Positions 1 through 64,000 of a stretch of 64,000 nucleotides of DNA are shown here, piece after piece. Each line of letters opens with the position of its first letter. Positions within the stretch are counted from its first letter, which is position 1. The translations under genes and the position numbers were made by a program. The DNA comes from Mariniblastus sp. (GTDB lineage Bacteria; Planctomycetota; Planctomycetia; Pirellulales; Pirellulaceae). The notes under the pieces are model-generated. The model was not told the origin of the DNA. It worked only from the letters and a program-made list of their open reading frames with translations, and did no database searches. The stretch covers positions 1-64,000 of the forward strand of contig JAKVBG010000020.1 in assembly GCA_022447605.1 (NCBI GenBank), read 5' to 3'.

Positions 1-126
1 GGGACCGTGTTCGACGTGCGGACGTTTGACCGGATCCTGGCCCGCAGTGTCAACGGCGGCGAGGATGTGGCCGAACTGTTCGACGTCGATTACGAGTTCG
101 AACTCGAAGGGGACTGGAACAGCTAA
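1..126 (+). CDS. C-terminal fragment of an unidentified protein
   Basis: An open frame enters from the left edge in frame 1 and ends with TAA at 124-126, giving 41 residues of a C-terminus that is acidic near its end (tail EGDWNS). It stops 12 bases before the convergent stop codon of the DUF1501 gene. The fragment is too short to assign; no motif is recognisable. It is called as coding because the frame is open from the first base and the gap to the next gene is as short as elsewhere in this window. Confidence 0.5.
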   Translation, partial: GTVFDVRTFDRILARSVNGGEDVAELFDVDYEFELEGDWNS

Positions 127-138
127 AGGCGTTTCGAC

Positions 139-1533
139 TCAGCGAAGGATTTCGTTGACGACCCGGCCATGAACATCGGTCAGGCGAAAATCGCGGCCCG
201 CGTGGCGATACGTCAAACGCTCGTGGTCGACCCCCAACAGATGCAACATGGTGGCGTGCAGATCGTGCGTGTGGACCGCGTCGGCGGCGGTCCGAATCCC
301 GTATTCATCGGAACGACCGTGCACCAAGCCACCTTGGACGCCTCCCCCGGCCATCCAGGAGGAGAAACAATGTTTGTGGTGCTCGCGCCCGGCGTGATCG
401 GCCGTTTCGTGGAACGGCGTGCGGCCAAACTCGGTGGTCCAAACAACCAAGGTCCGCTCCAGCATGCCGCGCTGCTTCAGATCGGTCAACAACCCGGCAA
501 TCGGCTGGTCGATCGCCTGCGCCAACCGTTGGTGATCCGCCATATTGGCGTGCGAGTCCCAGTTGTGGCTCGAACCGACATCGATCAGCTCGAGGAACCG
601 CACGCCCCGCTCGGCCAGCCGGCGGGCGACCAGGCATTGCCAGCCGAACCCCGAGGTTACCCCGCGCTGGAGACCGTAAAGTTCCAGGGTCGACTCGGTC
701 TCCCCGGATAGATCAAACGCTTCAGGCGCCTCGCGCTGCATACCAAACGCCGTTTCAAACGAACGAATACGGGCTTCCAGCATCGTATCCGTCTCGCGCG
801 TGGCTTGATGCTGCTGGTTCAACAGAGCCCGAAAGTCAAGTTCCTGTTGCTGCAAAGCCGCATCCCCCAAAGGCGATTCCGCGTAAGGCAATGGCTTTTC
901 TCCCGGCATGACGTGCGTCCCCTGGTGACAGGCAGGCAGGAAATCACTCCCCCACGTCTGCGACCCAGCGTACGGTGCGGCCGGGGCCAACACCATGAAG
1001 GAGGGTAAATTCTGGTTGACACTCCCCAGTCCGTAGCTGACCCACGAGCCAGCGCTCGGCCGGGGAAACTGCGCCGAACCGGTGTGCGCGGCCAAGGTCG
1101 CCTTGTCATGACCATCACTGTCGCAATGCATCGCATTCAGGACACAGAGATCGTCGACCATCGAACCGATGTGCGGAAACAGTTCGCTCACCCAGGCTCC
1201 ACTCTGGCCATACTGCTGAAAGGAATAACGTGGCTTGACCAGGAACCGCTGAAACTCGCCGGAAACATTCAGCCAACGGGAAGCGGTGATCGTCTTGCCG
1301 TGATCGGTCGTCAACTGAGGACGATGATTGAACGAATCGACATGCGAGACGCCCCCGGTGGAGTAGAGGAAAATGACCCGGTCCGCCGACGCCGGGTGAT
1401 GCCGGTGGTTGATTCCGGCCCGATCATCGTCGCCTATCCCCTGTTCCGACAACATCCCTGCCAAGGCGACCGCTCCCAGGCCACCCGAGGCGCGACGGAG
1501 GAATTCTCGGCGACTGGCCGGTGTCTGATTCAT
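139..1533 (-). CDS. DUF1501 family secreted protein (Tat signal)
   Basis: A 464-residue protein of the DUF1501 (PF07394) family, abundant in planctomycetes and distantly sulfatase/alkaline-phosphatase-like. The N-terminus carries a twin-arginine signal (SRREFLRRA) followed by a small hydrophobic stretch, so export in folded form is expected. Family-like blocks include the GGVSHVDSFNHRP segment near residue 60 and TTEFGRTPF followed by GREHH near the C-terminus. The ATG at 1533 is chosen over an in-frame upstream codon because AAAGGGGGAAGAG lies just before it. It follows the PSD1 gene by 13 bases, the standard planctomycete pairing, so the two are probably co-transcribed. The biochemical function of the pair is unknown; a link to degradation or uptake of complex glycans is often inferred. 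Confidence 0.9.
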   Translation of the reverse strand: MNQTPASRREFLRRASGGLGAVALAGMLSEQGIGDDDRAGINHRHHPASADRVIFLYSTGGVSHVDSFNHRPQLTTDHGKTITASRWLNVSGEFQRFLVKPRYSFQQYGQSGAWVSELFPHIGSMVDDLCVLNAMHCDSDGHDKATLAAHTGSAQFPRPSAGSWVSYGLGSVNQNLPSFMVLAPAAPYAGSQTWGSDFLPACHQGTHVMPGEKPLPYAESPLGDAALQQQELDFRALLNQQHQATRETDTMLEARIRSFETAFGMQREAPEAFDLSGETESTLELYGLQRGVTSGFGWQCLVARRLAERGVRFLELIDVGSSHNWDSHANMADHQRLAQAIDQPIAGLLTDLKQRGMLERTLVVWTTEFGRTPFHETADHAGREHHKHCFSSWMAGGGVQGGLVHGRSDEYGIRTAADAVHTHDLHATMLHLLGVDHERLTYRHAGRDFRLTDVHGRVVNEILR

Positions 1534-1546
1534 TCTCTTCCCCCTT

Positions 1547-4500
1547 TCAATCGACAAACAGAAATGCATTACTGGTCAACAAGACCCGGGACAAGGCGGC
1601 CCAGGCGGCGATCTCGGTGTCCCCCGGATCGTCCTTGCCCACCCGTTTCTCGCGGTAATCGGTCAGGAACCGAACGGCCTGTTCGACGACTTCGGTTTCG
1701 GGCTTCACACCGCACGATGTTTCAAATGCCCAGGTAACCTTGGCTCGATCGTCGCCCGACACGGAAACGATTCGTTGGGCAAAATGCTCTGCCTGTTCAT
1801 GAATGAAGGGCGAGTTCAACAGAAACAACGCTTGGGTCGACGTCATCGTTGGCCGCCGCGTCGCCACGCTCTGATTCGGATCGGCCGCGTCGAACAAGGC
1901 GAGGTACGGATGCCTCCGATTCCGCTGCAGCATCAGGTAGACGCTCCGGTGATTCGAATCGTAAATCGCGTGGAACGGGTCATGGATCGTATAATTCCAA
2001 CTCGTGACTGGGGGAAACGGATGCCGTCCCGGCACCGTCCGGTCGAGTTGACCACTGGTCGCCAGTACGGCATCGCGTATCGACTCGGCATCGAGGTGAC
2101 GCCGGGGAAAACGCCAGTGGTATCGATTCTGGGGATCGATGGCGAGATTCGCTTCATTGCCCTGACTGACCAGCTGGTACGTGCGGGAATTCATGATCCG
2201 CCGATGCAACGCCTTGACCGACCAACCCGCTTCGACAAACTCATTCGCCAACCAATCCAATAGTTCCGGATGCGTCGGCCGCGTGCCCCGTGAACCGAAG
2301 TCACTCGGCGTGGCCACGATTCCCTGCCCAAAATGCCAGTGCCAGACGCGATTGACGAACACCCGCGCCGTCAACGGGTTCGTCGGGCGGGTGAGCCAGT
2401 CGGCCAGATCGAGACGACCACTGCCCGACGGATCGGCAATCGGTTCGCTGCCGAACAACTCCAGGTTGCGACGTGGAATTTCATCGCCCAACCGATGCGG
2501 CTCGCCCCGTTGCTGAAGCCGCGCATTGACGGGGGTCCCCTCGGTGACGGCGTAGGCAACCGGGAAGGCAGGTGCTGCCGATACCGATTGCTGGCCGGCC
2601 GTCAATTCGTTGATCTCGAGATCGATCTTCGCCAGGCGGTCTGCCGTGTCCGGTTCGACCAGACGAGGTGCAACGGACACCTGACCCGGCTCGCCAAAAG
2701 CGACCGCCTGCAACCCGACATTATCGATATCCCGAGCGCAGGCAGGCTGATTCACATGCCCATAAGCATCGCAAATGAAGCAATCGACCACCCCATCCCA
2801 GTGCGGGCCGGTCGCCTTCTTTTCAAACACGGTCAGATCGCCCACCGTTCCGACGATCCCCGCGTACGTGCGGGTAGCGGGATCAATCGTTATGCAGAGC
2901 GTGTACCACGTCCCCGGCACCAGTTTACGAACGACCTCCCACTGCTCCCCATTGCGGATGGCAAATTCGGTCGATGTGGCGCTGCATTCGACGGCCAATG
3001 ACTGCACGACGCCCCGCCCGAGATAGAGCCGAAAGGCGCCTGCTTGTGTGGAGGAGGCCACCGGCCGAAAGTCGACCGTAAAATGCATCTGTTTGTCCAC
3101 GGTCGCTCGCAGCCCGTGGGCAAAAACATAGCGGAGACCGTCGGTCGGCAGACCGCTGCCGAGCCTGACCCCCAATTTTCCAGCCGGATGGACGTGATCG
3201 TACGGGCTTTGCGCCTCGACCGTCAGTTCGACCGGTCCCGCGCTGACCCACGGTTCGCCCAGTGGTTGGCCGCCCGCCTGGGACTCGAAACCGAGATCCA
3301 CACCGCCGGCCAGAAAAGCCGGGTCGAGCTCGGCCCGTTCCGTTTTCAAATCGGCAAGTCGCTCGGCCAGTTTCGCCAGGTTTGCCTGCTTGGCCGTTTC
3401 TAACTGCACGGCGCGCTCCGGCGGAACCAGCGGGACGAAATGCGCCGGACGTTTCTGCTCCTCGCCCCCCGGGAAAGCCCAACGGGAACTTTGCAGGATC
3501 CCGTACAGCGCATAATAATCGGCCGCGGACACCGGATCGTATTTATGGTCGTGACAGCGGGCACACCCCAACGAAAGGCCGAGGAAAGAGCGACCCACCG
3601 AGTCGATCACATCGGCAAAATCGAGATACTGATAGTCCGGCGATGCCTTGTAGCCGTACCGTTTACCGACCGCCAGGAATCCTGTCGCCGTCACACAACC
3701 GGCGTACTCATCCTGTGGAACGTCACGGGCCAGAATATCCCCGGCAATCTGTTCGCGCACGAACTCATCATACGGTTTGTCTGTGTTGAAGGCCTCGATC
3801 ACCCAGTCACGGTAGCGGGTCGCTTCGGGTACCGGGTAATCCGCACCATCCCCCGCCGTGTCGGCATAGCGAGCGACATCCAGCCAGTGACGCCCCCAAC
3901 GTTCGCCATAAGCGGGGGAGGCGAGCAGGCGATCGACCAGGGATGCAAACGCGTCGTCGGATCGATCGTTCAAAAAGGTTTCCACTTCCTGGCGGGTCGG
4001 CGGCAGACCGGTCAGGTCGAACGTGGCGCGACGAATCAGCGTCCGGCGGTCGGCCAGCGGCATGGGCGTTAATTGTTGGGCCTGCATCTCATTCAAGACG
4101 AATGCGTCGATCGGGTTTTCTGACCAGTCCGCCGATTCAACCGGTGGCGGATCCCGCTTCTGCACAGGCTGGAAGGACCAGAACGAGGCAGCTTCCTCGA
4201 GGCTCATCCTTTGCGTGGGGGCCAACGCCGTGTCCGTCCGGGGATCGAAGGCACCCCGTTCGACCCACGTTTCCAGGATGGCGATCTCGCGCTCCGTCAA
4301 ACGTTGGTCGGGTGGCATCTGCAGATCGGCGTCTTCGTGTTTCACCGCCTGGATCAGCAAACTTTGCGCCGCCTCCCCAGCCACGATGGCCGCCCCACGG
4401 TCCCCGCCGCGCCGCCAACCTTCCCGCGTATCGAGTCTTAATCCGCTTTCCTGTTTTTTCTCGCCGTGGCACGATTGACAATGCTTCACCAACAGAGGAC

Positions 4501-4624
4501 GGACGTTCGATTCGAAGAAATCGGGGTCCGACTGGGCAAAACAGAGAGGCAGCTGGGAAAGCGGCGAGAGCGCCAGCGCGGTGATCGCAATCAGGCGGAT
4601 CGGGATGCGCAACGGGAACCACAC
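1547..4624 (-). CDS. PSD1 / DUF1549-DUF1553 protein with cytochrome c-type domain
   Basis: A 1025-residue secreted protein. Order of parts: signal peptide (about 1-30), planctomycete cytochrome c-type domain (PF07635) with a haem-binding CQSCH near residue 50, DUF1549 (PF07583, about 150-400, including CARCHDHKYDP), a beta-rich concanavalin/LamG-like insert in the middle (about 450-640), and DUF1553 (PF07587) at the C-terminus, recognisable by NPLTARVFVNRVWHWHFGQG and RRRHLDAE-like arginine-rich text. Translation appears to start at a GTG (4622-4624); no ATG is in frame nearby and the Shine-Dalgarno is poor, so the start is uncertain. It is the upstream partner of the DUF1501 gene. Role unknown; likely a periplasmic or surface redox or carbohydrate-related protein. 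Confidence 0.9.
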   Translation of the reverse strand: MWFPLRIPIRLIAITALALSPLSQLPLCFAQSDPDFFESNVRPLLVKHCQSCHGEKKQESGLRLDTREGWRRGGDRGAAIVAGEAAQSLLIQAVKHEDADLQMPPDQRLTEREIAILETWVERGAFDPRTDTALAPTQRMSLEEAASFWSFQPVQKRDPPPVESADWSENPIDAFVLNEMQAQQLTPMPLADRRTLIRRATFDLTGLPPTRQEVETFLNDRSDDAFASLVDRLLASPAYGERWGRHWLDVARYADTAGDGADYPVPEATRYRDWVIEAFNTDKPYDEFVREQIAGDILARDVPQDEYAGCVTATGFLAVGKRYGYKASPDYQYLDFADVIDSVGRSFLGLSLGCARCHDHKYDPVSAADYYALYGILQSSRWAFPGGEEQKRPAHFVPLVPPERAVQLETAKQANLAKLAERLADLKTERAELDPAFLAGGVDLGFESQAGGQPLGEPWVSAGPVELTVEAQSPYDHVHPAGKLGVRLGSGLPTDGLRYVFAHGLRATVDKQMHFTVDFRPVASSTQAGAFRLYLGRGVVQSLAVECSATSTEFAIRNGEQWEVVRKLVPGTWYTLCITIDPATRTYAGIVGTVGDLTVFEKKATGPHWDGVVDCFICDAYGHVNQPACARDIDNVGLQAVAFGEPGQVSVAPRLVEPDTADRLAKIDLEINELTAGQQSVSAAPAFPVAYAVTEGTPVNARLQQRGEPHRLGDEIPRRNLELFGSEPIADPSGSGRLDLADWLTRPTNPLTARVFVNRVWHWHFGQGIVATPSDFGSRGTRPTHPELLDWLANEFVEAGWSVKALHRRIMNSRTYQLVSQGNEANLAIDPQNRYHWRFPRRHLDAESIRDAVLATSGQLDRTVPGRHPFPPVTSWNYTIHDPFHAIYDSNHRSVYLMLQRNRRHPYLALFDAADPNQSVATRRPTMTSTQALFLLNSPFIHEQAEHFAQRIVSVSGDDRAKVTWAFETSCGVKPETEVVEQAVRFLTDYREKRVGKDDPGDTEIAAWAALSRVLLTSNAFLFVD

Positions 4625-4831
4625 AGGCAGGCACCAAGTCGGTTTTCATGAACTGGAAACATGGCGATCCACGAATCTTCAAACCGTGAATCACCACTCC
4701 CGACTGTTGATTTTACCTATCCCGCGATCGGCGCCAGTCAGGAAGCCGCTTTTTTTCGCCATTTTGTGCTGACACCCGCGAAAAAACATCACCGCAAAGC
4801 CACCCGCCCTCCGTGCGTTGCCCGAAATCGT

Positions 4832-5158
4832 TCAAGGGCCCGCCGGGCGGTCATCGATAATGGCGTAAAACTCGTAAGCCGGCTCTTCGTACGGGTGGAA
4901 CTGCTGGATCAGTTCGACGGCGCGTGACTTCAAATCGTCCGGGCAGAGCATCTCGATTCGCAATTCCTCGACCGTCTCCTGCTGATCCGTCTGGCCCAGG
5001 TGCGGGTCGGCCGCATCGGTCGGCATGAATTCACCCGTCCCCCTCAGCGTGAACGCGCAATTCCGGTAATCGCCCTGTCGACCGAGCCCGGCCTCCCACA
5101 AGGCCCGTTTCAAGTCTTCCGAGTTCGCCTCGGGTACAAACACCACCAGCTTCAACAT
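4832..5158 (-). CDS. Stand-alone NIF3/YqfO insert-domain protein (COG3323-like)
   Basis: A 108-residue cytosolic protein that corresponds to the PII/CutA-like domain inserted in NIF3/YqfO proteins, here as a free polypeptide. The N-terminal strand MLKLVVFVPEANSEDLKRAL, the GRQGDY.NCAF glycine turn, the FMPTDAADPHLG stretch and the terminal HPYEEPAYEFYAI motif are characteristic of that domain. The family is thought to bind metals or small ligands, but function is not established. It lies 56 bases downstream of the M14-S9 peptidase gene on the same strand and could share its transcript. Confidence 0.8.
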   Translation of the reverse strand: MLKLVVFVPEANSEDLKRALWEAGLGRQGDYRNCAFTLRGTGEFMPTDAADPHLGQTDQQETVEELRIEMLCPDDLKSRAVELIQQFHPYEEPAYEFYAIIDDRPAGP

Positions 5159-5214
5159 CGCATGTCTCTTTCCGTACGTCCTGCCTCACCTACGGGCACC
5201 GGCCCGGGAACGCG

Positions 5215-8200
5215 TTACAGGTTTTCCTTGACAAAATCGAACATCAACTGGTGCAAGTGTCGCAACTGTTCCGGGTCACGAACCGAGTGCCGCGCCTCGG
5301 GGTAGATCATCAATTCGAACTGTTTGCCCGCCTCCTGCAACGCCTTGGCCAGTTGCAGCGAGTTGCTCATATGGACGTTCTCATCAATCGAACCGTGGAT
5401 CAACAACATCTTGCCGTGCAGGTCACCGGCGGCCTTGATGACCGAGGTCTTTTCGTAACCCTCCGGGTTGTCCTGAGGCAAACCCATCAGTCGCTCGGTA
5501 TAGATCGTGTCGTAGTTCCGCCAATCGGTCACCGGCGCGCCGGAAATCCCCATTTTGAAATGGTCGGAGTGCGTCATGGCGTAAGCGGTCATGTAGCCGC
5601 CATAGCTCCAGCCCCAGATCCCGATCCGATCCGGATCGACCCAGTGTTGTTTTTTCAACCACTCGACCCCGCTCTCGATATCCTTCAATTCATTTTCAGC
5701 CAGGTTCCGGTGGATCGGCCAGACATGCTTCGAACTGCGGTAGCTGGCCGACCGATTATCGCACATCCAGATCACGTAACCTTGCTGTGCCAGCATCTGG
5801 TGCCAGAGGTACCAATCACCCCCAAACCGATTGCGAACGCGGGGAGCTTGAGGTCCAGCGTAGATATGGAACAGGACCGGATACTTCTTAGCAGAATCAA
5901 AATCGGGCGGGGTGATCACCAGCGCGTCCATCGGCTGTTCGCTTTTGCGTTCGACCAGGCCAAATTCATGTCGGCCCAAACGGAGATACTCAAACCGATC
6001 GTCGTTGCTGACATTCAGCCGGCGCAGCTTCGTCCCATCGGCCCGGAACAGGTGAAACTGGTCCGGTTGATCCACGCTGCTGTGGGAATCGATAAAATAC
6101 TGGGCGTCGTCGCTGAACTTCGCGCTGTGGGTCCCCCTCCCAGTCGTCAGTTGTTTGAGGTCAGCCGTCTTCACATCGAGCCGATAGACGTGCAGGTCGT
6201 ACGCGGCCTCCCGCGCCGATGAGAAATAGAGCTGGTCCTGCGGGGCATCGAAGGCGAGCAGGTCGCGGACCTCCCACTCCCCCTCGGTCAGCTGTTTCTG
6301 CAGTTTCCCATCCGCGCTGTACAGGTAGACATGCCGGTAGCCGTCGCGGGGACTGAGCCAGAGGAAACTCCCATCAGTCCGCCAATACGGTTCGCCGGGT
6401 GATTCGATCCAGGCAGGAGTCTGGTCGCGGAACAGGACCCGCGGGTTCTTACCGTCCGGGTCGGTCGCCACCAGGTCGAGCCAGGTCTGGGCCCGGTCCT
6501 GGACCTGCAACAGCAGCTGCTGCCCATCGGGGGACCAACTGACCCAGGAGACGAGGATCGGCTCGTCGCCGTAACGACTGAGGTCGACCCAATTCGTCTT
6601 CGCCTCGCCACTTTTCCAGTCCGTCACACCGACCCGCACCTGCGGGTTCGGGTCTCCCGCCTTGGGGTAGCTCATCACATCGGTCGAATTGACCACCGGC
6701 AGATGATCGACGATCGGAAACGTCCGCACGCCGGTTTCATCCAGTTCCAGGAAAGCGACCGCCTGGGAATCGGGCCGCCACCAGTACCCTTTGAAATTGC
6801 CCCGACCATACAACTCTTCCTGGTAAACCCAATCGAGTTTACCCGTCATCAGTTTGCGTTCCGACACAGCGTCCTTTTGGCCAATCACTACGCGGGCTCC
6901 GGTCGGCAGATTCCAGAGGTTCAGCTGACCATCGTGAAACGCGATCGCCTCGTCGCCGGGAGAAAAGGTGACCACGTCGAGCGGCGCCTGGCCGTCCCCC
7001 AGGCGGATCGCTTTCTTCTCCTGCTGGTCGATCAGAGCCGCATCGTTCCCCACCTGGACGACCGCGTAACGACCCGTCGCCGACCAGGTCGGGTTCGCAA
7101 CGGCCAGGGAATCGGCCCGTTCTTCCTCAAACCCGGCCGCTACCAGCAGAGGGGCTACACCCCGCAAACTCCGTCCCCCTCCCCGGCTGATCGCGCCCGT
7201 TTCGGCGTCCATCAACAGCTTGCGGCCAAAACTCTCGGTCTCCAGCTGGTTCCCATTGACCCATTGCGGCGCTCTGACCGGGGGGACCACTTTGTTGGGC
7301 CCATGGATTGTATCCAGATCGATTTTTCCGGTCGGCATGACGTCGTCGATCGGTTCACTCACCAGCTTCGTCGGGCTGGGCAGACGCATTACGGGATACT
7401 CGGCGCCAACTTGCAAGTCGTCATCAAAGAAATTCCAGACGACCAGCCCGTCATCCGATTCGCTCTCCAACAGGTAACCGGCCAGTTTGGCCAATGGCTG
7501 ATCCATCGGCACGATCAACGTTCCCTCCGGGATCTCCCGTTCTTCCCGCTGACGTTCCGTCTCCAGTTGGACCATTTTGTGTCGCTGGAAGACCCGTTTC
7601 GAGTTGTCAAAATTGACCACGCGGTCGATTTCGACCGGCAGTTTCACCGTCTCCTCCAACGCTTCTACCCGGATCCCATGCTTCAACAGCCGGTCGACCT
7701 GGCGCGAATAATCACTCGGGATCAGGTAGGCGTACGGCATCGGCGAGGTGGCGGTCGATTCGTACCGTCCAAAAAACTGGCATTCGAGGTCGACTTTCTC
7801 ATCACCGTCATAACCTTTGATCGTGACCGGTTCACTGAAATCGGTCAGCTTGGCCGCCAGTGAGAGGGGAATGCGCTGCGGATCGGTCCGCGCCGCTTCG
7901 ATCAGCCGACGATCGACGTCCGCCAACAGAGAAGTGATCGGTTCATGATGTTCATTCAGGTAATCGATACAGTGGGTCACGAATTTCTTGCTATCCATGA
8001 TCCGGTCGTGGTAACTGTTATAGGCGTACGCCTCGGAAAGGATCGTCATCCGTCCCCGCAAGGCACCGTACTCGGTGCTGTACCGAGGTTCGTACCCGTA
8101 CGTCGACCAGGAGGTCTTCTCCCGGTTCAGGTTGCCGTAATAGAACGTCAACGTACCATCCTTTTCCATTCGCCGCGTTACTTCGGGCATCATCTTGACC

Positions 8201-8925
8201 CGCATGAAATCGCGAATCGCCGCATCGACGGCCGGGTTATGGGGGATGTCATACGTTAAGCCGTACTGGTGACGGGAACCGTTGGTCGTATGGCAATCGA
8301 TAAACAGATCCGGGTCCGCGCGGTCCATCAGCCCGACCAACGCTTGCGCCTCGGGGGAATCGATCTTCATGAAGTCGCGGTTGAGATCCAGGTTTTGCGC
8401 ATTCTCGCGTCGCCCCATGCCGTCGACCGGGCCGTCCTGACCCGGGCGGTTCATTTTGCCCATTCGGTCGTTCCCGTCAGCGTTGTAGTTGGGAGCGATG
8501 ATCACGACCAGGTTCTCCAGCCAGGGATGTTCCGGGTTGTGCGTCAACTCGCGCAACAACATCAACAGCCCCTCTTTCCCGGCGCATTCGCCACTGTGGA
8601 TATTGCCGATCACCAGCACGACCGCCCGCTCATCCTCCTGCCCCAGTTCGTACGGGCCACGGGCCACGATTGCGGCGACCATCTGGCGGCCTTCGACCGT
8701 TTCTCCAAATTCGATTTTCTGGACGTGCTCCGCCTGCTGGGCGCACTGGTCGACAAAGTCGACGACTTGCTGCGACGTACTGGTCGCCTGAAAATCACTC
8801 GATTCAGCCACCGTTTTCGGTTGATCCTGGGGTTTGATCACGGCAAAAACCTCTCCCTCAAGGCAACCAATACCGAACAGTAACAGGCCTAAACGACTCA
8901 GGTTCTTTTTCATGGGGGATAACAC
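5215..8925 (-). CDS. Fusion peptidase: M14 zinc carboxypeptidase + S9 dipeptidyl peptidase IV
   Basis: A 1236-residue secreted protein. After a signal peptide (about 1-28) comes an M14 carboxypeptidase domain (about 50-340) with zinc ligands H110 and E113 in GNIHSGE, H212 in DCHTTNG, the NLDLNRDF block (178-185) and catalytic-type E298 in ILSEAYAY. A linker of about 200 residues leads to a DPP IV-like beta-propeller (about 570-980) and an S9 alpha/beta hydrolase at the C-terminus with the triad S1107 (GWSYGG), D1181 (GSIDEN) and H1213 (EARHS). All catalytic residues of both enzymes are present. It would combine carboxypeptidase and Xaa-Pro-type peptidase activity in one periplasmic chain. The first codon is GTG at 8925; an in-frame ATG at 8913 (MKKNLSR) is equally plausible. 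Confidence 0.9.
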   Translation of the reverse strand: MLSPMKKNLSRLGLLLFGIGCLEGEVFAVIKPQDQPKTVAESSDFQATSTSQQVVDFVDQCAQQAEHVQKIEFGETVEGRQMVAAIVARGPYELGQEDERAVVLVIGNIHSGECAGKEGLLMLLRELTHNPEHPWLENLVVIIAPNYNADGNDRMGKMNRPGQDGPVDGMGRRENAQNLDLNRDFMKIDSPEAQALVGLMDRADPDLFIDCHTTNGSRHQYGLTYDIPHNPAVDAAIRDFMRVKMMPEVTRRMEKDGTLTFYYGNLNREKTSWSTYGYEPRYSTEYGALRGRMTILSEAYAYNSYHDRIMDSKKFVTHCIDYLNEHHEPITSLLADVDRRLIEAARTDPQRIPLSLAAKLTDFSEPVTIKGYDGDEKVDLECQFFGRYESTATSPMPYAYLIPSDYSRQVDRLLKHGIRVEALEETVKLPVEIDRVVNFDNSKRVFQRHKMVQLETERQREEREIPEGTLIVPMDQPLAKLAGYLLESESDDGLVVWNFFDDDLQVGAEYPVMRLPSPTKLVSEPIDDVMPTGKIDLDTIHGPNKVVPPVRAPQWVNGNQLETESFGRKLLMDAETGAISRGGGRSLRGVAPLLVAAGFEEERADSLAVANPTWSATGRYAVVQVGNDAALIDQQEKKAIRLGDGQAPLDVVTFSPGDEAIAFHDGQLNLWNLPTGARVVIGQKDAVSERKLMTGKLDWVYQEELYGRGNFKGYWWRPDSQAVAFLELDETGVRTFPIVDHLPVVNSTDVMSYPKAGDPNPQVRVGVTDWKSGEAKTNWVDLSRYGDEPILVSWVSWSPDGQQLLLQVQDRAQTWLDLVATDPDGKNPRVLFRDQTPAWIESPGEPYWRTDGSFLWLSPRDGYRHVYLYSADGKLQKQLTEGEWEVRDLLAFDAPQDQLYFSSAREAAYDLHVYRLDVKTADLKQLTTGRGTHSAKFSDDAQYFIDSHSSVDQPDQFHLFRADGTKLRRLNVSNDDRFEYLRLGRHEFGLVERKSEQPMDALVITPPDFDSAKKYPVLFHIYAGPQAPRVRNRFGGDWYLWHQMLAQQGYVIWMCDNRSASYRSSKHVWPIHRNLAENELKDIESGVEWLKKQHWVDPDRIGIWGWSYGGYMTAYAMTHSDHFKMGISGAPVTDWRNYDTIYTERLMGLPQDNPEGYEKTSVIKAAGDLHGKMLLIHGSIDENVHMSNSLQLAKALQEAGKQFELMIYPEARHSVRDPEQLRHLHQLMFDFVKENL

Positions 8926-9005
8926 CGATTGTTAAAAGTCTGGATTCCATCGAAAATGCTCATGGCTCACATTTCATCCGTTTCCTCGACCGGTATTTTA
9001 ACATC

Positions 9006-9431
9006 ATGGAAATTCAAAACCGAGTAGGAGCCCGCTGGATTGCCACCGGTGCCCTGCTGGCCGCCCTGGCCGTCATTCTGGGCGCTTACGGGGCCCATGG
9101 ACTGGCGGCCGTGGTCGAGTCGATGGACGAATCGGCCAAACGGCTGGCCAACTGGGAAACGGCGGCCCATTACCAGATGATTCACTCGGTCGGGCTGATC
9201 GCAATTGGCCTGCTGGCCGCCCATTACGGGGGGAGCCGGCTCTTCACCGCGGCGGGTTGCCTGTTCCTGCTGGGGATCCTGCTCTTCTCGGGCGGGCTGT
9301 ACACCTGGGTTTTGACCGACAACCGACCGGCCGTCCTCGTGGTGCCGCTCGGCGGACTCTCCTTTATCCTCGGTTGGCTGGCCATCGCCTGTCGCTTCCT
9401 GATCATCGCCGGAAGGGGAAGCGATCGATGA
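9006..9431 (+). CDS. DUF423 family membrane protein
   Basis: A 141-residue integral membrane protein with four predicted transmembrane segments (about 12-32, 60-78, 83-103, 113-133). The N-terminal pattern GALLAALAVILGAYGAHGL and the HYQMIHSVGLI block are diagnostic of DUF423 (PF04241, YgdD-like). Function of the family is unknown. Its TGA overlaps the ATG of the next gene (ATGA at 9428-9431), so the two are translationally coupled. It is divergent from the M14-S9 peptidase, with 80 bases between them. Confidence 0.88.
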   Translation: MEIQNRVGARWIATGALLAALAVILGAYGAHGLAAVVESMDESAKRLANWETAAHYQMIHSVGLIAIGLLAAHYGGSRLFTAAGCLFLLGILLFSGGLYTWVLTDNRPAVLVVPLGGLSFILGWLAIACRFLIIAGRGSDR

Positions 9432-10618
9432 CGAACGAGCGATGGGAACCGGTGATTGGTTACTGCACCAACGTACATGCGGGGACGGATCTGGCCCAGG
9501 TACACCAGAATCTCCAACAGCACACCTTGGCGGTCAAGCAGCGAGTCCGCCCCGCTGGGCCGATGGGCATCGGGCTGTGGCTCAGCCACGCCGCCTGTCG
9601 AGACCTGTTCGAGACGGGCGAGTTAACCCCTTTTGCCGACTGGCTGGCCGAATCGGAACTGCTCCCCTTCACCTTCAACGGGTTCCCCTACAGCAATTTC
9701 CATCAACCGGTGGTCAAGCATGACGTCTACCTGCCGGACTGGACGAAGGGGGAACGACTTGCCTACACCCTCCAGCTGGCCGAGGTGCAAGCAGCCCTGC
9801 TGGCCACCCAGCCCGCATCGACCGAGTTTGCCACCATCTCGACCCTGCCCCTGGGCTGGCCTCGACCGGCCACCGATCTGGACGGTTTCCAGCGGGCCTG
9901 CGCCAAACAGCTGCTCCAGTTGAGCGAACAACTCGACCAGCTCTGGCAGCAATCGGGAGTGCGGACCATGGTCTGCCTCGAGCCGGAACCAGGTTGCCTG
10001 CTCGACACGGCCGCAGATGTGGCCCGCTTTTTTGAGCAATACTTATTGAAGGACGCGAACGGTTCCCCGGAGCGAATTCTGCGGCACATCGGTGTCTGCC
10101 ACGACGTCTGCCACAGCAGCGTGATGTTTGAATCGCAGGAGACGGCCCTGCAAACGTATGCCGATTTCGGGATCGAGGTCGGCAAGTACCAGGTCTCCTC
10201 GGCGGTCGAAGTGAATTTCGACGATTGCCCTGACCCAGGATCGGCCGGTGCGCTATTGGCCGAGCTGGGCCAATTTTCCGAACCGCGTTACCTGCATCAG
10301 ACGACGATTCGCACGTCCGACGGTCAGCAGCGGTTTTTCGAAGATTTGCCGCTAGCCTTCGAACAGGCTGGCTCCGAACCGGCCGGTACCTGGCGGGTTC
10401 ACTTCCACGTTCCCCTGTTTGCCGAACATTTGGGAGCGATCGGTACGACCCAAGCCGATATCGGCCATTGCCTGCAGGCGATCCGCCCACCGGCCGACCG
10501 CCCCCTCCATTTCGAGCTGGAGACGTACGCCTGGACCGTCTTGCCCGAATCGTTGCAAGTCCCCCTGGCGGTCGGAATTGCCCAGGAAATCGAGTGGTTC
10601 GACCAGGCGCTGCGGTAA
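9428..10618 (+). CDS. eboE: EboE-like TIM-barrel protein (orphan)
   Basis: A 396-residue xylose-isomerase-like TIM-barrel protein. The opening (GYCTNVHAG, then VRPAGPMGIGLWLS), the FTFNGFPYSNFH block, VKHDVYLPDW and the CHDVCHSSVMFE segment match EboE of the eustigmatophyte/bacterial ebo operon, whose products take part in trafficking or prenylation of a metabolite. The other ebo genes (TatD-like eboB, UbiA-like eboC, dehydroquinate-synthase-like eboD, eboF) are not next to it here. The ATG at 9428 overlaps the stop codon of the DUF423 gene; an open frame extends further upstream but would overlap that gene wholly, so the coupled start is preferred. Confidence 0.82.
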   Translation: MTNERWEPVIGYCTNVHAGTDLAQVHQNLQQHTLAVKQRVRPAGPMGIGLWLSHAACRDLFETGELTPFADWLAESELLPFTFNGFPYSNFHQPVVKHDVYLPDWTKGERLAYTLQLAEVQAALLATQPASTEFATISTLPLGWPRPATDLDGFQRACAKQLLQLSEQLDQLWQQSGVRTMVCLEPEPGCLLDTAADVARFFEQYLLKDANGSPERILRHIGVCHDVCHSSVMFESQETALQTYADFGIEVGKYQVSSAVEVNFDDCPDPGSAGALLAELGQFSEPRYLHQTTIRTSDGQQRFFEDLPLAFEQAGSEPAGTWRVHFHVPLFAEHLGAIGTTQADIGHCLQAIRPPADRPLHFELETYAWTVLPESLQVPLAVGIAQEIEWFDQALR

Positions 10619-10826
10619 ACGCGCCCCGCCGATCAGCGGCCGAATCGGATCCCCGACGGGTGCCCGGTTTAATCGTCATGAACCGGATGAACGGCAATCT
10701 TTCGATAAACTATGGCGGTCAGGCAAAGTCTGCCGAAAACGTAGAATGGAAACCGTGCCACGGGATGGCATTGCCTGACGACGGACTGTCTTTACTGATA
10801 ACCTTGAACCGATTCCAGGTGTCGTC

Positions 10827-11393
10827 ATGCAGAGTACGCATCCCCATTACCTGTTAATGTCCGAAACACGAACCGTCGAAGAGAGTCCGCAGAGCGGCCA
10901 TTGGCGGTTTGTCCTGGAACAGATCGATGGATCGCATCGGGTTGATGTTTCCGACGAAGAGCCGCACGTGCGAGGGGAACGCCTGCAATTATTGGCCGTC
11001 CTGCGCGGCCTGGAAGCGTTGGAACAACCCTCCCAGGTCACCCTGATCACACCGAGTCGCTATGTGGGCAAAGGATTGCGTCACGGACTCGATTTCTGGC
11101 GGGAAAACGGCTGGTGCTGGGAACGCTTCGGAGAAATGACTCCGATCAAGAATCGCGACCTGTGGCAACGTATCGATCGTTCGATGGCGTTTCACCGCAT
11201 CGACTGCCGCATCTGGAATCTGGACCGGGTGATCGGAACCTCGCCCGAACCGAACGATGCCCGCATCCGCACGCGGCAGAACAACCGGCGATTGCGGTTC
11301 GACAACGCCTGCCACCAGATCGGCAGCATGGCCCGTCTGTTTGCCGAACGGTTTGGCAAGGGTGGGTTCCGCGCCGCCTACGGTTACGCCTAA
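10827..11393 (+). CDS. RNase H-fold protein lacking the catalytic carboxylates
   Basis: A 188-residue protein that aligns along its length with E. coli RNase HI: ERLQLLAVLRGLEAL with the helix A region, ITPSRYVGKGL with TDSQYVRQGI, and IKNRDLWQRID with VKNVDLWQRLD. The active-site positions are changed: D10 falls on T14 or thereabouts (no TDGS motif), E48 is Q54 and D70 is P76. The protein should therefore not cleave RNA-DNA hybrids by the normal two-metal mechanism. It may bind nucleic acid or have a structural role. The gene stands alone, 208 bases after eboE. The first ATG has a weak CCAGGTG site; a second ATG at 10857 is possible. Confidence 0.75.
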   Translation: MQSTHPHYLLMSETRTVEESPQSGHWRFVLEQIDGSHRVDVSDEEPHVRGERLQLLAVLRGLEALEQPSQVTLITPSRYVGKGLRHGLDFWRENGWCWERFGEMTPIKNRDLWQRIDRSMAFHRIDCRIWNLDRVIGTSPEPNDARIRTRQNNRRLRFDNACHQIGSMARLFAERFGKGGFRAAYGYA

Positions 11394-11592
11394 TGACTCG
11401 GTAACCGTCACAACCGTCCTGGCCCCCCTGTCCGGATCCTCGCCGCCCGTCACCGCACCGATTCAGGGGAAAAGAACCCGGATTAGACCTGAAACCTATC
11501 GGGCAATTGGCTTATCCTAAGGGACAACGCCGCTCGGGGGACAGAGTTTCAACCGGGCTGAACCGATCTGCCGAAGTGACCCGGAACGCCTG

Positions 11593-13515
11593 ATGGCCGG
11601 CCCCGATCCCGACACCAACGCCCCGTACCTCAGCGATGAGGACCTTTACCTGCTCGGTGAAGGAAACCAGTATCGACTGTACGACCATCTCGGTGCGCAC
11701 CCGCACTCAACCCCCGCTGCGCGCGGCATCCGCTTTGCCGTCTGGGCGCCGAATGCGAGCGAGATTCAGGTAGTCGGCGATTTCAACCAATGGGATGGCT
11801 CGGCCCACAGGATGCAGAAACGGACTCCCAGCGGTGTCTGGGAACTGTTTGTCCCCGATCTCGAATTGGGCAACCAGTACAAGTATCGGGTGACCGACAG
11901 CCAGGGAAACCGCCTGGACAAGTGCGATCCGCTCGGTTTTTTCGCCGAAGTCCCACCGGGGACGGCCAATATCGTGGTCGACCTGGATCAGTACGCCTGG
12001 AATGATCGGGAATGGGTCGCGCAACGGCCCACAACCGACTGGCTGAACCGGCCCATCTCAATCTATGAAGTTCATCTCGGTAGTTGGAGACAACGTCACG
12101 ACCGGGAGAACGGCTGGATCAACTACCGGGAACTCGCCCAGGAACTGGTCGATTACGCGCGGACCAACGGGTTTACCCACCTGGAACTCTTGCCGATTGC
12201 CGAACACCCGTTTTCGGGGAGCTGGGGTTACCAGACGGTCGGCTACTACGCCCCCACCAGTCGCTTCGGTCGCCCCGAGGACCTGATGTATTTTGTCGAC
12301 CTCTGTCACCAGAACGGGATTGGCGTGATCATCGATTGGGTGCCGGCGCATTTCCCCAGGGACAGCCACGGCCTGGCACGCTTTGATGGAACCGCCCTGT
12401 ATGAACATGAGGACCCGCGGCAAGGGGAACATCCCGACTGGGACACTCTGATTTTCAACTACGGGCGGAACGAAGTCCGCAATTTCCTGGTCGCCAATGC
12501 CCTGTTCTGGCTCGACAAGTACCATATCGATGGCCTGCGGGTCGACGCGGTCGCTTCCATGCTGTACCTCGATTACAGCCGGCCCGAGGGCGAGTGGCTA
12601 CCGAATGAATTCGGCGGAAGGGAAAACCTGGCGGCGATTGAATTCCTCAAGCAGATGAACGACCAGGTGCAGGCGTTGTTTCCCGGCTCGCTGACGATTG
12701 CCGAGGAATCAACCGCTTGGGGAGGGGTCTCCCGACCGACCTACTGCGGGGGCCTCGGCTTCAGCATGAAGTGGAACATGGGCTGGATGAATGACACGCT
12801 GCGTTACCTGCAAAAGGAACCGGTACACCGCCAGTACCACCATGACGAACTGACCTTCAGCCTGGTCTATGCCTTCACTGAAAATTTCGTCCTGCCGCTG
12901 TCGCATGACGAGGTCGTACATGAGAAAGGCTCGATGCTGGCCAAGATGCCGGGAGATACCTGGCAGCAATTTGCCAACCTGCGACTTTTGTACACGTACA
13001 TGTGGGCCCACCCGGGCAAAAAGCTGCTGTTCATGGGTAGCGAATTCGGCCAATGGTCCGAGTGGAATTGCGACCTGCCGCTGCAGTGGGAATTGCTGGA
13101 AGAAGAGAGTCACGCCGGGCTACAGAAACTCGTCTCCGACCTGAACCAGCTGTACCAGGCACAACCGGAACTGCATGCCAGCGATTTCGAAGCGGACGGT
13201 TTTACCTGGCTCAACGCGGATGACCGGGAAAACAGCGTCCTCAGTTTCCAGCGGACGGACATGGCCAGTGGCAACTTCCTGTTGGCGGTCTGCAACTTCA
13301 CCCCGGCCGTACGGACCGAATACCGCGTGGGGGTCCCGCTGGCCGGTCAGTACCTGGAACGGCTTAACAGCGATTCGGAATTTTATGGCGGCTCCAACGT
13401 GGGCAATGGCCTGGGCATCCATAGCGAACCAATCCCCTGCCAGGGACAGCCCCATTCGATCGCCATCACATTGCCACCCCTGGGCGCCCTGATTCTCCAA
13501 CCGGCGGCAACGTAA
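11593..13515 (+). CDS. glgB: 1,4-alpha-glucan branching enzyme
   Basis: A 640-residue cytosolic GH13 glycogen branching enzyme that forms alpha-1,6 branches. An N-terminal CBM48 domain (about 20-140, [22 protein letters not shown]) precedes the catalytic barrel: [10 protein letters not shown], nucleophile region [11 protein letters not shown], acid/base region TIAEESTAW, and [11 protein letters not shown] short all-beta C-terminal domain ends the protein. Length fits branching enzymes with one N-terminal domain. It is flanked by an RNase H-like gene upstream and convergent with the split-Rad50 operon downstream; no other glycogen genes are adjacent. The start site has only a weak ribosome-binding sequence. 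Confidence 0.95.
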
Positions 13516-13522
13516 TTGCCAG

Positions 13523-13539
13523 CCGAGCCGCTTGCTCGG
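13523..13539. terminator. Bidirectional hairpin between convergent genes
   Basis: Perfect 6-bp inverted repeat CCGAGC (13523-13528) and GCTCGG (13534-13539) with a 5-base loop, filling the 27-base gap between glgB and the convergent Rad50 C-half gene. There is no clear T-run on either side, so it is a possible terminator only. Confidence 0.4.
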
Positions 13540-13542
13540 AGT

Positions 13543-14268
13543 TCAACCTGGACCCCCACCATCCGGTTCGTAAGGGCCCCGGTCCACCTGCTCGACTTGC
13601 ACCCCGTCGGAAGTCGGGCGGAACTGGTAAATCCGATCCGCATATTTTTCGAACAGCCCAATGTCATGATGGCTGATCATGATGATCTGAAAATCGAGTT
13701 CCCGAGCAGCCTGGTGGACCATTTTGACCAGTCGGGGCACGCGGTCCGGCTTCAGCCAACAGTCCTGCTCATCGAGCACCAGGAAGCGGCGATGTTCCTG
13801 TTCATCCAACTGCGCCAAGGCAAATAATCGCAATCCGACACTCAGGATATTCTGCACCGACCCGCCCTGACCGCGGTAAATGTCCTCGGAGTGTCCATCC
13901 TTCTCGATCGAGAATTCGACCACAGCCGAGTTGTTCTTGTAGGCCGGGGTCGCCTTGAACTCGATCGGCTGTTCCAACACCTCCTGCAAACCGATCGTCA
14001 ACTTCTCTTGCAGGATATTCAATGTCTCGCTGAACAACTGCTGACTCAACACGTCGAGCGCTTCGCCGACCTCATCGGATATCCCCAGGAACTCCTCCAG
14101 CGCCGCGATCTTGGCCTCGGTCTGCTGCAGCGATTTCACACGATCCCGCCGTTGGAAATTCAGGTACTGGATCCGGTCGCGCAACTCCTGCTGCCGACGG
14201 GATAATTCCCGCCCCCGTTCCGCCGCGGCCGGCTGATCCTGTTTTCGCTCTGTGGAAGGTCCGCCCAT
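13543..14268 (-). CDS. C-terminal half of a split Rad50/SbcC-like ATPase
   Basis: A 241-residue protein with a coiled-coil N-terminus (about 12-70) and the C-terminal ATPase lobe of Rad50/SMC proteins: an atypical ABC signature (RGQGGSVQNILSVGLR in place of LSGGE, about 150-165), Walker B with catalytic Glu (RRFLVLDEQD) and an H-loop (IIMISHHD). There is no Walker A in this chain; it is supplied by the gene at 15571-16797. Nucleotide hydrolysis would therefore need association of the two proteins. The ATG at 14268 follows the TAA of the coiled-coil gene by four bases; an in-frame upstream TTG is less likely. It is the last gene of the operon, ending in a hairpin shared with glgB. Confidence 0.85.
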   Translation of the reverse strand: MGGPSTERKQDQPAAAERGRELSRRQQELRDRIQYLNFQRRDRVKSLQQTEAKIAALEEFLGISDEVGEALDVLSQQLFSETLNILQEKLTIGLQEVLEQPIEFKATPAYKNNSAVVEFSIEKDGHSEDIYRGQGGSVQNILSVGLRLFALAQLDEQEHRRFLVLDEQDCWLKPDRVPRLVKMVHQAARELDFQIIMISHHDIGLFEKYADRIYQFRPTSDGVQVEQVDRGPYEPDGGGPG

Positions 14269-14272
14269 CGTT

Positions 14273-14599
14273 TTAGTCGTCCGCCTCTTCCGGGTCCACC
14301 GGCGCAAACTGGTTTTCGATCTCCTTCAATTTCCCCTCGATGCCGTCCAGGCTCGCCTCGTAACGGGCGCGCTTCTCCTCGTTCTCCTTCTGCATCGAGG
14401 CCAGCTTTTTTTCCAGTTCCGCCACATCGTCGGTGCCGAACTGCTGGCGCGATTGCTCCTGCAATTCATCCAGCTGTTTCTGGGCAGCCTCCTGGCGGGC
14501 CTCGATCCGGGTTCGTTCATGCGACAACTCGTCGAAACGGGCCTGCAGCGCCTCGATCGCCTGCTGTTCCTCCGTTTTGCCCGATACGTTCTTATTCAT
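14273..14599 (-). CDS. Small coiled-coil protein of the split-Rad50 operon
   Basis: A 108-residue, highly charged protein predicted to be almost entirely helical: two heptad-rich segments (about 8-50 and 57-94) separated by QQFGTDDVAE, a likely helical turn, and an acidic tail. It has no ATPase motif or CxxC. Its place between the nuclease gene (8-base overlap at 14592-14599) and the ATPase C-half (4-base gap) suggests that it supplies the descending coiled-coil arm that a single-chain Rad50 would carry between hook and C-terminal lobe. That role is inference. A good ribosome-binding site (AGGTGGAAG) precedes the ATG. Confidence 0.75.
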   Translation of the reverse strand: MNKNVSGKTEEQQAIEALQARFDELSHERTRIEARQEAAQKQLDELQEQSRQQFGTDDVAELEKKLASMQKENEEKRARYEASLDGIEGKLKEIENQFAPVDPEEADD

Positions 14600-15578
14600 C
14601 TTCCACCTGTTTCGCTAGGGACATGATTTCATCGGCAACCGGCTGGGGAAATTCGACCAGCTGCTCTTCCAGGAAGCGGAACAGGCCGGCGCCACTCTCC
14701 GTCTTCCGCAACAACATCTCCTTGAGACCGCTGATGAAATCGGACGGCTGCTCCCCATCCCCGGCAGGGAGGACGGCAGCGTGGAACACTTCATCAAACG
14801 GCTGGTGCGGGATCTCCACGTACTGCGTTTCAAACTTCCCCTCCACGACATCCGCCCGCAGGACCGCCGGCACATGCTGGCGATTCGCCTCACTCCGCGA
14901 GCGCCGGCTGATGCTGCCGGGCGTCATCCAGTGAGTTTGACCCTCGACCACCGGGTCGAGCCGACGGTGGATATGCCCGTTGACCAACAGTTGGACGTTT
15001 TCGATCTCGCGGGGACGAAAACGGCCCGCATCGTAACCGGGCAAATCGACATCATGGTGCGTCACCCAGGCGACCAGAGGCTTGTCGTCAAACAACGTCC
15101 CCTGGCCAAAGCGGTCGACCGGAAATTCCCGGGGGACTTCCTGCCGGTACGACGAACCGCCCACCACAACCTGGACACCATTCATCTCACCCGACCAGGG
15201 GTTTTCCGCACTGACCAGTTGCAGGCATCCGGCCCGCACCAGCAAAGCGAGGGAATCGCGATCCGACAGAACCGGGTCCGCGCAATCATGATTCCCGTAA
15301 ATCCCGACCGCCCCGGTCTCGAGCAGCAAATCCATCAGTCGGACGAGCATCCAGTTCGAGTTTTCCCGCGGCTTTTCAAACAGGTCACCAAGAAAAACGG
15401 GTAGCAATTTCTCTTGCCGAGCATAATCGAGGCACCACTTCAATTTGTCCAGGATCACCTGCGGGTAATCGTCCTTCCGGAAACCGGGTTGGCGATTTTC
15501 CACATGCGGATCACCGATGAACAACAGACCTGTCAGCCCGGTTGTTTGATGCTTCTGTTTCCGCAACGACTCAACCAT
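14592..15578 (-). CDS. Mre11/SbcD-like metallophosphoesterase nuclease
   Basis: A 328-residue calcineurin-like phosphoesterase with all the phosphodiesterase motifs in order: GDPH (about 22-25), GDLF (about 64-67), GNHD (about 95-98), THHD (about 173-176) and GHIH (about 200-203). These form the two-manganese site of Mre11/SbcD nucleases. A C-terminal region of about 120 residues contains helices that could bind the Rad50-type coiled coil. The start overlaps the stop of the Rad50 N-half gene by 8 bases and the end overlaps the coiled-coil gene by 8 bases, so the four genes form one tightly coupled operon. Expected role: exo/endonuclease of a DNA-end processing complex. Confidence 0.88.
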   Translation of the reverse strand: MVESLRKQKHQTTGLTGLLFIGDPHVENRQPGFRKDDYPQVILDKLKWCLDYARQEKLLPVFLGDLFEKPRENSNWMLVRLMDLLLETGAVGIYGNHDCADPVLSDRDSLALLVRAGCLQLVSAENPWSGEMNGVQVVVGGSSYRQEVPREFPVDRFGQGTLFDDKPLVAWVTHHDVDLPGYDAGRFRPREIENVQLLVNGHIHRRLDPVVEGQTHWMTPGSISRRSRSEANRQHVPAVLRADVVEGKFETQYVEIPHQPFDEVFHAAVLPAGDGEQPSDFISGLKEMLLRKTESGAGLFRFLEEQLVEFPQPVADEIMSLAKQVEDE

Positions 15579-16797
15579 CGGCTACCCCCGTTTTGAGGTG
15601 CTGTCGGTGAGCCATCCAGTCTTGCGCATCGAGCGCCTGACCACAGGCCGGGCAACTCGGGTTCTGTGCGACCCATTGCTCGATTTCGGATTTGACTTTT
15701 GCCCACTGACGCTCGGTCTCCCGGCGCGCCTGATCCAGCTTTTCCAATTCGCCCTGCTGCTTCCGGATACCTGCCAGACAGACTTGCAAACGATCGCTCG
15801 GAATCCAGGCGGGAGGCGGTTCGATCGACTGTAGCAAACTGCCGGCCTGGTGTTGCGATTGCAACTCGGTCTCCGTCTTCCCGAGCTGCCGGATCATGTC
15901 GGCGACGTCCGCGCAGGCGTGGAACGACGGCGGGCTCTCGAGGGAGAGCAGGCATTCCTGCTCTTGCTGCAAACGGCCGGCGACTCGTTCGGCACGGCGG
16001 CAATCCTCCAATAACCGTTGCAGTTCGTCCGCCGGCTGCCAAGCAGGGAGCGGGGCCAGTTCCCCCAGGCATTCCCGCTTCAGCTCCAGGACTTCGTGCT
16101 CCCTGGCGATGTGGCGCCCGGTGGTAATCTGCTCCTGCAAGTCGGCCATCGCTCCCTGCAGACGCTCGATCTCCGACCCCCACTGACAAACCTGTTCGAA
16201 AGTCTGCTCGATCTCAGGCACCGGCTCCAGCAACTCGACCTGCCGTCTCCATTCGTCCCGTTCCTGGCAGCGGGTCTTCTGCTCTCGCTTCGCGTCCCGG
16301 ACTTTCTGTTTGTGCAAGGACTGCATCTTCATCATTCGCCCCGCATCCGACGAGGAAGCGAAAAAATCGGCCGCCGTCCGGGCCGAGTCCCGGATCAGGA
16401 AAACAGGGGATTTCTGTTCCCCGAAATGGATATCGACCTCGTCCCGATCACATGCCACCTTCGGCAGACGGAGCACACGGTCCAATTCCTCCGGTTGCCC
16501 GGCACTTTTCAGGCGGTCGTACGTCGTCCCGTTGATCTCGTAGGCCGGGCCACCACTTTTCCCCCGCCTCCAGAGGATCGTATCCCCTTGGTCGGTCGTT
16601 ACCCGAACCTGACATTTCCTGGTTTCGTGACGGAGGACATACGTCGAATTTTCGTTGTGGCTGAGGATCTGCAGCGCGGCGATCACGGCACTCTTGCCAC
16701 AGTTGTTGGGACCCACCAGCACAGTCAGGCCACGGGCCGGTTCAATCACCGTATGCCCGTGAGACATGAAATTTTCCAGCTCGATCCTGGCGATCAC
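15571..16797 (-). CDS. N-terminal half of a split Rad50/SbcC-like ATPase with CxxC hook
   Basis: A 408-residue protein beginning MIARIELENFMSHGHT, the usual first strand of Rad50/SMC ATPases. Walker A is GPNNCGKS (29-36); a Q-loop-like region lies near 122-132. A long helical region follows and the chain ends shortly after CPACG (C382, C385), the zinc-hook motif of Rad50. There is no signature or Walker B. The GTG at 16797 is chosen because GAGGGAG sits 8 bases upstream and the protein then starts exactly where homologues do. Within the helical arm, a proline-aromatic element recurs every 39 residues (PLPAW 249, SPPSF 288, PPPAW 327). First gene of the four-gene operon. Confidence 0.87.
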   Translation of the reverse strand: MIARIELENFMSHGHTVIEPARGLTVLVGPNNCGKSAVIAALQILSHNENSTYVLRHETRKCQVRVTTDQGDTILWRRGKSGGPAYEINGTTYDRLKSAGQPEELDRVLRLPKVACDRDEVDIHFGEQKSPVFLIRDSARTAADFFASSSDAGRMMKMQSLHKQKVRDAKREQKTRCQERDEWRRQVELLEPVPEIEQTFEQVCQWGSEIERLQGAMADLQEQITTGRHIAREHEVLELKRECLGELAPLPAWQPADELQRLLEDCRRAERVAGRLQQEQECLLSLESPPSFHACADVADMIRQLGKTETELQSQHQAGSLLQSIEPPPAWIPSDRLQVCLAGIRKQQGELEKLDQARRETERQWAKVKSEIEQWVAQNPSCPACGQALDAQDWMAHRQHLKTGVADG

Positions 16798-16811
16798 CGC
16801 GCGCTCCCTCA

Positions 16812-16841
16812 AAAAATGGGCCGTCCCTCGACGCTCGGCCC
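16812..16841 (-). terminator. Terminator-like hairpin abutting the ribosome-binding site of the Rad50 N-half
   Basis: On the minus strand GGGCCG (16841-16836) pairs with CGGCCC (16823-16818) across a 12-base loop and is followed by ATTTTTT, ending about three bases before the GAGGGAG ribosome-binding site. A promoter cannot fit between the T-run and the start codon, so the operon must be read through this element. It may be an attenuator or a leaky terminator of the upstream DUF2237 transcript. Confidence 0.5.
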
Positions 16842-16995
16842 GGTAGCCCTCTCTACCCTTTATCGTTCTTCGCCTGACACGTTTGGTCAAGCCTGTCGCG
16901 GAAAACCACAATTTACCATTGTCAGGTAACCCCCGGCCAGTCCTCACCAGCCCGGCTTGCCCTGTCGATCTCCCAACGTTCCCCTGACCGGACGA

Positions 16996-17364
16996 TCAGC
17001 TGACCCGATGGGCCTCCAGCTCCTCCACACTGACAAATTCGATTGCCGACATGTGGGTCGCCTCGAGGATCACCGGTGGGGCGAAGCCGGCCTCGAGCGC
17101 CTCTTTCCAGCGGGTCACACAGAGACACCACCGGTCACCCGGTTGCAGGCCAGGGAAACCGTACTCGGCCACTGGGGTCACCAGGTCGTTGCCAGCGTTG
17201 AGCGAAAACTCCAGGAACTCGGCCGTCATCTCGGCGCAAACCAGGTGCAGCCCGTAATCCGATTTTCCCAATCGACAGAAGCCATCCCGGTAGAAACCGG
17301 TCAGCGGGTCGGTACAGCAAGGTTCCAGGTCGGTCCCCAGTACATTTTTCTGCGCAGTCATCAT
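16996..17364 (-). CDS. DUF2237 family protein
   Basis: A 122-residue cytosolic protein of the DUF2237 (PF09996) family. Typical features are NVLGTDLEPCC near the start, TGFYRDGFC, HLVCAEMTAEFLEFS and the C-terminal PGDRWCLCVTRWKEA with VILEATHMSAIEFV. Function is unknown. Its first ATG overlaps the TGA of the upstream peptidase gene (4 bases, 17361-17364), so translation is coupled. A second ATG immediately follows the first. About 200 bases separate it from the split-Rad50 operon on the same strand. Confidence 0.9.
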   Translation of the reverse strand: MMTAQKNVLGTDLEPCCTDPLTGFYRDGFCRLGKSDYGLHLVCAEMTAEFLEFSLNAGNDLVTPVAEYGFPGLQPGDRWCLCVTRWKEALEAGFAPPVILEATHMSAIEFVSVEELEAHRVS

Positions 17365-19946
17365 CGCTCCTGGCCAGGCCTGGCCCTGCTTTTTGAATCG
17401 GTCTGTTCAAGTGTTCCGCCCTCTCCGGCCCGTCGTCTGGGTTCCACACCCCACAGATGGCGGACAAAAAAGTCTCTGCGACGGCGTTTTAAGTAGGGCG
17501 ATTCTCCGATCCCGTGTCCAGCCCCCGGCACAATAATGAAATCGAAATCCTTATCGGCCCGGATCAACGCGTCGACCACCTGCATCGTCGAAGCGGGGTC
17601 GACGTTCCGATCCAGCTCCCCTACGGTCAGCAACAGTTTCCCTTGCAAACGGTGCGCCTGGGTCACGTTCGACTGATCGGCGTAGTGCGGTCCCACCGGC
17701 CAGCCCATCCAGAGTTCATTCCACCAGATCTTGTCCATCCGGTTGTCATGGCAACCGCAATCGGAAACGGCAACATGATAGAAATCACCAAATGCCAACA
17801 ACGCTCGCAAAGCGCTCTGACCCCCGGCCGAACCACCAAAGATACCGACCCGACTCAGGTCGATCGACGGGTACTTTTCGGCCGCGGCCCGCATCCAGGC
17901 AATCCGGTCAGGGAAACCGCTGTCCCCCAGGTTCTTGTGACAGACATCGTGAAAGGCCTTGCTCCGGTTGGACGTTCCCATCCCATCGATTTGCACCACA
18001 ATAAATCCCAACTCGGCCATCGCCTGTCCCCGGCGGACCAGGCCGAATCGCTTGGGAACAAAGGAATCGTGCGGACCCGCGTAGATATCCTCGATGATCG
18101 GGTAACGTCGGTCCGGGTCGAAATTCGATGGACGGTAGATCACGCCATGGATGTCGGTCTGACCATCCCGTCCCTTGGCCTGGAATCGTTCGGGAACCTG
18201 CCACCCGGTGGCCAGCAGAGGTTCCCAATCAGCCCGCTCCAGAGCGCAGACTAGCTGGCCCGTTTCCACATCCCGCAGTTCGTGCACCGGCGGCATATCA
18301 ACCCGCGAATAACGATCGATCAACCACTTTCCGGACGGCAGATACTCGATTTGATGATCGCCATCCCCCTCGGTCAAAACCACCATCTTCCCCGTATCCA
18401 TATCGACCCGGGCATGGTGAATGTAATAAGGGTCCTGGCCCGTGTAATAGCCGCTCAGTTGGACCCAGATTTTCCGGGCCGGCCAATCGACCCGCTCCAC
18501 ACCGCGAACGACCCATTCCCCCTGAGTCAACTGTCGTTTGACGGTCCCCTGGGACATATCGATCAGGTACAGGTGATTCCAGCCATCCCGCTCCGACATC
18601 CAGACCATTTCGTCCATGGACGGGCTATCGCTGCGGAACTGCTTGTTGGCGTAATCGATAAAGGTCGGGCTATTCTCGTCCACCACCACCCTCACCTGGC
18701 CCGTTTGCGAATCGACCGCGAGCAGCCGCAACACCTGGTGCCCGCGTTGGTTGTAGAGAAAGAAAAACTGGCTCGAATCGGGATGCCAGCGAATGTCCTG
18801 AATCCTCCAAGGGTTGGAGAACAGCGCCGCATCGACCGGGATTTGACGTTTCTCAACGACATCAAACAAACGGGGACGGGCTTGGGCGATCCGGTCACCC
18901 GGCTTCAAATAGTTCATCCCCACCAGCTTCGGTTGCACCTGGTCTTTGGGAGAGGACTGAATCATCTGCACTTCATGGCGTTCGGCTGGCTTCTCCTGGA
19001 TCACCACCAAACGTGTCGAATCGGGAGACCAGTAAAACCGCCGGGTAAACGGATCTTCATCGCTGCCGGAATCGGTCAAAAACCCACCCTCTCCCGTCGC
19101 CACCTCGCGCAAGACAACATTGGAATCAACAATCGAAACCTTCCACTTCCCGTCGGGCGACGTACTGCCCCGCAGTGAGCGGGCTGAACTGCGGCGACGA
19201 TCCCGCGGCTGGCGGATCGATTGCTTCTGATCGATCTCGACATCCGCCGGCTGTCGTGGCACAACAAACACCGCGATCGGCTGCCGCGCCAGGTCGGTGA
19301 TCACCCAGACGTGATTGGCAAAGGAATGTTGAGCCCGCCGCCCCCCCGCCGGAATTCGGTCGTATTCTTTCCAGTTCCCTCGCTCGTCCACCCAAAACGT
19401 ACGCACCGGTTCATCCAGTCGATTGACAAACCGCATCTCCGATTCGGGTCCGCGCCGACCGGAAGGGCGAATCTCTTTGAGCGACTCGAGCGGGACATCG
19501 GTTGTCTCGGACCGGGGCCGGACCGAACCATCGTGCGGGTCGAACCACCACGGTTGACCAAAGGCGTCAAAGCCGACCAGGCGATCCGGGTGTCCCAGTT
19601 GCAGGGAGCGAAACGGGAGTTCCTCCGCCCGCACCTCTCGACCTGCCTGCTCCGCCAGCGCCTCGGCCAACTGTTCGTGGTCAAAGGCGGCCCCCCGTTT
19701 CCCCGCCTGCGGGTCGACCTTGACGAATTGATGGGTCCTGGGGCCGGTCGCCAGGTCGTACCAGAACGAATCGCTGCCGGGAATCGGAGTCCACGACACT
19801 TCGTCCCGAAAGACCTGGTTGCGAGTGCGTGAATGAAGACGGTTGGCGCGGTCGAAATCAGCCTGAGTTCCCTGGCCGGACAACTCAGCCGACGGGAGAA
19901 CCAAGCAACTGCTGACCAGGCAGCCGATAAGCGTGTATCTGTTCAT
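17361..19946 (-). CDS. S9 family prolyl oligopeptidase (DPP IV-like) with N-terminal VHL-like beta domain
   Basis: An 861-residue exported serine peptidase. After a signal peptide (1-22 or so) there is an N-terminal propeller strand region, then a segment at about 170-230 (MRFVNRLDEPVRTFWVD, RRAQHSFANHVWVI, IAVFVVP) that resembles the von Hippel-Lindau beta domain (PF01847). The DPP IV propeller follows, then the hydrolase domain with S706 (GGSAGG), D779 (GELDRN) and H811 (GAGHG). The ATG at 19946 (MNRYTLIG) gives a clean signal peptide; an upstream extension does not. It shares a 4-base overlap with DUF2237. Expected to release dipeptides in the periplasm; the VHL-like domain may bind hydroxyproline-like or peptide ligands (inference). 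Confidence 0.88.
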   Translation of the reverse strand: MNRYTLIGCLVSSCLVLPSAELSGQGTQADFDRANRLHSRTRNQVFRDEVSWTPIPGSDSFWYDLATGPRTHQFVKVDPQAGKRGAAFDHEQLAEALAEQAGREVRAEELPFRSLQLGHPDRLVGFDAFGQPWWFDPHDGSVRPRSETTDVPLESLKEIRPSGRRGPESEMRFVNRLDEPVRTFWVDERGNWKEYDRIPAGGRRAQHSFANHVWVITDLARQPIAVFVVPRQPADVEIDQKQSIRQPRDRRRSSARSLRGSTSPDGKWKVSIVDSNVVLREVATGEGGFLTDSGSDEDPFTRRFYWSPDSTRLVVIQEKPAERHEVQMIQSSPKDQVQPKLVGMNYLKPGDRIAQARPRLFDVVEKRQIPVDAALFSNPWRIQDIRWHPDSSQFFFLYNQRGHQVLRLLAVDSQTGQVRVVVDENSPTFIDYANKQFRSDSPSMDEMVWMSERDGWNHLYLIDMSQGTVKRQLTQGEWVVRGVERVDWPARKIWVQLSGYYTGQDPYYIHHARVDMDTGKMVVLTEGDGDHQIEYLPSGKWLIDRYSRVDMPPVHELRDVETGQLVCALERADWEPLLATGWQVPERFQAKGRDGQTDIHGVIYRPSNFDPDRRYPIIEDIYAGPHDSFVPKRFGLVRRGQAMAELGFIVVQIDGMGTSNRSKAFHDVCHKNLGDSGFPDRIAWMRAAAEKYPSIDLSRVGIFGGSAGGQSALRALLAFGDFYHVAVSDCGCHDNRMDKIWWNELWMGWPVGPHYADQSNVTQAHRLQGKLLLTVGELDRNVDPASTMQVVDALIRADKDFDFIIVPGAGHGIGESPYLKRRRRDFFVRHLWGVEPRRRAGEGGTLEQTDSKSRARPGQER

Positions 19947-20182
19947 GCGTACAATTTGACGTACACAGCCCGATCCGTCAAAGCAAAAGCAGGCCAACCG
20001 AGCGGAGAACACGGTTTTCAGATACCACCTGACGCCCTGCCAAAGCCGGTTCAGGACGTGCAGCCATTCCCAAGTTTACACCGGGAAGGCACCCTCTGTA
20101 GGACCTACGAACTCGAGGTCGTTTCATCGGTCGCAGTCGAATTCAAGGATTCCGACGAACTGTCGGATTTCTTTTTGCCTCA

Positions 20183-20266
20183 TCAGCCGCCCGACAAACC
20201 GTCGGAACAACCCGCCAGGACGACGGCAAACAGAAAGAGCAACACCAAGATAATCAGATTTCGCAT
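20183..20266 (-). CDS. 27-residue small lipoprotein
   Basis: ATG at 20266 preceded by AGGGA at suitable spacing. The peptide is a hydrophobic signal (MRNLIILVLLFLFAVV) with a lipobox LAGC at residues 17-20 and a short tail SDGLSGG, then two consecutive TGA codons (20183-20185 and 20180-20182). Its shape is that of entericidin-like or other tiny planctomycete lipoproteins. After the two stops the same frame stays open for 24 more codons that read as a Lys/Ser/Thr-rich hydrophilic segment, ending in TAG. The gene may thus be a truncated form of a 50-residue lipoprotein. Confidence 0.6.
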   Translation of the reverse strand: MRNLIILVLLFLFAVVLAGCSDGLSGG

Positions 20267-20590
20267 TGGAAAATCCCTTTTCGTTTTGACGCCGCGATGG
20301 TAGCAGATGTGATCTCCCCTGTCTGCGCGGAATCGACGCGATACAAAATCATCCTGAAATCATCATCCAGCCACGTCGCTCGGTATCACCCTTCGGCCTG
20401 ATTATCCGCCCGAAAGCGGAGGGAACCGGTCTGCTGCACCGTTCAATGATTGCAGCTGAATGCATGCACTCAGCTCTCCATCCGGCTGAAACCACCGGAC
20501 CGCTGGCACCCCCCAAGCCGGGGTACCCGCCTGGCAGATACGGCCGATCGGCCCACCACGACTCGATCAGCTCAGGGAGGAGTATCCCGT
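20267..20590. other. Intergenic region with no gene seen
   Basis: 324 bases between the small lipoprotein and fhs. No convincing frame, tRNA or terminator. An inverted repeat AGCTGA/TCAGCT lies around 20456-20477; no T-run follows it. Confidence 0.5.
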
Positions 20591-22261
20591 TTAAAATAGG
20601 CCAGAGATGTTTCCATCGTCATCGATGTCGATCAACTCGGCCGAGGGCGTGGCCGGCAGACCGGGCATTCGCATGATGTCGCCAGTGATGGGGACCAGGA
20701 ATCCGGCTCCCGACGCGATTTCCACCTCCCGCACCGTCACGTTGAAACCGGTCGGTCGGCCAATCAACTTCGGGTTATCCGACAGCGACTTTTGCGTCTT
20801 GGCGATACAGACGGGCAGCCCCTCCAGTTCCAGTTTCTTGACGCGGCGCAGATCGGCCAAGGCGCGGGACGTGTAATCGACGTCGTCCGCCCCATAAATC
20901 GTTGTACAGATTTTGTGGATCTTCTCCTGGACGGGCAGGGACCAGTCGTACAGCGGGTGAAAATCGCTTTGGCCATTATCGGCCAATTCGGCCACTGCCC
21001 CGGCCAACGACTCCGCCCCGGCACCACCCTCTCCCCAAACATTGGCCACGACGGCCGACACACCATGCGCGCTGGTCGCTTTGACAATCGTCTCAATCTC
21101 TTCGTCGGTATCACTGGTAAACTGGTTGATGGCAACCACCGCCTGGACGCCGTAATGCTTGAGGTTTTCCAGGTGTTTTTCCAGGTTGACGACCCCTTTG
21201 GCGACCGCCTCCACGTTCGGTTCAGTCAACTCTTTGAGATCACCGCCCCCGTGGTACTTCAAAGCCCTGACGGTGGCCACCAGGACAACCACCGACGGCC
21301 GGAGACCAGCCCCGGCGCACTTGATGTCAAAGAATTTTTCCGCTCCCAGATCACAACCGAAACCGGCCTCGGTCACCACGTAATCCGACAGCGACAGGCC
21401 CATCCGGGTGGCGATCACCGTGTTGGTTCCCTGGGCAATATTGGCAAACGGTCCCCCATGAATAATCGCCGGTGTCCCCTCGATCGTCTGGACCAGGTTT
21501 GGCTGGATCGCATCCTTGAGCAGGGCCGCCATCGCCCCACTGCCGTTCAGGTCCCGCGCGTAAACCGGTTTCCTGTCCATCGTAAAACCGACAAAGATGT
21601 TTCCCAAACGCCGTTTCAAATCGGGCAGATCTTCCGACAGGCAGAGGATCGCCATGATCTCGGAGGCCGCCGTAATATCAAACCCGGTTTCCCGAGGAAT
21701 CCCGTTGGCCGTGCCACCCATGCCGACCATCACGTGACGCAAAGCGCGGTCATTCATATCGAGGACGCGTTTCCAGACGACCGTGCGAGGATCAATTCCA
21801 ATCGATCGCGTGCGACTCTGCAGGTTGTTGTCGATCAAGGCCGAGAGCAGATTGTGAGCTTTTTCGACCGCGGCAAAATCACCGGTGAAGTGCAGGTTGA
21901 TGTCCTCCATCGGCAACACCTGGGACCAACCGCCACCGGTCGCCCCACCCTTGATACCGAACACCGGCCCCAACGAAGGTTCGCGCAACACAACCGTGGT
22001 CTGTTTCCCGATCCGGTTCATCCCTTGCGTCAGGCCGATCGACATCGTCGTCTTCCCCTCGCCTGCGGGCGTAGGCGAAATGGCCGAGACAAGAATCAGT
22101 TTGGACTGCGAAATTTTGTCGTGGTCAATCAGAGAGAGTGGCAGCTTCGCCTTGTAATGGCCGTAAGGCTGAAGCAGACCGTGATCGAGCCCCAGTTGAG
22201 AGGCGATTTCCGTAACCGGCTTGAGCGTCACCTGGCGGGCAATTTCGATATCCGAAGGCAT
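20591..22261 (-). CDS. fhs: Formate-tetrahydrofolate ligase
   Basis: A 556-residue cytosolic enzyme that makes 10-formyltetrahydrofolate from formate, ATP and tetrahydrofolate. The nucleotide loop TPAGEGKTT (about 64-72), LREPSLGPVFGIKGGATGGG, the folate region EAGFGCDLGAEKFFDIKC and VVATVRALKYHGG are all present and the length is normal for the family. The ATG at 22261 has GGGAAGA as ribosome-binding site; an in-frame upstream start is weaker. No one-carbon partner gene is adjacent. Its 335-base leader, shared with the divergent TraB-family gene, contains two hairpins. Confidence 0.96.
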   Translation of the reverse strand: MPSDIEIARQVTLKPVTEIASQLGLDHGLLQPYGHYKAKLPLSLIDHDKISQSKLILVSAISPTPAGEGKTTMSIGLTQGMNRIGKQTTVVLREPSLGPVFGIKGGATGGGWSQVLPMEDINLHFTGDFAAVEKAHNLLSALIDNNLQSRTRSIGIDPRTVVWKRVLDMNDRALRHVMVGMGGTANGIPRETGFDITAASEIMAILCLSEDLPDLKRRLGNIFVGFTMDRKPVYARDLNGSGAMAALLKDAIQPNLVQTIEGTPAIIHGGPFANIAQGTNTVIATRMGLSLSDYVVTEAGFGCDLGAEKFFDIKCAGAGLRPSVVVLVATVRALKYHGGGDLKELTEPNVEAVAKGVVNLEKHLENLKHYGVQAVVAINQFTSDTDEEIETIVKATSAHGVSAVVANVWGEGGAGAESLAGAVAELADNGQSDFHPLYDWSLPVQEKIHKICTTIYGADDVDYTSRALADLRRVKKLELEGLPVCIAKTQKSLSDNPKLIGRPTGFNVTVREVEIASGAGFLVPITGDIMRMPGLPATPSAELIDIDDDGNISGLF

Positions 22262-22343
22262 AGGTCTTCCCGTAACAATGGAGGTCTGGAAAGGTGGCAA
22301 GTGCGTGAGCAAATGTTGTTAATTCAATCACAAAATGATAGCA

Positions 22344-22424
22344 AACGGTGTCTTTTTTACCGTTACACATTAACTACTATCTCGACAAATCCTGCCGGCC
22401 AGCTCCAATAGGATCCGGCTGGCC
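22344..22424. promoter_or_regulatory. Two inverted repeats in the fhs / TraB-family divergent region
   Basis: AACGGT (22344-22349) and ACCGTT (22359-22364) form a perfect 6-9-6 inverted repeat, and GGCCAGC (22397-22403) pairs with GCTGGCC (22418-22424). Both lie 80-165 bases upstream of fhs and 170-250 bases upstream of the divergent gene. They could be operators or leader RNA hairpins. I do not recognise a known riboswitch. Confidence 0.35.
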
Positions 22425-22595
22425 AGGTCCGGGTCATCAAAAAAGAACTTCTCAACGTAGCTACGAATCGACGCTGTGGGCCGTTTTGATCAAAAAAATT
22501 CGGTTTTCGGTCTAAAACACCCAATCAAATTCAATTCGGGACGAATATCCGCCCGTGCCGCTTGATCCGTTTCAAATCTGCCTGGAAAGTTCCCT

Positions 22596-23624
22596 ATGAA
22601 GACTCCACCACTGCAGAAGCTCTTATGGCTGACCGCTTTTTCGCTCTATTCCACCCCCGGCCTGCTGGGTCAACTCTCGCTACCCACCTCTCCTGTTGAG
22701 GATAATCAGAAAGAAACGGCCGCCGAAACGAAGCGGACCGAACAGACTGCAACCAGCCGATTCATGCGCCTTCAACGGGATACGGCAGGTGAGCCAACTG
22801 CCTTGCAGACCGCGATCTCCCGTTACCGCGCTGCCGACAGCGACCTGCTGGTCGACTTGATCGGCGCGGTCCATATCGGAGAGGCCGACTATTACCGGCA
22901 GTTGAACCGGCAATTCAGCCAGTACGATATCGTGCTGTATGAACTGGTCGCACCGCCTGGAACTCGGGTTCCGTCCGGCGGTCACTCCGACTCAAACCAT
23001 CCGCTGGCCTGGCTGCAAGGCTCGATGAAAGAGATGCTCGGACTCGAATCCCAGTTGCAGCGGATCGATTACCAGGCTGCCAATTTCCGCCACGCTGACC
23101 TGTCGCCAAAGCAGATCAGCGAGCGCATGGCCGCGCGGGGCGACACCCCGCTGACGGTCGGCCTGTCGGCGATGGCCGATATCCTCCGCCAACAGAACCT
23201 GGCCCAGCGGCAAGCCGAAACCACCGAACCAGACGCGCCCGGACCGCCGGACGTGGTTGAACTGATCGACCAATTGGGCCAACCCCTGGAGCTTAAAAAG
23301 ATGCTCGCCGGCCAATTCACCCAATCCGGAGATCTCTCCCGCCAACTCGGCCCGACACTGAATCAGCTGCTGATCGTCGACCGCAACCAGGCCGCGGTTC
23401 AGGTACTGCAGAAAACGATCAAGGAGGGCCATAAGAAAATTGCCATCTTTTACGGCGCGGCCCACCTGCCCGACTTCGACCAGCGACTGACCGGCCAACT
23501 GAATTTGAAAAAGACTGAATCGACGTGGGTCACCGCCTGGGATTTAACCACGGCCCCCCGCCACAACCACCTTTCCAATCCGAGCTCCATGCTATTCAAA
23601 TTGATGGAATGGATCGATGACTGA
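22596..23624 (+). CDS. TraB/GumN (TIKI) family protein, exported
   Basis: A 342-residue protein with an N-terminal signal peptide. It has the family hallmarks: VDLIGAVHIGEADYY (about 85-99), VLYELVAPPG (about 112-121) and a C-terminal IFYGAAHLPDF (about 291-301), the glycine-histidine and glutamate positions proposed to bind metal in TIKI-type proteases. A variable central part contains LGLESQLQRIDY, also typical. Substrate unknown. The gene ends 8 bases inside the following lipoprotein gene, implying an operon with the two lipoproteins downstream. GGAAAG precedes the ATG. Confidence 0.82.
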   Translation: MKTPPLQKLLWLTAFSLYSTPGLLGQLSLPTSPVEDNQKETAAETKRTEQTATSRFMRLQRDTAGEPTALQTAISRYRAADSDLLVDLIGAVHIGEADYYRQLNRQFSQYDIVLYELVAPPGTRVPSGGHSDSNHPLAWLQGSMKEMLGLESQLQRIDYQAANFRHADLSPKQISERMAARGDTPLTVGLSAMADILRQQNLAQRQAETTEPDAPGPPDVVELIDQLGQPLELKKMLAGQFTQSGDLSRQLGPTLNQLLIVDRNQAAVQVLQKTIKEGHKKIAIFYGAAHLPDFDQRLTGQLNLKKTESTWVTAWDLTTAPRHNHLSNPSSMLFKLMEWIDD

Positions 23625-24281
23625 ACAGTACCAGAAACCACGAACCACGGCTCGACAGACCGGGCCAATCGCCAACCCTTTTCGCCGCTGCGCCCGCCAG
23701 GAAATCATCCCCTGGCTCGGCCTGTTGGTTCTCCTGGCCGGTTGTCAGTTTGGGCCGCAGAAAGCGGTCAAAGTGGCGGACTACGACGGACATAGCTGGA
23801 CCGATGAATCGGGAAGCGGTGTCCCCGGAATCGATGCCGGCTCGGTCACCGTGGTCACCCTGCGCACCAACCACGTCGATGAAATCAGTGTCGTTTTCTG
23901 GTCCGACCTGCCAGCCGACCGGGCAGGTCGCAACGGTCTGGCGGGCCTGTGATGGTTGGCGGAGGGCTGTCGGGCGCCAAGTACGCAGGCGGCCATGCCG
24001 ACGCGGACGGCCGAAAGGTCGGCTTTCAGGCAAATACTCAAGACGGGGTGACCGCCACGCTTACTGTCGGGGGAACAACGTACTCGTCAGAGAACGGCCA
24101 GTTCTTCCTGATTTCCTCCCAAGGAGATAACCCGGTCGTCAAACAATTGGAGATCGCTCCCTTCGTCTGCCCTAAAACCGACGGGTTCTATACTGAATTC
24201 GCCCACTCGAACGAAGCCATTCGAGACTTCTTTTCCGAACCAACCAAAGGGGGAAACGATGATCGCTTATCCAACCAGTAA
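23617..24281 (+). pseudogene. Frameshifted lipoprotein, paralogue of the next gene
   Basis: Two overlapping frames, 23617-23952 (111 residues, lipobox LAGC) and 23949-24281 (110 residues), together match the single protein at 24259-24930: the first covers SWTDESGSGVPGID and VVFWSDLP, the second YAGGHADADGRKVGFQA, DGVTATLTVGG and GQFFLIS. A -1 shift near 23940-23952 would join them with the right spacing. Either the gene carries a frameshift (or a sequence error), or the halves are translated separately through a GTGA overlap. No slippery heptamer is visible. Function unknown; the first half would be membrane-anchored. Confidence 0.6.
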
Positions 24282-24930
24282 AAACCCGCGCCGGGGAGAT
24301 CCTTCTTCCTCATCTCCCGCGAATAACGGGCCTGCCCGGTGGCTGTTGCCGATCTGCGCGGTCATCTCAGGCTGCTTCGTGATGTCGATCATGATGACGA
24401 TGGGTTGTGGCTTTCAGGCACAGGCATCCGGGATCAGTGATGGCGGATCGAGCTGGTGGCGAAAGTCCGATGACCCGATCCCGGGTATCGACAACGCCGC
24501 CATCAGCGTCATCACACTTTACAGCGGTCCGATCGAGGAGAGTCTGCCCTTTGTCGTCTGGTCCGACATGTCCAGCAGACGCGGGGCCGGGGGCACCGAC
24601 CACCAGGTCCTTTCCAACGGTAAACCGACGCGGGGCGCCTCGTACACCGGCCATCACGCCACCAAGGGAAAAGAAAATATGGCATTCCATGCCGAGACGA
24701 CCGACGGGGTCACCGGCACGATCCAGTTTGGCGAGCGAACGTACGATTTCGCCAATGGCCGACTGTTTCTGATTTCCACCCAGCAAGAGTCGGCCGAAAT
24801 CCTGCAGCTCCCCATCGACACCGCAAACATGTCGACCGACATGGAGAAGCTGTTGGAATTTGCCGAGGCAAACCCCGCCATCGAGGCGTTTTTCCAGCAC
24901 CGCAAACCAGCGCGGGAAGAATCACCGTAG
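24259..24930 (+). CDS. Hypothetical membrane-anchored/lipoprotein, paralogue of preceding gene
   Basis: A 223-residue protein with a polar N-terminus, a hydrophobic stretch (about 29-49) ending in TMGC, a possible lipobox, and an extracytoplasmic domain of about 170 residues. Conserved with the preceding frameshifted copy in PGID....VIT, FVVWSDM, YTGHH, TTDGVTGTI and GRLFLIS. I do not recognise the domain. An excellent ribosome-binding site (AAAGGGGGAAACG) precedes the ATG, and the start lies 23 bases inside the previous frame. It is the third member of the TraB-family operon, so an envelope role with that protein is plausible but unproven. Confidence 0.75.
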   Translation: MIAYPTSKNPRRGDPSSSSPANNGPARWLLPICAVISGCFVMSIMMTMGCGFQAQASGISDGGSSWWRKSDDPIPGIDNAAISVITLYSGPIEESLPFVVWSDMSSRRGAGGTDHQVLSNGKPTRGASYTGHHATKGKENMAFHAETTDGVTGTIQFGERTYDFANGRLFLISTQQESAEILQLPIDTANMSTDMEKLLEFAEANPAIEAFFQHRKPAREESP

Positions 24931-24965
24931 CGGTTGCCAATCGGACCGAACCTTGGCTCGTCGGA

Positions 24966-26780
24966 TTACGGCTCCAATTCTTCCAGTTCTTCCCAGCGGG
25001 CAAAGGCCGTTTCCAGATCGTTTTCCAACGTTTTCAAGGCCTGTTGGCGAGCGGCGATCGCCGTCCCTTCCTGTTTGAAAAACTCGGGCTGGGTCATTTC
25101 ATCGTGGATCTGTTGGATCGACTGCTCCAACGCTTCAATCTGGGCCGGTAGCGCTTCGAGCTCCTGCTTCTCCTTGTATTTCAGCTTGCGGGGACCTGCG
25201 ACCGATGGGGGCGTCTTGCGGGAAGGTTTCGATTTATTCTCTTTCGGCTCGGTCGTGGACATCCGCTCCTTGTCCGGTTCTCTTTGCCTCAGCCAATCAT
25301 CGTAGCCCCCGTCGTACTCCTTCAATACCGCTACACCGTCGGCCCCCGCTTCAAATACAAAACTGTTACTGACAACGTTGTTCAAAAACGCCCGGTCGTG
25401 GCTGACCAACAGGACGGTGCCGGAAAAATTGACCAGACGTTCTTCCAGGACCTCCAAGGTCTCGGCGTCGAGATCGTTCGTCGGTTCGTCGAGCACAATC
25501 AGGTTGGCCGGCTTGGCGAACAGCTTGGCCAGCAGGATCCGATTTCGCTCACCTCCCGAGAGAAATTTGACCTCCGTTCGCGCCCGTTCCGGGGTAAACA
25601 GAAATTGTTGAAGATATCCAATCAGGTGAATTTTCTGTTCTCCGATCTGGATATGGTCGTAACCATCCCCGACGTTCTGATAGATTGTCTGCTCCGGGTC
25701 GAGCTGTTCCCGCAATTGATCGAAGTAGGCAATCTGCAGGTTAACACCGAGGCGGACTCGGCCCTCATCCGGCGGCAACTGGCCCAGCAGGATCTTGATC
25801 AAGGTGCTCTTGCCGACCCCGTTGGGTCCGATGATTCCGACCTTGTCGCCCCGCATGACATCCGCCGAAAAGTTGCGGATGATCGGCTGACCGTCATAGG
25901 AAAAACTGACATCCGACGCTTCGATCACCCGGTTCCCACTCCGTTGAGCATCGGCTAGTTGCAACGCGGCCGTGCCCCCTTTTTCCCGACGCTCTCGTCG
26001 CTGGCGGCGCATCGCCTCCAGCGCCCTTACCCGACCTTCGTTGCGGGTCCGCCGCGCCTTGATCCCTTGGCGGATCCAGGCCTCTTCCTCTGCCAATCGC
26101 TTATCGAACAGTGCATTCTGTTTCTCCTCGGCGGCCAGGGCCTGCTCTTTGCGCTGCAGGAAGGTCGCATAGTCACACGACCAGTCGTAAAGCTTCCCCC
26201 GGTCAATCTCGATGATCCGGTTGGCAATGCGCCGCAGGAATTCACGGTCATGCGTAACAAACAGCAAGGTCCCCGACCATTTTCGCAGGAACTGCTCCAA
26301 CCATTCGATCGCCGCGATATCGAGGTGGTTGGTCGGTTCGTCCAGGAACAACAGGTCGGGGGATCGAACCAGCGCCTGGGCCAACAGGACCCGTCGCTTC
26401 ATGCCGGTCGACAGGCTGGCAAATTCCAGACCCGGCTCCAACTCCATGCGTGAAAGGACTTGCTCGACCTGGTTGTCCGCCTGCCAATCGGCCTGACCCG
26501 ACCCTTCCAATCCGCAGCGGACGACACCGGCAATGTCACCGGCCGTCTGCTCCGGCACATCCTGGCTGAGCATCGCCAGGCGGGTGCCACTCTCGACGTG
26601 GATCGATCCGGAATCCGGTTCGACCTGTCCGGCCATCAGTTTCATCAGGGTCGTCTTCCCCGCCCCGTTGCGACCTAACAAACCGATACGCTGACCGGCA
26701 TCGATATGGCAACTGACCTCGTCCAGCAAGGCGGGACCGCGAAAGCGAATCGACAGATCTTTAATCGTTAGCAGGGCCAT
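24966..26780 (-). CDS. uup: ABC-F family ATPase, Uup-like
   Basis: A 604-residue cytosolic protein with two ABC ATPase domains in tandem and no membrane segment. First Walker A GRNGAGKTT (about 36-44), second GPNGVGKST (about 319-327); signatures are LSTGMKRR (first) and LSGGERNR (second), and Walker B/LDEPTNHLD and LDEPTNDLD follow. A C-terminal coiled coil (about 525-600) with a preceding basic linker is typical of Uup, which binds ribosomes or branched DNA. It is convergent with the lipoprotein operon and divergent from the CE15 gene. Confidence 0.92.
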   Translation of the reverse strand: MALLTIKDLSIRFRGPALLDEVSCHIDAGQRIGLLGRNGAGKTTLMKLMAGQVEPDSGSIHVESGTRLAMLSQDVPEQTAGDIAGVVRCGLEGSGQADWQADNQVEQVLSRMELEPGLEFASLSTGMKRRVLLAQALVRSPDLLFLDEPTNHLDIAAIEWLEQFLRKWSGTLLFVTHDREFLRRIANRIIEIDRGKLYDWSCDYATFLQRKEQALAAEEKQNALFDKRLAEEEAWIRQGIKARRTRNEGRVRALEAMRRQRRERREKGGTAALQLADAQRSGNRVIEASDVSFSYDGQPIIRNFSADVMRGDKVGIIGPNGVGKSTLIKILLGQLPPDEGRVRLGVNLQIAYFDQLREQLDPEQTIYQNVGDGYDHIQIGEQKIHLIGYLQQFLFTPERARTEVKFLSGGERNRILLAKLFAKPANLIVLDEPTNDLDAETLEVLEERLVNFSGTVLLVSHDRAFLNNVVSNSFVFEAGADGVAVLKEYDGGYDDWLRQREPDKERMSTTEPKENKSKPSRKTPPSVAGPRKLKYKEKQELEALPAQIEALEQSIQQIHDEMTQPEFFKQEGTAIAARQQALKTLENDLETAFARWEELEELEP

Positions 26781-26907
26781 GAAAATGGTTAACTTGACAG
26801 GAGCGACGTGGGAAACAGGAAGCCCTAAAATAGGCGAAGCGGGACGATCACAAAATGGCCATTACCGCCAAAAAACCGCGTTCCGGCTCTTTTTCAGAAC
26901 CGCGCGA

Positions 26908-26937
26908 TTGGCGGACCGGCCGGCGGAACGATAGAAT
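26908..26937 (+). promoter_or_regulatory. Candidate sigma-70 promoter of the CE15 esterase
   Basis: TTGGCG (26908-26913), an 18-base spacer and TAGAAT (26932-26937), 46 bases before the ATG at 26984. Confidence 0.4.
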
Positions 26938-26983
26938 TGGCTTTCGACGTCTCCCATTTCGTGCACAAATCAGAATTGAATCG

Positions 26984-28318
26984 ATGAAAAACGAGCGACC
27001 CAACGTTCTGCTGCTGATCCCGCTCCTGCTGGCTTCCATCCACTCCGCTGACCCCGCCTGCGCCATGTTCCAGAAAGCGAATTACGACGAGTCCAAGGTA
27101 CCCTCGTTTGAACTTCCGGCCGTACTGTCAACGGTTGCAGGCCAGGCGATCACCTCACCCGATGAGTGGACCGCAACCCGGCGGCCGGAAATCGTCGAGT
27201 TGTTTCGCCAGCACGTCTACGGACGCGTCCCCGATACTCCGTACGAAACGACGTTTGAACTCGTTCAGGCGACCGATGACGCGACCCCCCCTGTACCGGG
27301 TGCGCTGCGGCGGCAGGTCAACATCAAGGTACGGGCCGACGGAAAAGAACAGCTGTTCCGGATGCTCATTTACCTGCCCCGGGAATCAGACGGACCGGTC
27401 CCCTGCTTCCTCAGCCTGAACTTTGATGGCAACCACGCGATTGTCGACGATCCTGCGGTGCTCGTCACGGACAGCTGGGTGCGCAACCAGGCTGACCGGG
27501 GAATCACCCAAAACCAGACCCATGAATCCGTGCGAGGAATCAAGAAGTCACGCTGGCCGGTCGAGGAGATCGTCCGACGCGGCTACGGCCTGGCCACGAT
27601 CTACTATGGTGATATCGACCCGGACTTCCACGACGACTTTCAAAATGGTGTGCACCCCCTGTTGGACCGACCGACCCCGGCCGGCGATCGTCCCCACGAT
27701 GCCTGGGGTTCGATCGCCGCTTGGGCGTGGGGCCTGAGCCGGGCGATGGACTATTTCGAAACGGATCGGCAGATCGATGCCGCACGGATCGCCCTGCTCG
27801 GTCATTCGCGGCTGGGCAAAACGGCTCTCTGGGCGGGGGCCAACGATCCCCGCTTCGCTATCGTCATCTCCAACAATTCAGGCTGTGGTGGCGCCGCCCT
27901 CAGTCGGCGCGAATACGGCGAGACGGTGGCTCGGATCAACAGAGTCTTTCCCCACTGGTTCTGCTCCAATTTCCACACGTACGATCGACAGGTCAACGAA
28001 CTACCGGTCGATCAACACCTGTTGATTGCCGCCATGGCGCCCCGCCCCGTTTACGTGGCCAGCGCTTCGGACGACCGCTGGGCTGATCCCCGCGGTGAAT
28101 TCCTGGCGATCCAGGCGGCTTCTCCAGCGTACGCCTTGTGGGGCAAGGAGACCCTGTCCAAAACAGCGATGCCTCCGGTCAACCAGCCGGTCGGTCGGCA
28201 GATGGGCTACCATCTGCGCGAGGGAAAACACGATGTGAAACCGTTCGACTGGAAATGCTTTATCGATTTTGCCAACCGCCATTTCCAGCCCGACCAACAA
28301 CCGGACGGGGAAGACTAG
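26984..28318 (+). CDS. Glucuronoyl esterase-like protein (CE15)
   Basis: A 444-residue secreted alpha/beta hydrolase of carbohydrate esterase family 15, which cleaves ester bonds between glucuronic acid of xylan and lignin alcohols. The nucleophile is in GHSRLGKTALWAG (about 262-274); NNSGCGGAALSRREYGE, APRPVYVASASDDRWADP and a C-terminal REGKHDV histidine complete the family pattern. A signal peptide (MKNERPNVLLLIPLLLAS) starts at the ATG at 26984; an upstream extension in the same frame is rich in arginine and unlikely. No cellulosome or xylanase gene is adjacent; a sulfatase is close by, consistent with polysaccharide use. Confidence 0.88.
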   Translation: MKNERPNVLLLIPLLLASIHSADPACAMFQKANYDESKVPSFELPAVLSTVAGQAITSPDEWTATRRPEIVELFRQHVYGRVPDTPYETTFELVQATDDATPPVPGALRRQVNIKVRADGKEQLFRMLIYLPRESDGPVPCFLSLNFDGNHAIVDDPAVLVTDSWVRNQADRGITQNQTHESVRGIKKSRWPVEEIVRRGYGLATIYYGDIDPDFHDDFQNGVHPLLDRPTPAGDRPHDAWGSIAAWAWGLSRAMDYFETDRQIDAARIALLGHSRLGKTALWAGANDPRFAIVISNNSGCGGAALSRREYGETVARINRVFPHWFCSNFHTYDRQVNELPVDQHLLIAAMAPRPVYVASASDDRWADPRGEFLAIQAASPAYALWGKETLSKTAMPPVNQPVGRQMGYHLREGKHDVKPFDWKCFIDFANRHFQPDQQPDGED

Positions 28319-28377
28319 TCACCCGGTCTGGTCAGACAGCAAAACGTCGCCGCAAATAACCAGCCACGGGAGATTCG

Positions 28378-28575
28378 ATGAAACCGGAAGAGATGGAACA
28401 GGCCATCCTTGGCAACCTGGCGAAAAAAACAGGGCGGTCGCTGCAAGCATGGTTCGCCGTACTGCAAGATTCCAAGCTAACCGATAAACGTGAAATGAAG
28501 GACCATCTGAAGACGGTTCATGGCGTCGGTCATTTCCAGGCACAGACGATTGTCAAACACTACCTGCTCCCATGA
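28378..28575 (+). CDS. DUF4287 domain small protein
   Basis: A 65-residue cytosolic protein made almost entirely of a DUF4287-like (PF14117) helical domain: an N-terminal helix with LAKKTGRSLQAWFAVL, a basic middle and the HGVGHFQAQTIVKHYL motif. Function is unknown. GGGAG lies 8 bases before the ATG. It ends 8 bases from the convergent sulfatase gene. Confidence 0.82.
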   Translation: MKPEEMEQAILGNLAKKTGRSLQAWFAVLQDSKLTDKREMKDHLKTVHGVGHFQAQTIVKHYLLP

Positions 28576-28583
28576 CCTGAGCA

Positions 28584-30485
28584 TCAATCGACCACCCGTA
28601 TCGAGTCGATCCCGACCGTGGTCCCCGGCTGGCTGGAAAAACCGAGCTGGAGGCGATTGATCGCCTCCCCGGTTTGATTTTTCAGCGGCAAACGATACTC
28701 CTGGTAATCGCTTCCCGCTGGAATCCGAATCGCACCTACCAGCTTACCGTTGGCGGAAAATTTCAGTTCCGCATCGTGTTCACTACGGGCGCGAATTGCC
28801 AGGGATCCCCTGTTTTTGGCCATATCCAGCTTGAGTCCGGTTCGCTCCAGTGTGGCCTCACCGGTCAACAGTTCAAAATCGAGAAACCCCTGGTAGCCGG
28901 CCAGGTTGGTCGTGTTGCCCCGGGACTGCCAGCCCTCGGTCTGCCAGCCGCCACAGTCGAAGGTAAAAAGTAGTTGGCCATCGTCCGGATCGCGGCCATT
29001 GACCTTCTCCCACGTATCGGAGAGGCCATCGCCATCGCTGTCGGAACGGATCCGCTCGTATTCCGGGTTAACGCCCGTCCCCCACTTTTTCATTTCGCCG
29101 TTCATCGCCAATTCTTCGTCCGGCTCGTCGCCCGCTCCCAGGTCTCCTTGGGCCAGCCAACCATCGAGTAGTTGGCGATGATCGGCCAAAATCTTGGCGA
29201 AGTTTGGGTCACCCGCCAAATTGTTGATTTGGGCCGGGTCCTGGACCACATCGTACAGTTCCTCCGCCGGTCGCTCACCAAAATAGATTTCTGCCAATTT
29301 GGGGTCGAGCGTCCCCTCCTCATACGCCTGGCGGAGCGACTGCAGAAAGGGGCGGTTGTCCCGGTACTGCGGCTGCAGGAAAACCCTGTCCAGGAAATAG
29401 TTCCGCGTGTAGCGATAGCGGTCGGTCCGGATCGTCCGCACCCGGTCGATCGTATGATCGAGCCGATCCTTGGCACCCGCCACAAACGTGCGCGGCTGGA
29501 AGTCATCGGCAAACAGGTCCTGGCCCTCACACCAGTCGGGCAGATCGATACCGGCCCAGGCAAGTGAGGTCGCCGTCAGGTCGAGTGTGTTGATCAGGTC
29601 ATCGCGCACCGTCCCCCTACCCGGAACAGCCACCCATCGGGATGGTGCCAGCACAATAAACGGGACATGCAAACCGCCCTCGGTCGGCATCTGTTTATGG
29701 CGGACCAGGTTATTGGCACCATGATCGGAGAAATAGACGACGATCGTGGATTCGAGCAAATCGTCCGCCTTGAGCCGATCGAGAATGTTACCAATGATCT
29801 TGTCATCACAGCGAATCGCATCATGGTGCTGGGCGACCAGTTCACGGTACATCGCATTTTGTGGGTAATCGGCCGGAACCGTCACAATGGCCGGATCGGT
29901 TTTTTCCGGCGGCGGTGTGCGGGTCGTGTTCGTCTTGCCCCCTTTGAGCTGGATTTGGCCAAAAAAGGGCTGGCCTTCGGCCCGTTGTCGCCAGGGTGTT
30001 TTCGTGTCCTCTTTTGGGATCTTGGCGTAAATTCCGTCGCCCGCTTCGGCAAAGTTATAGTCCGTCTTGCCAACATTGAAGGTGAAATAGCCCGCCTCGC
30101 GCATCAATTCAGTGATCGTCTTCATCCCGGGAGGCAAGTAGGTCTTCTCCTGGCCCCGCCTCGAACGATGTTCATGCGCCCCAAAACGGATCGCGTTGGC
30201 TCCCAGCATCATCGACGAGCGACACGAGGAACAGACAGGAAACGGGACAAACGCCCGGGAGAAACGAATTCCGTCGGCCGCCATCTGGTCAATCCGGGGC
30301 GTCGCACCCCGGTTCGCTTCGCTACCGTAGCAACCGATCCAGGGCGATGTGTCCTCCTGGAAAATCCACAGAATGTTGGGACGATCCTCTTCCGCTCCGG
30401 CCGCGCTGCCCAGCGATGCCGCCAGCAATGAACCCGGCGCCAAGACGCAGCAAAAAAACAACGCCTTTTTCAACTCGATTCTCAT
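28584..30485 (-). CDS. Secreted sulfatase with C-terminal calcium-loop and beta domain
   Basis: A 633-residue exported sulfatase (S1-type). After the signal peptide, RPNILWIFQEDTSPWIGCYG carries metal-site residues. The formylglycine motif is CSSCR (C85 to R89), with Ser in the third place where Pro or Ala is usual. GKTDYNF and YFSDHGANN are also family-like. Beyond about residue 480 come an EF-hand-type loop (DSDGDGLSDTWE) and a jelly-roll-like region of about 130 residues that could bind glycans. The ATG at 30485 gives a good signal peptide; a 42-residue upstream extension does not. Substrate cannot be read from sequence; sulfated algal polysaccharides are typical for the phylum. Confidence 0.9.
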   Translation of the reverse strand: MRIELKKALFFCCVLAPGSLLAASLGSAAGAEEDRPNILWIFQEDTSPWIGCYGSEANRGATPRIDQMAADGIRFSRAFVPFPVCSSCRSSMMLGANAIRFGAHEHRSRRGQEKTYLPPGMKTITELMREAGYFTFNVGKTDYNFAEAGDGIYAKIPKEDTKTPWRQRAEGQPFFGQIQLKGGKTNTTRTPPPEKTDPAIVTVPADYPQNAMYRELVAQHHDAIRCDDKIIGNILDRLKADDLLESTIVVYFSDHGANNLVRHKQMPTEGGLHVPFIVLAPSRWVAVPGRGTVRDDLINTLDLTATSLAWAGIDLPDWCEGQDLFADDFQPRTFVAGAKDRLDHTIDRVRTIRTDRYRYTRNYFLDRVFLQPQYRDNRPFLQSLRQAYEEGTLDPKLAEIYFGERPAEELYDVVQDPAQINNLAGDPNFAKILADHRQLLDGWLAQGDLGAGDEPDEELAMNGEMKKWGTGVNPEYERIRSDSDGDGLSDTWEKVNGRDPDDGQLLFTFDCGGWQTEGWQSRGNTTNLAGYQGFLDFELLTGEATLERTGLKLDMAKNRGSLAIRARSEHDAELKFSANGKLVGAIRIPAGSDYQEYRLPLKNQTGEAINRLQLGFSSQPGTTVGIDSIRVVD

Positions 30486-30699
30486 CTCGATTCTCTTCTC
30501 GGTTACATGGGACGGGAATCCACGGTCCGGTTGGTTAGCTACCTGCACTGTTCGACGCCACCCAACACGGCTGTCACTTGATTCACTTAACGGTTGCCGC
30601 ACCTCAGGCAATCTTATTGAGACTGAATTAAATCTCAGCAGGAAAGCGTGACACAGTTTAACGAATACGCAATTTACACTTGCCGCGAATGAAAACGGC

Positions 30700-30727
30700 T
30701 TGTGGAATTATATCACGGACCGATAAT
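30700..30727 (+). promoter_or_regulatory. Candidate sigma-70 promoter of the ferritin gene
   Basis: TTGTGG (30700-30705), 16-base spacer, GATAAT (30722-30727), 53 bases upstream of the ATG at 30781. The rest of the 295-base gap between the sulfatase and ferritin genes shows no gene. Confidence 0.45.
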
Positions 30728-30780
30728 AAGCAACATTAACCGGCCCGTGAATGCGGGACAGCCAACCCTTGGAGAACGGG

Positions 30781-31284
30781 ATGCTAAGTAACAAGATCCA
30801 AACCGCCATCAATCAACAGATCAACGAAGAACTCTTTTCGGCCTACGTTTACCTGGCGATGGCGGCCGAAGCAGACCGCCTGGGGCTTCCCGGTTTCAGC
30901 AACTGGTTCAAAATGCAGTATCAGGAAGAGCTCGGCCACGCAGATCGTTTCTTCAATTACGTTCTGGAGCGAGACGCCCAGGTCGAATTACTTCCGATCA
31001 ACCAACCGGAAATCAACGACGAATCTGCCCTCACCCTGTTTGAGAAAGCACTGAACCACGAACGGCATATCACCCAATGCATCTCCGGCCTCAAAGACCT
31101 TGCCAAATCGGAATCCGATCACGCCACCGACGTATTCCTCGAATGGTTTGTCAACGAGCAGGTTGAAGAAGAAGCCAATGCGCAACAAGTCATCGACCAG
31201 TTGCGTCTGGTCGATGGAAATCCAAACGGACTATTCATGATCGACCGCGAATTGGCAACACGAACGGCTGCTCCCGACGCTTAG
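30781..31284 (+). CDS. ftnA: Non-haem ferritin
   Basis: A 167-residue four-helix-bundle iron storage protein. Ferroxidase residues are visible: E in INEELFSAYVYL, E and H in YQEELGHADRF, E in FEKALNHERHI, and EWFVNEQVEEE near the end. GGAGAACGGG immediately precedes the ATG at 30781, so this start is preferred to one 30 bases earlier. The last four bases overlap the stop codon of the convergent chaperone gene. It would take up and oxidise Fe(II) in the cytosol. Confidence 0.94.
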   Translation: MLSNKIQTAINQQINEELFSAYVYLAMAAEADRLGLPGFSNWFKMQYQEELGHADRFFNYVLERDAQVELLPINQPEINDESALTLFEKALNHERHITQCISGLKDLAKSESDHATDVFLEWFVNEQVEEEANAQQVIDQLRLVDGNPNGLFMIDRELATRTAAPDA

Positions 31285-33713
31285 CGGCCGATCCACTCCA
31301 GCTCCATCGAATCGGCGAATTCGTCCATCCAGTCGTAATTCATTTGCTGGCCATAAAAATTGGAAAGTGCCGAAACATCAAACGGCACCTGCTTGAAGGT
31401 GAAGAACTGCTGATTGAGGTAATCATCCCCCATCTGCTCCACCGTCTTCTGGTCCTGTTTAACGACCTGGATCGCGTAAACGATATTCTGCATTTCGTTG
31501 GCCGCCACCCCCGCCTCCATCTCTTTCAATGAAAAGACTTCAGTCATGAATTCCTTGCCTGGCTGTTCAACGCCAACCGGCGTGCTGTAGCGAATCCCGC
31601 CCATCGAGTTAAACCAGGTGAAACTACCGGTATCGACCGCCTCGGTGTACGTTTCTGACATCGGCTTTTTACCCTCGTTAACCGTTTTGGCCATGGCCCC
31701 CGCATCGGCTCGAGCCAATTCCAGCGCCTGCTGTTGCCGCCAGTATTTTTCGACGAGCGGTTTCGCCTCATCAAATTCCGGCACCCGCTGGTCGATTTTC
31801 TCGGACAACCAGTAAAGGTAAGTCGAACGGGCAGCAAAATCTTCAACCTTGGCCGGCTGGTAAAGCTCTTTATCGTGATAACCACCAAAAATCATGTTGG
31901 TCACGTTCTGCGGTACGGCTCGGCCGTCCTGACTAAACGCGAACGTCGTGATCTTGCCAAGCGGCTCTTCACGCATCTGGTCATAATCGACCACGGGCGT
32001 GCTGTTGAACTCCAGATTGAACTCGTCGGCAATCTCTTTCAGCTTCTTGTCATCCAGCGGAGCGGGCTTCTCCGAATCTTTCGGGTTCATCCGACTCTCC
32101 CAGCGAGCGATATTCATCTGCTGAACCCGCACTTTCGCTTCCGCCCGACCAAGCGCTTTTTGCACCGCCGCGCGGGCGTCTTCCGCCTTGAGACTCTCTT
32201 TGATCTGATCGGCCACATCTTTGAGGGGTCGCGGACGTTTTTCCATGGCTGGCTCGTCCTGCATGGTCGGACCGAGGATCCCACCCTCCTGCGCCGGTTT
32301 GGGAGGTGCCGCATCCCCGGCTGGTGTTTCCGTTTCCTGAGGTGGCTCAGCCGCCGTGGGAGTCGCATCGGCTGCCGGCTTGACGGCCTGCTGTGACTCC
32401 TCAGCTTTCGATTCAACGGCTTTTTCTGACTCTTCTTGGCCGCTGGCAGCTGCGGCCTTTTCATCCGCCTGCCCTTCCTCCTCCTGGAAAGAGACGAAGC
32501 GAGCTCCCAGGCGGACGGACGTGGCCGATGAATCGGTCTGGTCAGGCTTCTTTCCCGACTCGCCCTTTCCCGACTCGCCCTCGCTGGCTTCCGCCCCTTG
32601 TTCGCTACCCTCTTTCACCTCTTTTTCAGCACCTTCCTTCGCCGCTTCACCTTCCGTGACGGGGGGCACCGGGGCCTGATCATCCTTGCCCTCTGCCTCC
32701 GTCGGTGGCTTGGGCGCATCGTTATCGAGACCGGGCAACGGATCGGCAGCGGGGTCGACATCGGGAGGAACGACTTCCATCACCATATCATTCCCTTCAG
32801 CTAACAGCCGATCGTATTCCTTCTGGACCTCCTCCACGGTCAACTTGTTCATTTCGTTTTCAAGAAACGTGTTGTAGTCGGCAACAAAATATTGGGCTTT
32901 CACTTTCTTGCCAACCTTGAAGCCAGGCTGCCGAGCGGTCGGATCGGGGTATTCATATTTCCCCTCCTCGTAATATTCTCGCAACTCTTTTTCGGCGGGT
33001 ACGCCCGTGACCTTGGAGACATAGTCTTCCACTTTCAAAGGCAACACTTTGCACTCGACGGTTCGGTGGGTCCGGTCCCAGTACTGGATCGCCTCGGTCG
33101 GGTTGGGCATCATGGTCATCGCCGCCCCGGTCAAAACCGACATCTGCTGGAAGGCGATCTCTTTTTCCAAGTGCCGAAAGATATGATCCAACTCGACCTG
33201 CTTTGAATTCGCTCTCTTGTTGATCTCTTTCATTTCCTGGTAAGAAACGGGAACGTTACCGCAAACCATGGCCAGGTAATCCTCGACACCGGACCGATCT
33301 ACGATGATCCCTTCCTCGCCTGCCCGGTCCGCCATCAGCATGCGAACCACGACGCGGTCGTCCACTTCCTCTTCATTGAATTGGCTGTTATTGGACATGA
33401 TGGGCGAGATGGGCATCGCTTCCGAGCGAAAATTGTCACCTTTTTTCTGCATGGCGTATTGCTGCAGCTGGACCAGGAAATTAGTGGTGTGGTGGTGTCG
33501 ATAGGTAAACCGGCGGATCTGTTCACGGGTAAAATCCCCACCTTTCCAGCGGGCAATCACATTATCCGAATCATCACCCTCGACACGGACCAAATCGCTG
33601 GGATTGACCATGCTAACCACGCCACCCAGGCCAAAAATGGCCATGGCGCCGATACCAAAGACAACCATTAAAACCTTGGCATTTTTTCGAAACCAACGCA
33701 GGGAACTGGACAT
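31281..33713 (-). CDS. Membrane-anchored PpiD/SurA-like chaperone with long low-complexity insert
   Basis: An 810-residue protein: short cytoplasmic N-terminus, one transmembrane anchor (about 14-34), and a large periplasmic part. Residues about 40-330 are helical and resemble SurA_N/PpiD chaperone arms (IARWKGGDFTREQIRRF, EYYEEGKYEYPDP). Residues about 315-500 are a Glu/Ala/Pro/Ser-rich, disordered insert. The C-terminal part (PLVEKYWRQQQALELARADAGAMA) is again like PpiD after its PPIase domain, but a clear parvulin domain is not seen. Likely helps folding of exported proteins. Convergent with ftnA by a 4-base tail overlap. Confidence 0.7.
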   Translation of the reverse strand: MSSSLRWFRKNAKVLMVVFGIGAMAIFGLGGVVSMVNPSDLVRVEGDDSDNVIARWKGGDFTREQIRRFTYRHHHTTNFLVQLQQYAMQKKGDNFRSEAMPISPIMSNNSQFNEEEVDDRVVVRMLMADRAGEEGIIVDRSGVEDYLAMVCGNVPVSYQEMKEINKRANSKQVELDHIFRHLEKEIAFQQMSVLTGAAMTMMPNPTEAIQYWDRTHRTVECKVLPLKVEDYVSKVTGVPAEKELREYYEEGKYEYPDPTARQPGFKVGKKVKAQYFVADYNTFLENEMNKLTVEEVQKEYDRLLAEGNDMVMEVVPPDVDPAADPLPGLDNDAPKPPTEAEGKDDQAPVPPVTEGEAAKEGAEKEVKEGSEQGAEASEGESGKGESGKKPDQTDSSATSVRLGARFVSFQEEEGQADEKAAAASGQEESEKAVESKAEESQQAVKPAADATPTAAEPPQETETPAGDAAPPKPAQEGGILGPTMQDEPAMEKRPRPLKDVADQIKESLKAEDARAAVQKALGRAEAKVRVQQMNIARWESRMNPKDSEKPAPLDDKKLKEIADEFNLEFNSTPVVDYDQMREEPLGKITTFAFSQDGRAVPQNVTNMIFGGYHDKELYQPAKVEDFAARSTYLYWLSEKIDQRVPEFDEAKPLVEKYWRQQQALELARADAGAMAKTVNEGKKPMSETYTEAVDTGSFTWFNSMGGIRYSTPVGVEQPGKEFMTEVFSLKEMEAGVAANEMQNIVYAIQVVKQDQKTVEQMGDDYLNQQFFTFKQVPFDVSALSNFYGQQMNYDWMDEFADSMELEWIGR

Positions 33714-33765
33714 AGGATCTACCTACCTGTAACCAAAAACTAACCGCCACTCGGATTCAAGGGGC

Positions 33766-33793
33766 TTGACAATACCTTTGTTGAGGGATTAAT
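33766..33793 (+). promoter_or_regulatory. Possible topB promoter
   Basis: TTGACA (33766-33771), 16-base spacer and ATTAAT (33788-33793), about 200 bases before topB. The 279-base gap holds nothing else recognisable. Confidence 0.3.
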
Positions 33794-33992
33794 CATTTCC
33801 CCCAACGAGGGAATTCTTCAAAACAGGAAAAATCTGTCAACACCGACATTATTGGAAAATCTATAGGTGTTTTGCCGTAAATACAATGCCAATACGAACG
33901 ACTGTGTCCCCGAAGTGTTCTCTTCAACTTGCTCGATCAGGTCGGCCGATAAACAGACCGAACGCGATCGGTAGCGTATTTCCGGAGCCAAA

Positions 33993-36713
33993 ATGCCTAA
34001 GACCTTGATTATCGCCGAAAAGCCGAGTGTGGCGACCGATTTGGCGCGGGTGTTGGGCAAATTGCCCGAACTGGGAAAATTCCAAAAGAAGAAGGATTTT
34101 TTCGAAAACGAGCATGCCTATGTCAGTTCAGCCGTTGGCCACTTGGTCGAACTGAAGATGCCCGAGGGCCCCAATGGCAAGAAACTCCCCTGGGGGATGA
34201 AGCATCTGCCCATCATCCCACCCCGGTTCGAATTGCAGCCGATCGAGAGAAGCATGCCCCGCTACAAGGTGCTGCTCAAACTTCTCAAGAAAAAAGAGGT
34301 GGAAACGGTTGTCAACGCCTGTGACGCCGGGCGGGAAGGGGAGCTGATCTTTCGCTACCTGCTGCAACTGGCCAACCTCGGTAAACCGCTCACCGTCCGC
34401 AGGATGTGGATGCAGTCGATGACCGATGACGCGATCATCGAAGCCTGGAACGAGATGCGCAGTGATCAGGAAATGGCCCCCCTGGCCGATGCGGCACTCT
34501 GCCGTTCGGAAAGTGACTGGCTGATCGGTCTGAACGGGACCCGCGCCTTGACCGCATTCAACTCTCGCAATGGTGGTTTCAATGTTACGACTGCCGGCAG
34601 GGTTCAGACCCCGACGCTCTGTATCCTGGCGGAACGGGAACGGATCATTCGGGCCTTTGTCCCTCGACCTTACTGGGAAGTCCACGGTGAATTCTCGGTA
34701 AAACAGGGGGAATACCGCGGCCGCTGGTTCCGCGAAGATTTTGAAAAAGATGAAGAGGACAACCAGCTGAAGGCGGAACGGATCTGGTCGGTCGAAGAAG
34801 CGGAAGAGATCCGGCAGCGTTGCCTCGGCCAGGTAGGGACGGTCGAGGAACAGAAAAAGCCTTCCAAGCAGGCACCGCCTCTGTTGTTCGACCTGACCAG
34901 CCTGCAGCGGGAAGCGGGGAACAAGCACGGGTTCAGTGCCAGCCGGACCCTGCAACTGGCCCAGGCCTGCTATGACCGGTACAAGCTGCTGACCTACCCG
35001 CGAACGGATTCCAAGTGCCTGCCGGAAGATTACCTGGCCACGGTCGTCAAGACCGTCAAGAACCTGGCCAAGGCAAAACCGAATGACTCGATACCGGCTG
35101 CCCTGGCAACCTGTGCCAACTGGATCATCGACAACGACCGGATCACCCCTTCCAAACGGATCTTCGACAACAAGAAGGTGAGTGACCACTTTGCCATCAT
35201 TCCGACTGGCAAAACACCCCCAGCCAAACTGGATGAACCAGCCGCCAAGATCTATGCCCTGGTCGTTCGACGTTTCCTGGCAATCTTTTACCCGCATGCC
35301 GAATTTGAAGTCACCCGCCGAATCACCCGTGTCGGCCAAGACTGTTTCCGCACGGACGGACGAGTCCTGGTGAACCCGGGTTACCTGGAAGTTTATGGTC
35401 GAACCGCCGGCGCACCGGCCGACAAAGATGAACTCGTTTCGGTGACGGACGGGGAAGAGGCCAAGACGGTCGAGGTCGAACTGAAAGCGGACGAAACAAG
35501 GCCACCGGCCCGTTACAACGACAGCACCCTCCTGTCAGCCATGGAAACGGCGGGACGACGTGTCGACGATGAGGAATTGCGGGATGCCATGAGCGAACGC
35601 GGCCTGGGGACGCCCGCCACACGAGCCTCCATCATCGAGAACCTGATCCGTCAAAAGTACCTCTTCCGGGATGACCGGAACAAGCGGGACCTGGTCGTTT
35701 CCAACAAGGGTCTGGCCATGACCGACCTGCTCCACGACATCGGTATTTCCACGCTCGGCTCACCTGAAATGACAGGCGAATGGGAATACAAGTTGAAACA
35801 GATGGAAACCGGCCAACTCGATCGCCAGACGTTCATGAACGAGATCAAAAGTCTCACCAAGAGCCTGGTCGAACAGACTCGCGACTACACCGATGCGATT
35901 GTCAATCGACCCTTTCCCGATTTACTGGCCCCCTGCCCCGAGTGTGGCGGTAACGTTCACAAACAGACCGATGGTGTGTTTGAATGCTACAACCCGGAAT
36001 GCAAGTTCCGCCTGAAAAAACATATCGCCAGCCATGAACTGACTGAGGACGAAGCTCGCACGCTGATGACCGAGGGGCGAGTCGGACCGATTGAGACCTT
36101 CAAAAACCGGTTTGGCCAACCGTTCACGGCAGAATTGACCATTGCCAAAAAGAAACGGACGTGGAAAGTCGAATTCATATTCGAGGGCGACGACCTGCGG
36201 GAAGAGGAATTGAAGAGCCTTAATGACGACAAGCTGCTGTGCGAGGCGCCCGTCGGTGACGGGACTGACGGCACCCTGAAAGTCTACGAGACCGAACGGG
36301 CTTTCCTGGCCCCGCAGATGGCGACCAAGGTCGACGAGCGGGGAGTGCGTATCAGCAAAACGATCCTGCAAAAAGAGATCCCTTCGGAACAGGCCAAGAA
36401 GTTGTTCACCGAGGGCAAGACCGACCTGATGCCCGGCTTTATCTCCAAAAAGAATCGACGATTCTCGGCCCACCTGACACTCGACCCCACCACGGGCAAA
36501 CTTGGGTTCGAATTCGCAGCTCGCAAAACGGCCAAGAAAAAGGCGGGCAAATCGGACTCTGGCGAGCCCGACAAGGAAGACGATACCCAGGTCGTCAAGA
36601 AAAAGACGGTGAAGAAAAAGACCAAGGCCACCAAGAAGAAAGCGGCCAAGAAGAAAAAGAAAACAAAGAAGAAGGCTGCCAAAAAATCGACCGGCAAAAA
36701 AAGCCCGGAATGA
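33993..36713 (+). CDS. topB: DNA topoisomerase III-type (type IA) with lysine-rich tail
   Basis: A 906-residue type IA topoisomerase. The Toprim domain starts at residue 2 ([12 protein letters not shown]) and contains [13 protein letters not shown] (about 107-119); the active tyrosine is in LTYPRTDS (about 332-339). A four-Cys zinc finger ([15 protein letters not shown], about 647-670) is followed by two topoisomerase C-terminal repeats ([19 protein letters not shown] and [19 protein letters not shown]). The last 55 residues are almost pure Lys/Ala/Thr, like histone H1 tails, and should increase DNA binding. GGAG lies 7 bases before the ATG. Confidence 0.93.
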
Positions 36714-36720
36714 TCTTTAA

Positions 36721-37362
36721 CTAGCGCCGCTCGGTAGCACCTGGACCCTCGGTAGCACCTGGAACCTCGGCAGCACCCTGCCGCTCATCGAGCGAGACGA
36801 TCAACTGGGATTCCAGTTCATCCAGCCAGGCGACGGGCCCTCCTTTGACATAGCCTGTTCGGGCGACCACGTTCCCTTCCGGATCGAGCACGAGAATGGT
36901 TGGATAGCCCTTGATCTGGTTGGCATATTGCTCGGCCAATCGCTTGTTCTGCAACTTGACCCGTACCGGCTGAGGCGTCTTGCGCGGAAAATCTACCTTG
37001 AGCAGGATGGCGTGATCGGCCGACCACGCCTGGAATTCCGCTGTTTCAAAGACCTCTTTCTCCAGGCGGACGCACCAACGACACCAGTCACTACCGGTAA
37101 AGTCGGCAATCACGTATTTGCCACTCAGCTTGGCATCCCGCATCGCCTGTTGATAATTCTCGGTCCAGATTGAACCCGGTTCGAGCGCCGGTTTGGGCGT
37201 ATCACCCAAATTGAAAATTTCCTCTTCGGCTTTGTTCCGGTCCAGATCGAATCCCAATTTCCAATCCCAGCTGCAACCTGGGAACAGGGAAAGGGTGAGG
37301 CAGGAGACGATGGTCAAACAGAGACAAGTTCTTCGGCACACAATTTTCGTCATTGAGATCAT
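36721..37362 (-). CDS. Thioredoxin-fold lipoprotein
   Basis: A 213-residue protein with a signal peptide ending in a lipobox FPGC (C30), so probably anchored in the inner or outer membrane. The thioredoxin-like domain (about 65-190) has WCRWC (C94, C97) in DFTGSDWC and a cis-proline in GYPTILVLDPEG, as in DUF255/thioredoxin_7 proteins. Likely a periplasmic thiol-disulfide reductase. The C-terminus has a short repeat (VPGATEGPGATE) encoded by an 18-base tandem repeat. The start is uncertain between 37362 and 37353. Confidence 0.85.
   Translation of the reverse strand: MISMTKIVCRRTCLCLTIVSCLTLSLFPGCSWDWKLGFDLDRNKAEEEIFNLGDTPKPALEPGSIWTENYQQAMRDAKLSGKYVIADFTGSDWCRWCVRLEKEVFETAEFQAWSADHAILLKVDFPRKTPQPVRVKLQNKRLAEQYANQIKGYPTILVLDPEGNVVARTGYVKGGPVAWLDELESQLIVSLDERQGAAEVPGATEGPGATERR
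36730..36783. repeat. 18-bp tandem repeat, three copies
   Basis: CTCGGTAGCACCTGGACC at 36730-36747 is followed by a copy with one change (36748-36765) and a more diverged third (36766-36783). In frame, it encodes the hexapeptide repeat at the end of the thioredoxin-like lipoprotein. Confidence 0.8.
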
Positions 37363-37566
37363 CCCGTTTCACGGTCGCTCGACTGGACAAGGGGCGGGAA
37401 GAGTAGCAAATTGCCTGCCATCGACCAACTTCAATACGAGCATGCCCCGGTTGCCCATCTTTGCCAAACTCCATTTCTTGCTAGATTTGGAGTCAGGAAA
37501 ACCCAGGTTCAACAGGTTCGACCGTGTCGTGTTGCCCTGTCTCCCTATTTGTCGTGGACGATTTTG

Positions 37567-37977
37567 ATGTGCTCCCTTTCCGCCATTCTCGAAACGGTTC
37601 TCTACTGCCCCGATCTGCGGGCCGCCCGACATTTTTATGGTACCGTACTGGGGCTTTCCGAATATTCCCATCAGCCCGGCGAGTACCTGTTTTACCGAGT
37701 TGGCCAGGGCATGCTGCTCCTGTTCAATCCGGACCGGAGTCGACAGAAAAATCTGGCCGGCGCGACGGACCAACCACCCGGCCACGGCTGCTCAGGAAGT
37801 GGACATATGGCGTTTGCCATCGAACCGAAAGAACTGCCGGAATGGCAAACGAGACTGGTACAACACCAGGTGCCGATCGAGTCACAAGTCGACTGGCCGG
37901 CAGGTGGGCAGTCGATCTATTTTCGTGACCCGGCAGGAAACTCGATCGAATTGGCAACCCGGGATATCTGGCCCTGA
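37567..37977 (+). CDS. VOC/glyoxalase family protein
   Basis: A 136-residue protein with two beta-alpha-beta-beta-beta modules of the vicinal oxygen chelate fold: ETVLYCPDLRAARHFYGTVLGL in the first and GHMAFAI ... IYFRDPAGNSIELA in the second, with candidate metal residues H in GHMAF and E in NSIELA. Could be a glyoxalase, dioxygenase or antibiotic-resistance-like protein; substrate not determinable. The ATG at 37567 (MCSLSAILE) fits the fold; an upstream in-frame extension looks non-coding. Two plus-strand genes (this and PhzF) follow each other, 50 bases apart. Confidence 0.85.
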   Translation: MCSLSAILETVLYCPDLRAARHFYGTVLGLSEYSHQPGEYLFYRVGQGMLLLFNPDRSRQKNLAGATDQPPGHGCSGSGHMAFAIEPKELPEWQTRLVQHQVPIESQVDWPAGGQSIYFRDPAGNSIELATRDIWP

Positions 37978-38027
37978 TCGACATGCCTTCCGTCCGATCA
38001 CCGCGCAACGTTTTCCAGGAGTGAACC

Positions 38028-38843
38028 GTGCCCCCTAAAAGTGACATCTACCAGGTCGACGCGTTTATCGATCCCGACCGCCCGTTTAGCGGCAATCCGG
38101 CCGGGGTCTGCCTGCTGAAACGGTTCCCGGCTGACGACTGGATGCAGTCGATGGCCGCCGAAATGAACCTGTCAGAAACCGCTTTCGTCTGTCCGGGCGA
38201 ACCGCATTTCCAACTCCGCTGGTTCACCCCCACCACCGAGGTCGACCTGTGCGGTCATGCCACCCTGGCGGCCGCCCACGCTCTGTGGGCAGCCGGTCAA
38301 CTCGGAGACGACCAGCCCATCCTGTTCCAGACCTTGAGTGGAGAGCTGCGGGCCCAACAACAGGATGGCTTGATCGAGCTCGATTTCCCGGCCGAACCAA
38401 CCGCCGTGATCGAGCCACCGGACGAGTTGCTGGCCGCCCTCTCGCTGCCCCCGCTGACCGTGGCCCAAAATCGGATGGATTACCTGGTCGAGTTGGCCGA
38501 CGAGGAGCAGGTCAGCCAGGTACAAATCGACCTGGAGCAACTGGGGCAACTGCCCGTGCGGGGCCTGATCGTGACCGCGCAAACCGCACGAGCGGGGATC
38601 GATTTTGTCTCACGTTTCTTTGCGCCGGCCGTCGGCGTCGATGAAGACCCGGTCACCGGTTCGGCCCACTGTGGACTGGCCCCTTACTGGGGAGATAAGC
38701 TGAACCGGCAGACCATGAACGCCTACCAGGTTTCCCCCCGCGGCGGCCAGCTCACCTTGCGGAGGGAAGGCCAGCGGGTTTTCCTGCGGGGTGCCGCGCG
38801 GACCGTGTTTCGCGGGGCACTCGAGATCGTTCCGGCCGGCTAG
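38028..38843 (+). CDS. PhzF family isomerase/epimerase-like protein
   Basis: A 271-residue PhzF/DapF-like protein. The N-terminal motif YQVDAFIDPDRPFSGNPAGVCLL, MNLSETAFV (catalytic-type Glu), RWFTPTTEVDLCGHATLAAAH and the C-terminal EDPVTGSAHCGLAPYW are typical. Members isomerise small acids such as dihydro-hydroxyanthranilate; the substrate here is unknown. It starts with GTG, well supported by AGGAG 8 bases upstream. Convergent with polA. Confidence 0.92.
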   Translation: MPPKSDIYQVDAFIDPDRPFSGNPAGVCLLKRFPADDWMQSMAAEMNLSETAFVCPGEPHFQLRWFTPTTEVDLCGHATLAAAHALWAAGQLGDDQPILFQTLSGELRAQQQDGLIELDFPAEPTAVIEPPDELLAALSLPPLTVAQNRMDYLVELADEEQVSQVQIDLEQLGQLPVRGLIVTAQTARAGIDFVSRFFAPAVGVDEDPVTGSAHCGLAPYWGDKLNRQTMNAYQVSPRGGQLTLRREGQRVFLRGAARTVFRGALEIVPAG

Positions 38844-38924
38844 AAGCGACGCCAAATACAGCCTCGCGGCGGTCGAACGGTTCGCTGATGAACCGCTCCT
38901 GAAATGGACGAGGGGTTCGCAGGA

Positions 38925-38949
38925 AAAATCGGGCCGGGCCTCCCCGGCC
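38925..38949 (-). terminator. Rho-independent terminator of polA
   Basis: On the minus strand a 7-bp stem GGCCGGG/CCCGGCC (38949-38943 and 38938-38932) with a 4-base loop is followed by CGATTTTT. It lies 20 bases downstream of the polA stop codon. Confidence 0.7.
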
Positions 38950-38969
38950 GCCGTCACCCGCAGGTGACC

Positions 38970-41768
38970 TTAGTGCGCCTCGAGCCAGTTGGAGCCGGTC
39001 CCCATTTCAACCACGATCGGGACACGCATCGGCAGGGCCGTTTTCATCGCCTCTTCAATCAGTGGCACGACCTGTTCCTGTTCCGGCTTGTACAGGTCAA
39101 ACACGAGTTCATCGTGGACCGTCAACAGCATTCTGGTTTTGAAATCGCCTTCTTGCAAAACATGGGCCACCTTGATCATCGCCAGTTTCAACATGTCGGC
39201 GGCCGTCCCCTGGATCGGGCTATTCATCGCCAACCGCTCGGCGGCGCTGGCCACCGCCCGGCTTCTCGAATTGATGTCTCGCAGGTAACGGCGGCGACCC
39301 GTTTTCGTTTTCACGTAGCCGTGCTCCCGCCCGTGTGCGATCATCGCGTCGATGTACGTTTGCACCGAGGGATACTGCTCGAAATAGCTTTCGATCAATT
39401 CGTTCGCCTCTCTCCGCGGAATGTTCAATCGCTGCTGCAGACCAAAAGCCGAAATTCCGTAGAGGATGCCAAAATTGACCATCTTTGCCTTGTCCCGCAT
39501 TTCGCGGGTCACCTCGTCCAGCTCAACCTGATAGACGTTGGCCGCCGTCGCTCCGTGAATATCGACGCCCTGCTGGAAAGCTGCGTTCATCGCTTCATCT
39601 TCGCTCAACTCGGCCATGATCCTGAGCTCGACCTGCGAGTAGTCGGCCGACAGGATCAGGTAGTCGTCATCCCGGGCCACAAACGCGGCCCGAATTTCCC
39701 GGCCCCGCTTCTTGCGGATCGGGATCGTCTGCAGGTTCGGGTTGTTCGATTGCATCCGGCCGGTCGCCGTCCAGGTCTGGCTGTAGTGCGTATGGACGCG
39801 GCCGGTCTGCGGGTTCACGGCTTCGGGCAACTGGTCCACATAGACCGATTTCAATTTGACCGCGTTCCGGTAATCGAGAATATCGGCAATGATCGGGTGC
39901 CGGGGCGCCAAACGTTCCAACTCCGATTCCCGCGTCGAATACTGGCCCGTGGCGGTCAACTTCGGGTTCTTTTCCAGTTCCAGATCCTCGTACAACACGA
40001 TTCCCAACTGCTTGGGAGAATCGATATTGAATTCCCGCCCGGCCGCATCGAAGATCTTGGCCTGCAACTCCTCGATTTCACCGGCCAACTGCTTGGAATA
40101 CTGCTGCAGCGTCTCGCCATCCAGGCGGATCCCCTCGTATTCCATGTCGACCAGAACCGGGATCAGAGGACACTCGACGTCAAAACAGACCTGGGCCACT
40201 CCCCGCGCCTCGATATCCGGCTCGATCGCCTGGCTGACCTGCAGCGTGATATCGGCATCTTCACAGGCGTATTCGGCCACCGTCTCCACATCGATATCCC
40301 GCATGTTCTTCTGGTCCGGTCCCTTCTCGCCGATCAGGTCACTGGTCGGGATCGGCCGGTATCCGAGGTACAGGTTGGCCAGGTAATCCAGCCCGTGCCG
40401 CATTTCCGGCTCTTTCATGCTGTGGGCCAACATCGTGTCAAACAGAGTGCCCCGGACTTCAAAACCATTCCATTTCAGGATCGACAGGTCGTACTTCAGG
40501 TTGTGCCCGATTTTTTTTACCGCGTCGTTTTCCAGCAACGGTCGAAACTCATCGATCACCTGGAGTGTTCCAGCGAGATCCTCAGGGCACACGACGTAAA
40601 AGCCGGTGTGCGGCTCCCAGGAAAAGGCGATTCCCAACGGTTGGGCCGTCCGCGGATCGAGCCCCGTCGACTCGATATCGAAGCAGACCTGCTCCTGTTT
40701 CATCAGCTTGGACAACAAGGTCTTCCGCTGGTCGGCGGTCTTGACCAACTGGTAGTCGTGCGGGACATCGACAATCGTCTTCTCCATGACCGGCTCGTCA
40801 AACAGAGTGGTCTGGATTTCCGTCTCCCGTTTTTCCCGCATCTTGGCCGCCCGGGACGGCGCCGATGTAAACGACTTGCCGAACAGTTTCTTACCGAGCG
40901 TGTCGAACTCCAGGTCCATGAACAGGCTTTTCAGTTTGTCCTCGTCCCATTCAACCCGCGCCAGCGAATCGAGCTCGACCGCATGGGGCACATCGAGCTG
41001 GATCGTGACCAGCTTTTTCGACAACCGCGCCAATTCGGTGTTCTCGATCACCCGTTCCTTCTGTTTCCCCTTCAACTCGTCGGCGTGTTCCAGCAGGTTT
41101 TCCACCGAACCGTACTGGGCGATCAGTTTTTGAGCCGTCTTCGGACCAATCCCGGGAATCCCGGGAATATTGTCACTGGAGTCCCCCATCAAACCGAGGA
41201 TGTCGATCACCTGGTCGACTCGTTCGACTTCCCATTTCTGCAGCACTTCCGGTACGCCGAGAACTTCCCATTCCGATCCCTTGCGACCCGGCTTCAAGAC
41301 GTGAATATTTTCCGTCACGAGTTGGTGGTAATCCTTGTCCGGGGTCACCATCGAGGTTTGAAAGCCTTGTTGCTCGGCCTGATGGGCCAATGTGCCGATG
41401 ATGTCGTCCGCCTCGTAACCGGGCATGCGGACCACGGTCACGCCAAACGCCTCGAACAGTTGGTCGATGTATGGCAACTGTTCCCCAATATCTTCCGGCA
41501 GGGAATCCCGCTGCGCCTTGTACTCGGGGAAGATCTCGTGCCGCTCCGTCGGCTCGGAAGTGTCAAAGGCGACACAGATGTGCGTCGGCTCTTCCCGCTT
41601 CAACAGATCGAACAGTGTGTTGGTCATCCCGAACACGGCCGAAGTGCACAGGCCGCCGGCAGTGAACCGGGGACTGCGGATCAAGGCAAAATGGGCGCGG
41701 TAGGTCAGCGCCATACCATCCAACAGGCAGAGCCGTTTGGAGCCAGTTGTCTGGGGGGTCGTGGGCAT
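38970..41768 (-). CDS. polA: DNA polymerase I
   Basis: A 932-residue polymerase with all three modules. 5'-3' exonuclease (about 10-300): CLLDGMALTYRAHFA, FDTSEPTERHE, GYEADDIIGTLA, GLMGDSSDNIPGIPGIGPKTA. 3'-5' exonuclease (about 330-520): DIESTGLDP, HNLKYDLSIL and YACEDAD keep the acidic metal residues, so proofreading should be active. Polymerase (about 560-932): SADYSQVELRIMAELS, the O-helix RDKAKMVNFGILYG and LTVHDELVFD. The ATG at 41768 is preferred to a TTG two codons earlier. Role: repair and Okazaki-fragment processing. A 964-codon open frame on the opposite strand is a by-product of codon bias. Confidence 0.97.
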   Translation of the reverse strand: MPTTPQTTGSKRLCLLDGMALTYRAHFALIRSPRFTAGGLCTSAVFGMTNTLFDLLKREEPTHICVAFDTSEPTERHEIFPEYKAQRDSLPEDIGEQLPYIDQLFEAFGVTVVRMPGYEADDIIGTLAHQAEQQGFQTSMVTPDKDYHQLVTENIHVLKPGRKGSEWEVLGVPEVLQKWEVERVDQVIDILGLMGDSSDNIPGIPGIGPKTAQKLIAQYGSVENLLEHADELKGKQKERVIENTELARLSKKLVTIQLDVPHAVELDSLARVEWDEDKLKSLFMDLEFDTLGKKLFGKSFTSAPSRAAKMREKRETEIQTTLFDEPVMEKTIVDVPHDYQLVKTADQRKTLLSKLMKQEQVCFDIESTGLDPRTAQPLGIAFSWEPHTGFYVVCPEDLAGTLQVIDEFRPLLENDAVKKIGHNLKYDLSILKWNGFEVRGTLFDTMLAHSMKEPEMRHGLDYLANLYLGYRPIPTSDLIGEKGPDQKNMRDIDVETVAEYACEDADITLQVSQAIEPDIEARGVAQVCFDVECPLIPVLVDMEYEGIRLDGETLQQYSKQLAGEIEELQAKIFDAAGREFNIDSPKQLGIVLYEDLELEKNPKLTATGQYSTRESELERLAPRHPIIADILDYRNAVKLKSVYVDQLPEAVNPQTGRVHTHYSQTWTATGRMQSNNPNLQTIPIRKKRGREIRAAFVARDDDYLILSADYSQVELRIMAELSEDEAMNAAFQQGVDIHGATAANVYQVELDEVTREMRDKAKMVNFGILYGISAFGLQQRLNIPRREANELIESYFEQYPSVQTYIDAMIAHGREHGYVKTKTGRRRYLRDINSRSRAVASAAERLAMNSPIQGTAADMLKLAMIKVAHVLQEGDFKTRMLLTVHDELVFDLYKPEQEQVVPLIEEAMKTALPMRVPIVVEMGTGSNWLEAH

Positions 41769-41922
41769 CGGCAAAGGTCCGTTCGATCATTCGATTGACA
41801 GGTGGACAGAATAACATGATTTCGCCCGTTCGTCCCCCAGTCGTACGGCAGCCAGCCGCAAACGGATGGCCCTATTCCGACCCAACCACCATGGCGGGGT
41901 TGTTGCGGTGGCCGCCCGAATG

Positions 41923-41940
41923 TGGAACAATCCGGTTCCA
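41923..41940. promoter_or_regulatory. Perfect inverted repeat upstream of the cyclophilin gene
   Basis: TGGAAC (41923-41928), six-base spacer, GTTCCA (41935-41940), 29 bases before the ATG at 41970. Could be an operator or a leader hairpin. Confidence 0.35.
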
Positions 41941-41969
41941 CCCTGAAACCACCAAGAAAAGGAAATAGG

Positions 41970-42494
41970 ATGAATTGCAAAGCAGATGTAGACGCCGCCG
42001 TGGCCGATGTCGATTTCGATAATCACAAGTACCAGATGGAATTCGACACGAATCAGGGAACGATCATGGTTGAACTGCTTCCCGAATACGCGCCGAATCA
42101 CTGCAGCAACATGATCGGGCTGGCCCGAACCGGTTTCTACGACGACCTGATCTTCCACCGCATCATCGAAGGCTTCATGATCCAGGGTGGCTGCCCGGAC
42201 GGAACCGGCATGGGCGGACCGGGTTACAACGTCGATGCGGAGTTCAACGGTCTCTCCCACGAACCTGGGGTGCTCTCCATGGCACGCTCGAGCGATCCGA
42301 ATTCGGCCGGTTCCCAGTTTTTCATCTGCCTGGATAAGCATCCCCATCTGGACGGCAGTTACACCGCCTTCGGCCGGACCGCCGACGACGCCAGCCTGGA
42401 GGTCGTACGAACGATCGGTTCGGTCGCCACCGGCGCCCAGGACCGACCCGTCGAAGAAGTCAAGATCAACAAGGTCACGGTCCACCAGAACTGA
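41970..42494 (+). CDS. Cyclophilin-type peptidyl-prolyl isomerase
   Basis: A 174-residue single-domain cyclophilin without signal peptide, so probably cytosolic. The catalytic region FHRIIEGFMIQGGCPDGTGMGGPGY includes the active-site Arg and Gln; SMARSSDPNSAGSQFFI and LDGSYTAFGR are the other family blocks. The usual Trp is replaced (LDGSYTAFG), as in many bacterial forms. AAAGGAAATAGG precedes the ATG. Divergent from polA. Confidence 0.94.
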   Translation: MNCKADVDAAVADVDFDNHKYQMEFDTNQGTIMVELLPEYAPNHCSNMIGLARTGFYDDLIFHRIIEGFMIQGGCPDGTGMGGPGYNVDAEFNGLSHEPGVLSMARSSDPNSAGSQFFICLDKHPHLDGSYTAFGRTADDASLEVVRTIGSVATGAQDRPVEEVKINKVTVHQN

Positions 42495-42580
42495 GCCGTG
42501 CGGCCGAGGGTGCCAGGATCTCCCGGCACCCCTCCGCGCCGCCCCTGGACCGGCCGCCCAGTGTCGAGATCCGCCTTTCC

Positions 42581-42614
42581 CGCATTCTGAGCCGCATTCT
42601 GAGCCGCATTCTGA
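42581..42614. repeat. 12-bp tandem repeat (about 2.8 copies)
   Basis: CGCATTCTGAGC repeats at 42581, 42593 and 42605 (last copy partial), in the 284-base gap after the cyclophilin gene. Confidence 0.8.
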
Positions 42615-42778
42615 AGGAAATCGGTCTCAAATCTGCCCAGCCGGTTATTTTTCGGCCAAGACGCGACCCGCACCGTACGAATAGTGACCTGCGTTCCCGT
42701 TTGCGTGAACGTTTTCCTTTCGCCGTACGGCCCGACGACAGGAAAGAGGCGACTGGCCGGTGTACAGGTCGAAATCGT

Positions 42779-43021
42779 ATGACATTGTTTGACAAGATTT
42801 GCGCCGTCCCCGCTCTGATCTTTAGCGTGGTCCTCCTGCTGCTCGGTGGGATCGGTTTCTTTTTCGGATCGAGTGCCAATTTCAGCTTGCCCCCAATCCT
42901 CGGCTGCCTCCCGTTCTTTATCGGCTGGGGCATCTTCCGTTCGGTCCTAATCGCCTGGCGCTCCAGCAACCAGATCCGCACCTTCGAGGACAACCTGCGC
43001 GAACTGAAAATGAAACCCTGA
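42779..43021 (+). CDS. Small two-helix membrane protein
   Basis: An 80-residue protein with two predicted transmembrane helices (about 10-30 and 36-54, GIGFFFGS and LPFFIGWGIF), and a charged C-terminus (RSSNQIRTFEDNLRELKMKP). No known family recognised. The ATG at 42779 gives a compact protein; longer in-frame starts add arginine-rich non-conserved-looking sequence. Confidence is moderate because it stands alone. Confidence 0.6.
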   Translation: MTLFDKICAVPALIFSVVLLLLGGIGFFFGSSANFSLPPILGCLPFFIGWGIFRSVLIAWRSSNQIRTFEDNLRELKMKP

Positions 43022-43107
43022 ATCGGCTCTCATTAGCAAACTCGCACAGGTTAGTCCTGACACGAAGGCAGCTTCCCTCGAGGGGTGGAACCGCCAGCCG
43101 AACGAAA

Positions 43108-44970
43108 CTACGGGTACTCACCCCAGGCAGCCAGCAGCAGTCCGAAATCAGCCCCGTCGACCCAACCATCACCATTCAGGTCGGCGGGAAGGCAATCACC
43201 AGACGCCCCCCAGTCCACCAGCAACAATCCGACATCGGCACCGTCGACCCAGCCGTCATCATTGAGATCCGGACTCGGTTCGTGAACCGTATTGCCACCC
43301 TCGTCTGTCCAATTGCCATAAATCTGATCAGGCGAATTGCCACAGACGCGACTGTTCCTCAACGTTGTGCCACCCGAAGGTAACTCGCTGTATATCCCGC
43401 CACCAGCGCCATTTGTCGCAGCATTGCCGGTAATCTCGCAGCCATCCAAGTAGGGAGACGTTTCTTGGTCATTGTAAATTCCACCACCGTTATTTACGGC
43501 CAAGTTTCCCGTCAAAGTACAGTCGTTAAGCGTTGGGCTACTGCCGGAACTGTTACTGCCGGAATTGCACATACCACCACCGTTATCCACGGCCCAGTTT
43601 CCCGCAAAAGTACAATCGGTCAGCGTTGGGCTAATGTACGAGTTGTACATTCCACCACCCTCGTCGGCCGAATTGTCTTCAAAGTCGCAGTTGCTAAATG
43701 TTGGATCGCCGCCCGGTCCGATGTTGAACACTGCCCCGCCACGGCCACCCAAGGCTGAGTTACCGGTAAACTGGCATCCCGTGATCTGCGGATCATCATG
43801 ATCGTTGCCAGCATCATAGAGGAAGGCTCCGCCAGAGGCACCACCGCTTACAATATTGTTGGTAAACGTACAGCCATCAATCACGGTGTCCTCTGGAGAG
43901 GTTACGCCAGAGTTAAACCAGGTTCTCATGGCACCGCCACCACCGATGTCCTCCCCTTTGCCGTTGCGACCTACGAACTCCACGAAGTTACCCTCAAAGT
44001 CACAATCACGAATCGTCGGACGCGAATTAAACATGCCGATCCCCCCGCCACCATTGCCGTTTCTGGCCACATCAACGACGCAACGGTTTTCACGAAACGT
44101 GCAGTCGGTCAACAGAGGGTGCACGACGCCTTGACTCTCATCGAGGAGCAAGCCACCGCCGACCGTTGACAGGTTCCATTTAAACTCACAATGGTCAAGG
44201 ATACTATGAGGTTTGGGATTGTTGGAATAGAAGCACTGACTGAGACACAAACCGCCGCCGCCTTGTCGCTGCCCAGTCGTCACCGGAGGACCCTCACTCG
44301 GAGCATCATTGCCGTTGGCGGAGTTGTTCGTGAACGTGCAGTTCTGGAAGGGCACCCGATACAGGTTTCTCGGGTGATCGAGCAACCTGAAATCGACTCG
44401 GTTGCAATAGGCTCCTCCTCCGGAACGGTAGGCTGAATTAGACTCAAAATGGCAATTGATTAAGACGGGGCAAGTGGCTAAACAGCACAATCCGCCACCG
44501 TAACCCTTAATCGCATTTAAACTGTTATCTGTATCCACGGCCGAATTGGATTTGAAGAGACAGTTAATGAATTTAGCGCTGCCACCGCTGAAAAACACAC
44601 CACCGCCGCTCCCATCCACCCAACCGTTCTGGATCTGTAGGTTTTCAAATACAACCTGTCCACCTGTGGTTTCTACACACTGCAGTACCCGCATCTTTCC
44701 CTGGCCATCGATAATCGTGGCGGGCAGGCCCTTGCGATCGACGGCCCCGCTGAGCGTGATCGCCTTGCCCAAGGTATCAATCGTGGCCGTCGGCGAATAC
44801 TTGCCGGCCGCAATCACGATCACATCGCCGGCATTAGCCGCGTCGATGGCCGACTGAATCGTTCTGTAGACCTTCGACGGCACGTACCGCGTCTCCGCCA
44901 ACACGCTGTTTGATGGAAACAAGACCACCAGTGCAAGAATCCCCAAAAATGTCATCGTTCGGTACTTCAT
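43108..44970 (-). CDS. Secreted right-handed beta-helix protein with dockerin-like tail
   Basis: A 620-residue exported protein with a clear signal peptide (about 1-25, ending VLA). The opening YVPSKVYRTIQSAIDAANAGD is that of pectin-lyase-like/Nos-D-type beta helices, followed by a dozen or more repeats of the form GGGxxN..P.L.DC.F.GN. The last about 60 residues hold two dockerin type I-like calcium loops (DLNDDGWVDGADVGLLLVDWG and DLNGDGWVDGADFGLLLAAWG). GGAGGGGAGAAG precedes the ATG. Probably a surface or polysaccharide-binding protein; enzymatic activity is not evident. Confidence 0.87.
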   Translation of the reverse strand: MKYRTMTFLGILALVVLFPSNSVLAETRYVPSKVYRTIQSAIDAANAGDVIVIAAGKYSPTATIDTLGKAITLSGAVDRKGLPATIIDGQGKMRVLQCVETTGGQVVFENLQIQNGWVDGSGGGVFFSGGSAKFINCLFKSNSAVDTDNSLNAIKGYGGGLCCLATCPVLINCHFESNSAYRSGGGAYCNRVDFRLLDHPRNLYRVPFQNCTFTNNSANGNDAPSEGPPVTTGQRQGGGGLCLSQCFYSNNPKPHSILDHCEFKWNLSTVGGGLLLDESQGVVHPLLTDCTFRENRCVVDVARNGNGGGGIGMFNSRPTIRDCDFEGNFVEFVGRNGKGEDIGGGGAMRTWFNSGVTSPEDTVIDGCTFTNNIVSGGASGGAFLYDAGNDHDDPQITGCQFTGNSALGGRGGAVFNIGPGGDPTFSNCDFEDNSADEGGGMYNSYISPTLTDCTFAGNWAVDNGGGMCNSGSNSSGSSPTLNDCTLTGNLAVNNGGGIYNDQETSPYLDGCEITGNAATNGAGGGIYSELPSGGTTLRNSRVCGNSPDQIYGNWTDEGGNTVHEPSPDLNDDGWVDGADVGLLLVDWGASGDCLPADLNGDGWVDGADFGLLLAAWGEYP

Positions 44971-45548
44971 CTTCTCCCCTCCGCGAGCGGACGCCTGGTA
45001 GCGTCAGCCTCTCTTTGCCTGATCACTTTGCGAGCCTACGTTCACGCAAACTCTGACAAACAGTTCTTCGCTCCGCCCTGCCGGTTATCGGCATTTTTTT
45101 TTGCCGCAGCATCTCCGGCTTCCATCAGCACGTCGGTGCGTTAGCCTTGCCACCTCTCGACAACCAAACCAGCACCGATGCGATTCTAAAAACCACCCCT
45201 TGGGTGGGTGTATTTCCGCAACGTCTGGGCGTGCTCTCAGTGGCGGATCTTGCGAAGATCCTAGAATTCAGGAATTGATAAGGCAAACTTGACCAGCATC
45301 AGCAGCAGGTCAGCGTATGACCGTTATCGATCGCCCCGTTTTCCAGAGGCGCGACACTTAAGACAAACGCGCCACTTAAGACAGGCGCGACGATTAAAAA
45401 AGACGAGACGTTGTCCTTCCCCGGTTGAACCGAGCGGAGCAGCAACGATGCGAAGCCGGTGTCGCATCAATGCGGGCGAAACAGTCGGCCAAAATACTTG
45501 ACAGGATGACCAACCAGCCGCGGAAACGACTCGATATCGAGTCGTTGA
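44971..45548. other. Intergenic region with repeats and an orphan terminator
   Basis: 578 bases without a supported gene. TGCCG-GTTAT-CGGCA followed by nine T (about 45081-45105) is a good plus-strand terminator shape but no plus-strand gene precedes it. Around 45349-45404 three degenerate copies of GCGCGACACTTAAGACA occur in tandem. Short open frames at 45101-45501 lack start sites and coding character. Confidence 0.5.
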
Positions 45549-47009
45549 CTAAAATCCTTCGCTCTTCTTTAGCCAGCCCCGCTGCTGGGCTGCGCCCTCG
45601 GCCTCGGTAATCGCCTGCCACTGTTCGACCACTTCGTCCAGGGCGGCCTGCGGAGCCAATCCGTCCGCGACACAGCGCTGGATCGCTTGATCCAATTGCT
45701 GTCGATAGGCGATCGCCTCGGGGATCCGCGGAAAGATGAACGAGGTGTTCGACTGATCCGTCGACTGCAGGATCTCGACATAAGAATCGACCGCTTCGGG
45801 GGACAGCCCAGGCCCGGTCCAACGCTCCGCATTGCCCAGGTGGCTGGCCCGGAAGGGAGCGCCCCTGGCCGATTCCGGCAGGACGAGCAGACCGATCTGT
45901 TTGTTGGCCAACCAGGTAATGAAATCGAAACTGGCCATTGTCTCGCCCGACTTGGACGACACGGAAGCCATCCGCCCATCAAAGCCGAGAGAATCGACAT
46001 GAATCGACTCGTCCTCGTCGCGGCGGACGGGCAACTCAGCTTCAAAGTCATACCAGTTGACCGATCCGGGCAGACGGGCCAGCCCGACATTCCGGTTCTC
46101 GCTATCTCGCGTCGATTCATCCAGCAACCCGGTGGCCGGCCAACCAATGGCCATGGCCGATTGACCACTCATCATGCGACGGTACGCCTTGGCCGGCGTC
46201 ATCGCCAAATCCTCGTCATCGACGACCTCTTGCATCGCACCGAGTTTCTCAACAAACGGCTTCCGATTAACCAGCGGATTCATGTCGTCAATATCAAACA
46301 CGGTCGATATCTTCCCCCGGTAGCGAATGTCCGATGCACACATCGCCAGGAATGAAACGGACGCCCAGGAATCGGCCATCGGAATATCGACCGCCACCGG
46401 CAACGGGTTCCCCTCGGCATCCTGCAGCTTCGCCTCTTGCAGTCTGCGGTTCAACGCAAAAAACTCATCCCAGGTCCGGGGAGGAGACTCACCCAGCTGT
46501 TCCAACACGTCCCGACGGTACATCAGCACCAACTGGGGACTCCCCAGCGGTGTTCCCCACGGATCCGAGCCAAACTGGACCAGCCGTGTCCGACTTTTAC
46601 GGAAGAGTTCTTTCTTGTTGAATTCTTCCGCGTCCCAGACCGACCTGGGAATTCTCTGAATCAGGTCCCGTTTAACCAATTCGCCGATCATTTCGATCGG
46701 GTAAATCACGACATCACTCTTTTCGATGGCCCGGTAGTCCCCGGCCCGGAGTTCCTCGGCGCTGATTTCCGTCGATTGCAGCTGGCCATCCCGACGAGCG
46801 GACCACTGACGTTCCACCAGGGGCGCGATTCCCGATGTGTCGACCAGCAATACGGAGAGGGGGGGAGGTGCCACGACGTCTTCACTGACATCCTCCTCGA
46901 CATCAGGTTGACTCGGTGCCGGGCATCCCGTGACAAGCAGCAACAATGACAAACCACCGAGAAGAAACCCAGCGTTGACCGCCCATTTTTCAATCAAGAC
47001 TCTAAGCAT
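45549..47009 (-). CDS. ABC-type extracellular solute-binding lipoprotein
   Basis: A 486-residue lipoprotein: signal peptide with lipobox VTGC (C29 or so), then a two-lobe substrate-binding fold similar to sugar-binding family 1 proteins (DLIQRIPRS, PWGTPLGSPQLVLMYRRDVLEQLGESPPRTWDEF, MMSGQSAMAIGWP). No permease or ATPase gene is adjacent, so it must act with distant partners or be a sensor. AGGTG lies just before the ATG. Transport substrate is probably a sugar or oligosaccharide (inference). Confidence 0.82.
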   Translation of the reverse strand: MLRVLIEKWAVNAGFLLGGLSLLLLVTGCPAPSQPDVEEDVSEDVVAPPPLSVLLVDTSGIAPLVERQWSARRDGQLQSTEISAEELRAGDYRAIEKSDVVIYPIEMIGELVKRDLIQRIPRSVWDAEEFNKKELFRKSRTRLVQFGSDPWGTPLGSPQLVLMYRRDVLEQLGESPPRTWDEFFALNRRLQEAKLQDAEGNPLPVAVDIPMADSWASVSFLAMCASDIRYRGKISTVFDIDDMNPLVNRKPFVEKLGAMQEVVDDEDLAMTPAKAYRRMMSGQSAMAIGWPATGLLDESTRDSENRNVGLARLPGSVNWYDFEAELPVRRDEDESIHVDSLGFDGRMASVSSKSGETMASFDFITWLANKQIGLLVLPESARGAPFRASHLGNAERWTGPGLSPEAVDSYVEILQSTDQSNTSFIFPRIPEAIAYRQQLDQAIQRCVADGLAPQAALDEVVEQWQAITEAEGAAQQRGWLKKSEGF

Positions 47010-47115
47010 GGCACCTGTTCACATCGATCATCGAATTGCACGCGTCCTCAAGGATGTGCATTCTCAGCACTCCGGTCAAGGTTGCTTTTTTCTTCGCCGC
47101 GGTTTTGACGGCAGA

Positions 47116-47565
47116 TCAGCCGTGGGTGCGCCCGATCTCCAGGGCTGTGATCTTGTTGACCCGCCGTTCGTGTCGGCCACCATCGAAATCGGTCGACAGC
47201 CAGAGAGTCACCATCTCGCGCATCACCGGCTCTTCAATTTCAGCAGCCATGCAGAGCACATTGGCATCATTGTGACGACGACTCATTTCTACCGTATGCA
47301 GGTCGTGACAGACAGCCGCCCGGATTCCGGGAATCTTGTTGGCGGCAATGGAAACGCCGATCCCGGTTCCACAAATCAGGATACCCCGATCGGATTGGCC
47401 GGCGGCCACCCGCCGCGCCACATCGGCCGCGATATCCGGGTAGTCACACGATTCAGTCGAATCGGTCCCACAATCGTCGACTTGATGCCCGGCGGACTCA
47501 ATGGCGGCGGCAATCCGGGCCCGTTGCTCAATCCCCCGGTGATCGCTCCCGATACTAATTTTCAT
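47116..47565 (-). CDS. rpiB: Ribose-5-phosphate isomerase B
   Basis: A 149-residue RpiB/LacAB-type isomerase interconverting ribose 5-phosphate and ribulose 5-phosphate. The start KISIGSDHRGIEQRARI, YPDIAADVARRVA, ICGTGIGVSIAANKIPGIRAA (with the catalytic Cys) and the HNDANVLCMAAE motif are diagnostic. It begins 11 bases inside the upstream TsaC-phosphatase fusion gene and is evidently co-transcribed with it. ATG at 47565. Confidence 0.95.
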   Translation of the reverse strand: MKISIGSDHRGIEQRARIAAAIESAGHQVDDCGTDSTESCDYPDIAADVARRVAAGQSDRGILICGTGIGVSIAANKIPGIRAAVCHDLHTVEMSRRHNDANVLCMAAEIEEPVMREMVTLWLSTDFDGGRHERRVNKITALEIGRTHG

Positions 47566-48715
47566 CCTGCTCGTCCCCTTCTCCGCACCCGATCTGGGGT
47601 GCCAGCTTTTCCGCCCAGGCCTGGAGGGATTCCTCGATCTGGTCGGCACAACTCTGGTAAACATGAACCGGCATACCGATCGGGTCGGAAACATCGCGAC
47701 CGTCCAGACGGATCGTATGCGTTCGCGATACGGCGTCTGGCCAGCGGGCATCGATCGCACGCTTGTGGTTGCCGGTCAAAGTAAGAATCAGGTCAGCAGA
47801 ACGGACCAGTTCGTCGGTAACCGGTTGACTGCGACAGCCGGAAATATCGAGTCCTGCCAGGGCCATCACCTCGACGGCCTGGGCCGAGGGGCGGCTGCCA
47901 GGTCCCGCAGCAATCCCGGCCGATTCAACCGTCACCCCCCGACTCTCCAATTCCTCGATGGAACATCCTAGCTGTGAGGCCAAGTGTTTTTGCATCAACG
48001 CCGCGGCCATGGGACTACGGCAGGTATTGCCCGTGCAAACCACGAGGACCATCAATCGGCTCATCTTTTTCAAATCATCTTCTCCCAACGCACCCAACCG
48101 CAACACGTCATAGCGGTTCCCGACGACCTTGACAACCGTTGAAGCCCGGCCGTAATCTGCCGGACCGTCATCCAGAATCAGGTCGATCTCGTCACCGAGG
48201 TGTTCCTGCACCTGCCGGCCATCAACCGAGTCCTGCTGCCCACTGATATTAGCACTGGTCAACACGATGGGTCCAGCCAGCAGACGGAGGATCTGCAAGG
48301 TGGTTGGATGATCCGGCACCCGCAAACCGACCGTTCCTGAAGAAACGGTTGAATCCCGCACCACCGGGGGCAAGCGGCGAATCGCACTGTCCGGATGCTT
48401 GTCTTCCAGCACCAGGGTCAGCGGGCCGGGCCAGCCACGACGACCCAAGCGTCTACCCAGACTGGAAAGGTCGGGGACATAATCCAGGGCATCTTCCAGG
48501 CTTTTCAGGGCGAAGGCGAGCGGTTTTTCCGGCGGCCGATTCTTGACCTGCAACAAACGTTCCACCGCCTCCTCATGCAGGGCGCTGGCCGCGATGCCGT
48601 AAACCGTCTCGGTCGGAATGGCCACGATTTTTCCGGCGGACAACGCCTCGACAGCCAAGTGAACCACGTCGCGCACATCTTCCGAGCTTTTCAAATTGAC
48701 CAGGCGAGCGGGCAT
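47555..48715 (-). CDS. tsaC: TsaC/Sua5 threonylcarbamoyl-AMP synthase fused to a YwlE-like phosphatase
   Basis: A 386-residue fusion. Residues 1-210: YrdC/TsaC domain (AIPTETVYGIAASA, KNRPPEKPLA, WPGPLTLVL, GLRVPDHP, LTSANISG) that makes threonylcarbamoyl-AMP for t6A tRNA modification. Residues 220-380: low-molecular-weight phosphatase with loop CTGNTCRS (C227 nucleophile, R233) and general acid D344 in DVSDPIGMP. T231 in the loop is the residue that selects phospho-arginine in B. subtilis YwlE, so the domain may be a protein-arginine phosphatase. The order TsaC-phosphatase-RpiB equals Firmicute ywlC-ywlE-ywlF. ATG at 48715 fits TsaC; a 36-residue upstream extension is unlikely. Confidence 0.9.
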   Translation of the reverse strand: MPARLVNLKSSEDVRDVVHLAVEALSAGKIVAIPTETVYGIAASALHEEAVERLLQVKNRPPEKPLAFALKSLEDALDYVPDLSSLGRRLGRRGWPGPLTLVLEDKHPDSAIRRLPPVVRDSTVSSGTVGLRVPDHPTTLQILRLLAGPIVLTSANISGQQDSVDGRQVQEHLGDEIDLILDDGPADYGRASTVVKVVGNRYDVLRLGALGEDDLKKMSRLMVLVVCTGNTCRSPMAAALMQKHLASQLGCSIEELESRGVTVESAGIAAGPGSRPSAQAVEVMALAGLDISGCRSQPVTDELVRSADLILTLTGNHKRAIDARWPDAVSRTHTIRLDGRDVSDPIGMPVHVYQSCADQIEESLQAWAEKLAPQIGCGEGDEQDEN

Positions 48716-48841
48716 GAACGAACGGCTCGGGATGTTGGGCGACCGCAAATGGAAGAAACGGACCCCACTATATCCCCCTGATTCCGACCGGGTCAAGTAG
48801 CAACGCTCCGCCCACAGACTCACCCGCCGCGGGGATCACGC

Positions 48842-48847
48842 TATAAT
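48842..48847 (+). promoter_or_regulatory. Possible -10 box for the NHL lipoprotein gene
   Basis: A perfect TATAAT, 28 bases before the ATG at 48876. No good -35 lies 16-18 bases upstream. Confidence 0.3.
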
Positions 48848-48875
48848 TGAAACTCCCGAATCCCCACGAGTGACG

Positions 48876-49886
48876 ATGAACCGCAGCGACTCCAACACGA
48901 CGCTTTTCCACCTCCGCTCCCTCCCGCGATGGACCTGGGCGGGCCTGCTGCTGGGCTGCGCCAGCCTGCTCGCTACGGGTTGCCTCACCAGCGACGCGCC
49001 CGATCCAAATCAGGTCCAAACCTGGGGACGACGGGGTTTGGGAGATGGCCGTTTCCAGAAGCCGCGAGCCATCGCGCTGGATGCTGATCAGAACCTTTAC
49101 ATTGTGGACATGACCGGCCGAGTGCAGGTGTTTGATACCAACGGTCAACTGCTCAGGCAATGGCGAACGCCCGAAGTCAAAAATGGGAAGCCGTGCGGCT
49201 TGTCCATCTCCAATGACCAGAAACTGATGGTCTGCGATACGCATTACCACCGGGTCCTGTTTTACGACTTGGACGGGACGTTACTCGAGTCCCGCACGAT
49301 CGGTGGCACGCATGGCCGGGGACCCGAGGAATTCGGTTTCGTCACCGACATCGTTCAGGATTCAAGCGGGAATTACTATGTGGCCGAATACGGCGATTAC
49401 GACCGCATTCAAAAATTTGACGCCGCTGGCAACTACCTGTTTGAGTGGGGGGGCCACGGCTCGGAACCTGGCCAATTCCTCAGGCCCCAGGGACTGGCAA
49501 TCGACTCGAACGATCAGCTCTGGGTGGCCGATGCCAGCAACCACCGGATCCAGGTCTTCGACGCAACCGGGGACACGGCCAAGGTCGTCAAACTGTTTGG
49601 CACCCCGGGGCGGGAGAAAGGGGAGCTAAACTACCCGTACAACCTGTTTTTCGACGACCAGGGAGATCTCTATGTCTGCGAATTCGGCAATCACCGGCTC
49701 CAGAAATTCACGACGGACGGACATTCCCTGGGAACGTGGGGCTCACCCGGACGAAAAACGGGACAATTACATCAACCGTGGGCAGCCTGTCTGGATGCCA
49801 AGGGTATGATTCACGTGCTGGATTCCTACAATCATCGGGTACAGCAGTTTTACTGGAATGACGGATTCGTGCCGGACGATCGATAA
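48876..49886 (+). CDS. NHL-repeat lipoprotein
   Basis: A 336-residue protein: signal peptide with lipobox ATGC, then six or so NHL-type beta-propeller blades (FQKPRAIALDADQNLYIVDMTGRVQVFD, FLRPQGLAIDSNDQLWVADASNHRIQVFD, and similar). A propeller of this sort usually mediates protein or ligand binding at the outer face of a membrane; no enzyme motif is seen. The start may also be the GTG at 48870. Followed by the ROK kinase 33 bases downstream, possibly one transcript. Confidence 0.88.
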   Translation: MNRSDSNTTLFHLRSLPRWTWAGLLLGCASLLATGCLTSDAPDPNQVQTWGRRGLGDGRFQKPRAIALDADQNLYIVDMTGRVQVFDTNGQLLRQWRTPEVKNGKPCGLSISNDQKLMVCDTHYHRVLFYDLDGTLLESRTIGGTHGRGPEEFGFVTDIVQDSSGNYYVAEYGDYDRIQKFDAAGNYLFEWGGHGSEPGQFLRPQGLAIDSNDQLWVADASNHRIQVFDATGDTAKVVKLFGTPGREKGELNYPYNLFFDDQGDLYVCEFGNHRLQKFTTDGHSLGTWGSPGRKTGQLHQPWAACLDAKGMIHVLDSYNHRVQQFYWNDGFVPDDR

Positions 49887-49919
49887 TCGCCCGGCACCAG
49901 TAAGGAAACTCAACGGGCA

Positions 49920-50906
49920 ATGGGCAGCAAGAAGAAAAAGGAGTACTGGGCAGGTTTTGACCTGGGCGGCACCAAGATGTTGTGTGTCGTCTTCGACAAG
50001 GACTTCCAGGCCGTGGGGAGATCCCGCAGGAAAACCAAGGGCCACGAGGGCATGTCGGCCGGTCTCAAGCGGATCAACGAGAATATCCACGACGCGATCG
50101 AGGACGCTGGTCTGGAACCCGACGATATCTGCGGCATCGGGATCGGCTGCCCCGGGCCACTCGATTTCGAACAGGGCGTGATCCGCGAAGCACCGAACCT
50201 GGGCTGGGAAAATATCCCGATCAAGGAGTCGATCGAAGACGAATTCGGTTGCCCGGCGGTGATTGCCAACGATGTGGATGCCGGGCTGTTTGGAGAATAC
50301 CAGTTTGGTGCGGCCCAGGATGTTCGCTGCGCCTTTGGGATTTTTCCGGGTACCGGCATCGGGGGTGCCTGTGTCTACGAGGGAAAATTGTTCCGGGGCA
50401 CCAACACGAGTTGCATGGAAATCGGTCACATCCCGCTCATCACCGGGGGACCGCTGGATGGCGCTGGCAACGCAGGATCGCTGGAATCCGTCGCCTCACG
50501 ACTGGCGATCGCCGGCAATGCCGCCCAGTCGGCGTACCGCGGCCAGGCCCCGCACCTGATGGAAAACGCCGGTACGGATATCAGTCAAATCCGCTCGGGC
50601 GCGCTGGCCAATTCGGTCAAAGCCGGAGACCAGGCCGTGGCCGCCATCGTCGAGCAGGCGGCCGAGCAACTCGGACTGGCCGTGGTCACAGTGGTCCACC
50701 TGCTGGCCCCGGACGTCATCGTCTTCGGCGGTGGCTTGATCGAGGCGATGTCGAGTCAAATTCTGCCGATTGTGGAAGAGGTAGCGAGCCAGCGGATCCT
50801 ACCCTCACTGAAGAACGAGTTTTCCATCGTCGAAGCGACATTGGGGGACGATGCCGCAGTGATGGGAGCGGCTGCCCTGGCGCGACAGTCCGTCGACCAG
50901 GACTGA
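49920..50906 (+). CDS. ROK family sugar kinase lacking the zinc-binding cysteines
   Basis: A 328-residue cytosolic kinase of the ROK (glucokinase/NagC) family. The ATP-binding FDLGGTKM (about 13-20), GIGIGCPGPLD, catalytic Asp in IANDVDAG (about 117-124), and PGTGIGGACVYEGKLFRG are all present, and EIGHIPL keeps the zinc histidine. The usual CxCGxxGC is GPLDGAGNAGSLE here: all three cysteines are gone. Glucose is the likely substrate but another hexose is possible. Upstream is the NHL lipoprotein; downstream the ppx-ppk1 operon. Confidence 0.88.
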   Translation: MGSKKKKEYWAGFDLGGTKMLCVVFDKDFQAVGRSRRKTKGHEGMSAGLKRINENIHDAIEDAGLEPDDICGIGIGCPGPLDFEQGVIREAPNLGWENIPIKESIEDEFGCPAVIANDVDAGLFGEYQFGAAQDVRCAFGIFPGTGIGGACVYEGKLFRGTNTSCMEIGHIPLITGGPLDGAGNAGSLESVASRLAIAGNAAQSAYRGQAPHLMENAGTDISQIRSGALANSVKAGDQAVAAIVEQAAEQLGLAVVTVVHLLAPDVIVFGGGLIEAMSSQILPIVEEVASQRILPSLKNEFSIVEATLGDDAAVMGAAALARQSVDQD

Positions 50907-50939
50907 TGGCTCTCAGGCCAGACGGCCCAAGAATCCTGT

Positions 50940-50971
50940 TTGTGGAATCACAACGGACTTTGCCCTAGAAT
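50940..50971 (+). promoter_or_regulatory. Palindrome overlapping a possible ppx promoter
   Basis: TTGTG-GAAT-CACAA (50940-50953) is a perfect 5-4-5 inverted repeat. TAGAAT at 50966-50971 resembles a -10 box, 77 bases before ppx; the -35-like TTGTGG is 20 bases away, longer than optimal. The palindrome could be a repressor or activator site. Confidence 0.3.
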
Positions 50972-51047
50972 AGTTCATGGCGGCCCATAGCCAACACCCG
51001 GAGCACCGCTCCGGAATCAGGCCGAATTCCACCTAACTCCATTTGCC

Positions 51048-52643
51048 ATGAATACCGATACCGTTTCTACCAAGACCGACGCAAATCGACCGCCAGCCCC
51101 GGTCCAAGTGGCCGTTATCGATATCGGCGCGTCTTCCCTGCGAATGCAGATTGCCGAAATTCACCACGACCATTCCGTGGTGCGGCTGGAGTCCTTTGAA
51201 CAGGCTGTGAGCCTGGGAAAGGACTCCTTCACCAAAGGTCGGATTGAAAAATCGACGATCGAAGACTGTGTGCATGTCCTGTTGGTTTACCGGGCCAAAT
51301 TGAATGAATACGGCATCACGGACCCCCGCCAGATCCGCGTCGTCGCCACCAGCGGCGTCAAGGAAGCTTCCAATCGTCTCGCTTTTCAGGACCGGGTTTT
51401 CATCGCCACCGGTTTTGAAATCGAGCGGTTTGACGAAGCCGAATTGCACCGGGCGACCTTTTTGGGGATCTCCCCCTTCATCAGGAAACACCCCCATGTC
51501 TTTGATGAATTGACCATGGTTTGCGAGGTGGGAGGTGGGACCACCGAGTTTGTGCTGATGGAACGGGACCACGTTGTTTTTGCACAGACCTACCGCCTGG
51601 GAGCGTTGCGGCTGAGAAAAACCCTGGAATCCCTGGATGCCCCGGTCGCCCAATCACGGCACCTGATGGAAACGCGAATCCGCCAGTCCATCCAGCAGTT
51701 AATGGAAAATTCGCAGCGGGCCCAACCGAAGAACCTGCTCGCCCTGGGAGGCGAGATGCGTTTCGCCGCCCACGAACTGGCCGGACAACAGCAAACCGAG
51801 GGCCTGCTGGAAATCCAACTCGACGAACTGAACCGATTCACCAACAAGATCATGGAACAATCCACCGACCGCCTGGCCACTCGGTACCACCTCAGCCTGC
51901 CCGAGGCCGATTCCCTCGGACCTGCGTTGCTGACCAACTGCATGATCGCCCAGGAACTCGGTGTCGAGCACGTGTACGTCGCCAACGTCAACCTCCGCGA
52001 CGGCCTCGTCCAGGAGATGGCCCAGGGGAGGAAATGGTCGGCGGAAATCCAGGAGCAAATCGAGCATTCCGCCGTGCAGGTCGGACGCAAGTACCATTTT
52101 GACGAAAACCACTGCCTGCATATTTCCCACCTGGCCTCGTCATTGTTTGACCAAACGAAAGAACTGCACCAACTGGACGCCCGTTATCAGGGAATCCTCC
52201 AGATTGCAGCCCTGCTGCACGAGACGGGTAAGTATATTAGCGAGCAAGGGTATCACAAGCATTCGTTGTACCTGATACGGCACTCGGAGTTCTTTGGCAT
52301 TGGCTCGAAGGACGTGCAACTGGTCGGGCTGGTCGCGAGGTACCACCGCCGGGCGACCCCCCAACCCAACCACGATGGTTATTCGTCCCTGAACCGGGAA
52401 CATCGAATTGCCGTTGCCAAGCTGGCCGCCATCCTGAGGGTTGCCAAGGCGCTGGATGCATCCCGGACGCAAAGGATTCGTGAAATCGAATGCCACGTCA
52501 TGCCCAAACAAGTCAAGATCATCCTGCCCAGCCTGACCGACATATCCCTGGAGCAGCTGGAAGTCACAAGGACGTGTCAGTTATTTGAAGATATCTTCGG
52601 GACAAAAATCGTCATTGCGACGATGGACGACCATGAGCATTGA
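51048..52643 (+). CDS. ppx: Ppx/GppA exopolyphosphatase with HD-type C-terminus
   Basis: A 531-residue cytosolic phosphatase. The ASKHA-fold N-terminal part has VIDIGASSLRMQIAEI (about 23-38), TSGVKEASNR, FDEAELHR (catalytic-region Glu), VCEVGGGTTEFVLME and a second-domain RLGALRL. From about 340 onward there is an HD-like helical domain (HISHLASSLFDQ, LLHETGKYI, HSLYLIRHSEF). It degrades polyphosphate (or pppGpp). ppk1 starts 11 bases before its stop codon, so synthesis and breakdown genes form one operon. Confidence 0.92.
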   Translation: MNTDTVSTKTDANRPPAPVQVAVIDIGASSLRMQIAEIHHDHSVVRLESFEQAVSLGKDSFTKGRIEKSTIEDCVHVLLVYRAKLNEYGITDPRQIRVVATSGVKEASNRLAFQDRVFIATGFEIERFDEAELHRATFLGISPFIRKHPHVFDELTMVCEVGGGTTEFVLMERDHVVFAQTYRLGALRLRKTLESLDAPVAQSRHLMETRIRQSIQQLMENSQRAQPKNLLALGGEMRFAAHELAGQQQTEGLLEIQLDELNRFTNKIMEQSTDRLATRYHLSLPEADSLGPALLTNCMIAQELGVEHVYVANVNLRDGLVQEMAQGRKWSAEIQEQIEHSAVQVGRKYHFDENHCLHISHLASSLFDQTKELHQLDARYQGILQIAALLHETGKYISEQGYHKHSLYLIRHSEFFGIGSKDVQLVGLVARYHRRATPQPNHDGYSSLNREHRIAVAKLAAILRVAKALDASRTQRIREIECHVMPKQVKIILPSLTDISLEQLEVTRTCQLFEDIFGTKIVIATMDDHEH

Positions 52644-54768
52644 ACACGAATACATCAACCGTGAACTGAGCTGGCTTGAGTTCAACCAGCGCGTGCTGGA
52701 TCAAGCAGAATGCCAGGACAACCCGTTGCTGGAGCGGGTCAAGTTCCTGGCCATCACCAGTTCCAACCTGAACGAGTTCTTCATGGTCCGTGTGGGCGGG
52801 CTGAAAATACTCTCCGAATCCAATTCAAGCCGTCTCGACATTGCCGGTTTCACGCCCAACCAGCAACTGGAGAGGATTCGCCACCGCGTTCGGCGCATGT
52901 ACCTGGAGCAGTCGGATTGCTTGCTGAACCAGCTCGAACCTGAACTCGAATCTCACGGCATTCGCCGCATGCAGGCCGATGCGCTATCGGCCTCGCAAAT
53001 CGAGCACCTGCGCCATGTCTTCCGTGAACAGATCGAACCCGTGATCGCACCGATCGCGGTGCATCGCGACCGGAATTTCCCCCTGCTGGTCGGGGCCGGT
53101 GTCTGCCTGGGAGTCCGACTGGCCAACGAAGCAGCCCACAATCTGGGCGCCGTGTCATTGGACGGCGACCTGCAAGATCGTTTCGCCGTCATTCCACTGG
53201 GAAGATCTCTTTCGCGCTTTATCTACCTTCCCGACGAAACGGGCGTCACTTACATGTTGCTGGAAGACGTCGTCACCTTGTTCCTGGAGGAAATTTTCGG
53301 CCCCCAGGCGGTCCTCGACTCCACCCCGTTTCGCATCACACGGAATGCCGACATTACGGCAAGCGAGGATGTGGCAGATGACCAGGTATTGGAAATGAAA
53401 CAGTTGCTGGCCAAGCGAAATGTCAGCGATTGTGTTCGTCTGGAAATTTCGGAAAACGCCAGCCAACCGACCCTCGAATTCCTCAAGGCGGTCCTCAACG
53501 TCTCGGACGACGATCTCTACCCGGCCGTCGGGCCACTCGACCTGTCCGGATACTTTACCCTCGCCTCCCTGCCAGGATTCCAGGAACTGAAAGACGAACC
53601 GTGGCCCTCCCAACAATCGCCTGATTTCCCGACAGGCGGGGATCCATTCGAAATCATTGCCGAGGCAGACCGACTGCTTGTCCACCCTTACCAGAGTTAC
53701 GACCCAGTGGTTGAGTTCTTGACGGCGGCGGCCAGCGACCCCCAGGTGATTGCCATCAAGCAGACCCTCTACCGCACCGCACGCGAAAGCAAAATCGTTT
53801 CGGCTCTGGCACGGGCCGCCGAAAACGGCAAGCACGTCACGGCGATTATCGAATTGAAAGCGCGATTTGACGAAGCGCAGAACATCCGTCGCGCCGAATT
53901 GCTGGAACAGGCTGGGGTCGATGTCATCTATGGTGTCCAGGGACTGAAAACCCACGCCAAGATCTGCATCGTGGTCCGTCGGGAAGAGCGCGGAATCCAA
54001 CGCTACATCCACTTTGGAACCGGCAATTACAACGAGACGACAGCGCGGATTTACAGTGATGTCAGCTACTTCACCAACAATCCGGAGTTGGGAGATGACG
54101 CGGTTCATTTCTTCAACGCGATTACGGGGCTATCGGTCCCACAACAGTTGAATGCCTTGTCCGCAGCTCCGATCGATTGCCGCGAGAAACTGACTGAATT
54201 GATCCACGCGGAATCCCAGAACGCCAGAAAAGGGGGGGGAGGTGCGATCACGGCCAAGATGAACTCACTGGTGGACCGCAAGATCATTGACGCCCTGTAC
54301 GAAGCCTCCCAGGCCGGCGTCAAGATTCGCCTGAATGTCCGCGGCATCTGTTGTTTGAAACCGGGAATCCCGGGCCTGAGTGAGAACATCCGGGTCGTCA
54401 GCATCGTCGACCGTTTCCTGGAGCACGCCCGGATTTTCCATTTCCACCATGACGGCGACAACCAGGTCTTTATTTCCAGCGCCGACTGGATGAACCGCAA
54501 CCTCGATCGGCGGGTAGAATTGATGATTCCCGTGGTCGATGCGGAATGCCGGAAGCGGCTGATCCATACCCTGGAAACGTACTTCCATGACAACGTCAAG
54601 GCGCTGCAACTCGATGCCGATGGCGCCTATCATCCGGTCCAGAGCGGCCCTCAACAGGCTCCCTTCCGCAGCCAGTACGCGCTTTACCAGGAAGCGAGTG
54701 ACATGTTCACGGCCTACACCAACCCCAAAGCCACCGTCTTCAAAGCGCATCGTGGCGAAACGGCCTGA
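52633..54768 (+). CDS. ppk1: Polyphosphate kinase 1
   Basis: A 711-residue polyphosphate kinase. The N-terminal YINRELSWLEFNQRVLDQA, HPYQSYDPVVEFL, AIKQTLYRTA and the autophosphorylated-His region LKTHAKICIVVR (phospholipase D-like) are present; a second HxK-type region is RFLEHARIFHFHHDGD with SADWMNRNLDRRVE. Forms long-chain polyphosphate from ATP. The ATG at 52633 begins the conserved EHEYINRELSW and overlaps ppx; a longer start is not needed. Confidence 0.96.
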   Translation: MSIEHEYINRELSWLEFNQRVLDQAECQDNPLLERVKFLAITSSNLNEFFMVRVGGLKILSESNSSRLDIAGFTPNQQLERIRHRVRRMYLEQSDCLLNQLEPELESHGIRRMQADALSASQIEHLRHVFREQIEPVIAPIAVHRDRNFPLLVGAGVCLGVRLANEAAHNLGAVSLDGDLQDRFAVIPLGRSLSRFIYLPDETGVTYMLLEDVVTLFLEEIFGPQAVLDSTPFRITRNADITASEDVADDQVLEMKQLLAKRNVSDCVRLEISENASQPTLEFLKAVLNVSDDDLYPAVGPLDLSGYFTLASLPGFQELKDEPWPSQQSPDFPTGGDPFEIIAEADRLLVHPYQSYDPVVEFLTAAASDPQVIAIKQTLYRTARESKIVSALARAAENGKHVTAIIELKARFDEAQNIRRAELLEQAGVDVIYGVQGLKTHAKICIVVRREERGIQRYIHFGTGNYNETTARIYSDVSYFTNNPELGDDAVHFFNAITGLSVPQQLNALSAAPIDCREKLTELIHAESQNARKGGGGAITAKMNSLVDRKIIDALYEASQAGVKIRLNVRGICCLKPGIPGLSENIRVVSIVDRFLEHARIFHFHHDGDNQVFISSADWMNRNLDRRVELMIPVVDAECRKRLIHTLETYFHDNVKALQLDADGAYHPVQSGPQQAPFRSQYALYQEASDMFTAYTNPKATVFKAHRGETA

Positions 54769-54791
54769 GAGCACCGAGCATCGTCAATCGC

Positions 54792-56078
54792 TCAAAATGC
54801 CAGGCCCGACCGCAGCATGATCGTGTCCCGCAGGTCGAGTTGGTTGCCAGGGTCACCGGACCGAAGAATGATTTCACGATTGGAGACGTAACCGATTTCA
54901 AAGAAACCGGTCCGTCCTTTCGGGCCCGTATACTCGATCCCGATAAAACTGCGAATGTCATTCACATCGACCTGATCCTTGATCGTCAAGTCCAGGACCG
55001 GACCCTGACCAGGACTTAAGACATTTCTCCGCTCGACGGCCCAGCTCCCACCACCGTATTCGGAGCCCAGGTAAGCCCACATCTCCCCATTGGTGAAAGA
55101 GCGGACCCGCTGTGCCAATCGTGGTCGCGGAAAATAAAGGTCAAACCGGAAGTCCGGCGTAGGCGTGATGAAAACGCCAAAACAGGGGAGCAGTTTGACC
55201 TTCTGGCGATCCAGGTACTCAACGCCAAACTTGTAGGTGTTGGTCTGGTTAAGTCGAAACCAACCGAGCAGGACGCCTTGGAGTCGTACAGCGCGCCTCC
55301 CATCCACTGTTACCGTCGGCCCATTCGACCCCGAGTGTCTGAAATCGGAATAGTAGCCGATCGTGAAATCGGTCTCGAAGCCGACGCGGTTGCACTGATT
55401 CGAACAGAAATCCGTCGATATGACCGCATCGTAGACCCGGGGTGGCAGATTGTATTCGGGCACTTGCGGCCCTCCCCACCAATTGAAGGCGAACCCGGGG
55501 CTGACGCGAAGTGGACTCCAGTTCGGGTTCGGCTGGAAGGTCATTGTCGTCGCTAATTCAACCGTGTTGATCGAAAGGTAGTTTTGACCCTTCCGGCCGT
55601 TGCCAGGCAGCGTCGTCGAACGAAAACGGGTCCGATCAAAAAACCGGGTCGGCTTTGTTTCACTGCGGAAATCGGCCCAATTCTGGGCCGGCCAGGCCCA
55701 ATTCGTCTCGGGCCACCGTTTCGGAAAACCGACATAATTGGACGGGCTAAATTGACTCGGTGTCGGGGTCAGGAACTGTTGCTGCGGCGGCAAAACGGTA
55801 ACCGGAGAGGCAGGGGCACCCAACGTCATTGGGAACTGCTGTGTCTGGGCCCGGAACGGATCAAAGGCCGGTGCAACCACCTGGGACGGCGGGGCAACCC
55901 CACTATTGCCGACCACCGGTGGCAGGCTGGCCGGGGGAAGCGTCGTCGGGGGAGTTACGGTCTGAGGAGCCGGGTATGCTGGCGGGGTATACGCCTGGGC
56001 CACCAGCGGACTGGGACCAAGCAGACCGAGTCCCAGGAAAACAGCAACAAGACAACTTGTTTGATACAATTGGCTCAT
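54792..56078 (-). CDS. Proline-rich exported protein, probable outer-membrane beta barrel
   Basis: A 428-residue protein with a signal peptide (about 1-27, ending VAQA), a Pro/Thr/Gln-rich linker (about 28-110), and a C-terminal domain of alternating hydrophobic strands with many aromatic residues (RVGFETDFTIGYYSDF, VLLGWFRLNQTNTYKFGVEYLDRQ, GRTGFFEIGYVSNREIIL) ending in Phe, a common outer-membrane barrel end. It may belong to the DUF6268-type family; no function assigned. The start could be 56078 or 56087. Convergent with ppk1, 23 bases apart. Confidence 0.7.
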   Translation of the reverse strand: MSQLYQTSCLVAVFLGLGLLGPSPLVAQAYTPPAYPAPQTVTPPTTLPPASLPPVVGNSGVAPPSQVVAPAFDPFRAQTQQFPMTLGAPASPVTVLPPQQQFLTPTPSQFSPSNYVGFPKRWPETNWAWPAQNWADFRSETKPTRFFDRTRFRSTTLPGNGRKGQNYLSINTVELATTMTFQPNPNWSPLRVSPGFAFNWWGGPQVPEYNLPPRVYDAVISTDFCSNQCNRVGFETDFTIGYYSDFRHSGSNGPTVTVDGRRAVRLQGVLLGWFRLNQTNTYKFGVEYLDRQKVKLLPCFGVFITPTPDFRFDLYFPRPRLAQRVRSFTNGEMWAYLGSEYGGGSWAVERRNVLSPGQGPVLDLTIKDQVDVNDIRSFIGIEYTGPKGRTGFFEIGYVSNREIILRSGDPGNQLDLRDTIMLRSGLAF

Positions 56079-56087
56079 CTGCAACAT

Positions 56088-56575
56088 CACCAACGGCCGA
56101 TAAAGAACAGTTTCGGTTTGGGCGGTTAATTATCAGTGAGCCGCACAGCCGTCAAGGTGAATTCGGCAACCGACTGTCGCCAGGCTACGAATGATCGGGA
56201 ACCGCGCAAATGCTGGCACTTGCCGAAACCATCGGCCAATCTTACGGACGGGGAAAACGTATATTTCGGTTAAATTTCTAACTTTTTCCCGAGGTGGCCC
56301 GCTCCGACTCCACGGGGAAATTGTGGCACGGTCTCCGGATTACCTTCAAAAAACCGGCTTTTCCGACAACAGAACGTATTAGTTTTTGTTTTTGGAAAAA
56401 CTGTTTTCAATTAGCTGCTTGTTTGCCAGTCATTTTACCGCTAATCTGACCGAATTATCGACCCATTTCAGCCAACCCCATGGCCGTCGCACTCGGTTTG
56501 TGCGCTATCGGTCGGCGCGGTTGACCGTTCTTCTAAGGACACAATCAGGAAGAATCAGAATTCGAGGGAAACGAA
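56088..56575. other. Intergenic region upstream of csrA, no gene seen
   Basis: About 490 bases, AT-richer in its centre (56240-56420). It must hold the divergent promoters of csrA and the barrel protein; no strong -35/-10 pair or hairpin was found. Confidence 0.5.
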
Positions 56576-56794
56576 ATGCTTGTTTTGAGCCGTAAGATCG
56601 GTGAACGGATCTGGATTGGCGACAACATAGCGGTGACTGTGGTAAGGATCACGGGCGGTGGTGTTCGGCTCGGCATTGAAGCACCGGCTGAACTGCCGGT
56701 GGTTCGTGAAGAGTTGAAGACGAAGATGGAGCAGGAGATCGATCCGGCCCAACTGCAGGAGCCTACAAAGTCCATCAAGATACACGAAACCTAA
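56576..56794 (+). CDS. csrA: Carbon storage regulator CsrA
   Basis: A 72-residue RNA-binding regulator that represses or stabilises mRNAs by binding GGA motifs. The sequence MLVLSRKIGERIWIGDNI, VVRITGGGVRLGIEAP and the R44-type region LPVVREEL are canonical. GAGGGAAACGA precedes the ATG. No flagellar or fliW gene is adjacent, unlike in many bacteria. Convergent with the FtsQ-like gene. Confidence 0.96.
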   Translation: MLVLSRKIGERIWIGDNIAVTVVRITGGGVRLGIEAPAELPVVREELKTKMEQEIDPAQLQEPTKSIKIHET

Positions 56795-56830
56795 GCCTGC
56801 ACCCTGCCTGGACCTCAGGCCTGCCTCAGG

Positions 56831-57739
56831 CTACTTCCATTGATCGTCAAATTCCGACCATTGGGCCGTTTTGACGTCATCAACCAACCGGGCAGAACCG
56901 GAACGGACATCGACTTTTCGGCCCAGTTCCGTCTCTTTCGACGGGTCCAATTTTGCCAGGTATTGCCGGATCACTTCCAGCTTCTGTTCCGCCGACGCTT
57001 CACCCGTTTTTTCCTTACCCGGGGCGCTTCCCCAGACAATTTTGATCCCGCGGGCCGTTCGAGGCCAGATTTCAAACGGGTTTTGATTCGATGGACTCCC
57101 GGGCGGGTCCCAAGAGACGATGCGGTAGCAACCGAGTTGATCCCAAGCTGCACCCTGAAGACTACCGATGCTGGCCGCATCCACAACCCGGTGGTCCTGC
57201 CAGACCGTCCAGATCTTCTGTTGCTCCAGTCCCGGTCGTGCCACCGAGATACGGATTAGGTTTTCAGGATTGACGTAGTCCATCATGCGGGGATCCATCA
57301 ATACCCCGTGCCTATCAATCGCCTGTTGTCCTGAGGACGTCGAGATTTCGACCAGACCGACCGGCTGACGGTAGACCAGTTCGACATCGAGGCCGGCTGG
57401 AACTTTCTCGATACGACTGATCTTTTCCACCCAGGGAAGGGACTCGCAAGTCGTGACAGTCGTTGGCACAAGCTGACGATCGAGCAGGCTGGCCGGCTCA
57501 GGGAGACGACCCAGGATGGTACCCTCCAGGTCAGCATCAACCCATTCAGGCGGTGCATTGACCTGGATCTGCTGCCGGGAGATCTCGTATCCGGGCAGGT
57601 CGATCAACTCCTGGTAATGGGTATGCCACAATTGGATCGCACCAAAGATCATCCCGACGGTGGCCAACATGAACCACAACGCCGGGTGGAGAATGACGTA
57701 TCGCCAGGATGTTGCACCATTATTTCGCCTGCGGGCCAT
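56831..57739 (-). CDS. ftsQ: FtsQ/DivIB-like division protein
   Basis: A 302-residue bitopic membrane protein: Arg-rich cytoplasmic N-terminus (MARRRNNG), one transmembrane helix (about 18-38), then a periplasmic domain. LPWVEKISRIEKVPAGLDVELVYRQPVGLVE resembles the POTRA/beta region of FtsQ, and AIDRHGVLMD is the usual D.xG motif. Classic FtsQ binds FtsB/FtsL. The nearby murB supports this call (FtsQ and MurB are neighbours in dcw clusters). The start could be 57739, 57769 or 57832. Similarity is modest, so confidence is moderate. Confidence 0.7.
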   Translation of the reverse strand: MARRRNNGATSWRYVILHPALWFMLATVGMIFGAIQLWHTHYQELIDLPGYEISRQQIQVNAPPEWVDADLEGTILGRLPEPASLLDRQLVPTTVTTCESLPWVEKISRIEKVPAGLDVELVYRQPVGLVEISTSSGQQAIDRHGVLMDPRMMDYVNPENLIRISVARPGLEQQKIWTVWQDHRVVDAASIGSLQGAAWDQLGCYRIVSWDPPGSPSNQNPFEIWPRTARGIKIVWGSAPGKEKTGEASAEQKLEVIRQYLAKLDPSKETELGRKVDVRSGSARLVDDVKTAQWSEFDDQWK

Positions 57740-57959
57740 ACTCGCTCTCGATCCCGGGATGACGATCATTTCGGGAGCCCCACAGCGGACATCCCAACCA
57801 GAAAGGGGCACTGAGACAGAGGGTAGATTCACCTTAAATCTGCCTTTTCAACAGAAGCTCCCTTGAAACAGGTTCGAATTTTCGCGCACAATTCTTTGCA
57901 GCGAATAGCGATCTGGAAAAAATCATTCCGATTGGACCACTTCTATGGGGGTTATCACG

Positions 57960-58334
57960 ATGGCGAGCATTACCGGGAAACGGGTTGTTTTTGTCTTAAT
58001 GATTTTGGGGATCGCACTGTCCACATCGCCCGGGTGCCGGGAAGCTTACCCCTTGCGTGGCACCGTGGAGGTCGATGGAAAGACCATCCAGAGCGGGACG
58101 ATCGTCTTCCAACCGGATACGGACGCCGGAAGTTCGGGACCCTCGGCAACCACGCGCATCTTCGGGGGCAACTTCATCGTCCCGGCGGGCCAGAAAGTTC
58201 CGAGCGGGCCAACCATCGCCACCATCACGGACGAGTCCCAACCGGGCCGAAGACTGGAAGCCAAGTTTGTTTTCCCGGCCAAGCCGACCGAAGGATTTCT
58301 GATCATCGCCAAGGACGTGCTAGAAACTCCTTAG
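57960..58334 (+). CDS. Small transthyretin-like planctomycete lipoprotein
   Basis: A 124-residue protein with signal peptide and lipobox SPGC, followed by a beta-sandwich of the carboxypeptidase-regulatory type often seen in planctomycetes: LRGTVEVDGKTIQSGTIVFQPD, IFGGNFIVPAGQKVPSGPT. Function unknown, probably an envelope component. It is inserted, in opposite orientation, between murB and the FtsQ-like gene. GGGGG lies upstream of the ATG at 57960; an earlier ATG at 57945 is possible. It ends 8 bases from the convergent murB stop. Confidence 0.78.
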   Translation: MASITGKRVVFVLMILGIALSTSPGCREAYPLRGTVEVDGKTIQSGTIVFQPDTDAGSSGPSATTRIFGGNFIVPAGQKVPSGPTIATITDESQPGRRLEAKFVFPAKPTEGFLIIAKDVLETP

Positions 58335-58342
58335 CGGTCGGA

Positions 58343-59221
58343 CTACCAGATCCTGACGGCCGTTTCCAGTTCGACCGACAATGTCTCGAACACCCGAGCC
58401 TTGACGCGCTCGATCAATTCGAGAACTTCCTCCGAGGTCGCCCCGGGGTTGGCCAGGAATATATTGGCATCCAGATCGGAAACCTGGACTTGCCCCACCC
58501 GGAGACCTTTCAGTCCGCATCGATCGATCAGTTCACTGGCCGACTCACCACCGTGGTCCTTGAATACATAAACCGCGTTTTCCTGGGAAAAGGGCTGGGT
58601 CGACCGGCGCACGATCCACAGCTTCTGCATCTGCTTGGTCAATGCTTCCGGGCTCTCCTTTTCAAATCGGAAAGTGGCCCGCAAGATGACCAGTTCGTCC
58701 AGGCTGCTCTGCCGGTACGAAAAAGAGAGTGAGTCGCCGCTGCGCGTCAACCGTTCACCGGAGCGAGTCAGAACTTCGGCCGACTCGACCCAAGTACCGA
58801 TATCCTCTCCGTGCGCCCCCGAGTTGCAATGCAAGGCGCCCCCAACCGTACCAGGAATTCCGACCAACTGTTCCGGCCCGGCACATCCTTCACGGACGGC
58901 GGTCGAAACAAAGTGAGCCAACTTCGTGCCGCCTCCCGATGTGATCATGTCCTGATCGACGCTCAATTCACAAAAAACGGGGGCTGCCAGATGCAGAACC
59001 AGGCCGGTCACGCCTTCCCGCCCGATAATGACATTGGAACCACTGCCGATCAGTCGAATCGGCTTTTGCTCTCCTGAAAACCGCTTGACCAGTTCCACCA
59101 ATTCCTGCTCGGTCGTCGGCTCGGCGAAATACTCCGCTGCCCCCCCCAACTTCAAACGGGTGTAGCCCGCCAGAGATTCGTTCTCCCTCGCGATATGTTC
59201 GAATCCATCAATCAGTGACAT
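58343..59221 (-). CDS. murB: UDP-N-acetylenolpyruvoylglucosamine reductase (MurB)
   Basis: A 292-residue FAD-dependent oxidoreductase for the second step of UDP-MurNAc synthesis, type II length. FAD-domain blocks IRLIGSGSNVII and LVGIPGTVGGALHCNSGAHG, the Tyr-Arg motif SYRQSS and GLKGLRVGQVQVS are present. The proton-donor Ser of the usual GS.F(K/Q) segment is Tyr here (NAVYVFKD), and the terminal Glu of ExVR (E308 in S. aureus) is Ala (TAVRIW). It is therefore a diverged MurB. Adjacent to a lipoprotein and an FtsQ-like gene. Confidence 0.9.
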   Translation of the reverse strand: MSLIDGFEHIARENESLAGYTRLKLGGAAEYFAEPTTEQELVELVKRFSGEQKPIRLIGSGSNVIIGREGVTGLVLHLAAPVFCELSVDQDMITSGGGTKLAHFVSTAVREGCAGPEQLVGIPGTVGGALHCNSGAHGEDIGTWVESAEVLTRSGERLTRSGDSLSFSYRQSSLDELVILRATFRFEKESPEALTKQMQKLWIVRRSTQPFSQENAVYVFKDHGGESASELIDRCGLKGLRVGQVQVSDLDANIFLANPGATSEEVLELIERVKARVFETLSVELETAVRIW

Positions 59222-59359
59222 GAAACAAATCCGTGACTTGGGACTAGTACTCCAACCCTCTAATCTAGGCTTTCTGGCCGGAAACTGAAATGGCTGTCTG
59301 CTACCCCGCCGGGCAAGAAATCGGACTCGCCTGTTATAACGGATTTGCCACGACGCTTG

Positions 59360-60103
59360 CTACCAGTATCGCTCCAGAACGATTTGCCCCGGGGCCTTCG
59401 TCCGATGCCGTTTCATGTCCCGTTGGCCCAGTTTTTCTTCCATATCGTCGAGCATGGCCGGGTTCCCACAGAGCAGGACCGTCGAGTTGGTCGCCTGCAG
59501 CTCCACGCCTGCCTCCTCCTCCAACTGACCGTTCTCCAGCAGCGCAGGGATGCGGCCGGACAACGTTCCCTCCGATTCTTCACGGGTCAATGCCTGGATC
59601 AATTTAAAACGGCCGGGATACTGTTGTTGGTACCCCATCATCTCCTCGGTATAGGCCAAATCGGTCTTGTGCCGGGCACCATGGATAACACAAATCTTGT
59701 CATAGTTTTCCCAAGGTTCCGGCGTACGCAACATGGCAATGTACGGCGCCAAACCGGTCCCGGTCGACAACAGCCAGAGGACATCGGAACGGGGTGATTT
59801 TTTCAACGTAAAGCTGCCGGCTGCCCGTTCGGCCACTTCCAGTGTATCCCCTTCTGACAGGCCCCAGAGTTTGGGCGTCAGCTGACCATCCTCAACCAGC
59901 ACGATAAAAAACTCGAGATGGTCGCCATGAGGCGAGGCGACGGAGTACGGTCGGTTGGTCCGCTCGTCCCCCTCGGTCACCGCCAACTGCAGGAACTGGC
60001 CCGGCTCAAACGGGGAAACATCGGGAGCATTGAGGGTCAGCGTAAAAAGACCATCGGTCCAGATCTTCTTTTCAACAATTGTGGCAGGACACCATTTTGG
60101 CAT
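59360..60103 (-). CDS. fpr: Ferredoxin/flavodoxin-NADP+ reductase
   Basis: A 247-residue FAD/NADP enzyme of the bacterial Fpr type. FAD-binding RPYSVASPHGD (about 60-70), then LLSTGTGLAPYIAMLR for NADP (about 108-123), VIHGARHKTDLAY, and VLLCGNPAML (about 209-218). The C-terminal HRTKAPGQIVLERYW ends in an aromatic residue as usual. It exchanges electrons between NADPH and ferredoxin or flavodoxin. The ATG at 60103 (MPKWCPATIVEKK) is preferred over earlier in-frame starts that are not conserved-looking. Confidence 0.93.
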   Translation of the reverse strand: MPKWCPATIVEKKIWTDGLFTLTLNAPDVSPFEPGQFLQLAVTEGDERTNRPYSVASPHGDHLEFFIVLVEDGQLTPKLWGLSEGDTLEVAERAAGSFTLKKSPRSDVLWLLSTGTGLAPYIAMLRTPEPWENYDKICVIHGARHKTDLAYTEEMMGYQQQYPGRFKLIQALTREESEGTLSGRIPALLENGQLEEEAGVELQATNSTVLLCGNPAMLDDMEEKLGQRDMKRHRTKAPGQIVLERYW

Positions 60104-60300
60104 GATTTGCTCTTTTCGATACGTTTCCATACAAATCGACAAGGACAGGCAACCTCCCATCAGGGAAGTCCCGCCAGAACGATTTGCCCCCGCTCATTGG
60201 TTCTGAGCAGCGAATATCTTCCTAGATTTCAAATCGAGATTCAAGAAGAGGTACCGAGCTTGCCAATTTCAGGCACCCGGGCCACCCCTGGCCCCATTTT

Positions 60301-60317
60301 GCCGCCTGGCAGGCGGC
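60301..60317. promoter_or_regulatory. Hairpin in the fpr-valS divergent region
   Basis: GCCGCCT (60301-60307), GGC loop, AGGCGGC (60311-60317): perfect 7-bp stem upstream of the valS promoter. No T-run; role unknown. The rest of this 321-base gap has no gene. Confidence 0.35.
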
Positions 60318-60358
60318 GGGGAAGCACACCAAACCGTTCCAACCGGGCTGGACCGCGG

Positions 60359-60387
60359 TTGGGTTAATGGGCAATTTTGCCTATAAA
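60359..60387 (+). promoter_or_regulatory. Sigma-70-type promoter of valS
   Basis: TTGGGT (60359-60364), 17-base spacer and TATAAA (60382-60387), 38 bases before the valS ATG. Confidence 0.5.
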
Positions 60388-60424
60388 TTGAGCTTCCCAG
60401 AGACTCCCCTGCCAGGTTGAACCG

Positions 60425-63400
60425 ATGCCCTTGAAACCCGATCAGATCCCCAGTCGATTCGATTTCCAGTCTGCCCAACCCCGGCTGTACGAGAACTGGA
60501 TGCGACAGGGTTATTTTCACGCGGAACCGGATCCGGGCCGGGAACCTTTCACCATTGTCATCCCCCCTCCCAACGTGACCGGTGCACTGCACTTGGGGCA
60601 TGCCCTGAACAACACGCTGCAGGACATCATGATCCGCATGAAACGGATGCAGGGATTCAATGCGCTCTGGATGCCGGGCACCGACCATGCCGGGATTGCC
60701 ACCCAGGCCGTGGTGGAGAAACGACTTCGTGAAGAAGAGGGAAAGACCCGCCACGACCTGGGCCGCGATGCGCTGGTGGAACGGATTTGGGAATGGAAAC
60801 ACCAATACGAAAAGCGGATTCTTGGGCAACTCCAGCAACTCGGTTGCAGCTGCGACTGGGAACGGACGCGGTTTACGCTGGACGACCATTGTGCGGCCGC
60901 CGTCCGCTACACGTTTTTCGATCTGTTCGACAAGCAGTTGATCTACCGGGGCAAACGTCTGGTCAATTGGGACACCTTCCTGCAAACGGCCGTGAGCGAT
61001 GATGAAGTCATCTCCCGCACGATCCAGGGCCATTTCTGGCACTTTCGCTACCCTGTCATCGACCCGCAACCGGGCGAGCCGGAATTCGTCCTGGTCGCCA
61101 CGACTCGGCCGGAAACGATGCTGGGCGATACGGGCGTGGCCGTGCACCCGGACCCGGAAAACGCCTTGAAGAAACATATTGCAGAACTGGAAGAAAAACT
61201 GAGCCGTGCCAGTTCATCCGAGGCCGATGCGATTCAATCTCAGATCGACGCGGCGCGGGACCGCTGTGAAAAGATGCTACCCGCGCTGCTTCAATTGAAA
61301 GCGATGGCCGAGGATGGACGAACCGTTCGACTGCCACTGATGGACCGGGAAATCCCCTTGGTCACCGATAGCTGGGCCAAACCTGAGCTGGGGAGTGGCT
61401 GCGTGAAAATCACGCCGGCCCACGACCCGAATGACTACGAGGTCGCCCAGCGTTGTGAACTGCCGATGATCAACATCATGAATCGTGACGGGACCTTGAA
61501 TGCCGAGGTCGGCGACTACCAGGGACTGACCATGAAACAGGCGCGGCAAAAGGTCGTGGCCGACCTGGAACAATTGGGCTGGCTGGAGCAGACCGAGGAT
61601 CGAGAGATCGAGCTGCCCCACTCGGACCGCAGCAAAACCCCGATCGAACCTTTCCTGGCCGACCAATGGTTCATCCGCATGGACACGCTCGCCCAGTCGG
61701 CGATGGATGCCGTTTCCGATCAAGAGGTGCGGATTACGCCCAGCCGCTACGAAAAAGGTTACCTCGACTGGTTGTCCGAGAAACGGGACTGGCCTGTCTC
61801 TCGCCAGCTCTGGTGGGGACACCAGATCCCCGTCTGGTCAAAGGCCTGTTTCAGCCAGGAAGAATGCGATTCGGCCCGGCAGACCGTGCTCGCCCTGGAC
61901 GGGTTTACCGATTCCGCGGCCTCGCTGCAGGTCGAGCCGTGCCATGAAACGGACGAATCGAAACGCGTCCAGTTGGGCCTCCCCCTGGCCACGGTTCACG
62001 TCTGCATCAAGCAGGAAGGTTCCGCGTTGGAAGCACAATTGGAAACGGCCGGGTTCGAACGTGAGGAAGACGTTCTTGACACCTGGTTCAGTTCCGCCCT
62101 GTGGCCCCATTCAACCCTCGGCTGGCCGCAGGAAACCCCCGAACTCGAGTACTTTTACCCGACCAATGTCCTGATCACCAGCCGCGACATCATCACGTTG
62201 TGGGTGGCCCGGATGGTCCTGGCCGGCCTGAACAACCTGGGTGAAGTCCCTTTCCATCGTGTCTTTATCCATCCCAAGATATTGGATGGTTACGGCGAAA
62301 CGATGTCCAAGTCAAAGGGGAACGGAATCGATCCACTCGATGTGATCGACAAGTTCGGTGCCGATGCCCTCCGGTTCGGAATGGCCGACCTGACGACCGA
62401 AACCCAGGACGTGCGGATGCCGGTCCAGTTTGAATGCCCGCACTGCCAACACACCTTTGACCAGACCAAAAAGAACCGGGAATTACCCCGGGTCCAGTGC
62501 CCCCAATGCGACCAACCCTTTTCCACACAGTGGTCCGCGAGCGATGAAGACCGCTCGCTGCCGCGCGGCCTGGTACTCAGCGAACGATTTGAACGGGCCA
62601 GGAATTTCATCAACAAGCTGTGGAACGCTTCGCGTTTTGCCATGATGAACCTCGAAGCATACCAGGCGGAGCCGATCGACCCGGCACAACTGACAGTCGA
62701 GGACCGCTGGATCCTCAGCCGACTGACGACTGTCTCCCAGCAGGTTTCCCGCTCGCTGGAAGAATTCCGTTACGCCGATGCAACCAGGGAACTATACGAT
62801 TTTGCCTGGAATGAATTCTGCAGTTTCTACGTCGAGATGCTGAAGGACCGATTTGCCGATCCGGGCGATCGACCTCATGCCCAGCGGATGATCAGCTTTA
62901 CCCTGGATTGCCTGTTGCGGTTGTTGCACCCGATCATCCCATTCATCACCGAAGAGATCTGGCTGCTGCTGGCTGACCTTTGTCCCCAGCGAGGGTTCCA
63001 CAAGATCCAACCGGCGAGTGAAACGATCATGTTGGCCGATTGGCCCCAGCTCGACCCGTCCTGGCAGGATACCGAAATTGAACAGCAGTTCTCACTTTTC
63101 CAGTCGACACTGGGGGCCCTACGGGAAATTCGCAGCCGGCAAAACCTGGCGCCACGCAAGCAGATCCGTTTCTCGATCCGTTGTGAAACCGCCCTGGCCG
63201 ACCTGATCCAACCGATGGGGCTCTTCTTTTCTTCCATGGCCGCGGCCGACCTGGAGGAAATCTCCGATCAGGTCGTTGCGCCCAAGGTGAATGCCACGGT
63301 GGCCCTGCCCAACATGGAGATTTTTGTCGACCTGGCAGGCCTGATCGATGTCCAGGCCGAAACCAAACGGCTACAAAAAGAACAGGCCCGTCTCCAGGGC

Positions 63401-63565
63401 ATGATCGTTGGTAAAGAGAAACAGCTGGCCAACGAAAAATTTGTCAACAATGCCAAGCCGGAAGTCGTGGCCCAGGCACGGGCCTCGCTGGAGCAGATTC
63501 GTGAACAGCTCAAAGCAATGGACGAGGCCCTCGTCGACCTGGCCGCTCTGGACTCATCCAATTAG
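60425..63565 (+). CDS. valS: Valyl-tRNA synthetase with an inserted zinc ribbon
   Basis: A 1046-residue class I synthetase that attaches valine to tRNA-Val. HLGH is at 56-59 and MSKSK at 627-631; PPPNVTGALHLGHA, MPGTDHAGIATQ and the editing-domain text (ATTRPETMLGDT, DHAP-like THD) fit ValS. About 40 residues after MSKSK, an insert with CPHC (C671, C674) and CPQC (C692, C695) forms a probable zinc ribbon. A helical insert of about 60 residues also enlarges the editing domain (about 240-300). The C-terminus has the normal coiled coil (ETKRLQKEQARLQGM). Confidence 0.96.
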   Translation: MPLKPDQIPSRFDFQSAQPRLYENWMRQGYFHAEPDPGREPFTIVIPPPNVTGALHLGHALNNTLQDIMIRMKRMQGFNALWMPGTDHAGIATQAVVEKRLREEEGKTRHDLGRDALVERIWEWKHQYEKRILGQLQQLGCSCDWERTRFTLDDHCAAAVRYTFFDLFDKQLIYRGKRLVNWDTFLQTAVSDDEVISRTIQGHFWHFRYPVIDPQPGEPEFVLVATTRPETMLGDTGVAVHPDPENALKKHIAELEEKLSRASSSEADAIQSQIDAARDRCEKMLPALLQLKAMAEDGRTVRLPLMDREIPLVTDSWAKPELGSGCVKITPAHDPNDYEVAQRCELPMINIMNRDGTLNAEVGDYQGLTMKQARQKVVADLEQLGWLEQTEDREIELPHSDRSKTPIEPFLADQWFIRMDTLAQSAMDAVSDQEVRITPSRYEKGYLDWLSEKRDWPVSRQLWWGHQIPVWSKACFSQEECDSARQTVLALDGFTDSAASLQVEPCHETDESKRVQLGLPLATVHVCIKQEGSALEAQLETAGFEREEDVLDTWFSSALWPHSTLGWPQETPELEYFYPTNVLITSRDIITLWVARMVLAGLNNLGEVPFHRVFIHPKILDGYGETMSKSKGNGIDPLDVIDKFGADALRFGMADLTTETQDVRMPVQFECPHCQHTFDQTKKNRELPRVQCPQCDQPFSTQWSASDEDRSLPRGLVLSERFERARNFINKLWNASRFAMMNLEAYQAEPIDPAQLTVEDRWILSRLTTVSQQVSRSLEEFRYADATRELYDFAWNEFCSFYVEMLKDRFADPGDRPHAQRMISFTLDCLLRLLHPIIPFITEEIWLLLADLCPQRGFHKIQPASETIMLADWPQLDPSWQDTEIEQQFSLFQSTLGALREIRSRQNLAPRKQIRFSIRCETALADLIQPMGLFFSSMAAADLEEISDQVVAPKVNATVALPNMEIFVDLAGLIDVQAETKRLQKEQARLQGMIVGKEKQLANEKFVNNAKPEVVAQARASLEQIREQLKAMDEALVDLAALDSSN

Positions 63566-63586
63566 CGGCAGGCCGTTTGGCCCGAC

Positions 63587-64000
63587 CTAGAACGGCATCG
63601 TCATTTCCATATCGTACGGATCACGCAAGCCGTCGCCCAGCCGCTTGAGCGCTTCGTTTTCGATCTGGCGAACTCGTTCCCGGGTCAGGCCCAGCTTTTC
63701 ACCGATCTCCTTGAGCGTGTGCGGCTCGGTATCAAACAGACCAAACCGCATCTGCAGGACTTTTGACTCACGCTCGCCCAGTTCGTGCAGCATCGACATG
63801 ACGTGATTCAAGACATCATTTTCCAGCATCTCGTCCTCGGGAGCCCGCGCCCGTTCATCCATCACCATTTCACCGAGCGACCAGCCGGCATCCGCCTGGT
63901 CCGTCTGGGGTGACGAGTTGTAGATCTGGATCGCCTTCTTGATGATGGGCAATTTCCGCTTGGGCAAACCCAGCACGCGGGCAATTTCCTCGGGCGTCGG
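63587..64000 (-). CDS. RNA polymerase sigma-70 factor, C-terminal part (regions 3-4)
   Basis: A 137-residue fragment that continues beyond the right edge. Region 3 (TPEEIARVLGLPKRKLPIIKKAIQI) is followed by an acidic linker and region 4 (VLQMRFGLFDTEPHTLKEIGEKLGLTRERVRQIENEALKRL), the helix-turn-helix that binds the -35 element. Sequence is of the RpoD/RpoS/SigA group 1-2 kind, so it is a primary-like sigma. Which of several paralogues cannot be told from the fragment. Ends 21 bases from the convergent valS stop codon. Confidence 0.93.
   Translation of the reverse strand, partial: PTPEEIARVLGLPKRKLPIIKKAIQIYNSSPQTDQADAGWSLGEMVMDERARAPEDEMLENDVLNHVMSMLHELGERESKVLQMRFGLFDTEPHTLKEIGEKLGLTRERVRQIENEALKRLGDGLRDPYDMEMTMPF

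What the first reader, a model, noticed from the sequence alone, without database searches (positions are those of the whole stretch)
13543..16797. Four-gene split Rad50-Mre11 operon
The Rad50/SbcC ATPase is divided over separate genes: an N-half with Walker A ending just after a CPACG hook, a 108-residue free coiled coil, and a C-half with signature, Walker B and H-loop, with an Mre11/SbcD-type nuclease (all five motif blocks intact) encoded between them. Genes overlap by 8 bases or are 4 bases apart, so subunits are probably made together. Known SbcC and Rad50 are single chains; a trans-assembled hook and head would be unusual. This is the strongest candidate for an undescribed system.
Basis: partly seen in the sequence, partly recalled or inferred. 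Interest (0 to 1): 0.85.

Follow-up and report, generated by a model that had tools for sequence, protein, structure and literature searches.

The report
Four-gene split Mre11–Rad50 DNA-end nuclease
A DNA-repair machine whose ATP-driven part is normally one long protein is here made from separate proteins encoded side by side with its nuclease, and the same set recurs in other bacteria and in some phages, so it looks like a real and so far undescribed form of a widespread repair complex.

Summary
Four minus-strand genes (13543-16797) encode a Rad50-like N-half that stops just after a CPxC hook, an Mre11/SbcD-type nuclease, a free 108-residue coiled coil and a Rad50-like C-half. It is not a broken gene: of the 80 related genome loci kept, 60 carry all four in this order, 7 are cut by contig ends and 13 show the C-half alone; in 11 of those 13 genomes the nuclease lies elsewhere. 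Diverged versions sit in phages, one with the same order. The predicted halves match Rad50 lobes I and II; the ATP-site motifs are shared between them. No canonical SbcC/SbcD was recognised in the window's genome. New feature: the N-half arm consists of 39-residue repeats and varies by whole units, while the coiled coil stays near 100 residues. Best reading: a lineage of Mre11-Rad50 whose ATPase head assembles in trans. Assembly and activity are inferred; no complex could be modelled. Nine literature searches found no description. New variant of a known kind.

The parts
15571..16797 (-). N-half: Rad50/SbcC lobe I (Walker A, Q-loop) + arm + chain-terminal CPxC hook, 408 aa
   Evidence: Pfam AAA_23 4.5e-12; PDB phmmer best Rad50 1us8_A/1f2t_A 1.1e-3; Foldseek best 1f2u_C, Rad50, 2.6e-6
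16690..16713 (-). Walker A GPNNCGKS, residues 29-36
   Evidence: sequence; G29, G34, K35, S36 invariant in 28 of 28 rows
15664..16053 (-). arm of 39-residue helical repeats (proline turns at about residues 248, 288, 326) plus hook stem helix
15643..15654 (-). CPAC hook, residues 382-385, 23 residues before the stop
   Evidence: C382, C385 invariant in 28 of 28 rows; a CxxC within the last 60 residues in 52 of 54 bacterial and 23 of 23 viral N-halves
14592..15578 (-). Mre11/SbcD-type calcineurin-like phosphoesterase, 328 aa, five motif blocks intact
   Evidence: Pfam Metallophos 5e-7; PHROG SbcD-like 5e-4; invariant residues
14273..14599 (-). free coiled-coil subunit, 108 aa, with a conserved (F/Y)G(T/S) loop between two helices (helices inferred from sequence; not modelled)
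   Evidence: alignment A4, 15 rows; found in the loci
13543..14268 (-). C-half: helix 14-98 then Rad50 lobe II (signature, Walker B, H-loop), 241 aa
   Evidence: AlphaFold pLDDT 88.3; Foldseek best 9a9j_B, P. furiosus Mre11-Rad50, 4.4e-8
13846..13872 (-). ABC signature region GQGGSVQNI, residues 133-141
   Evidence: G136 invariant in 38 of 38 rows, G135 in at least 90%
13762..13785 (-). Walker B FLVLDEQD, residues 162-169
   Evidence: D166, E167 invariant in 38 of 38 rows
13663..13680 (-). H-loop MISHHD, residues 197-202
   Evidence: H200 invariant in 38 of 38 rows

Best explanation
The locus encodes a distinct lineage of the Mre11-Rad50 (SbcD-SbcC) DNA-end nuclease in which Rad50 is made as two chains. 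Shown by sequence and single-chain models: lobe I with Walker A and Q-loop is on one polypeptide, lobe II with signature, Walker B and H-loop on another, so neither half alone carries the full set of ATP-site motifs; the nuclease has all five motif blocks; the set is kept together in bacteria of several phyla and, in diverged form, in phages. Inferred: lobes I and II pair to form one ABC head, two heads close on ATP around a nuclease dimer, and ATP hydrolysis drives cutting or resection of DNA ends, in place of canonical SbcCD in most carriers checked. The N-half arm, built of 39-residue helical repeats, ends in a chain-terminal zinc hook that can join two N-halves. The small coiled coil is a regular accessory at a fixed place, perhaps the root of the arm or the nuclease, rather than the missing arm strand.
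For: Profiles and folds: N-half to Rad50 lobe I, C-half to Rad50 lobe II. 60 of 80 kept genome loci have N-NUC-CC-C in that order. Of 13 genomes whose C-half stands alone with flanking sequence, 11 encode the nuclease elsewhere, 10 of these with the N-half beside it; in 3 (G069-G071) the coiled coil is on another contig than the nuclease and outside the held flanks of the C-half. So the halves can be free chains that persist together without linkage. Nuclease and C-half distances track each other (r 0.87, n 66; r 0.96 among 9 unlinked genomes). No recurring fifth gene: 167 neighbour ORFs of 49 loci give no family in more than 4 loci. Canonical SbcC Walker B (PF13558) is found in 2 of 16 split-bearing genomes searched, not in the window's, against 12 of 14 control genomes. 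Phage versions. Purifying selection.
Against: No complex was modelled (single chains only), so trans-assembly is not shown. The N-half model has pTM 0.37; its arm geometry is unknown. Sequence matches of the C-half to Pfam are sub-threshold (SMC_N 18.8 bits against a cut-off of 40). SMC heads match both models, and RecF and RecN heads the N-half model. Two N-halves (L058, L064) of 54 lack the hook. 2 of 13 C-alone genomes (G060, G066) show no nuclease, nor do the two of L077 and L102, whose C-half lies at a contig start. Two of 16 genomes have a canonical SbcC as well, and G374 has an SbcC-like frame. Distribution is patchy: 18 of 60 near relatives including the window's genome, 11 of 294 in the phylum. 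The distance correlation partly reflects common descent. The nuclease profile also gives weak matches to T4 gp47 (0.087) and E. coli SbcD (0.41), as expected of one superfamily.
Confidence: 0.78

Rival explanations
1. The four genes form an anti-phage or anti-plasmid nuclease rather than a repair complex: the ATPase senses foreign DNA ends and the nuclease destroys them.
For: Patchy distribution. 86 PADLOC families match the N-half at E up to 1, best AriA 6.8e-10; of the 25 shown most align over about the first 50 residues, but LmuB (6.5e-7) aligns over 2-391; the C-half matches mad3 at 5.5e-7.
Against: No PADLOC family matches the nuclease at E up to 1; no recurring neighbour in 49 loci, though neighbours were not scanned for defence genes; phages carry diverged versions themselves; 14 of 16 carriers checked lack PF13558.
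Confidence: 0.15
2. N- and C-halves do not build one head; each dimerises alone as a separate ABC-like factor.
For: No complex could be modelled; the C-half can be unlinked.
Against: Complementary halves of one ATP site; co-occurrence in 60 of 80 loci; solved Rad50 heads list the two lobes as separate chains (1f2t A and B; 1f2u A-D).
Confidence: 0.05
3. A phage remnant or decayed gene set without function.
For: Diverged split versions in phages.
Against: Open frames, conserved catalytic residues and dN well below dS; in a quick tree the phage C-halves fall on one side of a branch, support 81, apart from the bacterial ones.
Confidence: 0.02

Closest known systems
SbcCD of Escherichia coli (TIGR00618/TIGR00619) and archaeal/eukaryotic Mre11-Rad50
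   Same: Rad50-type ABC head motifs, CxxC hook, Mre11-type phosphoesterase, adjacent genes
   Different: ATPase on two chains with the nuclease gene between them; hook near the end of a chain; 39-residue repeat arm; extra coiled-coil subunit; the split N and C profiles do not report E. coli SbcC at E up to 100, the nuclease profile reports E. coli SbcD at 0.41
Phage T4 gp46/gp47
   Same: phage-encoded Rad50/Mre11 pair
   Different: gp46 is one chain; the C profile scores it 0.64, the N profile does not report it at E up to 100; the nuclease profile scores gp47 0.087
Split halves under other names in Bacillus phage vB_BboS-125, Microcystis phage Mvi-JY20, Microbacterium phage Magritte, uncultured phage LR745208
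   Same: separate C-half and nuclease in all four, hook-terminated N-half in three; Mvi-JY20 has the order N-NUC-CC-C
   Different: 17-23% identity to the window for the phage rows aligned; no 39-residue period in 14 arms of viral contigs; coiled coil weak or not significant in vB_BboS-125 (0.087), Mvi-JY20 (0.24) and LR745208 (0.91 at best)
Mre11/Rad50 fusion proteins (Mimivirus R555; PMC3175470, 12 of 29 passages seen)
   Same: altered chain make-up of the same complex, virus-linked
   Different: there nuclease and ATPase are fused; the paper notes that a Bacillus phage and an Anaerostipes fusion lack one P-loop segment
YhaO/YhaN-like pair in the window's own genome (name recalled)
   Same: phosphoesterase next to a large SMC-like ATPase
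   Different: single-chain 1206-residue ATPase frame; the phosphoesterase lacks the GNHD block (L157)

Membership tests
SbcC/Rad50 (single chain) | match to curated SbcC/Rad50 models over the cut-off | tested here: not met
   NF003034 33.2 of 700 bits for the N-half; TIGR00618 over its cut-off in 0 of 60 relatives, but it also passes in only 1 of 14 controls
SbcC/Rad50 (single chain) | Walker A and Walker B on one polypeptide | tested here: not met
   Separate genes; C-half away from the nuclease in 11 of 13 C-alone genomes
SbcC/Rad50 (fold) | lobe I and lobe II of the Rad50 ABC head | tested here: met
   Foldseek 1f2u_C 2.6e-6; 9a9j_B 4.4e-8; SMC and, for the N-half, RecF heads also match
SbcC/Rad50 (fold) | CxxC zinc hook | tested here: met
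   52 of 54 bacterial and 23 of 23 viral N-halves; zinc binding not tested
SbcC/Rad50 (fold) | long antiparallel coiled coil from both halves | tested here: not met
   C-half has one helix, 14-98, running into lobe II; N-arm is 39-residue repeats; arm geometry itself not resolved
SbcD/Mre11 | five phosphoesterase motif blocks | tested here: met
   19 of 19 rows
SbcD/Mre11 | match to TIGR00619 | tested here: not met
   P0002 shows no TIGR00619 match at E up to 1
SbcD/Mre11 | ATP-dependent DNA-end nuclease with Rad50 | not testable with these tools
   needs biochemistry
Known anti-phage systems (PADLOC) | nuclease and ATPase models of one system both hit | tested here: not met
   nuclease: 0 families at E up to 1

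The most novel reading that the evidence does not exclude
A separate lineage of Mre11-Rad50, shared by phages and bacteria of several phyla, in which the ATPase head is assembled in trans from two chains and, in the bacterial branch, the arm is not a classical coiled coil but a tandem-repeat rod of 39-residue units on one chain only, tuned in length by whole units and ending in the hook; a third small coiled-coil chain is a regular part. It may preserve, or have re-created, a state in which Rad50 lobes were separate genes.
Probability: 0.55. Interest if true: 0.85.

Novelty: new variant of a known kind. Interest (0 to 1): 0.78.

Why it matters
Mre11-Rad50 is treated as near-universal with a fixed plan: one Rad50 chain folds back on itself so that both ends make one head. 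A stable natural system with the lobes on separate chains, the hook at a chain end and a one-chain repeat arm of variable length would separate what the fold-back, the arm and the hook each contribute. It would give structural and single-molecule groups short, separately addressable parts, and give planctomycetes without recognisable SbcCD a candidate for DNA-end processing. It also ties entries named 'hypothetical protein', 'ATPase' and 'exonuclease' in phage records to one complex.

Tried and rejected
Rejected: (1) a frameshifted or decayed sbcC: the nuclease gene lies between the halves and the same split recurs. (2) Simple phage cargo: bacterial C-halves stand apart from phage ones, except that one long-branch row, T4 gp46, falls among the bacterial rows (quick tree, no bootstrap, many long branches flagged). 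(3) The coiled coil as the missing arm strand: its length range does not follow the arm's (no correlation was computed). (4) A partner gene: none recurs. (5) A statistical exchange of split against canonical SbcCD: canonical SbcD over cut-off in 2 of 60, split nuclease in 18 of 60, overlap 0, but about 0.6 is expected by chance.

Led nowhere: the phage hit L031 looks like an ordinary ABC transporter, judged by eye; Tunturi_5 gave only a C-half in the 24 kb fetched, of which 9 chosen genes were tested; the Magritte N-half was not found in the 21 kb read; PDB phmmer of the nuclease gave nothing.
Full report
What is there. Four minus-strand genes run from 16797 down to 13543: an N-half of 408 residues, a phosphoesterase of 328, a coiled coil of 108 and a C-half of 241. 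N and nuclease overlap by 8 bases, nuclease and coiled coil by 8, and 4 bases part the coiled coil from the C-half. In the 17 loci with both genes (L001-L017), the N/nuclease overlap comes out as 8 bases in 14, 11 in two and 4 in one; the script chose the start codon nearest the upstream stop, which favours small overlaps.

What the parts are. The N-half matches AAA_23 (4.5e-12) and Rad50 chains of the PDB (1.1e-3). The nuclease matches Metallophos (5e-7) and a PHROG SbcD-like family (5e-4), and keeps all motif blocks. The C-half has only sub-threshold Pfam matches (SMC_N 0.0011) and a PHROG 'ATPase' match (phrog_15167, 2e-7), but its AlphaFold model (pLDDT 88.3, pTM 0.71; 37 rows) matches Rad50 lobe II best (9a9j_B 4.4e-8). 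The N-half model (pLDDT 80.0, pTM 0.37; 28 rows) matches Rad50 lobe I best (1f2u_C 2.6e-6); SMC, RecF and RecN heads also match. The rows given to the models were a chosen part of those held. Walker A and Q-loop lie on one chain, signature, Walker B and H-loop on the other, so a complete site should need both. In the listed Rad50 head structures 1f2t and 1f2u the lobes are separate chains of about 145 residues; that crystallographers made them so is recalled. This is a precedent for assembly in trans.

Recurrence. Of 60 near relatives including the window's genome, 18 have the nuclease at E up to 1e-5: the window's, 15 others of the genus (one, G015, cut by a contig end) and two of other families. 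In the genome collection the C-half alignment confirmed 124 of 524 pattern stretches, of which the best 80 were kept; by equal contig lengths at least a dozen of these are loci already seen. By profiles built from the relatives' genes, 60 of 80 loci hold N, nuclease, coiled coil and C in that order, 7 are cut by contig ends (L038, L062, L068, L077, L080, L094, L102) and 13 hold only C within the flank held. In the phylum, 11 of 294 genomes have the nuclease at E up to 1e-40. Record titles name Planctomycetota, Desulfobacterota and other deltaproteobacteria, unspecified proteobacteria, Spirochaetes, Sumerlaeia, Poribacteria, Bacillota/Clostridiales and Parachlamydiaceae. Most are metagenome bins, where binning errors are possible; four are isolates: Thalassoglobus neptunius (L083), Rhodopirellula rubra (L111), Aporhodopirellula aestuarii (L110) and Desulfacinum hydrothermale (L107).

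Free chains. All 15 genomes of loci in which only C was found were searched with the nuclease alignment; 11 have it. The two of L077 and L102, where C lies at a contig start, have none, nor have G060 and G066; so among the 13 genomes with C truly alone in its flank, 11 have the nuclease elsewhere. The N-half lies beside it in 10; the exception, L149, is at a contig end. In G069-G071 the coiled coil is on another contig than the nuclease and its locus shares nothing with the held C-half locus. The halves therefore persist as independent genes, and frameshifting cannot join them; intein-like stretches were not looked for. Nuclease and C-half distances agree (r 0.87 over 66, above each of 1000 permutations, highest 0.118; r 0.96 over 9 unlinked genomes); common descent explains part of it.

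Phages. Viral scans gave 23 loci with the C-half and 6 with the nuclease; L135 and L143 are one contig, and about ten loci look alike in gene sizes (identity not measured). N, C and nuclease are all found in 27 of 29 loci, the coiled coil at E up to 0.01 in 10. All 23 viral N-halves taken as complete have a CxxC within their last 60 residues. Named phages: Bacillus phage vB_BboS-125, uncultured phage LR745208, Microbacterium phage Magritte (C-half, nuclease, coiled coil 1.5e-5), Tunturiibacter phage Tunturi_5 (C-half only seen, 9.3e-9) and Microcystis phage Mvi-JY20, whose genes XAI95539-XAI95542 are N, nuclease, coiled coil, C in the order of the window (E 3.7e-12, 0.0019, 0.24, 1.6e-5, so nuclease and coiled coil rest partly or mainly on place and size; the nuclease reads GQHD). 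As a control the N and C profiles did not report E. coli SbcC, the canonical SbcC of G003 or the window genome's YhaN-like protein at E up to 100, and T4 gp46 only at 0.64 (C); the nuclease profile reported T4 gp47 at 0.087 and E. coli SbcD at 0.41. An earlier control gave no match for G003's SbcC at E up to 10, while SMC-like and other ABC frames gave N-profile matches of 2.1e-5 to 0.88. A quick tree of 70 C-halves puts 18 phage rows on one side of a branch (support 81) and 48 bacterial rows together except for T4 gp46, on a branch of length 10; many long branches make it a rough guide.

The arm. In bacterial N-halves, proline turns recur mostly every 38-40 residues. Self-similarity of 45 dereplicated arms peaks at offset 39 (z 59 against 20 shuffles); the next offset has z 17. 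A control of one canonical SbcC frame (1082 residues) and one SMC-like frame (910) shows none at 39 (z 0.4), and 14 viral arms peak at 47 (z 13) with nothing at 39. Arm lengths of 43 hook-bearing N-halves run 189-508 and cluster at steps near 39-40 (R 0.80 at 39.5-40; 99% of 1000 random sets under 0.43; rows are related, so this is not a probability). Odd and even numbers of units both occur, so a plain zigzag, in which one more helix would turn the hook back to the head, seems unlikely (inference). The bacterial coiled-coil subunits are 92-118 and the C-halves 208-249 residues, except one of 283 with undetermined letters. Hence the coiled coil is unlikely to be the returning strand of the arm. 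A CxxC lies within the last 60 residues of 52 of 54 bacterial N-halves (CPxC in 43), the 54 including at least one locus twice (L015/L050); in 26 of 54 the tail after the hook holds HxH or HH, possibly a further metal site.

Place in the cell. In the window's genome (94% complete) TIGR00618 gives only an SMC-like frame of 1214 residues (6.2e-6), PF13558 nothing, and TIGR00619 one weak match (3.3e-4), a phosphoesterase without GNHD beside a 1206-residue ATPase frame (L157). Of 16 split-bearing genomes 2 have PF13558; controls 12 of 14. G374 has an SbcC-like frame besides the split set. No gene recurs beside the four (167 neighbour ORFs of 49 loci; largest family in 4 loci).

Prior work. None of the listings, which in some calls showed only part of the papers found, named a split Rad50/SbcC. 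Passages seen of PMC3175470 (12 of 29 places) describe the opposite, Mre11/Rad50 fusions, and note fusions that lack one P-loop segment. Passages seen of PMC7824862, a survey of 224 jumbo phages, report split DNA polymerase III and RNA polymerase subunits and near-universal SbcC/SbcD, with no split SbcC in the ten places shown. The main text of PMC6375668, on vB_BboS-125 and seven other phages, holds neither SbcC nor Rad50 by term search. Subscription papers and preprints are not covered.

Judgement. The split, its recurrence and its intactness are shown; assembly in trans, zinc binding, nuclease activity and a repair role are inferred. I put the main reading at 0.78; the mended counts do not change it. 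It is a new variant of Mre11-Rad50 rather than a member of the single-chain SbcC family, which it fails on chain make-up and arm.

Noticed in passing
L157:4244-9084 (G000:C121): Window's genome has a phosphoesterase whose GNHD block is replaced (SAGEAA) beside a 1206-residue SMC-like ATPase frame; possibly a YhaO/YhaN-type pair with a dead nuclease.
   Followed up: partly
G017:C67:11562-11829: A 54-residue frame matching the start of SbcD directly beside a 79-residue frame matching the end of SbcC: looks like a scar of a deleted canonical sbcDC.
   Followed up: no
L029:8247-9227 (NC_048735.1 about 22423-23403): The Mre11-type nuclease gene of Bacillus phage vB_BboS-125 has no annotated CDS in the record.
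   Followed up: yes
L029:6407-6979: An AP2-domain gene, possibly a homing element, sits between the phage N-half and the small coiled-coil gene.
   Followed up: no
L058:450-1889; L064:2362-4626: Two N-halves without any CxxC end in a different, mutually similar tail: a hookless branch.
   Followed up: no
N-half tails, e.g. L072, L010, L009: Histidine-rich ends (such as GHxH) after the hook in 26 of 54 bacterial N-halves, perhaps a further metal site.
   Followed up: partly
L097-L099 and L169-L171: Pirellula-type genomes with the four genes spread over three places.
   Followed up: partly
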